From: Prevotella sp.
GTDB lineage: Bacteria; Bacteroidota; Bacteroidia; Bacteroidales; Bacteroidaceae
DNA: 47,468 nucleotides
Direction of reading: 5' to 3'
NCBI GenBank assembly: GCA_017545045.1
Contig: JAFYDA010000037.1
Span: 1-47,468, forward strand
Below, piece after piece: positions 1 to 47,468 of this stretch (its first letter is position 1; every line of letters starts with the position of its first letter). A program made the position numbers and the translations under genes. The notes under the pieces were generated by a model. That model saw nothing but the letters and a program-made list of their open reading frames with translations, did not search any database and had not been told where the DNA came from.

Positions 1-52
1 CTTCCACCTCGGTCATGCCGTGCAGGGATGCAGGTATGATTCCCCTTTTCAT
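1..52 (-). CDS. 5' end of an unidentified leftward gene (partial)
   Basis: An ATG at 52-50 on the minus strand opens a frame that runs off the window edge. The 17 visible residues begin MKRGIIPASLHGMTEVE. They are too few to assign a family. A good Bacteroidetes -7 box (TACCTTTG) lies at 98-91 on the same strand, about 40 nt ahead of the start, which supports a real gene start divergent from metY. The leader between the promoter and the start is A-rich. Confidence 0.6.
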   Translation of the reverse strand, partial: MKRGIIPASLHGMTEVE

Positions 53-90
53 GTTTCTTTTTTCTGTGTTATTTTCTTCTTTTTAGGTTA

Positions 91-98
91 CAAAGGTA
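91..98 (-). promoter_or_regulatory. -7 box for the leftward partial gene
   Basis: Read on the minus strand the sequence is TACCTTTG, an exact match to the Bacteroidetes primary-sigma TAnnTTTG box. Transcription would begin near 84, about 30 nt before the ATG at 52. I see no convincing -33 TTTG partner. Confidence 0.6.
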
Positions 99-239
99 TT
101 ATTTTTTCCTTATATTCCCAATAATTTTACCTTTTTTTTGGAAGATTATTCTGTTAAGCGTGATTTTTGAGTATGCAAGAAAGAAAAAATCTCTGTCAGA
201 CGGGTCTTTTTAGTGAAATGTTCTGTATTTTAAAAGAAA

Positions 240-271
240 TTTGGTGAATATTTTCAATCATTGTAACTTTG
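240..271 (+). promoter_or_regulatory. promoter of metY
   Basis: TTTG at 240-243 and TAACTTTG at 264-271 are separated by 20 nt, matching the Bacteroidetes promoter consensus in both boxes and in spacing. Transcription would start near 278, giving a leader of about 105 nt that contains a GAAGAGT repeat half-element (283-322) and an AT-rich stretch before the metY start at 384. Confidence 0.8.
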
Positions 272-282
272 CACCCAAGAAA

Positions 283-322
283 GTGAAGAGTGAATAGTGA
301 AGAGTGAAGAATTTGCTACCGC
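283..322 (+). repeat. half-copy of the GAAGAGT palindromic repeat, in the metY leader
   Basis: A run of 7-bp units related to GAAGAGT is followed by GAATTTGCTACCGC. This matches one arm plus the edge of the central segment of the full palindromes at 10537-10654 and 43033-43144. It lies in the 5' untranslated leader of metY. Unlike the coding copies it carries no TTA variant in the arm. Confidence 0.8.
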
Positions 323-383
323 TTTAGAATATAATAAAAAAAATATAATAACAAATTAAATAATTAAAAGAAAGGATAAGATT

Positions 384-1673
384 ATGAGTACAAAGAAAAA
401 CTATCGTTTTGAGACTTTACAACTCCATGTAGGCCAAGAACAGGCTGACCCTGCAACCGACGCTCGCGCCGTGCCCATCTACCAGACCACGTCGTATGTG
501 TTCCGTAATTCACAGCATGCTGCCGACCGCTTCGGTTTGCGTGATGCAGGTAATATCTACGGTCGCTTGACCAACTCGACGCAGGGCGTGTTCGAGGATC
601 GAGTCGCCGCTCTCGAAGGTGGTGTGGCCGGTCTAGCCGTTGCCTCTGGTGCCGCTGCTATCACATACGCGCTTCAGAACATCGTGCAGGCTGGCGATCA
701 TATCGTGGCAGCCGACAACCTCTATGGTGGCTCTTACAACCTGATAACCCACACGCTGGCTACACAGGGCATCACGAACACCATTATTAATGTGAACGAC
801 CTCGAAGCCCTCGAAGCCGCTATCCAACCCAACACAAAAGTAGTATATGCCGAGACCTTCGGTAACCCCAACTCCGACGTGCTCGACCTCGAAGGTGTGG
901 CCGCCGTGGCTCACAAGCACGGCATTCCGTTTATCGTTGACAACACGTTTGGCACACCTTATTTAATTAGACCGTTGGAGCACGGTGCTGATATCGTCGT
1001 CCATTCCGCTACGAAGTTCCTCGGCGGTCACGGTACCTCGCTCGGTGGTGTCATCGTCGATGGCGGTAAGTTCGACTGGAAACAGAACGACAAGTTCCCC
1101 ACACTCTCCAAGCCCGATCCCTCGTACCACGGCATCGTGTTTGCCGACGCAGTAGGTGCAGCGGCTTACGTCACCCGCATCCGTGCCGTCATCCTGCGCG
1201 ATACCGGTGCTGCCATCTCGCCCTTCAATGCCTTCATCCTCTTGCAGGGTGTCGAGACACTGAGCCTGCGTGTAGAGCGTCATGTGGAGAATGCGCTGAA
1301 GGTGGTCGATTTCCTTGCCAACCATCCGAAGGTGGCCAAGGTGAACCATCCCGCCCTCGAGAGTCATCACGACCACAAGCTTTATCAGAAGTATTTCCCC
1401 AATGGCGGCGCCAGCATCTTCACCTTCGAGATCAAAGGCGGTCAGGAAGAGGCCTGGAAGTTCATCGATGCCCTGCAGATCTTCTCGCTGCTGGCCAACG
1501 TCGCCGACGTGAAGAGTCTGGTGATCCATCCTTACACCACAACCCACTCACAGCTCTCGCCTGAGGAACTCGCCGAGCAGCATATCACGCCGTCGACCAT
1601 CCGTCTCTCCATCGGTACTGAGCATATCGACGACATCATCGACGACCTCGCTCAGGCTTTCGATAAGATCTGA
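384..1673 (+). CDS. metY: O-acetylhomoserine sulfhydrylase (PLP enzyme, MetY family)
   Basis: A cytoplasmic enzyme of 429 aa, the usual length for O-acetylhomoserine aminocarboxypropyltransferase, which makes homocysteine from O-acetylhomoserine and sulfide. It is a Cys/Met-metabolism PLP-dependent fold-type I enzyme. The cofactor lysine is K211 in HSATKFLGGHG, the cofactor-contacting aspartate is D186 in VDNTFG, and the YGRLTNST segment (59-66) is typical of the family. The ATG at 384 follows an AAAGGATAAG ribosome-binding region. Its promoter is at 240-271. The last 38 nt before the ATG closely resemble the leader of cysK at 13322, which suggests shared handling of the two sulfhydrylases. 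A role in direct cysteine synthesis, as for some relatives, is possible. The family call is firm; the exact acyl-homoserine substrate is inferred. Confidence 0.93.
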   Translation: MSTKKNYRFETLQLHVGQEQADPATDARAVPIYQTTSYVFRNSQHAADRFGLRDAGNIYGRLTNSTQGVFEDRVAALEGGVAGLAVASGAAAITYALQNIVQAGDHIVAADNLYGGSYNLITHTLATQGITNTIINVNDLEALEAAIQPNTKVVYAETFGNPNSDVLDLEGVAAVAHKHGIPFIVDNTFGTPYLIRPLEHGADIVVHSATKFLGGHGTSLGGVIVDGGKFDWKQNDKFPTLSKPDPSYHGIVFADAVGAAAYVTRIRAVILRDTGAAISPFNAFILLQGVETLSLRVERHVENALKVVDFLANHPKVAKVNHPALESHHDHKLYQKYFPNGGASIFTFEIKGGQEEAWKFIDALQIFSLLANVADVKSLVIHPYTTTHSQLSPEELAEQHITPSTIRLSIGTEHIDDIIDDLAQAFDKI

Positions 1674-1697
1674 TTGAAAGTTGTAACTTAGCACGCG

Positions 1698-2342
1698 ATG
1701 AGGAACTATATTTTAGCAGATAATCAGGAACTGACGCGCCTGGCACTGATAAGCCTGGTGAAGCAGGACGACGACAAACTCTACGTGGCCACCGACAAGG
1801 CAGGCCTCGTAGAGTTGCTGAAGGAACACGAAGACGCCACCGTACTGCTCGATTTCACGCTGTTCGACTTTTCCGACGTCGACCAGTTGCTCATCATCGG
1901 TGAGCGCTTCGCACTGTCCCAGTGGATACTCATCAGCGACGAGCTGACGCCTGCCTTCATGCGCCGCGTGGTCTATGCTTCCCACCAGTTCAGCATCGTC
2001 TTCAAGGACGGACCCCTCAGCGAGGTACGCGAGGCTCTCCAGACCGTCAGCCGTCACCAGCGTTACATCAGCCAGCGCGCCCTCGAGGTCATCATCAACC
2101 AGCAGCAGGCTGCTGAGGAGGAACGTCCCAGCATCCTCACGGAAACCGAGACCGAAATCGTGCGTGCCATCGCCCAGGGCAAGTCCACCAAGGAGATTGC
2201 CGCCGAGCGCTTCTCCAGCGTACACACCATCACCACACACCGCAAGAACATCTTCCGAAAACTCGGCATCAACACCGCACACGAGGTCATCAAGTACGCC
2301 CTCCGAGCAGGACTGGTCGATTCTTCAGAATTCTATATTTAA
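1698..2342 (+). CDS. LuxR/NarL-type response regulator
   Basis: A 214-aa cytoplasmic transcription regulator. The N-terminal receiver-like domain has an acidic site (D8 in ADNQ) and a likely phospho-acceptor D52 in LLDFTLFD, with a lysine in VFKDG near the usual conserved position. A LuxR helix-turn-helix occupies about 147-207 (LTETETEIVRAIAQGKSTKEI, then THRKNIFRKLGI). Only one aspartate of the usual acidic pair is obvious, so the receiver may be atypical. It starts 25 nt after metY. A degenerate -7 box, TAACTTAG (1686-1693), sits just before the ATG, so transcription may come from metY or from a weak promoter giving an almost leaderless message. No partner histidine kinase is in the window and the targets are unknown. 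Confidence 0.85.
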   Translation: MRNYILADNQELTRLALISLVKQDDDKLYVATDKAGLVELLKEHEDATVLLDFTLFDFSDVDQLLIIGERFALSQWILISDELTPAFMRRVVYASHQFSIVFKDGPLSEVREALQTVSRHQRYISQRALEVIINQQQAAEEERPSILTETETEIVRAIAQGKSTKEIAAERFSSVHTITTHRKNIFRKLGINTAHEVIKYALRAGLVDSSEFYI

Positions 2343-2348
2343 CTGAAG

Positions 2349-2441
2349 TTAATGATTCATTACCTTTTTACCGCCAATGATGTTAATGCCCTTTCGAGGA
2401 TCTTTCAACCTTCTGCCGTTGAGGTCAGAATATTGTGCACA
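2349..2441 (-). pseudogene. orphan C-terminal sorting-tail fragment
   Basis: On the minus strand this encodes SDLNGRRLKDPRKGINIIGG then KKVMNH and a TAA stop at 2351-2349. The pattern (D-L-x-G-R-R, then R-K-G-I-x-I-I-x-G-K-K) is the C-terminal tail seen on exported Prevotella proteins and matches the tail of the CotH protein at 14522 in this window. The frame stays open upstream to about 2612, but that part is TCCG-repeat sequence with no recognisable domain and no start. I read it as the leftover 3' end of a deleted secreted-protein gene, convergent with the response regulator that ends at 2342. Confidence 0.7.
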
Positions 2442-2496
2442 TTTTTGCGAAAAAAAGTCACCATTCGTTGATAAATCTCTACACTGTTTGAAAAAA

Positions 2497-2581
2497 TCCG
2501 AAGGCTTCGGACTGTTCGTCCGTACCGTTACGGACTGCGAGTCCGAAGCACTTCGGACGAAGAGTCCGCACTGGACGGACT
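2497..2581. repeat. cluster of four GTCCG/CGGAC hairpins
   Basis: Four inverted repeats follow one another: 2497-2511 (TCCGAAG arms), 2518-2535 (GTCCGTA/TACGGAC, 4-nt loop), 2541-2558 (GTCCGAAG/CTTCGGAC, 2-nt loop) and 2563-2581 (AGTCCG/CGGACT). All share the word GTCCG. The cluster lies in the 421-bp gap between 2342 and 2764, whose remaining sequence is the orphan tail (2349-2441), an AT-rich stretch and a promoter. It may fold into a multi-hairpin RNA or be a dispersed palindromic repeat. Confidence 0.75.
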
Positions 2582-2725
2582 GAAAATTTGCTAATCCCTT
2601 TGAGAGCTTTTAACAAGGCTTTTTTTTCGAAATAAAAGGAGATTTTGTGTGGAAATGCTACGCAAGATTACAAAAAAGTAAATAAAAAAAAGGGCAATTT
2701 GTTCGTCATTTCATCCAGTTTGTAT

Positions 2726-2733
2726 TATCTTTG
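2726..2733 (+). promoter_or_regulatory. -7 box for the 2764 gene
   Basis: TATCTTTG followed by CATCCC is an exact TAnnTTTG match about 30 nt before the ATG cluster at 2764. A TTTG at 2698-2701 is upstream but at 24 nt, longer than the usual spacing, so the -33 assignment is weak. Confidence 0.65.
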
Positions 2734-2763
2734 CATCCCAGTAGTACGCATTAGTACCGACGA

Positions 2764-3425
2764 ATGATGATGAAACGGTTTGTCGTTGTATTTGCAATCG
2801 TGCTGTTGAGCACCGTGAAGGTCATGTGCCAGATTCCCTATTATGCTGGAACCGTGGGCGATGGTAAGATGTATGGCTACTCCTCTGTGAAGTTCAGGCC
2901 GGGACAGAATCATCAGGAGACCTACACCACGTTCCAATATGGAGTGGGCGACCACTTTGCCACAGGCATAGACCTGTATACGGGACCGGACTGTGCTTAT
3001 TGGGGCGCTCTCGTGCGTTACGGCAGGAACATCAGCAAGTGGTTTAACGTGGGAGCTGAGGTGACTCCTTCGTTTAATCTGAACGACAGCTTTAAGTTTT
3101 CCTACCTTACGTCGGCCCTCTACCTAAATGGTGTACTGTCGGCAGACGGCAACCTCTTCTGGTGTTCCAATACCTGGTGGGGCGTGTATAAGGGAGCCGA
3201 CAACACCTTTCAAACTACGAATATATTGGCTATACCGTTCACTTCAAAAACGGTCGGTCCATTACACCGATGGCTGGAACAATCCATTCGTGGAAGTTTG
3301 ACAAGGACGCCGACCTCGCCGCAGGCTTTTATGTATCGCAGGGAAACTGGAACCTTTATCTCTGGGGAAACGATTTCCTGAAAAGCCATCCCAGGTTTGT
3401 CGTAGGCATTGATTTTGCACTTTAA
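2764..3425 (+). pseudogene. exported beta-barrel-like protein gene with a one-base frameshift
   Basis: The first frame begins MMMKRFVVVFAIVLLS with a signal peptide ending near VMCQ and reads barrel-like strands up to GVYKGADNTF. From about 3211 it becomes nonsense and stops at 3381. The frame starting at 3210 instead continues smoothly with SNYEYIGYTVHFKNGRSITP, then strands such as DLAAGFYVSQGNWNLYLWGN, and ends VVGIDFAL at a TAA at 3423-3425, a typical aromatic/aliphatic barrel terminus. Adding one T to the TTT run at 3208-3210 restores one protein of about 220 aa. This is either a real frameshift or a homopolymer sequencing error. The family is not recognised by name. It heads a run with the PCMD lipoprotein and a second barrel protein. 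Confidence 0.8.
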
Positions 3426-3459
3426 GAAGAAAAAACACTTACAATTCACGAAAAATATA

Positions 3460-3467
3460 TATCTTTG
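3460..3467 (+). promoter_or_regulatory. -7 box for the PCMD lipoprotein gene
   Basis: TATCTTTG matches TAnnTTTG and lies 23 nt before the ATG at 3490, after the stop of the frameshifted gene. A clear -33 box is lacking. It suggests the lipoprotein and the following barrel gene can be transcribed separately from the broken upstream gene. Confidence 0.55.
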
Positions 3468-3489
3468 TAGCCTGAAAACAAGAAGCAAT

Positions 3490-4653
3490 ATGAATAAGTA
3501 CATAATTATCGGCGTGTGCTGTTGCTGCATGGCGTCATGTATCAAGGACGAGGCCCTGAATAAGGAGTGCGACATTGAAAGTGCATGGATAGAGGGCAAG
3601 GAGTATGAAGACTACTTCTACAAGACAACGGAAATGCGGAAAGAAGTCAATTCGGCAGAGACTAACATCGTCTTCTCCGTGCGTTCGCTGCTTTCGCTTC
3701 CAACACAGATTCCCTTGAACTTCAAGATTACCGACGGCGCCACCATCGAACCCGCCAACGGCTCGATGCAGGACTTCACGAAAGGCCCAGTCTCCTACAC
3801 CGTCACCTCGCAGGACGGCGAATGGAAGCGCACTTACAACGTCGCTTTCCAGGAGGTGCCGCTGCACGCCGAGAAATTTAGCTTCGAGCATTTCGAGATA
3901 GATACCGGCGATGCTATGCTCGGCAGTACAAACGAGATGCACGTCTTCTATGAGCTGGCAGCGAACAATGAGCACAACTACTGCTGGGCCACGGGCAATC
4001 CTGGCTCGGCACTCACCAAGAGCGGCTCAAAGCCAGAGGAATTTCCCGTCTATTCCGCGCCCGACGGCAAAGCAGGACGCGGCGTTTGCCTCAACACCCA
4101 GTCGGCAGGCATGATGGGAGAATGGATGAAGAAGCCCATCGCGGCAGGAAGTCTGTTCTTGGGGGAATTCGTCATCGACTATGTCTTGACAGACGCCCTG
4201 AAAGCCACGCGATTCGGCGTGCCTATCAGCAAGGAACCTGTGCGTATCACAGGCTGGTACAAGTATAAGCCTGGTGAGAAGTTCACCGACAAGGACATGA
4301 AGGTATATCCTGACCGTAAGGACGAGGCCAGCATCTACGCCGTGTTCTATCGCAACACGGACGACAAGGGAGAAGCCTACGTCCTTGACGGCCATGCTGT
4401 GGAAGACCTTGACAAGATGCTGGACAACCCGCAGGTGTACAAGGTGGCACGCGTGGCTTCGCTGCCAGCCACTGACACGTGGACACAATGGGAGATGTTC
4501 TTCGAAGGCAAGGATGCGCCTGATGATATTGTTACCGTCCAAGGCTTCAACCTGGCGCTGGTGTTCTCGTCGAGCATGCGGGGTGCCCAGTTTGAGGGAG
4601 CCATTGGCAGCACACTCTATGTGGACGAGGTAGAAGTGTCGTATGAAAAATAA
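3490..4653 (+). CDS. PCMD-domain surface lipoprotein
   Basis: A 387-aa exported lipoprotein. The start at 3490 (MNKYIIIGVCCCCMASC) is chosen because it gives a signal peptide with a lipobox MASC directly after the -7 box at 3460; the frame is open further upstream but without a signal sequence. The middle and C-terminal part, including WATGNPGSALTKSG, DGKAGRGVCLNTQSA and YVDEVEVSYE, resembles the putative carbohydrate-metabolism (PCMD) domain of Bacteroidetes surface lipoproteins. An N-terminal Ig-like segment (roughly 40-130) precedes it. It is followed with an 11-nt overlap or a 16-nt gap, depending on the start chosen, by a barrel protein, so the two may work together at the outer membrane. 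The ligand is unknown. Confidence 0.8.
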   Translation: MNKYIIIGVCCCCMASCIKDEALNKECDIESAWIEGKEYEDYFYKTTEMRKEVNSAETNIVFSVRSLLSLPTQIPLNFKITDGATIEPANGSMQDFTKGPVSYTVTSQDGEWKRTYNVAFQEVPLHAEKFSFEHFEIDTGDAMLGSTNEMHVFYELAANNEHNYCWATGNPGSALTKSGSKPEEFPVYSAPDGKAGRGVCLNTQSAGMMGEWMKKPIAAGSLFLGEFVIDYVLTDALKATRFGVPISKEPVRITGWYKYKPGEKFTDKDMKVYPDRKDEASIYAVFYRNTDDKGEAYVLDGHAVEDLDKMLDNPQVYKVARVASLPATDTWTQWEMFFEGKDAPDDIVTVQGFNLALVFSSSMRGAQFEGAIGSTLYVDEVEVSYEK

Positions 4654-4669
4654 TCAAGGAGGACAGGAG

Positions 4670-5431
4670 ATGAAAAAGAACATTGCATACATTATTATAT
4701 TTATAGCAGCGTCATGGGTTATCAGCAGTCCCGCTGAGGCAGGTACGCTCGACAGTTTGCAACTGAAGGCCCGTGTGGGCTACAGCATCGGCGGCACAGC
4801 GCCCATCCCGTTGCCCGAGACCATCCGCAGCATCGACAGCTACAGTCTGACACCATCGTTCATGGTGGGATTCGACGCCATGTTGCCGCTCACTCAGCAG
4901 TGGGGCATCATGACGGGCCTGCGCTTCGAGAACAAAGGCATGAAGGGCAGCGTCACCACCAAAGCTTACTTCATGGAAGTGGTGAAGGGCGACCAGAAGA
5001 TGTCGGGCCTCTTTACGGGTCACGTCGAACAGAAGGTGAAGCAGTGGATGCTCACCGTGCCTGTGCAGGCTACGTTCACGCTGAGCCGCCGGGTGATACT
5101 GAAGGGCGGACCCTACGTGTCGTTCCTCCTGAGCAAGGACTTCAGCGGCATCGCCTCCGACGGTTACCTGCGAAAGGACAGTCCGACGGGACCCAAGATC
5201 CTGATGGGCAACCGTGAGGGCGAGTGGGCCACCTACGACTTTGACGACGACATGCGTAGCGTGCAGTTCGGCGTCGGTCTTGGCGTCGACTGGCAAGTCT
5301 ACAAGTGCCTCGGTGTGTCAGCCGACCTGAACTGGGGATTGACAGGCATCTTCCCCGGCGACTTCAAGACCGTAGAGCAGACGCTCTATCCCGTCTATGG
5401 CACGATAGGCGTGTTCTACAGACTGAAATAG
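4670..5431 (+). CDS. outer-membrane beta-barrel protein
   Basis: A 253-aa protein. The start at 4670 is preferred over 4643 because AAGGAGGA at 4657-4664 is a strong ribosome-binding site at good spacing and because MKKNIAYIIIFIAASWVIS then forms a normal signal peptide ending at PAEAG. The mature part has alternating strand patterns (YSLTPSFMVGFDAML, WGIMTGLRFENKGMKG, VQFGVGLGVDWQVY) and ends YGTIGVFYRLK, which fits the PorT/OmpA-like beta-barrel group of Bacteroidetes. It follows the PCMD lipoprotein by 16 nt. Substrate or partner cannot be seen. Confidence 0.78.
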   Translation: MKKNIAYIIIFIAASWVISSPAEAGTLDSLQLKARVGYSIGGTAPIPLPETIRSIDSYSLTPSFMVGFDAMLPLTQQWGIMTGLRFENKGMKGSVTTKAYFMEVVKGDQKMSGLFTGHVEQKVKQWMLTVPVQATFTLSRRVILKGGPYVSFLLSKDFSGIASDGYLRKDSPTGPKILMGNREGEWATYDFDDDMRSVQFGVGLGVDWQVYKCLGVSADLNWGLTGIFPGDFKTVEQTLYPVYGTIGVFYRLK

Positions 5432-5484
5432 ATCACAGACAGAAATAGACCAAATAGACACATTAATCATAAACTAAACAGAAA

Positions 5485-6219
5485 ATGGGAAAAATGATTG
5501 TTTTAGTGACTGGTGCCAACAAGGGCATCGGTTACGGAATTGCGAAGCATCTCGGCCTCAGTGGCTGGCAAGTGATTATCGGCGCACGCGATGAGCAGCG
5601 CGCCACAAAAGCTATCGATGAGTTGAAAGCTCAGGGCATCGACGTGCTTGGATGGGTGAACATTGAACTGAAAGACCTTGCCAACATCGAACGGGCTGCC
5701 AATGAAATCAACGAGAAATATCCAGAGTTGACGCTGCTCGTGAACAATGCTGGTATCCCCGGTGATATGAGTGTGGACAGCGAGCATACGGAAATCAGCG
5801 TCATTCGCGAGACGCTCGACGTGAACTTCATCGGCACCTTCGCGCTGACCAAAGCGCTGATTCCCCTGATTGCCAAGAACAGCGGACGTATCGCCAACAT
5901 CACCGTGCCTTCAGAGATCAGCCCCTACTGGCACCCGCTGGCCTACGTGGCCAGTAAGGCGGCACAAAACGCCATGATGGGTGTAATGGCGATAGAATTT
6001 GAACAGCAGACAAACGCGGACGGACTCGGACATAAGAAGCCTGTAGAGATATTCTCCGTTCACCCCGGTCCTACGACGACCGACCTGAACGGCAATATGG
6101 CGCTCCCTGGTTTCCACGACATCGAAACCGTCGGCCAGAAGTTCGCTGAGCTCATCAATGATGGGCAGAACCACCAGGGCGAGTTTATCGAACTTTATCC
6201 GATCGTAAAGGAAGATTAA
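5485..6219 (+). CDS. short-chain dehydrogenase/reductase (SDR)
   Basis: A 244-aa cytoplasmic NAD(P)-dependent oxidoreductase of the classical SDR family. Visible elements are the cofactor motif TGANKGIG (9-16), NNAG (87-90), the catalytic serine near S143, and YVASK with Y154 and K158. The sequence resembles carbonyl-reductase-like SDRs, but the substrate cannot be told. It may start at 5485 or at a second Met at 5494. The 53-nt gap before it contains AAATAGAC-like short repeats. Its 3' end overlaps the convergent tcdA gene by 4 nt, and no terminator is seen between them. Confidence 0.9.
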   Translation: MGKMIVLVTGANKGIGYGIAKHLGLSGWQVIIGARDEQRATKAIDELKAQGIDVLGWVNIELKDLANIERAANEINEKYPELTLLVNNAGIPGDMSVDSEHTEISVIRETLDVNFIGTFALTKALIPLIAKNSGRIANITVPSEISPYWHPLAYVASKAAQNAMMGVMAIEFEQQTNADGLGHKKPVEIFSVHPGPTTTDLNGNMALPGFHDIETVGQKFAELINDGQNHQGEFIELYPIVKED

Positions 6220-6950
6220 GCTATCGTAGCGTCTTGAATCACCAGACCAGCCAGCGTGAAGCCGAAGATGGCGGTGATGTGAGCTAATGAACCATTGGTT
6301 TGTGGCTTGTTGAATAATGAGGGTGTCTCGTCAGTGTCTGGCGGGCACCCTTTGTTTTCTAATAGTTCGTCGCTATAGACCACCAGAAACTTCTTCTCGG
6401 GGAATTGTCCGTAGTGCTTGAACTTCTTACGGATGGCGCGAGCCAGCGGGTCGCCCTGCACCTTCCAGAACTCCGTCACCCTGATGCGCGTGGGGTCGAG
6501 CTTCAGCGCAGCACCCATCGACGAAAAGAGTTTCGCATTCGTCTTGCAAGCGATGAGAATAAGCTGCGCCTTATCCTTCAGCGAGTCGATGGCGTCGATG
6601 ATGTAGTCGTAGTCCTCCAGACAAAACGTGGAGGCGCTCTCTTCGGAGAAAACCTGTTGCAGTGCCGTAATCTCAGCTGACGGATTGATGGTGAGCAGGC
6701 GTTCTTTCAGTGCCTCCACCTTTACCTGTCCCACGGTCTTCGTCGTCGCCATCAGCTGACGGTTGATATTGGTGATGCACACGTGGTCGCTATCGACAAT
6801 CGTCAACTGTCGGATGCCGCTGCGCACCAAACTCTCGGCGCACCACGAGCCCACGCCGCCCACACCGAAGATAATCACCCGTTTCTGGGCGATGCGTTCC
6901 ATCGCCTCATGGCCCAGCAATAATTCTGAGCGTCTGAATATTGCATCCAT
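6216..6950 (-). CDS. tcdA: tRNA threonylcarbamoyladenosine dehydratase (TcdA/CsdL)
   Basis: An E1-like ATP-dependent enzyme that cyclises t6A at position 37 of ANN-decoding tRNAs. The protein from 6950 (MDAIFRRSELLLGHEAMERI) is 244 aa, typical of the family. It has the adenylate-binding VIIFGVGGVGSWCAES, DSDHVCITNINRQL, and the conserved GCPPDTD near the C-terminus that carries the family cysteine. A longer start at 6992 is possible. However, the -7 box at 7008-7000 puts transcription at about 6995, leaving almost no leader for 6992, and known family members begin at the DxFxRxELLLG segment, so 6950 is preferred. Confidence 0.92.
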   Translation of the reverse strand: MDAIFRRSELLLGHEAMERIAQKRVIIFGVGGVGSWCAESLVRSGIRQLTIVDSDHVCITNINRQLMATTKTVGQVKVEALKERLLTINPSAEITALQQVFSEESASTFCLEDYDYIIDAIDSLKDKAQLILIACKTNAKLFSSMGAALKLDPTRIRVTEFWKVQGDPLARAIRKKFKHYGQFPEKKFLVVYSDELLENKGCPPDTDETPSLFNKPQTNGSLAHITAIFGFTLAGLVIQDATIA

Positions 6951-6999
6951 TCCCGAGCGTTGCTCGTCTATCCGTTGCCTTTGTATTGCCATTTCGCCT

Positions 7000-7008
7000 G
7001 CAAAGGTA
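7000..7008 (-). promoter_or_regulatory. -7 box for tcdA
   Basis: On the minus strand this reads TACCTTTGC, an exact Bacteroidetes -7 box. It lies 8 nt upstream of one possible start (6992) and 50 nt upstream of the preferred start (6950), so it helps decide the tcdA start. Confidence 0.65.
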
Positions 7009-7125
7009 CTGCTTTTCTCCTAAAAACTATCTAAAAAGTTCCAAAAACATTTAAATCACATTTGGGTCCTCAGTAAACCTTTTCTGTCTTTGTTCGTCAA
7101 AATAGAAAATAGGACAGAAAACAAG

Positions 7126-8640
7126 ATGAAAAGAAACCAATTATGGATACTGACCTTGATGATGTCCAGTATGTGTTATGCGGAGGATATCACCATCCGT
7201 TACAATGGTGCGAAAGTGGAGGTACAGCAGAAAACCAAGGATAGCGTGAATGTAGTCACCGATGGAGCTAACGTGAACATCGAGAGTTTGTACAAAGATC
7301 ATAAACTTACCGTTCGCCTGACAGGCAATAGCGACAATGGACAACTTATCTTGAAGACTGCCGGCAAGGCTAAAGTGGAACTTGACGGTCTGACGCTGAC
7401 CAGCCAGGAAGGGGCACCTCTCAACCTGAAGAATAAAAAGAAGGTGGAGGTCGTCGCTAAGAAAGGCACGAACAATACGCTTACCATCACCGCTTGTAAC
7501 GACACTGCCAATCACAAGGCAGCCACTATCTGGGCAAAGGATAAACTGTTGCTTTCCGGCAAAGGCACGCTCAACATCATCGCCACAGGCGACGGTTGTC
7601 GAGGCATCAAGACCAAGAAAGATATTACCATCGAGGAACTCACCCTCAATGTGACGACATCAGGTGACAATCTGGGCGAAAAGCCTTTCGGCTTCGGCGG
7701 CGAGATGCCGGACTTCGGCGGTGGAATGCCGAACTTTGGCGGTGGAATGCCGGACTTCGGCGGTGGAATGCCGGACTTTGGCGGTGGAATGCCGGACTTC
7801 GGTGGTGGAATGCCGGACATGGGCAATTTTCCCAGACCTGATTTTGGTGGAGGTTTCCCAAATTTTGATGGAATGCGTCCTGAAGAAAACGACAGCACCA
7901 ATGAGGACGGGTTCGGCGGCGGCTTTACGGGTAAGCATAAATATGTTGCTTCTACTAAAGGCATTGCATCGAAGGGCAAGATCACGATCAATAGCGGCAA
8001 CATAACCGTTAAGACTTCCACTGCTGGCGCCGAAGGCATTGAGGGCAAGAATGGCGTTGTCTTCAATGGCGGCAATGTGGACGTGCTGACTACCGATGAC
8101 GCCATCAACGCCAACGCCACTATCGAGTTCAACGGTGCTCATGTCATCGCCAGAAGCATGGGCAACGATGCCGTTGACTCCAATCCCAAGAACGGTTTCT
8201 TTATGCCCTTTGGCGGCAATAACAACCAGAAGGACAGCATCCCTGCCATCATCATCCGAGGCGGCACCGTTTACGCATGGAGTCAGGTCGGCTCTCCCGA
8301 AGAGGGACTTGACTGCGACTTTGCTCCTCTTGTCGTTGAAGGCGGCACCATCTTTTCCGTCGGAGGCGGGATGGGTGAAATGCCTTCCGTACCCTCCAAC
8401 GAGGACGCCAAACAACCCACGGCCCTGCTCATCGGACTCAACGTTGTGAAGGATGTCCCCATTTATATCTATGATGGCAAAGGCAAACAGATCAGTACCG
8501 TTACCATCCCCTTCTCCTTACGTCGCAGCGCCAGTCTCATCAGCAGCCCCGCCTTCAAAGTTGGCAATACCTACACCGTGAAGACAAAAGGATACGAGAA
8601 AACCTTCACCCTCAACGAGCCTTTCACAGTTGTAAGGTAA
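7126..8640 (+). CDS. secreted carbohydrate-binding protein (Cthe_2159-like beta-helix)
   Basis: A 504-aa exported protein. The start at 7126 (MKRNQLWILTLMMSSMCYAED) gives a signal peptide; upstream in-frame codons do not. Residues about 20-180 and 290-440 carry repeated short beta segments (ITINSGNITVKTSTAGAEGI, GVVFNGGNVDVLTTDDAINA, IIIRGGTVYAWSQ) typical of the Cthe_2159 carbohydrate-binding family, whose founding member is a cellulose/polygalacturonate-binding beta-helix. A low-complexity insert of FGGGMPD repeats (about residues 189-230) splits the helix. Its own promoter is not strong: TGTCTTTG at 7084-7091 is one base off consensus. It ends 6 nt from the convergent RND pump gene. The ligand is unknown. 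Confidence 0.82.
   Translation: MKRNQLWILTLMMSSMCYAEDITIRYNGAKVEVQQKTKDSVNVVTDGANVNIESLYKDHKLTVRLTGNSDNGQLILKTAGKAKVELDGLTLTSQEGAPLNLKNKKKVEVVAKKGTNNTLTITACNDTANHKAATIWAKDKLLLSGKGTLNIIATGDGCRGIKTKKDITIEELTLNVTTSGDNLGEKPFGFGGEMPDFGGGMPNFGGGMPDFGGGMPDFGGGMPDFGGGMPDMGNFPRPDFGGGFPNFDGMRPEENDSTNEDGFGGGFTGKHKYVASTKGIASKGKITINSGNITVKTSTAGAEGIEGKNGVVFNGGNVDVLTTDDAINANATIEFNGAHVIARSMGNDAVDSNPKNGFFMPFGGNNNQKDSIPAIIIRGGTVYAWSQVGSPEEGLDCDFAPLVVEGGTIFSVGGGMGEMPSVPSNEDAKQPTALLIGLNVVKDVPIYIYDGKGKQISTVTIPFSLRRSASLISSPAFKVGNTYTVKTKGYEKTFTLNEPFTVVR
7690..7815 (+). repeat. six 21-bp tandem repeats coding for FGGGMPD
   Basis: Six consecutive units start at 7690, 7711, 7732, 7753, 7774 and 7795, each 21 bp and of the form GACTTYGGCGGTGGAATGCC plus G, with only a few substitutions. 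They encode a glycine-rich flexible segment in the middle of the beta-helix protein. The near identity at third positions indicates recent expansion, so the copy number probably varies between strains. Confidence 0.92.
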
Positions 8641-8646
8641 GGTTGT

Positions 8647-11600
8647 CTACTCTTTCACTTTTTTACCTTTTACCCGCTCTTCGATGGTCTGGAAGATGAC
8701 GAAGAGGACGGGGACGATGAACAGCAGGGCGACGGTGCCGATGACCATGCCACCGATGGTGCCTACGCCGAGAGAGTGATTGCCGTTGGCACCGACGCCT
8801 GTGGCAAGGGCCAGGGGCAGGAGGCCGAAGACCATCGTGAGCGAGGTCATGAGGATGGGGCGCAGGCGGACGGCGGCTGCATCGAGGGCAGCGGCGACGA
8901 TGCCCATACCCTCGCGGCGGCGCGTCGAGGCGTATTCGGTGAGCAGGATGGCGGTCTTCGACAGCAGACCGATAAGCATGATGAGGCCGGTCTGCATGTA
9001 GATGTTATTCTCCAATCCCCACATCCACGCGAAGAGGAACGAGCCCGCCAGGCCGAATGGCACGCTGAGAATAACGGCGAAGGGGATGAAAAGGCTCTCA
9101 TAAAGGGCGCAGAGGATGAGGTAAACGAAAACCAAAACCAAAACGAAGACCAGTGCGGTGGTGTTCTGGGCCGATGCTTCCTCGCGGGTCATCCCGCCGA
9201 ACTCGTAGCCGTAGCCTTCGGGTAGCACGTCGGCGGCCACCTCGCGGATGGCATCGATGGCCTGGCCGCTGCTGTAGCCCTCGGCGGCGGTGCCTCCCAC
9301 CTGGATGCTTGGGAAGAGGTTGAAGCGCGAGAGGGTCTCCGAACCGTAGACGCGGGTGAGCGTCAGGAACTGGCCGATGGGTGCCATCTTGCCTTTGTTG
9401 TTGCGCACGAAGATGTTGTTCAGCGACTCCGTGTCGAGACGGTACTCGGGCGAGGCCTGCACCATTACTCGGTAGAGCTTAGTGAAGCGCACGAAGTTGG
9501 AGGCGTATGTTCCGCCGACATATCCGCTGAGCGCGCTCAGGACGTCGGTCGGCGAGACGCCGCGGCGCTTGCACAGGGCGGCATCCACTTCTACGCGGTA
9601 CTGCGGGTATTTTAGCGAGAAGTTGGTGAAGGCGCGGCTAATCTCCGGGCGCTCGTTTAGGGCGGCGATAAGGCGGTTGGTGTAGTCGTAGAGCTCCTGT
9701 ATGGTGCCGCCGTGCTTGTCCTGCACGTGCAGCTCGAAGCCGTTGATGCGTCCGAAGCCGGGCAGCATGTTTTGCGTGTTCACTTGAATCTTGGCGTTGG
9801 CGATGTCGGCCGTGCGGCGATAGATTTCCTGCACGATGCTCTGGTCATCGTCGCCCTTGCCCTTGCGCTCGTCCCAACGCTTCAGCTTCAGCGTGAAGTT
9901 ACCGTTGGACGACGACTGTTCGAAGCTGTTAGAGTTGCCGGCGATGAGCGAGTAGATGCGGAGTTGCGGCAAATCTTTGATACGGGCCTCCACCTCTTTT
10001 AATATATGGTACGTCTGCTGAAGACTGCTGCCGGGCGATGCTTGGACGTTGATAAAGACCGTCCCCATGTCCTCGTTGGGCACCAGTCCGGTTTTGGTGG
10101 TCTTCATCAGCCAGCCGAGGGTGACGATGGCGATGGCTACGAGGCCGACAGCGATGGCCTTGCGGTTGATGAAGCGGGCGACGAGGCGGCGATAGCGGGC
10201 AAGGACGGCGGCAAAGAGAGCGTCGAAGCGGGCGTGGATGCCGGGGCGGGGGGACGAGGCGGTCCCGACGGGGGAACCGTCGGGCGCGGTTGAGCGGGGC
10301 TTCGTCATGATGTCGGGCGCGGCCGAGCGGGGCTTCATCATGATGGCGGAGAGGGCGGGGGAGAGTGTCAGCGCGTTGAACAGCGAGATGGCGACGGCGA
10401 TGGCCATGGTCACGCCGAACTGCGTGTAGAACGTGCCGGTGACGCCACCGATGAAGCAGACGGGCACGAAGACGGCCATGAATACCAACGTGGTGGTGAT
10501 GAGGGCCGACGTGATGTTCTTCATGGCCTCTTCTGTAAGTGAAGAATGAAGAGTGAAGAGTGAAGAATTTGCTGCCGCCATTCCTTCTGCCGTTCTTTCC
10601 GTGCCAACCTGCCCGGTAGGAAATTCTTCACTCTTCATTCTTAACTCTTCACTTTTTTCAAGCCTTGCTTGAACCGCCTCTACCACCACGATGGCATCGT
10701 CCACCACTGTGCCAATGACCAGCACGAGGGCGAAGAGCGTCAGCATGTTGAGTGAGAAACCGATGGCATAGATGACGGCGAGCGTGGCGACGAGCGACAC
10801 GACGATGGCGATGGCAGGGATGATGGTGGCACGCCACGAGCCGAGGAAAATCCACACCACGAGGATGACCAGCAGTAGGGCTTCCAGCAGCGTTTCTACC
10901 ACGCTGGCGATAGAGGCGTCGAGGAAGTCCTTCTTCGACTCCAGGTCCTCAATCACGATGCCCGGCGGCAGCGACTGGCGTATCTCCTCCACCTCGCGGT
11001 CTATCTCCTTGATGATCTCGTTGGCATTGGAGCCCGCCACCTGGTTGATGCTGATGTTCACACCGGGCCGTCCGTTGGTTTCACCTATTATATTATAGTT
11101 CTGTGAACCCAGCTCCACGCGGGCAATGTCACCGATGCGCAGCACGTCGCCGTTGGGCAGCGAGCGGATGACGAGATTGGCATACTCCTGTTCCTCCTCG
11201 TAGCGTCCGCGGTATTTCAGCACATACTGGAACGTGTTCTCGCTCTCGGCGCCCAGCGTACCCGTCGCCACCTCCACATTCTGCTCGCTCAGCACCTGCA
11301 TCACGTCCGCTGGCGTCAGGCCGTACTGCGCCATCTTCAGCGGGTCGAGCCAGATGCGCATGGAATAGTCGGCACCCATCACGTTCACCTCGCCTACGCC
11401 CGGTATGCGGCTCAGCCTCGGTTCAATGTTGATCTTTGTGTAGTTAGCCAGGAACGAGCGGTCGAAGGTCGAGTCCGGCGAGTAGACGGCAATCTGTTTG
11501 ATGTTTGAGGTCTGGCGCTTGCGCACCGTCAGGCCGCTCTTCACCACGTCGCTCGGCAGTCGGCCCTGCACGGTGGCGGCGCGGTTCTGCACGTTCACCA

Positions 11601-11913
11601 TCGCCATGTTCGGGTCGGTGCCTTGACGGAAGAAGATACCTATCGAAGCCGTGCCGTTGTTTGAGGCTGACGACGTCATGTACATCATGCCCTCCACGCC
11701 GTTGATGGCCTCCTCCAGCGGCACCACCACGCTCTTCTGCACCGTCTCGGCATTGGCACCGGTATACGATGCCATGATGCGCACCGTGGGTGGTGCTATC
11801 TCTGGAAACTGCTCCAGGGCGAGCCGCGTGAGGCCGATGATGCCCATCAGCACCATCAGCACGCTTATCACTCCGGATAATATCGGGCGGTCAATAAATG
11901 TCCTAACGTTCAT
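8647..11913 (-). CDS. RND multidrug efflux pump, HAE1 family (AcrB/MexB-like)
   Basis: A 1088-aa inner-membrane proton/drug antiporter, somewhat longer than the family's usual 1030-1060 aa. It begins MNVRTFIDRPILSGVISVLM and has the TM4 proton-relay aspartates in GTVVDDAIVVVEA, two porter halves and about 12 membrane segments. The extra length is explained by two inserts. One is an in-frame palindromic repeat (10537-10654) just after VVVEAVQARLEK, giving SEELRMKSEEF through NSSLFTLHSSL. The other is a 33-bp duplication near 10281-10346 (KPRSAAPDIM, KPRSTAPD). Both lie at cytoplasm-facing or loop positions where family members tolerate change. It follows the adaptor gene by 60 nt in an operon. 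No TolC-type channel gene is present. Confidence 0.95.
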   Translation of the reverse strand: MNVRTFIDRPILSGVISVLMVLMGIIGLTRLALEQFPEIAPPTVRIMASYTGANAETVQKSVVVPLEEAINGVEGMMYMTSSASNNGTASIGIFFRQGTDPNMAMVNVQNRAATVQGRLPSDVVKSGLTVRKRQTSNIKQIAVYSPDSTFDRSFLANYTKINIEPRLSRIPGVGEVNVMGADYSMRIWLDPLKMAQYGLTPADVMQVLSEQNVEVATGTLGAESENTFQYVLKYRGRYEEEQEYANLVIRSLPNGDVLRIGDIARVELGSQNYNIIGETNGRPGVNISINQVAGSNANEIIKEIDREVEEIRQSLPPGIVIEDLESKKDFLDASIASVVETLLEALLLVILVVWIFLGSWRATIIPAIAIVVSLVATLAVIYAIGFSLNMLTLFALVLVIGTVVDDAIVVVEAVQARLEKSEELRMKSEEFPTGQVGTERTAEGMAAANSSLFTLHSSLTEEAMKNITSALITTTLVFMAVFVPVCFIGGVTGTFYTQFGVTMAIAVAISLFNALTLSPALSAIMMKPRSAAPDIMTKPRSTAPDGSPVGTASSPRPGIHARFDALFAAVLARYRRLVARFINRKAIAVGLVAIAIVTLGWLMKTTKTGLVPNEDMGTVFINVQASPGSSLQQTYHILKEVEARIKDLPQLRIYSLIAGNSNSFEQSSSNGNFTLKLKRWDERKGKGDDDQSIVQEIYRRTADIANAKIQVNTQNMLPGFGRINGFELHVQDKHGGTIQELYDYTNRLIAALNERPEISRAFTNFSLKYPQYRVEVDAALCKRRGVSPTDVLSALSGYVGGTYASNFVRFTKLYRVMVQASPEYRLDTESLNNIFVRNNKGKMAPIGQFLTLTRVYGSETLSRFNLFPSIQVGGTAAEGYSSGQAIDAIREVAADVLPEGYGYEFGGMTREEASAQNTTALVFVLVLVFVYLILCALYESLFIPFAVILSVPFGLAGSFLFAWMWGLENNIYMQTGLIMLIGLLSKTAILLTEYASTRRREGMGIVAAALDAAAVRLRPILMTSLTMVFGLLPLALATGVGANGNHSLGVGTIGGMVIGTVALLFIVPVLFVIFQTIEERVKGKKVKE
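10281..10346. repeat. 33-bp tandem duplication inside the RND pump gene
   Basis: Segments 10281-10313 and 10314-10346 are near-identical and encode, on the minus strand, two copies of an 11-residue unit around KPRSxAPD. It lies after the SPALSAIM membrane segment, in the loop leading to the second half of the pump. A GC-rich stretch next to it (10240-10280) also looks like inserted low-complexity sequence. Confidence 0.8.
10537..10654. repeat. full GAAGAGT palindromic element inserted in frame in the RND gene
   Basis: The left arm (10537-10570) and right arm (10621-10654) are imperfect inverted copies of 34 nt built from 7-bp GAAGAGT-like units and ending in GAATTT. Between them is a 50-nt centre whose inverse resembles the centre of the copy at 43033-43144 (starts CCTRCCGGG, ends GGCGGYAG). 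The element adds about 36 residues in frame to the pump. On the coding strand, the arm read as GTGAAG carries TTA in place of the expected TGA. Confidence 0.88.
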
Positions 11914-11922
11914 ACTCCTTTA

Positions 11923-11994
11923 TGCGGTAGCAAATTCTTCACTCTTCACTCTTCACTTTTCATTCTTCACTCTTCACTTTTCACTTTTCACTTC
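11923..11994. repeat. half-copy of the GAAGAGT element between adaptor and pump genes
   Basis: GCGGTAGC followed by AAATTCTTCACTC and many 7-bp units matches the edge of the centre plus one extended arm of the full palindrome. It fills the gap between the RND pump start (11913) and the adaptor, and runs into the adaptor gene: read on the minus strand it encodes VKSEK and the TGA stop of the adaptor. No TTA variant is present. Confidence 0.85.
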
Positions 11995-13083
11995 TATTCC
12001 CTCCTTCAGCAGTCCGGCACCCTCGGCGATAATCGTGTCGCCCGCATTCAGACCTTCTTCAACGATGTATTCCTTCCCGTTGTTCTGCGGGAACAACGTG
12101 ACGGCAGTCGCCTTCGTCTTGCCGTCAACGATGCGGTAGACGAAAGAGCGGTTTTGCAATTCGTAAGTAGCTTCCTGAGGAATGACGATGCACTGTTGGC
12201 GGTGTGTCGGAACAACCACCGTGGCACTGCCACCGTTATGAAGCAGTCCGCCCACGTTAGGGAACGTAGCGCGAAGTGTCACGGCACCCGTCTGCGCGTC
12301 GACGGTTCCGCTGACGGCACTGATGCGCCCCTGTTGACTGTACTCCTGACCGTTGTTCAGTCGTAGACTCACTGCGGGGGCTTTGGCGATAAAATCGTTA
12401 ATGGAGCCGTATTGTGCTATCAAGTCCTGCGCCTGGCTCTCGCTAATGCTGAAGTAGACGTACATCTCCGAGTCGTCGGCCACCGTCACCAGCGGTTCGG
12501 CGATGCTGCTGCTGACGAGCGACCCCACGTGCCATGGAATCATCGACGCCACGCCGCTCACGGGGCTTTTTACTTCTGTATAGGAAAGATTATTGCGGGC
12601 ATTCACCTCCTGCGCCTTCGCCTGAGCCAGCGAGGCTTCTGCCTCATACAGCGCGTTGCGCATGGTCTCGACGCTGACTTCGCCCACGACATGGCCCTGC
12701 TTAAGCAGTGATTCGTTCTCATAGTTCATCCTCGCCGTCGCCAGCCGTGCCTCCGCGCTCTTCCGCGCCGCCACCGCCACTTCCAGCGCCGCCTTGAACG
12801 GCACCTGGTCGATGACGAACAGCGTCTGCCCCTTGCGGACCGCCTCGCCTTCGTTAATACATATCCGCGTGATAGTTCCTGCCACCTGTGGCCTTACCTC
12901 CACAATCTGCCGCCCCGTCATGCGTGCCGAGTACTGCCGCGAGAGCGACATATCCTTCCGTGAGACAATCATCGTCTCATATTTCGCCGCGTCGTGGGCC
13001 TTTCTTTTTTCCTCGCCGCACGCCGCAACGAGTAGGCCGGCCATTGCTGCTGCAAGAACTTTTATACCTAATATTCTTTTCAT
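11974..13083 (-). CDS. RND efflux periplasmic adaptor lipoprotein (AcrA/MexA family)
   Basis: A 369-aa membrane-fusion protein that links the pump at 8647 to an outer-membrane channel. The signal peptide MKRILGIKVLAAAMAGLLVA ends in a lipobox with C22. Residues about 60-95 and 165-200 form the split lipoyl domain (GTITRICINEGEAVRKGQTL, NLSYTEVKSPVSGVASMIPW), separated by a coiled-coil hairpin (about 95-160) and followed by beta-barrel regions. The last residues, EVKSEK, and the stop codon are encoded by a dispersed GAAGAGT repeat (11923-11994), so the native C-terminus may have been altered. It is the first gene of the adaptor-pump operon. A weak -7 box (TATTTTTG) lies on the minus strand at 13119-13112. 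Confidence 0.93.
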   Translation of the reverse strand: MKRILGIKVLAAAMAGLLVAACGEEKRKAHDAAKYETMIVSRKDMSLSRQYSARMTGRQIVEVRPQVAGTITRICINEGEAVRKGQTLFVIDQVPFKAALEVAVAARKSAEARLATARMNYENESLLKQGHVVGEVSVETMRNALYEAEASLAQAKAQEVNARNNLSYTEVKSPVSGVASMIPWHVGSLVSSSIAEPLVTVADDSEMYVYFSISESQAQDLIAQYGSINDFIAKAPAVSLRLNNGQEYSQQGRISAVSGTVDAQTGAVTLRATFPNVGGLLHNGGSATVVVPTHRQQCIVIPQEATYELQNRSFVYRIVDGKTKATAVTLFPQNNGKEYIVEEGLNAGDTIIAEGAGLLKEGIEVKSEK

Positions 13084-13207
13084 ATTCGTTCTTATGTTGC
13101 CTTTTCGACTACAAAAATAACAAATAAAACATCAATTCACACTATTTTGCCATGCAATTTATGAACAAATAACATATTTATGGTATGCAAATAACATGCT
13201 TAAGGTA

Positions 13208-13238
13208 TTGTGGCATTCAGAAAAACGCCGTACCTTTG
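13208..13238 (+). promoter_or_regulatory. promoter of cysK
   Basis: TTG at 13208-13210 (in TATTG) and TACCTTTG at 13231-13238 are 20 nt apart, a good match to the Bacteroidetes consensus. Transcription would begin near 13245, giving a leader of about 77 nt that contains an 8-bp tandem repeat before the start at 13322. Confidence 0.75.
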
Positions 13239-13250
13239 CATCCAGAAACA

Positions 13251-13288
13251 ATTAAGAATTGAAGAATTGAAGAATTGAAAAATTGAAG
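13251..13288 (+). repeat. 8-bp tandem repeat (AATTGAAG) in the cysK leader
   Basis: Five tandem units of AATTGAAG or one-base variants occupy most of the cysK 5' leader. The repeat is unlike the 7-bp GAAGAGT family found in the metY leader but has the same position relative to the promoter and start codon. Confidence 0.8.
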
Positions 13289-13321
13289 TATTAATAATGT
13301 AACAATTAAAAGGATAAGATT

Positions 13322-14269
13322 ATGACAAAGATTGCAAAGCAACTGACCGAGCTCGTCGGCAACACCCCACTTCTGGAGCTCAACAAGTATTCACAGGCAA
13401 AGGGTCTGGAGACCCCGGTAATTGCCAAAGTAGAGTTTTTCAATCCTGGCGGCAGCGTGAAGGACCGTATCGCCCTAGCGATGATCGAAGACGCAGAGCA
13501 GAAGGGCATCTTGAAGCCCGGCGCCACCATCATCGAACCCACCTCAGGAAATACGGGCGTAGGACTGGCACTGGTATCAGCCGTCAAGGGCTACCATCTT
13601 ATCCTTACCATGCCCGAAACCATGAGTATTGAGCGTCGCAACCTCGTGAAGGCCTACGGTGCCGAGGTGCGCCTCACCTCTGGAAAGGACGGCATGCCCG
13701 GTGCCATCCGCGCCGCCGAGGAACTGCGCGACTCCATTCCCGGAGCCGTCATCCTGCAACAGTTCGAGAATGCCGCCAACCCCGCCAAGCACTATGCCAC
13801 CACGGGTCCGGAGATCTGGCGCGACACCGACGGCCAGATAGACATCTTCATCGGCGGTGTAGGCACTGGTGGTACCATCAGCGGCACGGGTAAGTATCTG
13901 AAGGAGCAGAATCCGAATGTGAAAGTCATCGCCGTAGAGCCCAAGTCAAGCCCTGTGCTGAACGGTGGTCAGAGCGGTCCCCACAAGATTCAGGGTATCG
14001 GTGCCGGTTTCGTACCCAAGACCTACGATGCCAATGTGATTGACGAAGTGTTTGACGTAGAGAATGATGATGCCATCCGCACAGGTCGTGAGATTGCCCA
14101 GTCAGAAGGTTTGCTGGTAGGTATCTCCGCAGGTGCCGCCCTCTATGCCGCCATCCAGGTGGCCAAGCGTCCTGAGAACAAGGGTAAGAAGATTGTGGTG
14201 CTGCTGCCCGACACTGGTGAGCGTTACCTCTCTACCGTGCTCTACGCCTTCGAGGACTATCCCTTATAA
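13322..14269 (+). CDS. cysK: cysteine synthase A (O-acetylserine sulfhydrylase)
   Basis: A 315-aa cytoplasmic fold-type II PLP enzyme that makes cysteine from O-acetylserine and sulfide. The cofactor lysine is K47 in NPGGSVKDR. The substrate loop [10 protein letters not shown], the phosphate-binding [16 protein letters not shown] and the C-terminal [10 protein letters not shown] plus [11 protein letters not shown] are all intact, and the length is normal. It is monocistronic as seen here, with its own promoter (13208-13238) and a hairpin-forming repeat (14291-14397) just downstream that could end transcription. Its ATG is preceded by GGATAAGATT, the same sequence that precedes metY. Confidence 0.96.
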
Positions 14270-14290
14270 TTTTAATGTACGTACTATTCT

Positions 14291-14397
14291 CACCACAGAG
14301 CCACAGAGATCACAGAGATTTTATCCCTCTGTGCACTCTGTGGCTCTGTGGTGAATAATTATCCCTCTTCTGTGCACTCTGTATCTCTGTGGTGAAT
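14291..14397. repeat. CACAGAG palindromic repeat, possible cysK terminator
   Basis: CACCACAGAGCCACAGAG (14291-14308) is followed by its exact reverse complement ending near 14353, with CACAGAG-type units in between and a third, inverted unit ending at about 14393. The long stem could act as a rho-independent-like terminator for cysK, although no T-tract follows. The repeat word is of a kind found dispersed in other bacterial genomes. Confidence 0.8.
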
Positions 14398-14409
14398 AAT
14401 CAGAATTTC

Positions 14410-14508
14410 AGGGAGCCTCAACAGAAATGTCCCACGGCCTGGGACAAATTTCCCAAGCTGTGGGACAAATACGCGGAGCCTCTACAGAAATCTGTGGAGC
14501 CTCCGCGT
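14410..14508. repeat. GGAGCCTC palindromic repeat
   Basis: It contains a GTCCCA/TGGGAC hairpin (14429-14445), a related GTCCCA-like half-site, and a stem ACGCGGAG (14471-14478) with CTCCGCGT (14501-14508) enclosing an inner CTACAGA/TCTGTGG pairing. The word GGAGCCTCCGC is shared with the hairpin at 37317-37402. It sits between cysK and the 3' end of the convergent CotH gene, and could stop transcription from both sides. Confidence 0.78.
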
Positions 14509-14521
14509 GATTTTCTTGTCT

Positions 14522-17500
14522 TTACTTGACAATAGCTTTCTTGCCGTTGATGATGTAGATGCCCTTGCGGAGTGAGCGGCTGTCGGTCATGCGACGGCCG
14601 GAGAGGTCGTAGACGGCAGATGCGGGAGCCGCCGAGGCCATGGCATCGCTGATGCCTGTCACGACGGGCTGTTCGACGGCAACGGCATAGCTTGACGTGA
14701 GGTTAGCCAGGCCGATAGTGGGAACGTTCGTCACATAGACGTCGGCGGCACCGTCAGGATAGCGGCCAGCCGTCTCATCGGCCTTCATGGCGGTGTAGGT
14801 GAAGCGGTCGGTCCACGACTCGTCGGCTGCTGTGAGCAGTACGTCACCCCCGTCGGCATCGAGCTTGAAGGAGGCGTGAAGCTGTGACTGCTGGTCGAGC
14901 TTGTCGCACCAAATGATGAGATAGCCGTGGGCGGGAATGATGGTAGAAGCCTCCGTGTCGGTTTGTACAATCTGGAACTTCGTAGGCTTTTCTGCGTTGT
15001 CGCTCAGGTACATGCCGGCCACGTCGATGGCGTTGTCCGTGGTGTTGTAAAGCTCTACCCAGTCATCGCGCTTGAAGTATTCGTTGACGTAGATGCCGTT
15101 GTTGGCACTCACCTCGTTGATGCGCACGGGAGCAATGCCCTGTGTGGCCATTTCTTCGTCAGTGAGCGGAGAGAACTTGGCCGTGATGCCGACGGAGTTT
15201 TCTTCAGGCAATGCTATCTCTGCGTCTTTGCTGATGATAGTGCCGTCTTTTTCCCATCCGTCGAAGCGGTAGCCTCCCGGTGTCTCCACGCGGAGCTGTA
15301 CGGGGGCGAAGAGGTGACCGTCGAAGTCGGAGTAGGGAACGGCAATGCCGTTGACAAAGAGACGGGCGCTCTCAACATCAGCCTTCAGCGTGACATTCAG
15401 CTTGGCCGCATCCTTGAGCATCATGGGCCCAAACTGCTGCATGGCATCTGTCATCTTGTCGGAACGTCCTCTCAGCTGGTTCTTGATGTCGTTGGCACAG
15501 CGTTCAGGATCGTGTCCGTCGTTAATGCCCTGGTGCTTCATCAGCTGACACATGGGCTGCACTTTCTCCAGCAGTTCGTCGACGATGTCGTTAGCACGGT
15601 CTGGTTCAAAGACGCTGCCTGCCACGAGGCAGAAGGTATCGATGAACTTGCGGCGGTAGTCATCGTTGTTGAGCAGGTTCAGGAAGAGGTTGACGAAGTC
15701 CTTGTTGTAGCTTGTCCTCGGTGCCGTCTTGTCATCCTTGAACTTGGCGAAGTTGGTAAAGGGATTGGCGTCGCTGTTGTCCCAGCAGCCACGGAAAGCG
15801 TAGTCCAGGTCGAAGCTGACAAAGCGGTAGCGTCCGTCGTTGCGGCTGCGATAGGCCTTGATGTTGTTGTCGGGCCAGTCGTCGTTATAGAGGAAGAACG
15901 TGACGGCCATGTAATTGGTGAACTCATCAATGTCGAGCAGCGTCTTCAGCTCTTCGTAGGAGCTGGCATCTGTGGCCTGCTGGCCGAGTTCGAAGATACG
16001 CTTGATGACGATGTCGTCGCCGTTCTTCATCGTCATGTTTTCAAGTGCGTCAAGCTCCTCGTCATCGTAGCCCCAGTTGGCGTAGGCAAAATTGTCGTTG
16101 TTGGGTTCGCGCATGTTGAACACACCGCGCAACTGACCGTTCACGTATTCAATGACCGGCACATACGACTGCACGTCGACATCGATGCCAGAGCGCTGGA
16201 TGATGGTCTCCAGGGCAGGATCCATGAAGCGGGCGTTGTGCTCCCAGATGTCGTTGCCGCCGTTGCGGATGAGCAGCACCTTGTTGCGGTTGTAGGGCTT
16301 CTGTGGGAAGAACGGGTAGTCGAAACGGTTTTGACCGTCGAAGATCTTGCTTGATTTCAGCTTGAACGAGCGATATTGCTGTGAGCGCGTGTAACCGCCC
16401 GAAGCACAGATATTCACATCCTGGTTGAACAGCATCTCACCCTCGGGCGACAGATAGCTGAAGTTCACGGGACGGTCCCAGTCGCAGTTGTAGTTCTTGG
16501 GCCAGCTCTGGCCATTACCAGTTTTGCCGTTGGTGCCGTCGCCGTCGCAGTCGAAGCCAATCTTCGGGTCGGTAAAGAATTTCTTGTCGCCTACAATGGA
16601 GATGACGGGCAACGTATATTCGTTGTTGGTCTTGATATAGCTGCGGGTGACGGGAACGCTGGGCAGACAGCCGTTCTGGAACAGACGGAAGGTGTAGTTT
16701 GTGGTGCTTGACACGGTGAACTCGCCGTCCGTGCTCTCCTTGCTGGCTATTTCCTCCTCGTCGCTGTCGTATGACTCCCACGAGATATTGTCGAAATAGA
16801 AGTTGTTGTCGCTCTTCTTCATGCTGTTCAGGTTGAAGGCAATGGTCTGTAGCGAGTAGGTCACTTCGCCTCCGCCGCCCCAGCCACCCCAGCCGCCCCA
16901 GCCGCCGTTCTCGCCGGCCAGATTGGAGGTGACGGTGCCTTCATAGCTGATTTCCGTCCACTCGGTGGTGACGTCATAGTTGCCGTCGAGCATGCCGTTG
17001 TCGATGTAGTCGCCAGGTGTCCTATGAGCCTGAACGCTGATGTGCGTGGCCTTGTCGGCCTTGACCATCATGCTGAAGCGATAATGTTCGCCCGTTTTCC
17101 ATATATGGTCCGGGGTATAGACGAAGAACTGTGTTGTCCAGTCGTTGGCAGCGCCAGCCACGGAGTGAACCTTCACACCGCGTGAGCCATCGATGCCTAC
17201 GCCGTCGTTGATGCGGTTGACATCGCCACCGCCGTTGCCATCGCGGCAGACGAAGCAAGAAGCATCACTACCTTCGCAGTTGCCGTTCTTCACCCATTGT
17301 TTCCATGGCGACACGGCTTCTTCTGCCAGCGGGGCGGTAGGCAGGCTGCCATCGGTGGTGTACATGAGCCTGGCTCCCTCTGGAATCTCCACTTTCACGG
17401 TGATTGAACCATCGAACAAGCGACTGTCTTCGCTGACGTAGGGAGCCCCTAAGCGTTCAGAGGCAAACGTGGCCGTGGCGTTGCTTTCGCCCGGCGTGGC

Positions 17501-17920
17501 GTCGGCCGTCCATCCCCATTCCTCGCCGCCGTCAGTCGTGCGGGCGTAGGCGGTGCGGCTCAGAGCCTCGGGATAGTCCTGGCTTGTCAGTATCTCACCG
17601 CTGTTATCGCTCAGATAGATGACGCCACCGTCGCAGTTGAGCTTGAAAGGTGCCTGTGACGTATTGATGTCGTTAGAGCCGAGCCATACGACCTTGAAGC
17701 CTTTGGCAGGAACGCTGCCGATGTCGGCGGGCAACTGCCATCGCTGCAAGTCGTCCGAATTGTCGCTCAAATACATGCCGGCTAAATTGACGGCCTCATC
17801 GGATGGGTTATACAACTCTATCCAACTGTCGAAATTGATGGCGGGACTCATGGCGACTCCCGCATTGGAAGCCATCAGTTCATTGATGACCAGAATCACA
17901 GAAACTAAAGAAGAAAACAT
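14522..17920 (-). CDS. large secreted CotH-kinase-like protein with nested CBM and sorting tail
   Basis: A 1132-aa multidomain protein. The order is: lamin-tail-like (LTD) domain about 11-150; chitobiase/hexosaminidase C-terminal-type Ig domain 163-431, interrupted at about 207-383 by a CBM4/9-like module (VGIDGSRGVKV, ANDWTTQFFV, NNFYFDNISWE); CotH domain about 430-880 (MREPNNDNFAY, SFDLDYAFRGCWDNSDANPF); a beta domain; a second LTD domain (RINEVSANNG, YNTTDNAIDVAGMYLSDN); and a C-terminal tail YDLSGRRM then LRKGIYIINGKKAIVK, a type IX secretion-like signal. A Gly-Trp-rich run (339-351) lies in the CBM. The N-terminus is odd: only MFSSLVSVILV precedes the LTD domain, without a clear signal peptidase site, and an in-frame stop lies just upstream. 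CotH relatives phosphorylate proteins; the role here is unknown. Confidence 0.85.
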   Translation of the reverse strand: MFSSLVSVILVINELMASNAGVAMSPAINFDSWIELYNPSDEAVNLAGMYLSDNSDDLQRWQLPADIGSVPAKGFKVVWLGSNDINTSQAPFKLNCDGGVIYLSDNSGEILTSQDYPEALSRTAYARTTDGGEEWGWTADATPGESNATATFASERLGAPYVSEDSRLFDGSITVKVEIPEGARLMYTTDGSLPTAPLAEEAVSPWKQWVKNGNCEGSDASCFVCRDGNGGGDVNRINDGVGIDGSRGVKVHSVAGAANDWTTQFFVYTPDHIWKTGEHYRFSMMVKADKATHISVQAHRTPGDYIDNGMLDGNYDVTTEWTEISYEGTVTSNLAGENGGWGGWGGWGGGGEVTYSLQTIAFNLNSMKKSDNNFYFDNISWESYDSDEEEIASKESTDGEFTVSSTTNYTFRLFQNGCLPSVPVTRSYIKTNNEYTLPVISIVGDKKFFTDPKIGFDCDGDGTNGKTGNGQSWPKNYNCDWDRPVNFSYLSPEGEMLFNQDVNICASGGYTRSQQYRSFKLKSSKIFDGQNRFDYPFFPQKPYNRNKVLLIRNGGNDIWEHNARFMDPALETIIQRSGIDVDVQSYVPVIEYVNGQLRGVFNMREPNNDNFAYANWGYDDEELDALENMTMKNGDDIVIKRIFELGQQATDASSYEELKTLLDIDEFTNYMAVTFFLYNDDWPDNNIKAYRSRNDGRYRFVSFDLDYAFRGCWDNSDANPFTNFAKFKDDKTAPRTSYNKDFVNLFLNLLNNDDYRRKFIDTFCLVAGSVFEPDRANDIVDELLEKVQPMCQLMKHQGINDGHDPERCANDIKNQLRGRSDKMTDAMQQFGPMMLKDAAKLNVTLKADVESARLFVNGIAVPYSDFDGHLFAPVQLRVETPGGYRFDGWEKDGTIISKDAEIALPEENSVGITAKFSPLTDEEMATQGIAPVRINEVSANNGIYVNEYFKRDDWVELYNTTDNAIDVAGMYLSDNAEKPTKFQIVQTDTEASTIIPAHGYLIIWCDKLDQQSQLHASFKLDADGGDVLLTAADESWTDRFTYTAMKADETAGRYPDGAADVYVTNVPTIGLANLTSSYAVAVEQPVVTGISDAMASAAPASAVYDLSGRRMTDSRSLRKGIYIINGKKAIVK

Positions 17921-17951
17921 TTTTAATGTTCTATTTTACGGTTATTTAGCG

Positions 17952-17960
17952 GCAAAATTA
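17952..17960 (-). promoter_or_regulatory. -7 box for the CotH gene
   Basis: On the minus strand this reads TAATTTTGC, matching TAnnTTTG, 32 nt before the ATG at 17920. It is divergent from the promoter at 17982-18011. No convincing -33 box is visible on this strand. Confidence 0.5.
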
Positions 17961-17981
17961 CGAAAAAAAACATCGATGCTT

Positions 17982-18011
17982 TTTGTTTTTATATAATTAT
18001 TTGTATCTTTG
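17982..18011 (+). promoter_or_regulatory. promoter of the 18044 gene
   Basis: TTTG at 17982-17985 and TATCTTTG at 18004-18011 are 18 nt apart. The -7 box is followed by CATCG and the ATG at 18044. The match to the Bacteroidetes consensus is good, with slightly short spacing. Confidence 0.7.
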
Positions 18012-18043
18012 CATCGTATTCTAAAACTTTTGAGATAAATATT

Positions 18044-21000
18044 ATGAATTACAAACTACTACTACTTACCGGGTTAGCCTTTGTTGTGGCCATTGCATCG
18101 AAGGCTCAGGACGTTACAGAAGTAACAGCAACCTATATCAAGAATGCTTCTTTCGAAGCCGACAATATTGCGGGACTCTCGGCTGAAAACAATTCTGCCG
18201 ACGGACTGCGCGGCTACAAAGTCAGTGCTCCCAAGGAATGGACGGTGAACAACAGCGCGAATGCCGTCAGCCTCATCGTGACGAAGGACTGCTACACCGA
18301 CAACAACTTCGGCAAGGTGACGACGCTGGCCGACGGCAACCAGGCTTACTACCTGCGCATGGGCTGGAGTATCGGCTCCACTACCGTTCGCCAGACCATC
18401 AGTAACCTGCCAAAGGGAAAGTACAGACTGACGGCCAGTGTGCGCTCAGGCTACGCCAACTCTGCCTTTTCAACATTTGCACTGACGGCAGCAGGAAAGA
18501 ACACGACGGTCGGCTTCAGTCAGGGCAGTACGGGATGCTTTGCGTCCATGCCCTGGAATACGGAGACGTTGAATTTCGAGCAGACGACCGACGGCAGTGC
18601 CACGATTGGCTTTGACGTGACATGGCTCTCGGGCGGTTCGTGCGTCATGTTCGACCACGTGCAGTTGTTCAGTCTGCCCGATGACTACGTGGAGCCGGCT
18701 GGTCCCACGGAGGTCGATGTCGACAGCCCTACAGAGGGCGTCGTGCTTGGCGATTTCGTTGCTGAGGGAACGATGAAAAACGACCTGCTACAGATGCTGG
18801 CAAACTTCGCCACCTATCTGAAGAACGACTTCAAGGACTGTGTGGCTCCCAACAGTATCGACGAGGTGTGTGGCGCATTCATGACCACAGGCGATGGTGA
18901 CAACACCATGAAGAACAACGAGTCGGGCGTACGTTCCAATGCCGACCTGTCGATGATCTGTGCCTTCCTTGTGAAGTACGGTAAAGGCAAGGTGACACTG
19001 CCTGAAGGTGTGACATGGGAAGATTTGGAGACGATGGCCATGAAAAGCCTCGTCTTTGCCTACTCAACCCATAAGGCCAACAAGCTGAAGGTATGTTCCG
19101 GCAATACTTACTGGGGCTCGACCTCCACCAGCGACTATGTGTGGGAAAGCTCACTCTGGGCCATGTCAGTGGCTTATAGCGCCTTCTTCCAGTGGGACAA
19201 GCTCAACGACGGCCAGAAAAACTACATCTATCAGCTGCTGAAAGCTGAGTGCAACTACGAACTGAACCGCTCCATCCCCACAGGTTATGCCGGCGACACC
19301 AAGGCAGAGGAGAACGGATGGGAGGCTGACGTGCTGGCTGCCACCTTAGGCCTGTTCCCCAACGATGAACTGGCACCGCAGTGGTTTGCCCGCCTGCGCG
19401 AATTTGCTATTAACAGCTATTCGCAGAAAGACGATGCCACGGACGCTACCGTCATTGACCCGGACTATGACACCAAGACCGTGAAAGACCTTTATAAAGG
19501 CAAGAACCTGTATGATGACTACACGCTGCAGAACCACAGCTACTTCCACACGTCTTATCAGAACGTGGTCATCCAGGAGCTGGGTGAGGCTGCCTTGGCA
19601 CTGAAACTCTTCCAGAAAGGATTGTACGGCACAGAGCAGTGGAAGACTAACGCCTTGATGCACAACAACGACAAAGTGATGCAGGAGGTGCTCTACTGGC
19701 TGGCATTGGCCGACGGCGAGCTGGCCATGCCCAACGGCAACGACTGGAGCCTGTTCCTCTACGACCAAATCACGTCCTACAGTACTAACGCCTGCTTCCT
19801 GCGCGACCCGCATGCACTGATGCTTGAGAACCTGGCCTACAAGATGATCAAGGCACGTCAGCAGACAACGACCGACGGATCATGGCTGTTGCGTCCAGAT
19901 GTAGGTGCCCGCCGCATGGGTGTTGAGGCTCACCGCGTGATGATGACGTGGCTGATGCACGAGGTGCTCTCCACGGCCGACCTCGACGCTACCTCGTGGG
20001 ACGACTTCCTAAGCACGTTCTCGGGCGCGAAAGTTTTCTCTTCGCAGAACATTGTCCGTGCTTCCACGCCCGACCGTTTCACCTGCTTCTCATGGAGCGA
20101 GGGGCTGAAGAGCTATACGGGATACATCGCCGCCAACTCGGTGGACAAGAACAAGATTATCGTGCCCTTCCGTGCAAACAATACGGGTAATTTCCTTGGA
20201 TGGTACGAACTGGACGGCAAAGGCACCAACGCTACCCCCGTCGTGAGTGGCCGTTATCAGCTTGACGGCAACGCCTACACCATGAACGGTGAACTGAAAA
20301 CCAACGACGCTGCGCTGAACAACCGTTTTGCCATTTACTCTACGCCAGGTAACGCCGTCATTTATTTGGACTATGTAACTGCAGCTGCCAATGCCACTAT
20401 CAAGAGTGAGAAGGGAGGACTGATGGCCATCAGCGTCGATGAACTGACAAAGACCAAACGCACCCTGTATACGGCCGACGGTACCATACAGTCTGACGGC
20501 AGCACGCTTTCCTTCTTGAATGGCCCGTGGGTGAACATCGACAACGCTTTGGGTGTTACCGTTGCGGGTGAGAAACAGATGGCTTTCGGCGAACGCGCTA
20601 ACAATAACTCCATCATGACGGCGAAACTCTATACGTCGTATAGCAACAAGAGCCGCAGCGTCAAGCAGAACGACGTCGTTGACCGTCGCGCCATCGTCTA
20701 CTATTCAAATGTAGATGCGGAGACAACGGCCCAGCTGTCGGCTCTTAATGCGCAACTGACAACGACTACTGGCTGGAACGGCATGATTGCCTTCGATCCA
20801 GACCTGACCGCCTATCTACTACTTTCGAACTTTACTGGCGACACGTCGTGCGAGGTGAGCGATGCGATGACAGCATTAGGCGCTCCCGTGTTTGCCGTGA
20901 AGACAACCATCAGCGACAGTAAGTCTGCTGCCACGTTCAGTGCCGAGAAGAACAACTCCGTGGCGGGCACCATCCATTTCTTTATCAGCGGAACAGACGT

Positions 21001-21748
21001 AGAGGCTACTCAGAGCGACGGCGACCCGACATCCATTACGCTTAAAAACCTGAGCAAGGGCAAAAACGTCATTACCATCACTGCGGCGGGCAGCAAACGA
21101 GAAGTGACGCTCGGCCAGCAAGAGGTGAAGGTACGGCTGGTGGATGATAAGCTGCAAGTGGATGCTACCATCGGGCGCACACTCTCAAACACTTGCTGGA
21201 ATACCTTTTGTCTGCCGTTCTCACAGACTGGCGAACAAGTCAGGGAGGCTTTCGGCAGTGACTTTTCGCTGAAGCAATATGCCTCGGTCAGCGACAACAC
21301 CATGACCTTCACAGATGCGAGTGAGATTGTGGCAGGCAAGCCTTATCTCGTCAGACCGACGACAACGGTGGAGAATCCGACGTTCACCGACATTACCGTC
21401 ACCGCCACTGAGGGCACTGTCGATGGCGATAGCAATTTCAAGTTCGTGGGACTGTTGTCGCAGAAGAGCTACGCAGAACTGGCTGCCAATCCAGCCTATC
21501 TGGCTAAGGACGGCAGCGTCAAGCGACTCTCCACTGACGGTTCGCTGCCTGCTTTAAGTGCTTATTTCAGCGTCGCCGTTCCAGAATCTGCTCGTCTAAT
21601 AATCGATGGCGAAGCGACCTCTCTCATCTCGGTAGACAAAGCTAACGGGCAGGAGGTTAAGAAACTCTACGATTTGAGCGGACGTCAGGTACAGCAACCA
21701 GGAACTGGTATCTATGTAGCTGGCGACAAGAAGGTGATCAAAAAATAA
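18044..21748 (+). CDS. large secreted toroid/beta-sandwich protein, polysaccharide-lyase-like, unclassified
   Basis: A 1234-aa exported protein. A signal peptide ends near IASKAQD. An N-terminal beta-sandwich of carbohydrate-binding type covers about 25-210 (NASFEADNIAGLS through VMFDHVQLFS). A helical region, about 240-660, has repeated helix pairs and the segments ENGWEADVLAATLGLFPNDE and YTLQNHSYFHTSYQN, resembling an alpha/alpha-toroid glycan-degrading fold with a possible His/Tyr site. About 670-1000 is beta-rich (GNFLGWYELDG, FLNGPWVNIDNALGV), as in lyases with toroid plus sandwich architecture. The C-terminal part (WNTFCLPFSQ, ASEIVAGKPYLVRP) is a domain common in Bacteroidales surface proteins and ends with a sorting tail (YDLSGRQV, GIYVAGDKKVIKK). 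I cannot assign a CAZy family and do not claim activity. Confidence 0.75.
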   Translation: MNYKLLLLTGLAFVVAIASKAQDVTEVTATYIKNASFEADNIAGLSAENNSADGLRGYKVSAPKEWTVNNSANAVSLIVTKDCYTDNNFGKVTTLADGNQAYYLRMGWSIGSTTVRQTISNLPKGKYRLTASVRSGYANSAFSTFALTAAGKNTTVGFSQGSTGCFASMPWNTETLNFEQTTDGSATIGFDVTWLSGGSCVMFDHVQLFSLPDDYVEPAGPTEVDVDSPTEGVVLGDFVAEGTMKNDLLQMLANFATYLKNDFKDCVAPNSIDEVCGAFMTTGDGDNTMKNNESGVRSNADLSMICAFLVKYGKGKVTLPEGVTWEDLETMAMKSLVFAYSTHKANKLKVCSGNTYWGSTSTSDYVWESSLWAMSVAYSAFFQWDKLNDGQKNYIYQLLKAECNYELNRSIPTGYAGDTKAEENGWEADVLAATLGLFPNDELAPQWFARLREFAINSYSQKDDATDATVIDPDYDTKTVKDLYKGKNLYDDYTLQNHSYFHTSYQNVVIQELGEAALALKLFQKGLYGTEQWKTNALMHNNDKVMQEVLYWLALADGELAMPNGNDWSLFLYDQITSYSTNACFLRDPHALMLENLAYKMIKARQQTTTDGSWLLRPDVGARRMGVEAHRVMMTWLMHEVLSTADLDATSWDDFLSTFSGAKVFSSQNIVRASTPDRFTCFSWSEGLKSYTGYIAANSVDKNKIIVPFRANNTGNFLGWYELDGKGTNATPVVSGRYQLDGNAYTMNGELKTNDAALNNRFAIYSTPGNAVIYLDYVTAAANATIKSEKGGLMAISVDELTKTKRTLYTADGTIQSDGSTLSFLNGPWVNIDNALGVTVAGEKQMAFGERANNNSIMTAKLYTSYSNKSRSVKQNDVVDRRAIVYYSNVDAETTAQLSALNAQLTTTTGWNGMIAFDPDLTAYLLLSNFTGDTSCEVSDAMTALGAPVFAVKTTISDSKSAATFSAEKNNSVAGTIHFFISGTDVEATQSDGDPTSITLKNLSKGKNVITITAAGSKREVTLGQQEVKVRLVDDKLQVDATIGRTLSNTCWNTFCLPFSQTGEQVREAFGSDFSLKQYASVSDNTMTFTDASEIVAGKPYLVRPTTTVENPTFTDITVTATEGTVDGDSNFKFVGLLSQKSYAELAANPAYLAKDGSVKRLSTDGSLPALSAYFSVAVPESARLIIDGEATSLISVDKANGQEVKKLYDLSGRQVQQPGTGIYVAGDKKVIKK

Positions 21749-21763
21749 ATCGGGAAAAGAGCA

Positions 21764-21949
21764 ATGAAGAAGAATAATAGATATATAACACCTCAGCTGG
21801 AGGTGATAGAAAATTGGTTGGAGCACAACCTGATGGCGGGCTCCAACCAACTGAATGACATGGCGTCAGAAATAGAATTCTACTTCGACACGATGGACGA
21901 AGGCAACGGCAGTGATGCTGCTGCCAGGTCATTTGACTTCGAAGTCTAA
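21764..21949 (+). CDS. small Bacteroidales peptide with YxxPxxEV...LMAGS pattern
   Basis: A 61-aa peptide beginning MKKNNRYITPQLEVIENWLE and then HNLMAGS, with an acidic, aromatic C-terminal half ending RSFDFEV. It resembles a recurrent group of short uncharacterised Bacteroidales peptides that share KxYxxPxxEV, a leader-like helix, and an (L/M)AGS block. A GGGAAAAG ribosome-binding region precedes the ATG, and the gene starts 15 nt after the toroid protein, so it is probably co-transcribed. Its 3' end overlaps the convergent GH3 gene by 21 nt. The AGS block could be a processing point, but no maturation enzyme or exporter is nearby. Function unknown. Confidence 0.7.
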   Translation: MKKNNRYITPQLEVIENWLEHNLMAGSNQLNDMASEIEFYFDTMDEGNGSDAAARSFDFEV

Positions 21950-24547
21950 ACGCTGCAAGTCTTTGTCGAGTGACGATGTACCGTAGAGAATCTGGTATTT
22001 GCCAGATTTCACGGAGAGCTCATCGATACTTTCATCGTAGTATTCAAAAGCCTCGCTGTCCAGCGCAATCACGGCCTTCTTGGTCTCGCCGGGCTGCAGG
22101 GTCAGCTTTTGGAAACCTTTCAGGGCCTTGATGGGAGCGCCAGCATCGTCGAGACGCTTCACATATACCTGTACGGTCTCTGTACCCTCGCGCTTGCCAG
22201 TGTTGGTGACGGGAATAGCCAGCACGGTATAGGCTTTGTTCGTCTTGCCAGCCTTAGCCGATTTCGCCGTCATCTTACCCTTGCCAACGCTGAAGGTGGT
22301 GTAGCTCAGACCATAGCCGAAAGCGTACTGCGGCTGACCCGTGAAGTAACGGTAGGTGCGGTTCTTCATGGAATAGTCCATGAAGTCGGGCAAGTCGGCT
22401 GTAGAGCGGTAGAACGTGACGGGTAGCTTGCCGCCGGGGTTGTAGTCGCCGAAGAGCACTTCGGCCAGTGCCTTGGCACCGCCTTGACCAGGATACCAAG
22501 CCTGCAGCAGGGCATCGTACTGACCTTCAACCGAGCCGAAGGCAATGGCTGAGCCAGAGCAGTTGACGAAGATGACGGGCTTGCCTGTGGTGTGCATAGC
22601 TTGAACCAGCATCTGCTGTACTTTTGGCAACTCGATGTCCTGCTTGTCGCCGCCCTCACCCTCCATGCGTGCGGAAATGCCACCGATGATGATGATGGCG
22701 TCGGCTTGTTTCACTTCGTTGGCCAGGCCCGTGAAGTCTGCCAGCTTGCGTTCGCAGATGTCGCCGCGCAGCATGGCAAACTGTCCATTGCCGTGGCTGT
22801 ATTCAATCACGACATCATAGGTCTTGTCTTGTTCTACATTGAACGACTTGTACTCTACACGGCGTCCGAACCCGAAGCCACGGCGACGACCGCCGCCCTG
22901 AGCCTCTTCCACTACTTCTCCGTTCACTTTCAGCACATAGCCGTTGTCGGTAGTGAGCGTGTACTTCATCTCGCCGGTAAAGGTGGCTGTGTATTTACCG
23001 CTGATACGGACGGAGAGTGTGTCGCGATTGACACCTTGAGCAAAGCCCCATGCACCGAAGGTTGAGAAATTCAGCTCTTTATAATATTCCGTTTTGGCTG
23101 GTTCGCCACTTAATTCCTTATTATTAAAGAACTCTACAAGCACGCCCTTGCCGTCGTTGAAGTCGCCAAGATGATGAATGGTCGTATATTCATCGTTCAG
23201 TTCACAGGCCTTCTGGTAAATAATCTTGGTGTTGGGCAAGGCAGCCTTGATGCCGCTGAGCAGTGAGTGCTGATGGGCTTCGGTAGGCGTTCCGCCGTAG
23301 TTACCGTTGAGTAACTCTACGTCATCGGCATTAGGACCGAGGACGGCTAATGTCTTGATGCTCTTTGAGAGCGGCAGGACGGCGTTGTTGTTTTCAAGCA
23401 GCACCATTGACTCGCGAGCTGCCTGAGTGGCCAGCTGGTCGTGCTTTTCACTGCTGATAGTCGAAGCAGGAAGATTCGCCCACGGCAGCATGTCGGCAGG
23501 ATCGAACATTCCCAGCTCAAAGCGTCCAGTGAGCGTGCGGCGAAGATGACCATCGAGATCGCTTTCCTTGATGAGACCTTTCTGCAGACCTTCGGACAGG
23601 TTCATAAAGACCTTTCCGCACTCCAGGTCGGTACCGTTGAGCACAGCGTCGACAGAGGCAGAGAGCGGATCCTTGTGGGTCTCGTGCTGACCGCGGTTGA
23701 AGAAATTGTTGATGGCGTCGCAGTCGGTTACAACCAGTCCGTCGTAGCCCCATTTGTTGCGCAGGATGTCGATAAGCAGACGGTCGCTGGTGCAGCAGGG
23801 TTTTCCTTCAAAGCGCTGATAGGCGCACATCACCTCGCGCACGTTACCTTTCTTTACTAATGTCTTGAATGCTGGCAGGTAGGTTTCCCATAGGTCGCGG
23901 TTTGTCGGCTCTACGTTCATAGAGTGACGCAGGGGCTCAGGGCCACTATGTACAGCGTAGTGCTTGGCACAGGCGTGAGTCTTTAGGTAGTGCGGGTCGT
24001 TGCCCTGCATGCCGAGCACGGTCTGCAAACCGAGGATGGCGTTCATATACGGATCCTCGCCGCAGGTCTCCTGTCCGCGTCCCCAGCGCGGGTCACGGAA
24101 GATGTTGACATTAGGACACCAGAACGTCAGCTCTGGGTTGCCAGGGTAGTAGGTGACGCCTTGCGGCACGTTGAAAATATTGTGGTCAGAACGGTTCCAG
24201 TTGGCTCGGGCCTCATCGCTGACCTGTGAGAAAACATCGTAAACCAACTGTGCATTAAAGGCTGCCGCCATGCCGATAGGCTGTGGGTAGACCGTATAGC
24301 CGCCCTGACGCACACCATGACAGGCTTCGCTCCACCAGTTATATGAGGGGATGCCAAGACGGTCTACCGAAGCCGACTTATTCATCATCAGTCCAACTTT
24401 CTCATCGGGCTTCAGCATACTGAGCAGGTTTTCCACGCGCTCCGCTGTCGGAAGCGTTGGGTTCTGCCACGGGTACTTCTCTTGGGCAGTAACGCTGGAT
24501 GTAGCCAGCAGGGCGATCACAGTCGCCACCATTGTTGTCTTTTTCAT
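21929..24547 (-). CDS. GH3 beta-glycosidase with inserted PA14 domain
   Basis: An 872-aa exported enzyme with a signal peptide MKKTTMVATVIALLATSSVT. GH3 N-terminal domain: RDPRWGRGQETCGEDP, the KH dyad K195-H196 and the nucleophile D275 in LVVTDCDA. The C-terminal GH3 sandwich is interrupted at about 465-597 by a PA14 domain (GVLVEFFNNKEL through FAMLRGDI), which often shapes substrate choice. A fibronectin-III-like domain ends the protein (EGTETVQVYVKR). The layout is that of Bacteroidales beta-xylosidases and beta-glucosidases; I cannot choose between them. A Gly-Arg-rich insert (AQGGGRRRGFGFGRR) lies inside PA14. It follows the esterase gene by 29 nt in one operon, transcribed from 26618-26610. 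Confidence 0.92.
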   Translation of the reverse strand: MKKTTMVATVIALLATSSVTAQEKYPWQNPTLPTAERVENLLSMLKPDEKVGLMMNKSASVDRLGIPSYNWWSEACHGVRQGGYTVYPQPIGMAAAFNAQLVYDVFSQVSDEARANWNRSDHNIFNVPQGVTYYPGNPELTFWCPNVNIFRDPRWGRGQETCGEDPYMNAILGLQTVLGMQGNDPHYLKTHACAKHYAVHSGPEPLRHSMNVEPTNRDLWETYLPAFKTLVKKGNVREVMCAYQRFEGKPCCTSDRLLIDILRNKWGYDGLVVTDCDAINNFFNRGQHETHKDPLSASVDAVLNGTDLECGKVFMNLSEGLQKGLIKESDLDGHLRRTLTGRFELGMFDPADMLPWANLPASTISSEKHDQLATQAARESMVLLENNNAVLPLSKSIKTLAVLGPNADDVELLNGNYGGTPTEAHQHSLLSGIKAALPNTKIIYQKACELNDEYTTIHHLGDFNDGKGVLVEFFNNKELSGEPAKTEYYKELNFSTFGAWGFAQGVNRDTLSVRISGKYTATFTGEMKYTLTTDNGYVLKVNGEVVEEAQGGGRRRGFGFGRRVEYKSFNVEQDKTYDVVIEYSHGNGQFAMLRGDICERKLADFTGLANEVKQADAIIIIGGISARMEGEGGDKQDIELPKVQQMLVQAMHTTGKPVIFVNCSGSAIAFGSVEGQYDALLQAWYPGQGGAKALAEVLFGDYNPGGKLPVTFYRSTADLPDFMDYSMKNRTYRYFTGQPQYAFGYGLSYTTFSVGKGKMTAKSAKAGKTNKAYTVLAIPVTNTGKREGTETVQVYVKRLDDAGAPIKALKGFQKLTLQPGETKKAVIALDSEAFEYYDESIDELSVKSGKYQILYGTSSLDKDLQRLDFEVK

Positions 24548-24576
24548 TGAATGGATAGTATTAATGTGTTGATGAG

Positions 24577-26577
24577 TTAGAATCCATTGAAGCCGCCACC
24601 GAAGCCGCCGCCACCTCGACGTCCGCCACCGAAGCCGCCACCGCCGCGACGTCCACCACCGAAGCCGCCACCGCCGCCAAAGCCAGGAAACTGAGGTTCA
24701 GGCTCTTTTCCCAAGTCAAGGAGCAGTTTCACCAGAGCCATGCGGCGCTGTGTCCATGTGGGATAGTCGTCGGCGCGCAGCACTTTTGGCGAGAAGCCCG
24801 ACATCTGAGGCATACCGCCGCCACCCTGCTGCATGAATTCAAGGGCACTTGTGGTGATGATGCACGGCTTGGTCTTGCCGTCGGCATACAAGCGGTCGGC
24901 AATGGCATCGGCACCACCCACCTTGAACCAGCTCTCCATCGTGTCGTCCTTACCAGGAATCAGTTGGACGAATCTGGGGAAGGACATGCCTCTCTGCTGA
25001 GACATAGGGGATGTGTACCATGCTTCTTGACGTTCAATATCGTAGCTCGTGCGGCCATGTTCGATGTCACCTTGTGAAGCGAAGTTGAACGGGGAATGTG
25101 GATTGTCGGCCACGCTGTATTTGAAACCACGGTCTGGCGAGAGATGCATATTGCTGGGGTCGGCAACAGGTGTGCCGTCGGCGATGAAGCAATATCTAAA
25201 TGTCTCGAAGAGATAGTCGGTGAGCGTGGTGCTCCATACGCCGTCGCTGTCGCGCTTCATGGTGATGCTCTCTGGGAGCATTTCACACACCAACTCCACT
25301 TTCTTGGCATCGGGTGCCTTGAATCGGAAGGTGATGCCTTGTTCGCTGTATTCGGGTGAAATGACTGGACGCGGGAAGAGACGCGCCATGACACCAGGCG
25401 TGAACTGCTGCTCATTGCCAGTGGCGGCTGGGGCAGGCTTTCCTTCCTTCATGGCAGCCTCTGCGGCTTTTTTGTTGAAGAGCAACGGAAGCGTCTTTGC
25501 CAAGAAGTATTTGGCATTCATCCATGTATGGCCAAATTTGTCGGAAGTGAATTCCTTAACCGAGCGGATGCCTTTCTTGTCGAGAAATTCCATGTAGTCA
25601 CGCGCATTGCCATAGAGGAAGTCATCGGTGCCAACGCCAAGCCAGAAGAGATGAACCTTCTTGTTGGTGTCGTCGGCATTGTCATAGACATTGGGAATGT
25701 CGGTAGACGTAAACGAACTGTAACTGCAGAGGTATGAGAACTTGTCGAGATTTGTAAGGCCGTTGAACAGGGCCTGATTTCCACCGCGTGAGAAACCGCC
25801 AATGGCGCGGTTGTCACGGTTGTTCACCGTGCGGTAGTTCTTCTCAATGTAAGGCATCAGATCGTAAATAAGATCCTTGCTGAACACGTCGCCGCCGAAA
25901 CGCGTTTGTGGCTGGTCTTGTGCCGGGGGAGTTATCAACAGCTTGGACGGATTGCCGTAAGGCAGCACTACAATCATCTCCTTCGCCTGCTTGTCGGCCA
26001 GCAGATTGTCAAGGATATAGTTCACACGTCCCACTTTGTAGTACACTTCCTCTGTGTCGGTGGTTCCGCTGATAAGATAAAACACCGGATACTTCTTTTG
26101 CTGGTCTCCCATGTTGAAGCCCTGTCCCATCGCGTTATAGCTGGGTGGCAGATAGACGATAGCAGTGTTTGTGCCGCCAAGGCTCTTCGAGTAGTAATGG
26201 ATGTACTCTACGCGTCCATGGGGAACGTCCCGGATATCGTGGGGCAGTGTTCCATTGCCGTGAATTTCCAGAAGGCTGTTCTTGAAACCTTCATTGGGGA
26301 AATACAGTGGATTTTCGGGATCCATGATGCTCACTCCGTCAACGATATAGCAGTATGGATACATGTCGGGGGCGGCAGGACCGAGGGTTATCGTCCACAA
26401 ACCGTCGGCGTTGCGGGTCATTTCCTTTCGACCCGCGAACTGCACATCAACCTGTACGGCTTTTGCAGAGTCGTTTTTATACAGGAACGTCACCGTCCCA
26501 TCATTGTTGCAGCGGGGCTGAGCACTCATGGTGGCAGCTGAAAGCAGCATAGTTAAACTCATGAATGTTTTTTTCAT
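24577..26577 (-). CDS. secreted esterase with duplicated, degenerate second half (CE1-like)
   Basis: A 666-aa exported protein; the start at 26577 gives the signal peptide MKKTFMSLTMLLSAATMSAQ. First half: an Ig-like E-set domain (about 28-95) and an alpha/beta-hydrolase of CE1/esterase-D type (about 125-375) with nucleophile S263 in GGFSRGGNQ and a likely catalytic H351 in DKFGHTWMN. Second half: another E-set (about 405-490) and the beginning of a second esterase (FKVGGADAIADRLYADGKTK) that lacks any GxSxG and breaks off after about 90 residues. The C-terminus is a repetitive Gly-Arg-Phe-rich tail (GGGFGGGRRGGGGFGGG). It precedes the GH3 gene in an operon, which suggests deacylation of hemicellulose side chains. 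The acyl group is not known. Confidence 0.85.
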   Translation of the reverse strand: MKKTFMSLTMLLSAATMSAQPRCNNDGTVTFLYKNDSAKAVQVDVQFAGRKEMTRNADGLWTITLGPAAPDMYPYCYIVDGVSIMDPENPLYFPNEGFKNSLLEIHGNGTLPHDIRDVPHGRVEYIHYYSKSLGGTNTAIVYLPPSYNAMGQGFNMGDQQKKYPVFYLISGTTDTEEVYYKVGRVNYILDNLLADKQAKEMIVVLPYGNPSKLLITPPAQDQPQTRFGGDVFSKDLIYDLMPYIEKNYRTVNNRDNRAIGGFSRGGNQALFNGLTNLDKFSYLCSYSSFTSTDIPNVYDNADDTNKKVHLFWLGVGTDDFLYGNARDYMEFLDKKGIRSVKEFTSDKFGHTWMNAKYFLAKTLPLLFNKKAAEAAMKEGKPAPAATGNEQQFTPGVMARLFPRPVISPEYSEQGITFRFKAPDAKKVELVCEMLPESITMKRDSDGVWSTTLTDYLFETFRYCFIADGTPVADPSNMHLSPDRGFKYSVADNPHSPFNFASQGDIEHGRTSYDIERQEAWYTSPMSQQRGMSFPRFVQLIPGKDDTMESWFKVGGADAIADRLYADGKTKPCIITTSALEFMQQGGGGMPQMSGFSPKVLRADDYPTWTQRRMALVKLLLDLGKEPEPQFPGFGGGGGFGGGRRGGGGFGGGRRGGGGFGGGFNGF

Positions 26578-26609
26578 AGCTCTAAAGTTTAATAAGTTGA
26601 TATTATGCA

Positions 26610-26618
26610 GCAAAGATA
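26610..26618 (-). promoter_or_regulatory. -7 box for the esterase-GH3 operon
   Basis: On the minus strand the sequence is TATCTTTGC, an exact TAnnTTTG match, 33 nt before the esterase ATG at 26577. A -33 box is unclear in the T-rich upstream DNA. Confidence 0.65.
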
Positions 26619-26736
26619 ACAAAAAAAACGAACTTGTTGTTTTTTTTCATTGCTTTTTTTACACAGGACATCAACTTTGGAACGTAGACGAAACAAAGTG
26701 AGACATCTGGTGGAGGTCAAGTATGGTTTTCTTTTG

Positions 26737-26744
26737 TAACTTTG
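26737..26744 (+). promoter_or_regulatory. -7 box for the GH31 operon
   Basis: TAACTTTG followed by TAGCC matches the consensus exactly and lies 42 nt before the ATG at 26786. It is divergent from the esterase-GH3 promoter at 26618-26610, so both strands fire from the same 208-bp gap, which holds no gene. Confidence 0.65.
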
Positions 26745-26785
26745 TAGCCATATTTTTTATTGGAAAAATTTTTTTATTGGAAAAA

Positions 26786-28957
26786 ATGAAAAAGACAGTT
26801 TTTGTTATAGCAGTACTATTGGCTACACTAACGGTTCAGGCACGCACTGAAAAATTCGGCAAGGGACAACTAACGGTAACCACCGTAGCCCACAATGCGG
26901 TTCGCATTCAATATTGCGAGGAAGAGGCGAAAGACGTTCTTCCCGACTGGCTGTATGTGAAGCATGGCGAAGTGAAGTCGGCTGATGTAAAGGTAGATAT
27001 TGATGCGCGTCGACAGTTGGTGATAGTGAAGAACCGACAGGGAAAAGCGGTCTTTACCGCCACGAGTCACCAGATGACAGGCTCTGAGGCAGTGCTGGCA
27101 TTTGCGTCGCCTAAAGATGAAGCGCTCTTCGGACTTGGACAGTTCCAAGATGGTTATTCAAACGTACGTGGGCTTTCACGACGGCTGACTCAAGTGAATA
27201 CTCAGATAAGCCTGCCGATGTTGCTCTCTAGCAAAGGCTACGGCGTGCTGTGGAATAACTATGGACTGACAGAGTTTAATCCTTGTGGTCAGCAAGTAAG
27301 TCTGCAACGACGCGAAGGCACTGGCCAAAGTGAGGTTGTGAATATAACCACAACAGAAGGTGGACGACAGGAGGTGCGTCAGCGTAATATTTATGAGGCT
27401 TCAATTGAGATAGCTAAAGACGGAGATTACTCTTTGCTTTTGGACGTCGGTCAGAAAATGGCACGCCGACATAACCTCGTCATTGATGGCCAGACGGTGA
27501 TAGAGATGCAGAATTTATGGCTGCCACCCACCACATCGGCCATCGTTCACCTCACAGCAGGCCGTCATACCGTGACGGCAGAATTGTCGAGAGGCGACAA
27601 TCCAGTGCTGTTCTATGATAAGGTGAATGATGAAACGAAATTTCGTTCGCCTGTGGCTACGCAGGTTGACTATACCGTTTTTGTTGGTTCGCCCGATGAG
27701 ATTATTGCCACTTATCGTGAGTTGACAGGTCCCTGTCCGCTGATGCCCTCTTGGGCACTTGGCTACATCCACTGCCGTGAAAGGTTTCATTCTTCTGAGG
27801 AAATCCTCCAGACCTCCAACCGCTTCCGCGAAGAAAAACTACCGTTGAGCGTCATTGTTCAGGACTGGCAGTATTGGGGGAAATACGGCTGGAACTCCAT
27901 GAAGTTTGATGAACAATTCTATCCTGATCCCAAGGCTCTGACAGATAGTCTGCACAAAATGAATGTCCGTCTGATGGTCAGCGTATGGTCTAAGATTGAC
28001 AAGAACTCAGAAGTGGGACAGCAGATGGAGCACGACCAATACTATATTCCAGGTACCGACTGGATAGATTTCTTCAATCCCGAAGCTGCAGCATCCTATT
28101 GGCGCAACTTCCGTGAACGTCTTGTACCGTTAGGCATTGATGCCTGGTGGCAGGACGCAACAGAACCAGAGAACGACGACCTCGTAGGGCGACGCGTGAA
28201 CAATGGTAAATGGGCAGGTGAGCAGGTTCGTAACGTCTATCCCCTGTTGGTCAACAAAACCGTTTACGAGGGACTGGCAAGTCTTCAGAACAATTCAACC
28301 TATAGTCCTATGATTCTGACGCGTTGCGGCTTCCCCGGTATCCAGCGATATGGCTCTGCACTATGGAGCGGCGACGTGGGCAACGACTGGGAGACTTTCC
28401 GTCGTCAGATTGTGGCTGGTCTCGGTGTGCAGGCAGCAGGTGTGCCCTGGTGGACTTACGATGCTGGCGGTTTCTTCCGTCCTGGTGACCAGTACACCAA
28501 TCAGGACTATATCGAGCGCATGTTGCGCTGGATAGAGACAAGCGTCTATCTGCCGCTGATGCGTGTGCACGGCTACATGAGCAATACCGAACCTTGGAAC
28601 TACGGTCCAGAGGCACAGGCCGTCATTGCCGAATGTCTGCATGAACGCGAACAGCTTCGGCCCTATTTGGAGAAATGCGCTGCGCGTATTGCTTCCGAAG
28701 GATACACGTTGATGCGTCCTCTTGTCTTCGACTTTGCCGACGACCCTGTGGCCTTGCAGCAGAAGTATGAGTATATGTTTGGCCCAGAACTGCTCATCAG
28801 TCCTGTTACAGAGGCTGGTGTGACAGAATGGAAGACCTATTTGCCGAAAAACAAGGGTGGTTGGCGCGACCGTCGTACAGGTCAGCACTATGAAGGCGGC
28901 CAGACCGTCACCACATCTGTTGACAAAGCGCATATCCCTGTCTTTGTACGTCTATAA
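26786..28957 (+). CDS. GH31 alpha-xylosidase-like enzyme with PA14 insert
   Basis: A 723-aa exported glycoside hydrolase. The start at 26786 gives the signal peptide MKKTVFVIAVLLATLTVQA; the frame is open upstream but lies over the promoter. GH31 features are an N-terminal sandwich, a PA14 insert at about 197-300 (YEASIEIAKDGDYSLLLDVG), nucleophile D457 in WWQDATEPE and acid/base D530 in SGDVGNDWETF. The PA14 insert and overall layout match alpha-xylosidases that act on xyloglucan oligosaccharides, so this is the likely role; alpha-glucosidase cannot be excluded. It is divergent from the esterase-GH3 operon and leads a rightward run of tightly spaced genes. Confidence 0.92.
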   Translation: MKKTVFVIAVLLATLTVQARTEKFGKGQLTVTTVAHNAVRIQYCEEEAKDVLPDWLYVKHGEVKSADVKVDIDARRQLVIVKNRQGKAVFTATSHQMTGSEAVLAFASPKDEALFGLGQFQDGYSNVRGLSRRLTQVNTQISLPMLLSSKGYGVLWNNYGLTEFNPCGQQVSLQRREGTGQSEVVNITTTEGGRQEVRQRNIYEASIEIAKDGDYSLLLDVGQKMARRHNLVIDGQTVIEMQNLWLPPTTSAIVHLTAGRHTVTAELSRGDNPVLFYDKVNDETKFRSPVATQVDYTVFVGSPDEIIATYRELTGPCPLMPSWALGYIHCRERFHSSEEILQTSNRFREEKLPLSVIVQDWQYWGKYGWNSMKFDEQFYPDPKALTDSLHKMNVRLMVSVWSKIDKNSEVGQQMEHDQYYIPGTDWIDFFNPEAAASYWRNFRERLVPLGIDAWWQDATEPENDDLVGRRVNNGKWAGEQVRNVYPLLVNKTVYEGLASLQNNSTYSPMILTRCGFPGIQRYGSALWSGDVGNDWETFRRQIVAGLGVQAAGVPWWTYDAGGFFRPGDQYTNQDYIERMLRWIETSVYLPLMRVHGYMSNTEPWNYGPEAQAVIAECLHEREQLRPYLEKCAARIASEGYTLMRPLVFDFADDPVALQQKYEYMFGPELLISPVTEAGVTEWKTYLPKNKGGWRDRRTGQHYEGGQTVTTSVDKAHIPVFVRL

Positions 28958-28991
28958 CAGAGACGTCAGAGAAATTAAATAATTGACTACC

Positions 28992-30122
28992 ATGATTGAA
29001 ATACGTAAAGTTTCCACGAAACGTGAACTGAAGCAATTTGTCCAATTCTATTATGATCTTTACCGCGACAGCAAAGAAGCGGTTCCTTATCTGTTTTCCG
29101 ACGAGATGGCCACGTTGCGGCGTGATAAGAATCCGTCGTTCGAATGTTGTGAAGCAGACTATTTTCTGGCGCTTCAAGACAATAGAGTGGTTGGCCGTGT
29201 GGCTGCCATCATCAATCGTCGTGCCAACGAGCAGTGGCATGTGAACCAAGTACGCTTTGGATGGTTTGACTTCATCGACAATCTTGAAGTCAGCACAGCC
29301 CTTCTCAATGCCGTCGAGCAGTGGGGACGCGAACGTGGCATGACAGAGATGGCCGGTCCCCTTGGCTTTATCGATACAGACCGTGAAGGTATGCTTATCG
29401 AAGGCTTCGACGAACTCTCTACGATGTACGTCAACTACAACTACGCTTATTACCCCCAGCACATCCAGCGCATCGGCGGGTTTCAGAAAGACAATGACTA
29501 CATTGAGTTCAAGGTCAAGGTGCCCGAAGACGACAATTACAAATTCCACAAGATTGCCCAGATGGTCAAGCAGCGCTACGGTCTCCGCGTCCATAAGTTT
29601 ACCCGTAAGGAATTGCTAAGTGGAGGCTACGGCCGCGAAGTATTCCATCTGCTTAATGCCACCTACAAGGACCTCTACGGGTTCAGCGTGCTCTCACAAT
29701 CACAGATTGACAAGCTTGTCAACGACTATATCAAGATAGCCGACCTGAATCTTGTCACGGCCATCATGGATGGCGACCGCATGATAGGTTTCGGCATTAC
29801 CTTCCCCTCTTTCAGCCGTGCGCTTCAGAATACCCGCGACGGGCGGATGTTTCCTTTTGGCTGGTGGCACGTGCTGAAGATACTGAAATGGCACAGGACA
29901 GATACTGTCGACTTGCTTCTGATAGGTGTGCTGCCTGAATACCGCACAAAAGGTGCCGTCGCACTCATCTTCGACGACCTCATCCACCAGTTCCAGCGCT
30001 ACGGCTTCAAGTGGGCCGATGCCATGCCTCAAATGGAGCGCAACGAGGCCGTTCTCTCTCAATGGCAGTATCTCGACAGCCGACAGCACCGCCGTCACCG
30101 ATGTTTCAGAAAGACACTGTAA
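28992..30122 (+). CDS. GNAT-like acyltransferase
   Basis: A 376-aa cytoplasmic protein of a Bacteroidales family usually annotated as GNAT acetyltransferase. The ATG at 28992 is chosen; an upstream TTG at 28983 is less likely. The N-terminal part has RDKNPSFE and YFLALQDNRVVGRVAAI, the centre has GPLGFIDTDREGMLIEGF, and the C-terminal GNAT-like core has VDLLLIGVLPEYRTKGA (acetyl-CoA loop region) and ends ERNEAVLSQWQYLDS with a basic tail. It starts 34 nt after GH31 and ends 3 nt before the next gene. The substrate is unknown and nothing links it to glycan breakdown except position. Confidence 0.8.
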   Translation: MIEIRKVSTKRELKQFVQFYYDLYRDSKEAVPYLFSDEMATLRRDKNPSFECCEADYFLALQDNRVVGRVAAIINRRANEQWHVNQVRFGWFDFIDNLEVSTALLNAVEQWGRERGMTEMAGPLGFIDTDREGMLIEGFDELSTMYVNYNYAYYPQHIQRIGGFQKDNDYIEFKVKVPEDDNYKFHKIAQMVKQRYGLRVHKFTRKELLSGGYGREVFHLLNATYKDLYGFSVLSQSQIDKLVNDYIKIADLNLVTAIMDGDRMIGFGITFPSFSRALQNTRDGRMFPFGWWHVLKILKWHRTDTVDLLLIGVLPEYRTKGAVALIFDDLIHQFQRYGFKWADAMPQMERNEAVLSQWQYLDSRQHRRHRCFRKTL

Positions 30123-30125
30123 CTA

Positions 30126-30593
30126 ATGACCAAGCGGATGGTCTTCACTGTGCAGCTCCTGCTTTTTGCCGTCATGGCGTGTGCTCAGCATTATGAGTTG
30201 CGATGTGAACACGACAGCCTTTTTTGGCTGAATGAATGGCGGTTACCCTATCCTGTCTACCAATTCCAGACGGGCGACGTGGATGGCGATGGACGAGCAG
30301 ATGCCATGGTGGGCGTAGTAAAGACGACACGCTTCTACCCGGAAAAGGGACGGCGGCTCTTTATCTTCAAACAGGTGGAAGGCAAGGTGCGTCCATTGTG
30401 GCTTGGCTCGAAGTTGGGCGGCATCTTGTGCGACTTCCGCTTCATCAACGGACGCATCCGCAGTTTGGAGATGACCACTGACCATCAATACGTAGTCGCC
30501 GAGTACCGGTGGAGCGGCTTTGGAATGGCTTTCGAACGCTTTCTTATCAAAGGAACAAATCAAAAAACAGCAATAAAAACCTTCAACCAATGA
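30126..30593 (+). CDS. small exported protein with DxDGDG calcium-loop-like motif
   Basis: A 155-aa protein with a signal peptide (MTKRMVFTVQLLLFAVMACA then QHYELRC). A motif GDVDGDGRADAMVGV at about 50-64 resembles the FG-GAP/VCBS or dockerin-type calcium loop. The remainder has beta-strand character (RLFIFKQVEGKVRPLWLG, VVAEYRWSGFGMAFERF). I do not recognise a named family. It sits 3 nt after the acetyltransferase gene and its TGA stop overlaps the ATG of the DUF3160 lipoprotein, so translation of the two is likely coupled and the products may act together in the periplasm. Confidence 0.75.
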   Translation: MTKRMVFTVQLLLFAVMACAQHYELRCEHDSLFWLNEWRLPYPVYQFQTGDVDGDGRADAMVGVVKTTRFYPEKGRRLFIFKQVEGKVRPLWLGSKLGGILCDFRFINGRIRSLEMTTDHQYVVAEYRWSGFGMAFERFLIKGTNQKTAIKTFNQ

Positions 30594-33037
30594 AAATAAA
30601 GACATTATTCACAGTATGCATGACCTGCCTCATGGTAGCCTGCAGTCAGAAACAGGAAGTTGTCGTTGAGGTGCCTGTGTCACACATCGACATTGAGCAG
30701 TTGAACCAAGGCATCGACTACAACATGGACATCAGTGGTTTGAACCTCAGTGATTTGCACCTGTTACGCAACGCTCCCGCCGCCCGACAGGGCTATCCCT
30801 TCAGGGACGCCTACCTGCGTGGTATGTTCGGCACAACGACGTGGTACGACTCGCTGACATGGGTCTTTGCCGAGAAGAATGACATCAGTGAGATTAATCA
30901 GGAAGACAACGAGTCGTGGCGCGACTACTATTATCGTGCCATCGATGCGATAAAAGCCCTAAAATACACAGATGATGAGTTGGATTTCATGAAGCGCCTG
31001 AAGGAGCGTGAAGACGAGTTGTCGAAACAGAACTTCGAAGTGGAGGAGGGACTGCGTGTCAACATGCAGAATCTGCTTAATCCCAGTCAGTTGGATCCGT
31101 TCGACTCGTTGCTGTGCCAACAGCTGGCGCAGAATGGCTTTGCCATCGTTCCCGCCGACCATGAACAACTGTTCCATGTCTACGAGCAAAACGACTATAG
31201 TCAGTTCCCTTCTTTCGTTACTACTGACCTCTATTTACAGCTTTATCATCTCTATATCGACTGCATGCTTCGTGAACTGGAGGAGCAGCATCTGTCAAGG
31301 TTGATGATCACCCTGTCAAAGAACCTCTACGATGCCATGCACCGTCAGTCACAGAATGCCGGCAGCGAGGATATTCGTCGCTATTCCCACCACAATGCCG
31401 TGTTCTTCGCCGTCGCCTACCAGCTGTTGACAGGGAAGCCGATAGCCACTGGCGACGAGGTGGAGATGACACAGGAAGAAGTGGCTAAGGCGATGGCTTC
31501 AGAGAACGCCCCCAGCCGGTTTATGGCCGACTATCGTGAAATAGACTTTCCCTACAGTCTGTTCCGTCCCCGTGGCCACTACACCCGTAGTGAGACGCTG
31601 CAGCGCTATTTCCGCGGTATGATGTGGCTGCAGAGTGTGCCTTTTGGCATGGATCACGAGGACGAGCTCTGCGAGGCCATCGTCATGGCAGATGCGCTGC
31701 AGGACAACAAGGAGGCTGCCCGTTGCTATGAGACGGTGAACACGCTGATAAGCTTCCTCATGGGTCAGCCCGACAACCTCTCTATACCCCAGGTGCAGGC
31801 CGAGATGAAGAAGAAGGGTCTTCTCTTGGCCGAGCTGTTGGAGAGCAACAAGGATTTGGCCGACGTGAAGAACGCATTAAAAGAAATAGGTGACAAGCAG
31901 ACGCGTATTCGTCCGAAGTTTGAACGTACCAGCCACAACAAGATATGTCTGATGCCGCAGCGATATCAGCCCGACGCAGAGGTGTTGCAGGAGATGGTCG
32001 ACTATGACAATGCCCCCACCCTGCGTGCCACACCGAAGGGTTTGGATTTCATGGCCGCCATGGGGGTCACCGCTGCTGAGCAGATACTGATGGACGAGAA
32101 GCAGGAGTGGAAGGATTTCAAGCCCATGCTCGCCAAGATGAAGCAGCGCATGGGTGAGATTAACTGGCAGGAGACGATGGCCACGCAGTGGATGAACACA
32201 CTGAAGGTCATCAGCGACAACAACGTTGGCGGGAATACGGCCGAAGCGCCTTACTTCATGGCTACGCCAGAGTGGGGATTGAAAAACCTGAATGCCATGC
32301 TGGCTTCATGGGCCGAACTGAAACACGACGCCATCCTTTATGCCAAACAGCCCATGGGTGCAGAATGTGGCGGTGGCAGCGATGTGCCCGATCCTGTCGT
32401 TAAAGGTTATGTGGAGCCGAACATTGGCTTCTGGAAGAAAGCCGTCGAGTTACTTGATAATACCTACGACTTGTTGAAGCAGCAGAACATGTTGACAGAG
32501 AAGATTGAAAGTGCCACCGTGCGCATTCGTGAGGAACTGGAGTTCCTGCTGCGCGTCAGCGAGAAGGAGGTAGCCGGCAAGCCGGTGACAGACGAGGAGT
32601 ACGACCAGCTGAAATGCGTGGGTGCTATGTTTGAAAACATTTCATTGGACATGCTGCGCCAGGAAGACCAGTATCTCGCAGGATGGGATGACATAGAAGG
32701 AGCCGACCGCAAAGTGGCCCTCATTGCCGACGTCTACACTGCCAATGCCGACAACAACCCTAATAAGTCCATTCTCTACGAGGGCGTGGGGCTGGCCGAC
32801 GAGATCTATGTCGTGGTGGAGATTGGCGGTTACCTCTACTTGACACGCGGTGCCGTGCTGAGCTACCGTGAACTTCAGCGGTCTATCGATGAGCAGCGGA
32901 TGACCGACGAGGAGTGGCAAAAGAACCTGGAGACAGATCCGCGTGAGGGTGTGCCCCTCTGGATGAAGCGCATCATCGTGCCTTTGGACAAGAAGCCGGT
33001 GTCGAATGAGAAGATTTTCTATAGCACTGGCTGTTAG
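30590..33037 (+). CDS. DUF3160 lipoprotein
   Basis: An 815-aa exported lipoprotein. The start at 30590 (ATG overlapping the previous TGA) gives MKIKTLFTVCMTCLMVACSQ with lipobox cysteine 18. The body matches the DUF3160 family: FPSFVTTDLYLQLYHLYIDC, HHNAVFFAVAYQLLTGKP, FRPRGHYTRSETLQRYFRGM, MMWLQSVPFG, then PYFMATPEWGLKNLNAMLASW. No enzymatic motif is known for this family. It is mostly helical and probably periplasmic or surface-exposed. It overlaps the CapA-like gene by 32 nt in a different frame, a strong sign of translational coupling. Confidence 0.88.
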   Translation: MKIKTLFTVCMTCLMVACSQKQEVVVEVPVSHIDIEQLNQGIDYNMDISGLNLSDLHLLRNAPAARQGYPFRDAYLRGMFGTTTWYDSLTWVFAEKNDISEINQEDNESWRDYYYRAIDAIKALKYTDDELDFMKRLKEREDELSKQNFEVEEGLRVNMQNLLNPSQLDPFDSLLCQQLAQNGFAIVPADHEQLFHVYEQNDYSQFPSFVTTDLYLQLYHLYIDCMLRELEEQHLSRLMITLSKNLYDAMHRQSQNAGSEDIRRYSHHNAVFFAVAYQLLTGKPIATGDEVEMTQEEVAKAMASENAPSRFMADYREIDFPYSLFRPRGHYTRSETLQRYFRGMMWLQSVPFGMDHEDELCEAIVMADALQDNKEAARCYETVNTLISFLMGQPDNLSIPQVQAEMKKKGLLLAELLESNKDLADVKNALKEIGDKQTRIRPKFERTSHNKICLMPQRYQPDAEVLQEMVDYDNAPTLRATPKGLDFMAAMGVTAAEQILMDEKQEWKDFKPMLAKMKQRMGEINWQETMATQWMNTLKVISDNNVGGNTAEAPYFMATPEWGLKNLNAMLASWAELKHDAILYAKQPMGAECGGGSDVPDPVVKGYVEPNIGFWKKAVELLDNTYDLLKQQNMLTEKIESATVRIREELEFLLRVSEKEVAGKPVTDEEYDQLKCVGAMFENISLDMLRQEDQYLAGWDDIEGADRKVALIADVYTANADNNPNKSILYEGVGLADEIYVVVEIGGYLYLTRGAVLSYRELQRSIDEQRMTDEEWQKNLETDPREGVPLWMKRIIVPLDKKPVSNEKIFYSTGC

Positions 33038-33920
33038 CCTGTTTAGTATGTTGCCATGCCATGGCAACACACAGAACGAATTAACCATCTTACTGACAGG
33101 TGATATCCTGCTGGACCGTGGCGTACGGCGGGTGATTGAGCGACGCGGAGCCGACCATCTCTTTTCACGAGGGGTCGACTCCGTGTTGCGTCAGGCGCAG
33201 GTGGTGGTGGGTAATTTAGAGTGCCCCGCCACCGCCATCAAGTCACCCGTTCAGAAGCGCTTCATCTTCCGCGCTGAACCTTCGTGGCTCGACGTGCTGC
33301 GCCGCCATGGCTTCACCCATTTGAACCTGGCCAACAATCACTCCATTGATCAGGGTCGCGAAGGACTTGTCGACACGCGCAGCAACATCGTCAAGAGCGG
33401 TATGGTGCCTATCGGTGCCGGACGCGACATGAAGGAGGCGGCACGGCCGGTATTGTTAGCCAGACAGCCGCGACGCGTATGGCTTGTGCCGTCGTTGCGC
33501 TTGGCCTTGGAGAACTATGCCTATCTGCCCGACCGCCCCTGTGTCAGCCAAGAGCCGATGGATTCGCTTCTGGAGCGTGTTAATCGTCTGCGGCGGAGCG
33601 ACCCTTCTGCGGTCATTATCGTCAGCCTGCACTGGGGAGCCGAGCATACGCTGCAGCCCGTCTCTCGCCAGCGTACAGATGCCCGCCAGCTGATAATGGC
33701 CGGTGCCGACGTGTTGGTGTGTCATCATACGCACACCTTGCAGACCATTGAAGAATTCCGTGGACACAGACTATACTACAGCATCGGCAACTTTATCTTC
33801 GACCAGCCCAAGCCCATCAACAGCCGTGCCTGCATGGTCAGGCTGAAGGTCACGAAAAATGGTCTCGACGTCGAGACCATTCCTATATACATACGCGGGT
33901 GTGTTCCTTATATAATATAA
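33006..33920 (+). CDS. CapA/PgsA-like metallophosphatase-fold protein
   Basis: A 304-aa exported protein with signal peptide MRRFSIALAVSLFSMLPCHG. It shows the CapA (PGA_cap) calcineurin-like pattern: LTGDILLDRG, VVGNLECP, LNLANNHSIDQG, IVSLHWGAEHT, ADVLVCHHTHTLQ and LYYSIGNFIFDQPK. Known members act in poly-gamma-glutamate capsule synthesis or anchoring, but in Bacteroidales the family is common without capsule genes and there are no capB or capC genes here. The ATG at 33006 lies inside the end of the DUF3160 gene. No terminator is clear before the convergent aldo/keto reductase at 33954. Confidence 0.88.
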   Translation: MRRFSIALAVSLFSMLPCHGNTQNELTILLTGDILLDRGVRRVIERRGADHLFSRGVDSVLRQAQVVVGNLECPATAIKSPVQKRFIFRAEPSWLDVLRRHGFTHLNLANNHSIDQGREGLVDTRSNIVKSGMVPIGAGRDMKEAARPVLLARQPRRVWLVPSLRLALENYAYLPDRPCVSQEPMDSLLERVNRLRRSDPSAVIIVSLHWGAEHTLQPVSRQRTDARQLIMAGADVLVCHHTHTLQTIEEFRGHRLYYSIGNFIFDQPKPINSRACMVRLKVTKNGLDVETIPIYIRGCVPYII

Positions 33921-33953
33921 ATAGGTATTATGTAAGGACGGTTTAAGTCCGCC

Positions 33954-34904
33954 TCAGTCCTTGATGATACATTTCAGGTTTTTCTGCAGTTGCGCCGTCG
34001 AGCTGGCTCCTACGAGCACGCTCGTCACTCCCTGCTGGTGGAGAATCCATGCCAGGGCCATTTCGGCCAGCGTCTCGCCGCGTCCCTGAGCCTCTTCGTT
34101 CCATCGGCGTATTTTCGCCAGCAGTTCGTCCGTCAGCATGTCGGGGCGCAGGAATTTGCCTTTCGACATGCGCGAATCCTCGGGAATACCGTTCAGATAG
34201 CGGTCGGTGAGCAGTCCCTGGGCCAGTGGCGAGAAGGAGATGAAGCCCACGCCGTGTTCCTGGCACAGGTCCAGAATACCCTCGTCCAGCGGTTCGCGGT
34301 CGAGCAGGTTGAGTTTCCCCTGATAGATGAGGCAGGGCACGTCGCGCTTCTTCAGATAGTCGAAGGCAAAGCGCGCCGCCTCTAATGGCCAGCGCGAGAT
34401 ACCCACATAGAGTGCCTTGCCGGCACGCACAATGTCGACCAGTGCCTGCAGCGTCTCCTCCAGAGGTGTCTCAGGGTCGTAGCGGTGGCTGTAGAACAGG
34501 TCGACGTAGTCCAGATGCATGCGGCGCAACGACTGGTCGAGACTGGCCATCAGGTATTTCCGTGAGCCCCAGTTGCCGTATGGACCGGGCCACATGTCGT
34601 AGCCCGCCTTGGTTGAGATGAAGAGCTCGTCGCGGTAGGGACGGAAGTCATCGTCCATCAGGCGTCCAAAGGTCTCTTCAGCCGAACCGTAGGGCGGTCC
34701 GTAGTTGTTGGCTAAGTCGAAGTGTGTGATGCCGTGGTCGAAGGCGTAGTGCGTTATCTCGCGGCTGCGTTCGTAGGGGTCGACACCCCCGAAGTTATGC
34801 CAGAATCCTAATGACACCTTGGGCAGCATGACGCCCGAGCGCCCGCAGCGGTTGTATTTCATCCCGCTGTCGTAGCGCTTGGGGTCGGCTATGAAGTTCT
34901 CCAT
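33954..34904 (-). CDS. aldo/keto reductase, YghZ/AKR14-like
   Basis: A 316-aa cytoplasmic NADPH-dependent oxidoreductase. The tetrad is D63, Y68, K99 and H140 (HFDLANNYGP, ISTKAGYDMWPGPYG, DLFYSHRYDPETP). The WPGPYGNWGSRKYL segment and the RYDSGMKYNRCGRSG start are characteristic of YghZ, which reduces L-glyceraldehyde 3-phosphate and other aldehydes. It begins 11 nt after the CE6-CE1 esterase gene, so it belongs to the same leftward operon and may handle products of hemicellulose breakdown; that link is inference. Confidence 0.9.
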   Translation of the reverse strand: MENFIADPKRYDSGMKYNRCGRSGVMLPKVSLGFWHNFGGVDPYERSREITHYAFDHGITHFDLANNYGPPYGSAEETFGRLMDDDFRPYRDELFISTKAGYDMWPGPYGNWGSRKYLMASLDQSLRRMHLDYVDLFYSHRYDPETPLEETLQALVDIVRAGKALYVGISRWPLEAARFAFDYLKKRDVPCLIYQGKLNLLDREPLDEGILDLCQEHGVGFISFSPLAQGLLTDRYLNGIPEDSRMSKGKFLRPDMLTDELLAKIRRWNEEAQGRGETLAEMALAWILHQQGVTSVLVGASSTAQLQKNLKCIIKD

Positions 34905-34915
34905 GCAGGTTTTGC

Positions 34916-36973
<2,058 letters not shown>

Positions 36974-36998
36974 TTAATCTATCGTTGATAATTCTGCC

Positions 36999-37007
36999 GC
37001 AAAGATA
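36999..37007 (-). promoter_or_regulatory. -7 box for the CE6-CE1 gene
   Basis: On the minus strand it reads TATCTTTGC, an exact TAnnTTTG match, 38 nt upstream of the ATG at 36961. No clear -33 box. Confidence 0.65.
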
Positions 37008-37086
37008 TAAAATAAATAACACACCAACACCCGTGAGATGTTTCAGATGTTTTTTATTTTGTACTATTACCACTCAACGTGCTGCT

Positions 37087-37257
37087 TTTCCATGTGCCTA
37101 TGATGCCTCGATTCTGTTAATCAAACTTGGAACAAAGTCAAATATCTCCCGTCTGAAGTTGAGTCTTGAAGACAAGGAAATAGTGGAGACAAGCAAGCAG
37201 ACAACAATAATCACAGACCCTGTCTTTGAATTATGGTTCAAGCATGAATATATGTGA
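37087..37257 (+). pseudogene. remnant of an AAA-type ATPase C-terminal winged-helix domain
   Basis: The frame ending at 37257 encodes LLIKLGTKSNISRLKLSLED then KEIV and ITDPVFELWFKHEYM. The arrangement LGTxxNxxRxKxSLxxKEI and DPxFELWxK is the C-terminal wHTH signature of predicted Bacteroidetes AAA ATPases (archaeal-type ATPase group). No ATPase domain precedes it: the frame upstream crosses the CE6-CE1 promoter without similarity. It is a 3' fragment of a lost gene, with no plausible start. It lies in the 575-bp gap 36962-37536. Confidence 0.6.
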
Positions 37258-37316
37258 TGAATTAGGTGGACGAAGTTATGACTTTTTGGGCAAAAAGACA
37301 ATGTCATGAATTAAAC

Positions 37317-37402
37317 AGTTTTCTGTAGCGCCTCCGCAGTTTTCTGGGGAGCCTCCGCAGAATTACAGGGAGGCTCCCCAGAAATCTAGGGAGGCTCCGC
37401 GT
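37317..37402. repeat. strong hairpin of the GGAGCCTCCGC family
   Basis: TCTGGGGAGCCTCC (37343-37356) is the exact reverse complement of GGAGGCTCCCCAGA (37369-37382), a 14-bp perfect stem with a 12-nt loop. Flanking GCCTCCGC and GGCTCCGC copies extend the symmetry. The word is shared with 14410-14508. It lies between the ATPase remnant and the antitoxin-like gene with no gene directly attached, so a dispersed palindromic repeat is likelier than a dedicated terminator. Confidence 0.85.
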
Positions 37403-37503
37403 AAAAGTGAAGAAAAGTAGCGGAAAAATTGCTATATTTGTTTTTATTTCGTACTTTTGCAAAAAATACAGCTCACAATGAACGTCGTTTGTAAAATAAT
37501 GCC

Positions 37504-37511
37504 TATCTTTG
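37504..37511 (+). promoter_or_regulatory. -7 box for the antitoxin-like gene
   Basis: TATCTTTG is an exact match and lies 26 nt before the ATG at 37537, with AAAAAAGG as a ribosome-binding region. A second TAnnTTTG (TACTTTTG) occurs at 37452-37459. Confidence 0.6.
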
Positions 37512-37536
37512 TGGTTAATTAAAAAAGGTATAGAAT

Positions 37537-37767
37537 ATGTCGTATAGTCAAATAGCACAGATGGAACTCATGAATGCGATTAATAGCATCAAGTCTGAGG
37601 CAGAGTTGAATGAGTTCAAGGATATGTTGGCACGATATTTTGCCAGCAAAGCCCAGAAAGCTATTGATGCTTTATGGAATGATGGAGTCATAAACAATAA
37701 CACCATTGAGGGATGGGGTGAAGAGCACATGCGTACTCCTTATCACTATGAGACGAATCGTCCTTGA
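37537..37767 (+). CDS. orphan antitoxin-like protein of a PIN-toxin pair
   Basis: A 76-aa cytoplasmic protein, MSYSQIAQMELMNAINSIKS at the start and EEHMRTPYHYETNRP at the end. A helical N-terminal half is followed by AIDALWNDGVINNNTIEGWG and the EHMRTPY ending, a pattern I associate with small antitoxins placed ahead of PIN-domain toxins in Bacteroidales. The context supports this: an overlapping ATG at 37748 begins MRRIVLDTN, the opening of a PIN toxin, which is then broken. The gene has its own promoter box at 37504. It may persist as an immunity protein without a partner. Family assignment is by pattern only. Confidence 0.65.
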   Translation: MSYSQIAQMELMNAINSIKSEAELNEFKDMLARYFASKAQKAIDALWNDGVINNNTIEGWGEEHMRTPYHYETNRP

Positions 37768-37780
37768 TACAAACTGCTAA
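37748..37780 (+). pseudogene. PIN-domain toxin truncated to ten residues
   Basis: The ATG at 37748 overlaps the end of the antitoxin-like gene by 20 nt and encodes MRRIVLDTNC followed by TAA at 37778. The IVLDTN motif, with its first catalytic aspartate, is the usual start of PIN-family RNase toxins. Nothing further of the domain is present downstream; instead the DNA continues into an orphan sorting tail in another frame. This is the scar of a deletion that removed the toxin. Confidence 0.6.
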
Positions 37781-37877
37781 TCTGCAAGGAGTACGTGTTT
37801 CTTCAAACTCCGATAAAATGAATCAGTTGTCGAAGAGTATCTATATTGTTAACGGTAAAAAGATAATTATTAAATAG
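37752..37877 (+). pseudogene. second orphan C-terminal sorting-tail fragment
   Basis: In the frame ending at the TAG at 37875-37877 the sequence encodes NLQGVRVSSNSDKMNQLSKS then IYIVNGKKIIIK. This matches the L-x-G-x-R-V, then K-(G/S)-IYIVNGKK tail of exported Prevotella proteins. The frame opens only at 37752 inside the antitoxin gene, so no protein body is attached. With 2349-2441 it is one of two body-less sorting tails in the window. The rest of 37768-37961 shows no gene. Confidence 0.7.
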
Positions 37878-37961
37878 ACAAACTATTCCAGAAGCAATAC
37901 AAGAAATTCAAAATATATTGAACACTTTTTCAGTGTGCTGTACAATCAGATTCGAAAAGAT

Positions 37962-39032
37962 ATGATATTTATGATGCAAACTTGGCGGCTCTCGCTGCTT
38001 CGTAACTTCATCCTTGCCCTGCTTTGTGCCGTCATTCTGGCGGGGTGCTCGACAGATGACGACGACAATCCGGCTGCCGCACAGGCGCACACGGGCATGC
38101 CGCTGATTATCCTCGACACCGACATTGGCTCCTCCACCGACGACCTCTTCACGCTGGAGATGCTCTATTACTATCAGCAGCAGGGACGCTGCAAGCTGCT
38201 CGGCGTGGTGGTGGACCGCGAGGGCGAGGACTGTGCTGCCTGTGCCGATGTGATGAACACATACTTCAATAACGGCGACGTGCCCGTCGGCTTGGTGCGC
38301 GATGGCATCAAGAACCCGACGGTATGGATCGACTACAAGGCGCTGCCCACCTACACGAAGGCTGACGGTACGCCTATGTTCGCCCGCAGCATCGGCGACT
38401 ATTCGACGCTGCCCGACGGCTGGCAACTCTATCGCCGTCTGCTCGCCGCGCAGCCCGACCACTCGGTGAGCATCTGCTCCACCGGCTTCACAGCCTGCCT
38501 CGCCCAGTTGCTGGAATCCGTCGGCGACGCCTATTCCCCGCTGTCGGGCGTGGAGCTGGTGCGACGCAAGGTGAAGTGCCTCTACATTCAGGGCGGCTCC
38601 TTCGGCCAGTCCCCCGAGCCCGACTACAACTTCCTTCAGGGCATGGGCTTTGCCAAGACTTTCTTCCGCCTCTGGCCCTCTGACGTCGACATCATCTTCG
38701 CCCCCATGGAGACGGGCAACGGCATCGAGTACCTGCCGGAGCAGGTCATCAGCGACATCTCATGGACTGACGATCACCCCATCAAGCAAGTCTATATGAC
38801 CCGCAACTGCAACACTGGCCAGATGATGTGGGACCCGCTGATCGTCATCAACGCCGTGGAGGGCGACAGCCTCTTCACGCTGACTGAACGCGGCACCGTG
38901 GTGCTCAATGACGACGGTACGGTCATCTTCACCCCTTCGGCCACGGGCAACAGCTGCTTCCAAATGCCCGGCGACGACGCTTGGCGCTCCACCATGCTGG
39001 AGAAAATCCGCAACGTGAACAAGATACATTAA
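37962..39032 (+). CDS. nucleoside-hydrolase-like lipoprotein
   Basis: A 356-aa exported lipoprotein. The start at 37962 (MIFMMQTWRLSLLRN) is preferred after GAAAAGA; starts at 37971 or 37974 are also possible. The lipobox ends ILAGCSTDDDD. The mature protein opens with PLIILDTDIGSSTDDLFTLE, close to the DTDxGxDD calcium site of inosine-uridine nucleoside hydrolases, and has GVVVDREG, YIQGGSFGQSPEPDYNF and WDPLIVINAVEG, which match the family core. The acidic site is modified (SSTDD instead of xDDA), so the natural substrate may not be a standard nucleoside. It stands alone between the TA scar and the carboxylesterase gene. Confidence 0.82.
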   Translation: MIFMMQTWRLSLLRNFILALLCAVILAGCSTDDDDNPAAAQAHTGMPLIILDTDIGSSTDDLFTLEMLYYYQQQGRCKLLGVVVDREGEDCAACADVMNTYFNNGDVPVGLVRDGIKNPTVWIDYKALPTYTKADGTPMFARSIGDYSTLPDGWQLYRRLLAAQPDHSVSICSTGFTACLAQLLESVGDAYSPLSGVELVRRKVKCLYIQGGSFGQSPEPDYNFLQGMGFAKTFFRLWPSDVDIIFAPMETGNGIEYLPEQVISDISWTDDHPIKQVYMTRNCNTGQMMWDPLIVINAVEGDSLFTLTERGTVVLNDDGTVIFTPSATGNSCFQMPGDDAWRSTMLEKIRNVNKIH

Positions 39033-39113
39033 AAATGAGAAGAAATAATAAATGAATTCTGAAGATTTTGATTAGATTAACAATTAAAATCGTGTTCTGC
39101 ACTCGTTTTTTCG

Positions 39114-39121
39114 TAACTTTG
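39114..39121 (+). promoter_or_regulatory. -7 box for the carboxylesterase gene
   Basis: TAACTTTG is an exact consensus match 29 nt before the ATG at 39151, in a 118-nt AT-rich gap after the nucleoside-hydrolase-like gene. The -33 region is unclear. Confidence 0.65.
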
Positions 39122-39150
39122 CGGAGTAAACCCAATGAACAAACAGGATT

Positions 39151-40809
39151 ATGACTAAAAACCTTTTTTTTGCAGTGTTAATGATTGCTTGCGCAGCTGG
39201 CTTTAGCAGCTGCAATCAGCAGAAAGGCGAGCCGGTAGCCCTTCAAGTGACAACCCAGTACGGCGTTCTCGAAGGTATTGAGGACGATGGTGTGAAGAAA
39301 TTCCTCGGTGTGCCTTTCGCTCAGGCTCCCGTCGGTGAACTGCGCTGGAAGGCGCCGCAGCCCGTTCTGGCTTGGGAAGGCGTGCGCGAGGCCAAGGCGT
39401 TCGGTGATGATCCCATGCAGCTGAATATCTTTGGCGACATGGCTTTCCGTGGTTCTGGCCGTAGCGAGGACTGCCTCTATCTGAACATTTGGACGACAGC
39501 ACAGACGACGGCCGACGCGCTGCCGGTGCTGATTTACTTTAATGGCGGCGGATTGATGGCCGGTTCGGGCAGCGAGCCGCGCTACGACGGAACGAGCATT
39601 GCCAAGCTGGGCGTTATCGGCGTCACGGCCAACTATCGTGAGGGTGTCTTTGGCTTCTTCGCCCATCCTGACCTCACGTCCTCGTCCGACTATAAGGGCA
39701 GCGGCAACTACGGCTTCCTCGACCAGGTGGCCGCCATCAAGTGGGTGAAGGAGAACATTGCGGCCTTTGGCGGCGACCCCGCGAAGATTACCATCGTCGG
39801 CGAGTCGGCAGGCTCGTTCTCTGTGTCGCTGCTGATGTGCTCGCCGCTGTCGAAGGACCTCATTGCCGGTGCCATGCTCTCCTCGGGTGCCGAGGTGCTG
39901 CCCTATCTGCCCAAGAGTCAGGCCGAAGCCGATGCTGCCGGAGCAGAACTGCTGAAGAATGCAGGCATCGCAAGTCTGGCTGACGCCATGGCTCTCAGTG
40001 CAGACTCATTGCAGGCGCTGCTTCCGCCGCGTGGCATGGCCAACGTGGTGCTCGACGGCTATTTCATGACCGAGAGCGCCGACGACGTGTTTGAGAAGAA
40101 CGGACAGGCACAGGTGCCCCTGCTCGCTGGCTGGAACTCACTGGAAGCTCACCCCATGCAGGCGCTCCAAGGTCAGGCTCCGACCCTTGAAAATTACAAG
40201 AATGCCATGAAGGCGCAGTTTGGTGACATGACCGACGAGATATTTGATGCTTACGGCATCACGAGCGACGAGGACGTAATGAGTCAGAAGGGTTTCGACC
40301 TCGTTAGCGACCTCTTCACTGGCTTCCCCACATGGAAGGTCTGTGATTATCACGCCAAGTCCGGCCAGCCCGTCTATCGCTACCACTATATGCACCCGCG
40401 GCCGCAGGTTTCTGCCAAGATGGGCGACAAGACAGCAGCATTGGCTGGTGGCGTGCGCGACAAGACCGCCGAGGAGAAGAAGGCCGAAGCCCAGCAGCCT
40501 GCCATCGCCCCGGGTGCCGTCCATTCAGCCGACATTGAGTACGCCATGGGCACCCTCAAAACCAACGAGTACTACGATTGGCAGGAGGAGGACTATGCCA
40601 TCTCAAAACTCTTCCTTACCTACTACGCGAACTTCTGCAAGACGGGCAATCCTAACGGCGAAGGACTGCCCCAGTGGACGGCCATCACGAAAGAGAACCT
40701 CGACGCTGCACCAGTGATGAAGATCGACGTGGAGAGCCGTGAGGTGGGTTCACCGGAAAGGGAAAACGCCTACCGCACACTCGAGAAATTCTACAGAAGC
40801 AAGAAATAG
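39151..40809 (+). CDS. type-B carboxylesterase lipoprotein
   Basis: A 552-aa exported lipoprotein with lipobox GFSSC (C21). It belongs to the carboxylesterase type B (COesterase) family: GVPFAQAPVGELRW, SEDCLYLNIW, the oxyanion-hole NGGG (131-134) and the nucleophile S219 in IVGESAGS. The acid and histidine are expected further on (YHYMHPRPQ region and the AMGTLKTNEYYDW region) but I cannot place them surely. Members hydrolyse carboxylic esters including phenolic esters on plant polymers; the substrate is not known here. It has its own promoter at 39114 and converges on the FISUMP gene with a 29-nt gap. Confidence 0.9.
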   Translation: MTKNLFFAVLMIACAAGFSSCNQQKGEPVALQVTTQYGVLEGIEDDGVKKFLGVPFAQAPVGELRWKAPQPVLAWEGVREAKAFGDDPMQLNIFGDMAFRGSGRSEDCLYLNIWTTAQTTADALPVLIYFNGGGLMAGSGSEPRYDGTSIAKLGVIGVTANYREGVFGFFAHPDLTSSSDYKGSGNYGFLDQVAAIKWVKENIAAFGGDPAKITIVGESAGSFSVSLLMCSPLSKDLIAGAMLSSGAEVLPYLPKSQAEADAAGAELLKNAGIASLADAMALSADSLQALLPPRGMANVVLDGYFMTESADDVFEKNGQAQVPLLAGWNSLEAHPMQALQGQAPTLENYKNAMKAQFGDMTDEIFDAYGITSDEDVMSQKGFDLVSDLFTGFPTWKVCDYHAKSGQPVYRYHYMHPRPQVSAKMGDKTAALAGGVRDKTAEEKKAEAQQPAIAPGAVHSADIEYAMGTLKTNEYYDWQEEDYAISKLFLTYYANFCKTGNPNGEGLPQWTAITKENLDAAPVMKIDVESREVGSPERENAYRTLEKFYRSKK

Positions 40810-40838
40810 CCATCCGAAAGACAATCATCGAGTCCTCG

Positions 40839-42416
40839 TTACGGACAAACAGCTCGGATAGTCAGGCCAGCACATCTGTCTTCCCACGATTTGCTGGCCT
40901 TTCCCCAAAACGAATCGATTTCATAACAGATGGCATGCTGATTGGCACCGGGACTCATGTCTGTTGTCCAGCAATAAATATGTTCTATCACACTCGTAGA
41001 ACCGGCATGCGGGAAATAGATATAGTTGCCGTTAGGCCCCGTCGCCTTCATCACTGTATGGCCATTCAGTAGTACGTTTTCGAAAGTACAGTTATCCACA
41101 AGCTCCTGAAACTCCTCTGGTGTGGGCATGCGCCAGTCGCCGCCCAGGAATTCGTGGGCGGCATCGTCCTCAAGGTCGAGCCGCGACTTTCCGTCCACCT
41201 CGCCCCATCTGCTGTCAGTCACGTATTTTGAGAATTTGCTGTAATCTCTGTTATCTTCGTACACTTCGTTGCACAACAGATAACTTTCCCATTCATAGCG
41301 TCCTTCCTTGGGTGCCAACTCTCCCCACGCAATGTAATAGCCGTTTTCAGTCTCCGTGCGAGCTCCTAAGTTAGCCGATGCCCAGCGCACAGATAGTCCG
41401 AGGTCCACGGCCTTGATGTCGCTGGGCTTTGGTAGGGGCTGCAAGTCGACCATCGCCATACGCAGGAAATGGGCTGCATGGTCGATGGAATCTTGAAGCG
41501 GTTTGTTTATATCATTGATAACGTAGATTGACAGGTGGTTGACCTGTCCGTCGTTCTCAGCCGCATACGTTCTCATGGCAACAGCACGCTGGTAGTTCCT
41601 GTCGAGCGCTTGATAACTCGCTGCGCTGTATTCCGCGGGATTGATGGTGTTCAGCAGCTTTTGGGCTTCGGCAATATTGCGATCAAGGACGTTTAGTTTC
41701 AGATACACAGTATCAGACGCTGCCCCCCGTTCTTTTACAGGGCGTATGGGCAGTCCCTCGCACCTTTCAACGGACCAAAAGGTCGAAAGGTCTATCTGAC
41801 TGATGGTGAATACTTTCAATGCGCTGCTCTTGGCACAATCCTTGCACCACATCTTAGTGTCGTTGTCCCAGGTTATCAGCTCGTTGCCCTGCATCCTTCC
41901 TGTGGACGGGAAGAAGACGTAGTTGCCGTTGGGTCCTATCAACAGGTAGCCGTAAACGCCGTTGCTGATGGTGGGTCTCATCCTGCAACAATTGTCATCA
42001 GTCGTATAGGAATCGGTAAGGAGATTCACCTCGTCAACTGTGGGCAGGCGCCATCCTTGGCCCAAGATAACCGTCGCGGCATCATCCTGAGGCAACAGAA
42101 CCCCACCATCTTTATAGTATGTATAGGAGCCTTTAAACTTGTAAGTATCCATCGAATAGACCTCTTTGGGTTCTGTCTCGCCCCAGGCAAAGAAGTAGCC
42201 CGTGTCCTCGGGACGCTCCGCTCCTAAGTTCTTAGTAGCAATCATGAAATTGCCGACACCCAAATCTACGTAGTCATCGGTCGTTTCGTACTCGGCATAC
42301 TTGACAACAACCGGCTGCGGCTCAGGCTCTGGTTCAGGAATAACATCCTCATCTTTCTGACATGATGCAAGCAAGCACATCATGAGAGATAAAAACATAT
42401 AAAATACCTTTTTCAT
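40839..42416 (-). CDS. FISUMP-domain lipoprotein with two repeated domains
   Basis: A 525-aa exported lipoprotein, lipobox LLASC at about residue 19, then a Glu-Pro-rich linker (EPEPEPQP). Two FISUMP/DUF1566-like modules are visible, about 45-230 (VDLGVGNFMIATKNLGAERP, GQGWRLPTVDEVNLL, GPNGNYVFFPSTG) and about 330-525 (VDLGLSVRWASANLGARTET, GGDWRMPTPEEFQELV, GPNGNYIYFPHAGS), joined by a helical segment (DRNIAEAQKLLNTI). The domain occurs on Fibrobacter and Bacteroidales surface proteins; function unknown. It begins 10 nt after the second CxxCH/PD40 gene, so it is the last gene of that operon. Confidence 0.85.
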   Translation of the reverse strand: MKKVFYMFLSLMMCLLASCQKDEDVIPEPEPEPQPVVVKYAEYETTDDYVDLGVGNFMIATKNLGAERPEDTGYFFAWGETEPKEVYSMDTYKFKGSYTYYKDGGVLLPQDDAATVILGQGWRLPTVDEVNLLTDSYTTDDNCCRMRPTISNGVYGYLLIGPNGNYVFFPSTGRMQGNELITWDNDTKMWCKDCAKSSALKVFTISQIDLSTFWSVERCEGLPIRPVKERGAASDTVYLKLNVLDRNIAEAQKLLNTINPAEYSAASYQALDRNYQRAVAMRTYAAENDGQVNHLSIYVINDINKPLQDSIDHAAHFLRMAMVDLQPLPKPSDIKAVDLGLSVRWASANLGARTETENGYYIAWGELAPKEGRYEWESYLLCNEVYEDNRDYSKFSKYVTDSRWGEVDGKSRLDLEDDAAHEFLGGDWRMPTPEEFQELVDNCTFENVLLNGHTVMKATGPNGNYIYFPHAGSTSVIEHIYCWTTDMSPGANQHAICYEIDSFWGKASKSWEDRCAGLTIRAVCP

Positions 42417-42426
42417 TATTTAAAGA

Positions 42427-44133
42427 TTATTTGCGCACGCCGAAGTTCTTGCGCGATTCATCGTTGATGATGCGGGCGGCCTGGCGGCCGTCGAAGCGGG
42501 TGGGCTCGATGATGAACTCGGGCACGTTGAAAGATAGGAAACGTTCGCGATAGAAACGGCGCGGATTGCGCTGCGGCAGCATGAAGGCTTTAGAAACTAC
42601 GCCACTGGTATCGACATGACAGAAATAAGGTCGTGTAAACAGACCATCGTCGCGGCGGGAACTGAAGACGAGCCAGCGGGAGTTGGTGCTCCAGTTGTGG
42701 AACGACTCCGTGTCGTCAGAGTTAGCCTCCGTCATGGGACGAGCGACAGCCCCTTCTACGGCTCCCGAGGGGGCTTCATTGCTTTGTTGGGCACTTGTGT
42801 CCCCATTGGGGGACGACAGGGGGGTTATCCAGAGGTCGGCCTCATGGTGCCAGATGCTGAACTGTCCGTAGTCGGAGAGCGTGTAGCAAAGGAAACGTCC
42901 ATCGTAGGAAGGGCGGGGGAAGGACACGGACTTGTGTTGCGACGCGGCATCGATGACGGTCTCTATATGGTCGCCATAGGTTCCCGTGGCGGGATCGAAA
43001 TCAATGCGGTAGAGATTATAGCGGAGGTTGTTAAGTGAAGAGTGAAGAGTGGAGAGTGAAGAATCTCCTGCCGGGTTCCCTATAGGTTCCGATGCAGGAA
43101 CGGCGGTAGCAAATTCTTCACTCTTCACTCTTAACTCTTCACTTAAATGTGCAGCGCAGAAATAGAGCGAACGGCCATCGGCAGAAAAGACAGGGTAGGT
43201 CTCGTAGATAGAATCCTGCTTGAGAAGCGGCGTCAGTAGCAGCTCGTTCTTCTCAATGTCGTAGATCTGTATGTCGGAGGCGGTGTCGAAGACCTCGATG
43301 CGGTTGGAGTCGGCACTATGGAACAACTGTTGTGTGGTGTTGGTAGAATAGGCGATATAGCGGCCTGAGGGGTGCCAATAGGGATAGACGCAGAGGCCGA
43401 GGGTCTCAGGGGTCTTGGTGTTGTAGGCCGTCGGGGATTGCAAATTCCCTCCAACAGAGTTTTCTCCAACGGAATTTCTTCCAACAGAGTGACGCAACAG
43501 CGTGGCGCCGTGAGGGCCGCGGATGTGTAGGCTCATGTCGGCAGGGTTGCCGCGGTTGAAGCTGTGGCAGTTGACACAACCCTCGAACTGGGTGTTCTCA
43601 ATCAGCGCACGTTCGTCGAACGAGGAGAGGTCGCGCTCGTAGATGCCCATCTTGCTCCACACCTCGTAGCCTGGCGCAATCAGACGGTAGCAGAGACCGT
43701 AGTCGATGCTGTCAGGACTGACATAAATAGAGAAAGGACGATAGGTGTGCCAGCCGTCATCATACTTAGCTGAGACGGTGACGCTGAGCGAGTCGCCGCC
43801 GTTCTGGGCGAGCAGCGCGTGCCAGTCATCAATGTCGAAGTCGACGGATTCCTCACCCTGGCTGTGCAGGCTGTTTCCGTGGCCGTCCGTAATGACGGCA
43901 TCGATGCGCTGACATTGATCTTTGACCATTGACCATTGGCCATTAACCATTGTCTCGTCGGCCATGCTGAAGTTGAGCGGCGCAATGTTCACGGGTATGG
44001 TGACGCCGACGTAGTCAGGATAGATCTGCGGCTGCGTGGTCTCCTGCTTGGCATCGCCGACCGTCTCCGTGCAAGCGGCGAGGAAAAGTAAAAAGGAAAA
44101 TAGGTAAAAAGGCAAAATCGTATTCCGTTTCAT
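42427..44133 (-). CDS. CxxCH haem-motif PD40 propeller lipoprotein, copy 2 (repeat-laden)
   Basis: A 568-aa exported lipoprotein with lipobox LAAC (C21). After a beta domain (about 38-170) comes CVNCH (186-190), a c-type haem attachment motif, and a conserved methionine at 200 (ADMSLHIRG) that could be the distal ligand. Then PD40/TolB-like propeller blades follow (WHPSGRYIAYSTN, FSADGRSLYFC, PSYDGRFLCYTLS, WSTNSRWLVFSSRRDDG). Compared with copy 1 at 45611 it has four extra in-frame segments: residues 62-73, 214-230, 331-369 and 440-466, each made of a different low-complexity or dispersed repeat. Its ATG overlaps the stop of the upstream DUF6057 gene (ATGA). Electron transfer or sensing at the envelope is possible but unproven. 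Confidence 0.82.
   Translation of the reverse strand: MKRNTILPFYLFSFLLFLAACTETVGDAKQETTQPQIYPDYVGVTIPVNIAPLNFSMADETMVNGQWSMVKDQCQRIDAVITDGHGNSLHSQGEESVDFDIDDWHALLAQNGGDSLSVTVSAKYDDGWHTYRPFSIYVSPDSIDYGLCYRLIAPGYEVWSKMGIYERDLSSFDERALIENTQFEGCVNCHSFNRGNPADMSLHIRGPHGATLLRHSVGRNSVGENSVGGNLQSPTAYNTKTPETLGLCVYPYWHPSGRYIAYSTNTTQQLFHSADSNRIEVFDTASDIQIYDIEKNELLLTPLLKQDSIYETYPVFSADGRSLYFCAAHLSEELRVKSEEFATAVPASEPIGNPAGDSSLSTLHSSLNNLRYNLYRIDFDPATGTYGDHIETVIDAASQHKSVSFPRPSYDGRFLCYTLSDYGQFSIWHHEADLWITPLSSPNGDTSAQQSNEAPSGAVEGAVARPMTEANSDDTESFHNWSTNSRWLVFSSRRDDGLFTRPYFCHVDTSGVVSKAFMLPQRNPRRFYRERFLSFNVPEFIIEPTRFDGRQAARIINDESRKNFGVRK
42736..42816. repeat. in-frame insert 4 in copy 2 (SSPNGDT...APSGAVEGA)
   Basis: On the coding strand this encodes SSPNGDTSAQQSNEAPSGAV then EGAVA, absent at the matching place in the paralogue at 45611. 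The DNA contains a GTCCCC/GGGGAC hairpin and runs of C and G, unlike the surrounding coding sequence. It lies between propeller blades. Confidence 0.7.
43033..43144. repeat. full GAAGAGT palindromic element, in-frame insert 3 in copy 2
   Basis: Left arm 43033-43066 and right arm 43110-43144 are inverted copies built of 7-bp units, with a 43-nt centre starting CCTGCCGGG and ending GGCGGTAG. It encodes SEELRVKSEEFATA through SSLSTLHSSL in frame. The paralogue at 45611 has a much shorter, unrelated segment at the matching place (PEEMRDKDIRITYPKIQ). The sense-read arm carries TTA where the plain unit would read TGA. Confidence 0.88.
43444..43494. repeat. 15-bp tandem repeat, in-frame insert 2 in copy 2
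   Basis: Three units of a 15-bp repeat (TCCAACAGAGTTT-like on the plus strand) encode HSVGRNSVGENSVGGN. The paralogue has no counterpart. It lies between the haem-motif region and the first propeller blade. Confidence 0.85.
43915..43951. repeat. 7-bp GGTCAAT repeat, in-frame insert 1 in copy 2
   Basis: On the coding strand it is a run of GGTCAAT-type 7-bp units encoding MVNGQWSMVKDQ. The paralogue at 45611 passes directly from the NFML segment to PAGEYEACV here. The same family is longer in the neighbouring DUF6057 gene at 45231-45313. Confidence 0.85.
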
Positions 44134-45581
44134 TGCTTACTGGAGGTGTGTTGTAGTAATTGGGTGTATCTTTCGCGGTCGCCCGTCAGCATATAGTAGG
44201 CTATCAGATACTGATAAGCCAGCCGGTTGTCCTTGTTGCCGAAGTAGAGGCTTTCCAGCATCTCTGGTGTCGTATGGTCGCTGAAGTAAAATTCATCCTT
44301 GTAGGCCCACTGACGCAGCCGTCCGTATTCAGGATGCCGGGCTATTGCCTCCTCATTGCCCAACAGCGGCAGCGTCTCGTTAGCCCAGTCACGGTAGAAG
44401 AGGGTCTTCTGCAGCGCGGTGAGGTATTTGCGAGCCACCTCATAGTCGCCGTTGATGAGGTTGGTCTCTGCCAGTCGTTTGTAGCACCGGCCGCTTTTTT
44501 GGAAGTCAAGAATGGCTTCCTGCGCCTCGAAGACCGTACGCTGGGCGACATTAATCATGCCCAGCTGGTAGAACGCCTCGGCAGTGGGCAACGGACTGGT
44601 CGCATCGGTGTTGACATCGGGCAACAGGCCGACAATGCCGTTCTGGTTATAGTCGAACATGTGCTCCAAGAGTAGATTGTGCATCGCCAGGGCCAGATTC
44701 TGTACTGTCACACCTATCTGGTTGTTGGGCTTCTCGTTGTTGATGGTTTCCAGGATGCGGTTCCATTGCTGGTAGCGGGCCATGAAGTCGTACTGCATCA
44801 CTCGTTCGGCTTTGACATTTGCGTTTTTCCAAATGAGAGCCCCCGTGACAAGCATAACCAAGATATAAGATATCAAAGGAAAGAGGAATGCAGCATGAGC
44901 ATACTTGGCGGAAGAGGTACTCTTTGGCTCCTTACCTCTAACAACAAACCACATGACAAGCGGGATGATGATGGCGGAGAACCAAGCTACATAGAACAGG
45001 GTAGGGAAGGTGTTCGGGATACGATAGTAATGGCTGCCACCGTAGGCTATCCAATAGAGTACGGGAACGGAGACCATAAACAGGATGAGGCGCCTCCATC
45101 CGTCAGTCAACCGGACAAGTCCATAGAGGACGAGCTGGGTGAGCAGGACCGCCCAGACAGTGCCCAAAAGGGCATTCTCGTCGAGCAGGAAGAGCCAGAG
45201 CAGGATAGAAGGTACATAGGTCAGGCCGTAAGACCATTGACCATTGACCGTTGAGCATTGACCATTGACCGTTGAGCATTGACCATTGACCGTTGAGCAT
45301 TGACCATTGACCAGTCGAAGCGTTAGGAGCTGCACCGCCGAAAGCAGCAGTGCTATGATGAATGCGCCTACCCAAGCATAGAGGAAGAACTGCGTGCAGA
45401 AGCGGCCCAACAGGTCGGCCACACCACCGGGCTGCTTGATAATCTCCCACACGTAATCGTTGTCGAAGAGGAACAGCTGATACTGCTCCTGATAATGCAG
45501 ATGGTGCGGATAGGCCAGTCCGAAAAACAGAAAGACTGCCAAACCGAAAAGCAACGTGAATAAAAGATGTAAATGCTTCAA
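44130..45581 (-). CDS. DUF6057-like membrane protein, copy 2 (TTG start, repeat insert, short C-terminus)
   Basis: A 483-aa inner-membrane protein. About seven hydrophobic segments fall in the first 275 residues (LLFTLLFGLAVFLFFGLAY, YAWVGAFIIALLLSAVQLL, LFPLISYILVMLVTGALIW), followed by a soluble helical, TPR-like region (about 280-483) with GMINVAQRTVFEAQEAILDF. The start is TTG at 45581 (KHLHLLFTL follows); no ATG is in frame upstream before a TAA. A 7-bp repeat encodes three VNGQCST heptads (residues 91-117) between the second and third membrane segments. The C-terminal extension seen at the end of copy 1 (47156) is missing. Its stop overlaps the next ATG, so it is coupled to the copy-2 PD40 gene. 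Confidence 0.8.
   Translation of the reverse strand: MKHLHLLFTLLFGLAVFLFFGLAYPHHLHYQEQYQLFLFDNDYVWEIIKQPGGVADLLGRFCTQFFLYAWVGAFIIALLLSAVQLLTLRLVNGQCSTVNGQCSTVNGQCSTVNGQWSYGLTYVPSILLWLFLLDENALLGTVWAVLLTQLVLYGLVRLTDGWRRLILFMVSVPVLYWIAYGGSHYYRIPNTFPTLFYVAWFSAIIIPLVMWFVVRGKEPKSTSSAKYAHAAFLFPLISYILVMLVTGALIWKNANVKAERVMQYDFMARYQQWNRILETINNEKPNNQIGVTVQNLALAMHNLLLEHMFDYNQNGIVGLLPDVNTDATSPLPTAEAFYQLGMINVAQRTVFEAQEAILDFQKSGRCYKRLAETNLINGDYEVARKYLTALQKTLFYRDWANETLPLLGNEEAIARHPEYGRLRQWAYKDEFYFSDHTTPEMLESLYFGNKDNRLAYQYLIAYYMLTGDRERYTQLLQHTSSKQ
45231..45313. repeat. GGTCAAT 7-bp tandem repeat inside the DUF6057 gene
   Basis: About twelve 7-bp units (GGTCAAT, GGTCAAT, GCTCAAC in a 21-bp higher-order pattern) encode VNGQCST heptads. 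Near-perfect identity of the 21-bp units shows recent expansion. It is the same family as 43915-43951 in the next gene. Confidence 0.92.
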
Positions 45582-45582
45582 T

Positions 45583-45610
45583 ATCTTAACTTCTCTAACT
45601 TCTTAACTTC
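45583..45610. repeat. AGAAGTTA repeat in the intercistronic gap
   Basis: Three 8-9 bp units of AGAAGTTA (minus strand) fill the whole 29-nt gap between the copy-1 PD40 gene and the TTG start of the copy-2 DUF6057 gene, including where a ribosome-binding site should be. AGAAG/AGAGAAG within it may serve as a weak ribosome-binding site. Confidence 0.8.
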
Positions 45611-47149
45611 TCATTTATCAAATACCCGGCTGAATTCTTCGACGCTGATGGTGACGGGCTCAACCATGAACTCCGGACGGTTATAGCTCTTCAGCAGGAA
45701 AGTATTGTATTCAGGATCTTCTTGCGGCAGAAGGAAAGCCTTTCCCACCTTCCCATTGTTGAAATAAGCAAAATAGACGCGGCTATAGTTATCATCGTCA
45801 CGGCGGCTTGCCAGCATCATCCAATGTCCGTTGCTCGACCATGAGGGGTAACTGTCGGAATAACTGTCGCTGTTGACGGAGGTAAGGTCGAGGGCCGAAG
45901 CGGTTTCAGCGGTAAGGGCGGTGCCGGTATACTGGTCCATCGGGATACAGACAATGTCGGCATCATGGTGCCTGCTATGGAAACAGCCATACTGTCCCAA
46001 GGCAAAGAGCAGGTAGCGCCCGTCGGGGCTGAGGCGTGGCAGCGTGACGCTCTTGTCGGATGACGCCGCATCATACACCAGTTCCTCTTCTCCAAAGCCA
46101 TGCGTTGCCACGTCGAACGAACGGCGATAGAGATTGTATTGTATTTTCGGATATGTAATTCTGATGTCCTTGTCGCGCATCTCCTCAGGCAGCGGAACTG
46201 ACTTGCAATAATAAAGGTATTTGCCGTCGGGCGACCAGGTAGGATACACCTCCAACAGCGTGGAATCGTTGCTGATAATGCTCACCGAGTCGGTCTCTAC
46301 ATCATAGAGAATCAGGTCGCTTGCCTCATCGTAAACCTCAATCTTATTGGGATTGGCCGTATGGAATCCCTGACGTGTCCTGTTGGTAGAGAAGGCTACC
46401 AGCTTGGCGGTGGGATGCCAAGAGGGATAGACACCGGAGGAGATCGTATAGTCACGCTTCATATTGACCCTTGAGACCTTGCCATCGTTTACAATGACGG
46501 TACCTGCATTGGAAAGACGCACATGAAAGAGCATGTTGTCGGTCTTGTAGTTCTGATAGCTGTGGCAGTTGATGCACTGGCCTATCGCCTTATTGTTCAT
46601 GGTAATCTCATTGTTGAATATCTGCGTCTCTTCAAACGAGGTGAGCTTTCGCTGGGCTATTTCCATGTAGGTCCACGCGGCATACGACGGCTCGATGAGG
46701 CGATAGGACAGGTATTCGTCGATGGGTTCCTCGGCGACGCTGATCTCAAACGGGGTGAATGAGAGCCATTCACCCGCCTTCTGATCTCCGCTGGAGGGGA
46801 TTTGTAATCCCCAGACCTCTACCTTGATGCGCTTTCCCTTCGAGGCTTGGAGCATCTCGTGCCATTCCGACTCGGGAATCTGCACCTTCACGCCACTGCC
46901 GTAAGTCTGCTGCTGGCCGTCGGGCGTAGTGAAACGTGCCACACACGCTTCGTATTCGCCAGCAGGAAGCATGAAGTTGAGCGGCGCGATGTTAAAGGGT
47001 ACGGTGACATTGCAGTAGTCGGGGAAAATAGCTGGCAGGCTCTTAACCTCCTTGGATGAAGAAGGCACATCGGGGTGACTTACACACGATGCCAAAAACA
47101 GCATGGCAATAACCAAGAACTGGAAATATAAATAGAGATATCTTTTCAT
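45611..47149 (-). CDS. CxxCH haem-motif PD40 propeller lipoprotein, copy 1 (uninterrupted)
   Basis: A 512-aa exported lipoprotein with lipobox FLASC (C22). It has the same plan as copy 2: beta domain from about 40 (FPDYCNVTVPFNIAPLNFML), CINCH haem motif at 192-196, methionine 206 in DNMLFHVRL, then PD40 blades (WHPTAKLVAFSTNRT, WSPDGKYLYYCKS, LSPDGRYLLFALGQYG, WSSNGHWMMLASRRDDD) and the end NRPEFMVEPVTISVEEF. It has none of the four repeat inserts of copy 2, so it serves as the reference for the ancestral length. It begins 6 nt after the end of the DUF6057 copy-1 gene. C-type haem binding is inferred from the motif alone. Confidence 0.85.
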   Translation of the reverse strand: MKRYLYLYFQFLVIAMLFLASCVSHPDVPSSSKEVKSLPAIFPDYCNVTVPFNIAPLNFMLPAGEYEACVARFTTPDGQQQTYGSGVKVQIPESEWHEMLQASKGKRIKVEVWGLQIPSSGDQKAGEWLSFTPFEISVAEEPIDEYLSYRLIEPSYAAWTYMEIAQRKLTSFEETQIFNNEITMNNKAIGQCINCHSYQNYKTDNMLFHVRLSNAGTVIVNDGKVSRVNMKRDYTISSGVYPSWHPTAKLVAFSTNRTRQGFHTANPNKIEVYDEASDLILYDVETDSVSIISNDSTLLEVYPTWSPDGKYLYYCKSVPLPEEMRDKDIRITYPKIQYNLYRRSFDVATHGFGEEELVYDAASSDKSVTLPRLSPDGRYLLFALGQYGCFHSRHHDADIVCIPMDQYTGTALTAETASALDLTSVNSDSYSDSYPSWSSNGHWMMLASRRDDDNYSRVYFAYFNNGKVGKAFLLPQEDPEYNTFLLKSYNRPEFMVEPVTISVEEFSRVFDK

Positions 47150-47155
47150 TGATAC

Positions 47156-47468
47156 TTATGATTGGACTTCGCTGTTTTTTCTGCCGACAGTATTAGAATA
47201 TTGTCTTCCAAAGTAATAGTAATACCAGTAGGTATCGCTCCATTCTCCACGCATTTCTTCTGCTACCTGGCCTACAGTTTTGCCAGGCTTCATCTGCCTT
47301 GAAAGGGTCTCACAGAACTGCTTGTAGCGATTGTAGACGTCCTCTTCTACAGGAATCATCATGCGCTTTTCCTCTGGTGCTTTATCCATATATACGATAT
47401 AAGCTTCTTGGGCATGAACGGGAAAATCTTCGTCTAAATGCAACTTCAAATAGTGACGCAAAGATGGC
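47156..47468 (-). CDS. DUF6057-like membrane protein, copy 1 (C-terminal part, runs off the window)
   Basis: The frame is open from the window edge (PSLRHYLKLHLDEDFPVHAQ) to a stop at 47156 and has no convincing start, so it is the 3' end of a larger gene. The visible part (EAYIVYMDKAPEEKRMMIPV, TVGQVAEEMRGEWSDTYWYY) matches my memory of the C-terminal end of DUF6057 proteins, following the TPR-like region. This would pair it with the copy-1 PD40 lipoprotein exactly as copy 2 is paired. The assignment should be checked on the full gene. Confidence 0.65.
   Translation of the reverse strand, partial: PSLRHYLKLHLDEDFPVHAQEAYIVYMDKAPEEKRMMIPVEEDVYNRYKQFCETLSRQMKPGKTVGQVAEEMRGEWSDTYWYYYYFGRQYSNTVGRKNSEVQS

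Follow-up and report, generated by a model that had tools for sequence, protein, structure and literature searches.

The window, that is, the whole stretch of 47,468 nucleotides from Prevotella sp. that was analysed, carries on its minus strand a gene for an AcrB-type RND efflux pump (8647..11913; PF00873, ACR_tran, E value of 1.8e-293), which is interrupted in frame by a palindromic element at 10537..10654 of the same strand. The element begins with AAGTGAAG at 10537 and finishes with CTTCACTT at 10654, so that the 118-bp heptamer palindrome within the pump, as reported by the initial annotation, is seen directly. It consists of an inverted pair of 42-bp half elements. The half in the direction of the CDS, AAGTGAAGAGTTAAGAATGAAGAGTGAAGAATTTCCTACCGG (10613..10654, minus strand), codes for SEELRMKSEEF and has TTA in place of TGA in its second heptamer. 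The reverse half, AAGTGAAGAATGAAGAGTGAAGAGTGAAGAATTTGCTGCCGC (10537..10578, plus strand), lies on the strand opposite to the pump CDS, and there the CDS strand codes for ANSSLFTLHSSL. A second full copy, located at 43033..43144 of the minus strand, is in frame in an unrelated gene encoding a PD40/WD40-like beta-propeller repeat protein (42427..44133, minus strand, E value of 1.6e-9), as had also been claimed. The in-frame read-through of the two full copies gives SEELRMKSEEFPTGQVGTERTAEGMAAANSSLFTLHSSL in the pump and SEELRVKSEEFATAVPASEPIGNPAGDSSLSTLHSSL in the PD40 protein. When folded as RNA, the pump element yields -50.9 kcal/mol with a z-score of -6.8, and the 43033-43144 copy yields -60.6 kcal/mol with a z-score of -9.8; in each case none of the 200 shuffled sequences was equally good. 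Rfam at gathering thresholds gave no match anywhere in the window. Searching the window with GTGAAGAGTGAAGAGTGAAGA, allowing up to three mismatches, returned 16 matches versus 0 expected. The family is also present at two positions absent from the initial annotation. A solo half element (281..322, plus strand) lies outside coding sequence, upstream of the ORF 384-1673, and a run of tandem heptamers ending in the half-element tail (GCGGTAGCAAATTC..., 11922..11993, minus strand) sits directly upstream of the pump start and overlaps the end of the ORF 11974-13083.

The unit of the family is the 42-bp half element, (GTGAAGA)x4-ATTTGCTACCGC, found solo or as an inverted pair with the tails inward. 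Most of the copies displayed have the shape of AA, four GTGAAGA units and the 12-bp tail ATTTGCTACCGC, in which the G of the heptamer is often A and the TGA of unit 2 may be TTA or CGA. The genome of the window (2.36 Mb in 134 contigs, 59% complete) has 83 matching rows, corresponding to about 40 distinct places after overlaps were merged by hand. Allowing two mismatches, the core pattern is present in 37 of 80 genomes of the genus, whereas the pattern read backwards, used as the control, never exceeded a single match per strand in the 80 genomes. A scan of named genomes matched at least 116 stretches. The matches listed come mostly from Prevotella and Prevotellaceae, many with ruminant sources, and the other listed titles include some Bacteroidaceae or Bacteroidales, one uncultured bacterium and one Paludibacteraceae. 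Copies beyond the window are therefore many, both in its own genome and in others.

Comparison with orthologues revealed what the two window copies did to their hosts. Against CmeB, the pump aligns in two segments which join at the insert, the first reaching residue 428 of the query and 432 of CmeB, the second resuming at 462 and 436, respectively. The pump site spans 285 nt in the window, versus 192 nt in six orthologues and 198 nt in three, a net gain of 93 nt from a 118-bp element. The PD40 site spans 390 nt, versus 303 nt in six of the eight closest orthologues, a net gain of 87 nt from a 112-bp element; of the remaining two, one has 321 nt and one has 348 nt with a different insert. In both hosts the native linker is 25 nt short at the insert, and all eight PD40 orthologues as well as most of the examined pump orthologues are free of the inserted residues. 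The initial annotation had estimated about 36 added residues with the frame intact; the frame is indeed kept, but the gain over uninterrupted orthologues is 31 residues, some 25 nt of native linker having been lost. Its placement of the insert within a conserved segment did not hold up, as the interrupted stretch is itself variable in orthologues and the conserved parts flank it. Besides the window genome, RUG195 (L186) has a full copy at the pump site; genomes G059 and G007 have degraded remnants. In G022, as in a distant homologue from G057, the site is occupied by another repeat family, and the heptamer family is absent from it in the remaining orthologues examined. The pump loop of G018 and G033 contains four GNNNAGA units which resemble, by eye, the array of the S23 locus L298 (the S23 genes are described below). 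Elsewhere in the pump, a 33-bp tandem repeat at 10279-10349 adds residues which the orthologues of L186 and L082 do not have.

The loss of host DNA is also seen outside the window. Two elements on Nostoc plasmids, each carrying an S23 gene, replace about 197 and about 328 bp of host DNA, and the latter splits a DNA cytosine methyltransferase gene. Target duplication was looked for by eye at the two window sites and these two Nostoc sites, and none was seen. The replacement of the target could also be the outcome of an insertion followed by a deletion. When L200 and L219 were compared as an empty-site pair, a stretch of about 119 bp adjoining the element was also found to be diverged. L119 was considered as an insertion shared with the PD40 protein of the window and was rejected, since the alignment shows the site of the window to be empty there.

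Copies of the element are sorted according to whether they are translated. Using the exact pattern with one base of the unit-2 TGA left free, we found 83 copies in the 80 loci listed out of the at least 116 (the other 36 entered only the search for inward pairs), a count which takes in both arms of the L151 pair and one insertion shared by L200 and L219, with insertions of shared descent only partly collapsed. Among 13 TTA copies, 11 are forward in a gene and two lie at a contig edge. Among 70 TGA copies, six lie at contig edges, and none of the other 64 is forward in a gene, 29 being read through in reverse and 35 not read through. Two of the three forward frames are shut by this exact pattern, which makes the frame in part a product of the search, though not the T/G sorting. 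In the set of 258 elements, forward halves were all in one frame (13 of 13) and reverse halves mostly so (24 of 31). The length of the inverted pair is 1 mod 3 in 21 of 22 pairs that are read through, versus 12 of the 27 other pairs. The latter, 27 of the 49 pairs in this tally, are not read through in a gene, so that inverted pairs also occur outside coding DNA. By genome, the inverted pairs read through in frame are five of five in the window's own genome and, in three genomes chosen for their many listed matches, five of ten (G059), one of seven (G056) and none of two (G022).

The tolerance of genes for such arrays follows partly from arithmetic. Read opposite to its own direction, the array encodes the heptapeptide SSLFTLH in all three frames with no stop, whereas the forward array reads SEE-stop-RVK. 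As 7 and 3 are coprime, the three frames of a heptamer array differ only in the phase of one heptapeptide, which makes heptamer arrays unusually easy to tolerate in genes. For the same reason, the frame bias cannot be put down to the peptide of the array by itself. Part of the bias may come from the tail, because one reverse tail frame holds TAG; between the two frames in which the tail is open, the reverse halves are distributed 24 versus 4. The coding use of the element is real, and the suggestion of a dispersed element adapted to coding DNA is borne out by the TTA/TGA sorting, the pair lengths of 1 mod 3 and the many copies elsewhere.

The hosts are diverse. In total, 66 coding copies, pairs and halves together, are distributed across 49 host families. 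A Pfam scan of ten hosts identified, among others, beta-galactosidase, alanine racemase, outer membrane efflux protein, FGAR amidotransferase, glutamine synthetase, Mur ligase, CTP synthase and pyridine nucleotide oxidoreductase. At its threshold the scan gave nothing for one of the ten (L020), which we take to be gamma-glutamyl phosphate reductase. At L036:1001-1044, a single open frame runs from a ClpB-like C-terminus through a half element into a Leu/Phe-tRNA transferase. In the aligned host families, the copies occupy variable loops or linkers. Judged by eye from the inserted peptides, CTP synthase has pieces of the heptamer family in six genomes, at two sites, and pieces of a second family in three, in a sample of 40 out of 55 listed loci that were mostly picked for long frames. 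A second dispersed in-frame family was also observed, made of GC-rich palindromes encoding peptides like PPSxPEGG, SPLSFGEG and STPLPRREGQG. It is found at about 42735-42825 of the window and in L060, L064, L085, L188, L388, L389 and L403. It shares its protein loops with the heptamer element, as seen in the pump, in CTP synthase and in PD40 orthologues.

In these features the element resembles the Rickettsia palindromic elements (RPE), which are described as palindromes of 105-146 bp in frame in unrelated and often conserved genes (PMC2229807, PMC10969869). The coding pairs displayed are 91-118 bp long, within or close to the size of about 100-150 bp, both window copies fold strongly, and the 66 coding copies in 49 families are in frame in unrelated genes. 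The comparison in principle drawn by the initial annotation is hence supported in palindrome size, stem and in-frame insertion, as published for the RPE. The present family differs in being made of heptamers and a fixed tail, and in having longer relatives with the same ends that bear an S23 gene. The palindromic amphipathic repeats known as PARCEL are likewise palindromic DNA in coding sequence; they are described as 25-residue tandem repeats in ORFs of unassigned function (PMC2996958), whereas single inserts in housekeeping enzymes are found here.

Translation of the insert might be avoided by its removal from the mRNA or by bypass, in the manner of the rRNA intervening sequences (IVS) processed by RNase III. 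The long stem predicted for both window copies would suit such processing, and RNase III is described as excising the IVS of Coxiella (PMC4990558). But the loss of the in-frame TGA and the pair lengths of 1 mod 3 are needed only if the insert is translated, and a cut without religation would destroy the message. We consider this explanation improbable.

Two other origins of the repeats are less probable still. Were the arrays simple-sequence repeats made by slippage, with no mobile element involved, one would not expect the fixed architecture of four heptamers and the same 12-bp tail in most of the displayed copies, nor dispersed copies with common diagnostic variants, inverted pairs and clean empty sites, none of which slippage alone yields. 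The fixed architecture refutes slippage as a full account, and we give it almost no weight. The tail GCGGTAGC contains GTAG in many copies, raising the question of whether the repeats are of the REP/BIME type and mobilized by a RAYT (Y1) transposase, with GGTAG in the tail. A Y1_Tnp (PF01797) match was found in 47 of 80 genomes, including the copy-rich G059 and G034. However, the tetramer is not constant (GTAG, GCAG or GAAG), and no Y1_Tnp match was found in G000, in G032 (97% complete, 18 pattern matches), in G035 (94%, nine matches) or in G056 (62%, 39 matches). With a varying tag and some copy-rich genomes devoid of a Y1 match, this origin seems very unlikely.

A search for inward half elements standing further apart gave 28 pairs. 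Of the ten displayed, four are 492-499 bp long and contain one S23 ORF of about 125 residues between 42-bp inverted ends; a fifth has an S23 ORF with an internal deletion, and the other five have none. Thus the search for a longer parent of the short element found the S23 element, and a transposase between the ends was not found. The ORF of the ~495-bp element matches PF05635 (E value of 2.7e-23) and TIGR02436 (E value of 1.6e-27), and its nearest solved chain is 2rld (E value of 2.6e-30). By these matches, the sole gene of the ~495-bp elements encodes the S23/IVP four-helix-bundle protein. PF05635 matches were found in 69 of 80 genomes of the genus versus none of 14 control genomes.

To this family of genes the repeat structure appears to belong in general. 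We compiled 71 S23 genes in 70 loci, 40 of the loci from heptamer-bearing genomes and 30 being the best-scoring ones from the search. Inverted flank repeats with a score of at least 16 were found at 53 of 71 S23 genes versus none of 146 ordinary genes (Fisher, 2e-35), and with a score of at least 20 at 45 versus none. Tandem arrays on both flanks were present at 41 of 71 versus five of 146. Either test was passed by 58 S23 genes versus five ordinary genes, and 13 S23 genes passed neither. The flank units vary by locus, among them GTGAAAA, TAGTTCA, GTTGAAC and AGTTGACG. Of 60 S23 proteins, 55 share their 7- or 8-bp period with their nearest relative, versus a mean of 33.6 upon shuffling and with none of 2000 shuffles reaching 55; the 60 remain from 84 after 24 whose periods were unclear or of another length had been dropped, and 13 plasmid ones were assigned period 7 by hand. 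The length of the repeat unit thus follows the S23 protein, as judged from protein similarity in this set. Within the window, other heptamer arrays (GACCATT / CATTGAC) at 45232-45313 and 43913-43952 are in frame in the DUF6057 ORF 44130-45581 and the PD40 ORF, and are perhaps the ends of a different S23 lineage.

The same arrangement is present on plasmids, where the inverted flank score reached 16 in 14 of 15 S23 loci versus one of 237 random windows. The sample of 15 was taken from 28 matching records; 11 of the 15 are cyanobacterial, and the other plasmid S23 records are from Bernardetia, Treponema saccharophilum, Monoglobus and Chlorohelix. In L343, from a plasmid of Nostoc sp. UHCC 0870, the S23 flanks are near-perfect inverted repeats, and their heptamers are broken by the same unrelated ~28 bp on both flanks, as if the arms had been corrected against each other. 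The S23 genes of five plasmid loci adjoin defence genes, lying between cas2 and cas1 (L348), between hsdS and hsdR (L350), before cas1 (L351), between a helicase and an N-6 methylase (L352) and between DISARM and BREX genes (L353). Dispersed tandem 7-bp units are known from cyanobacteria as short tandemly repeated repetitive (STRR) heptamers. The arrays around the plasmid S23 genes resemble these, as well as the TAACTGA repeats of Beggiatoaceae. The latter are described as direct repeats which also occur sporadically in Cyanobacteria and Bacteroidetes and for which no mechanism of spread is evident (PMC4679880); the terms S23, intervening and four helix are absent from its main text.

S23 genes are familiar from the IVS of 23S rRNA in Coxiella and Leptospira, which, like the ~495-bp relatives, hold an S23p/IVP ORF between terminal inverted repeats. 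The IVS of Coxiella is 428 nt long, with a 28-bp terminal stem and tandem GACAGAT heptamers before the S23p start; the IVS stem-loops replace small loops of rRNA helices, and the S23p proteins are stated to have no known function (PMC4990558). Terminal stem, tandem heptamers and loop replacement are thus common to the Coxiella IVS, as described there, and to the S23 elements found here. The difference lies in location and gene content. The gene-bearing elements retrieved here stand among other genes, and the form in frame in protein genes is ORF-less; the window copies, which are in protein genes or beside genes and not in 23S or 16S rRNA, have no PF05635 ORF between their inverted repeats. 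A short gene-less element having the ends of a longer gene-bearing one is similar to a MITE, from which it differs in that no transposase was found between the ends and no target duplication was seen by inspection. Our literature search, which covered few subscription papers and preprints, found no paper linking S23 to heptamer repeats in general, and among the papers it listed the Coxiella IVS paper alone was seen to join heptameric repeats with S23.

Because the short palindromes have the ends of the S23 elements and no gene, we take them as ORF-less relatives. The window insert is thus probably an ORF-less, MITE-like member of a hairpin element family whose full-length form of ~495 bp carries the S23 gene, with S23 presumably moving the copies in trans. 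The alternative would be that the palindromes are an independent, RPE-like family adapted to coding DNA and the S23 gene a passenger that once became enclosed by a pair of half elements. Over their middle 25-34 bp, the short elements have no match to the S23 elements beyond 7-14 bp, so that the ends alone are common to both, which favours a passenger. So does the presence of copies in some genomes with no detectable S23 gene. G018 (90% complete) has 21 pattern matches and no PF05635 match, and the window's own genome (59% complete) has a single weak one (E value of 3.7e-8), indicating that copies can remain in genomes where no S23 gene is detected. The reverse is seen in G028, where 15 PF05635 matches were found but none to the pattern. 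On the other hand, S23 genes of several phyla are bounded likewise by 7- or 8-bp units of wholly different sequence, whose length goes with the S23 protein, which would be unexpected of a passenger. We therefore regard the passenger explanation as unlikely, albeit the most serious of the rivals.

Taking the observed shared ends, S23 gene, empty sites, replacement of host DNA and open frames together with evidence on movement that is wholly comparative, we infer both the movement and the role of S23, and propose the following course for the S23-driven hairpin family. The full-length form has two inverted 42-bp ends, each of four 7-bp repeats and the 12-bp tail, around one S23/IVP gene. The S23 protein might bind the repeat hairpin and drive its copying in trans, and host repair or replication might then join the copy into a gap, so that each copy would take the place of some host DNA and leave the target unduplicated. 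In genes, the forward array would be tolerated once its single in-frame TGA has changed to TTA or CGA, and the encoded peptide would presumably be without function for the host. Dispersal and adaptation to coding DNA had thus been recognized correctly in the initial annotation, while the 42-bp unit, the remnants and the S23-bearing relatives had been missed. More broadly, though here we remain short of even confidence, S23/IVP genes may be the sole gene of widespread, transposase-free hairpin elements, ended by inverted tandem arrays of 7- to 9-bp units and replacing loops in rRNA and proteins as well as DNA between genes. The heptamer repeats of cyanobacteria and Bacteroidota, the rRNA intervening sequences and the coding palindromes would then be one class.

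The new part of these findings is that the 42-bp heptamer ends of the coding palindromes also bound ~495-bp S23/IVP elements. This may link three unexplained bacterial repeats, namely coding palindromes, rRNA intervening sequences and heptamer repeats, and a regular link between S23 and heptamers makes the function of S23 and the spread of the heptamers testable together. Furthermore, the occurrence of a coding-adapted element in enzymes such as CTP synthase, alanine racemase and Mur ligase indicates that hairpin DNA can repeatedly rewrite protein loops.
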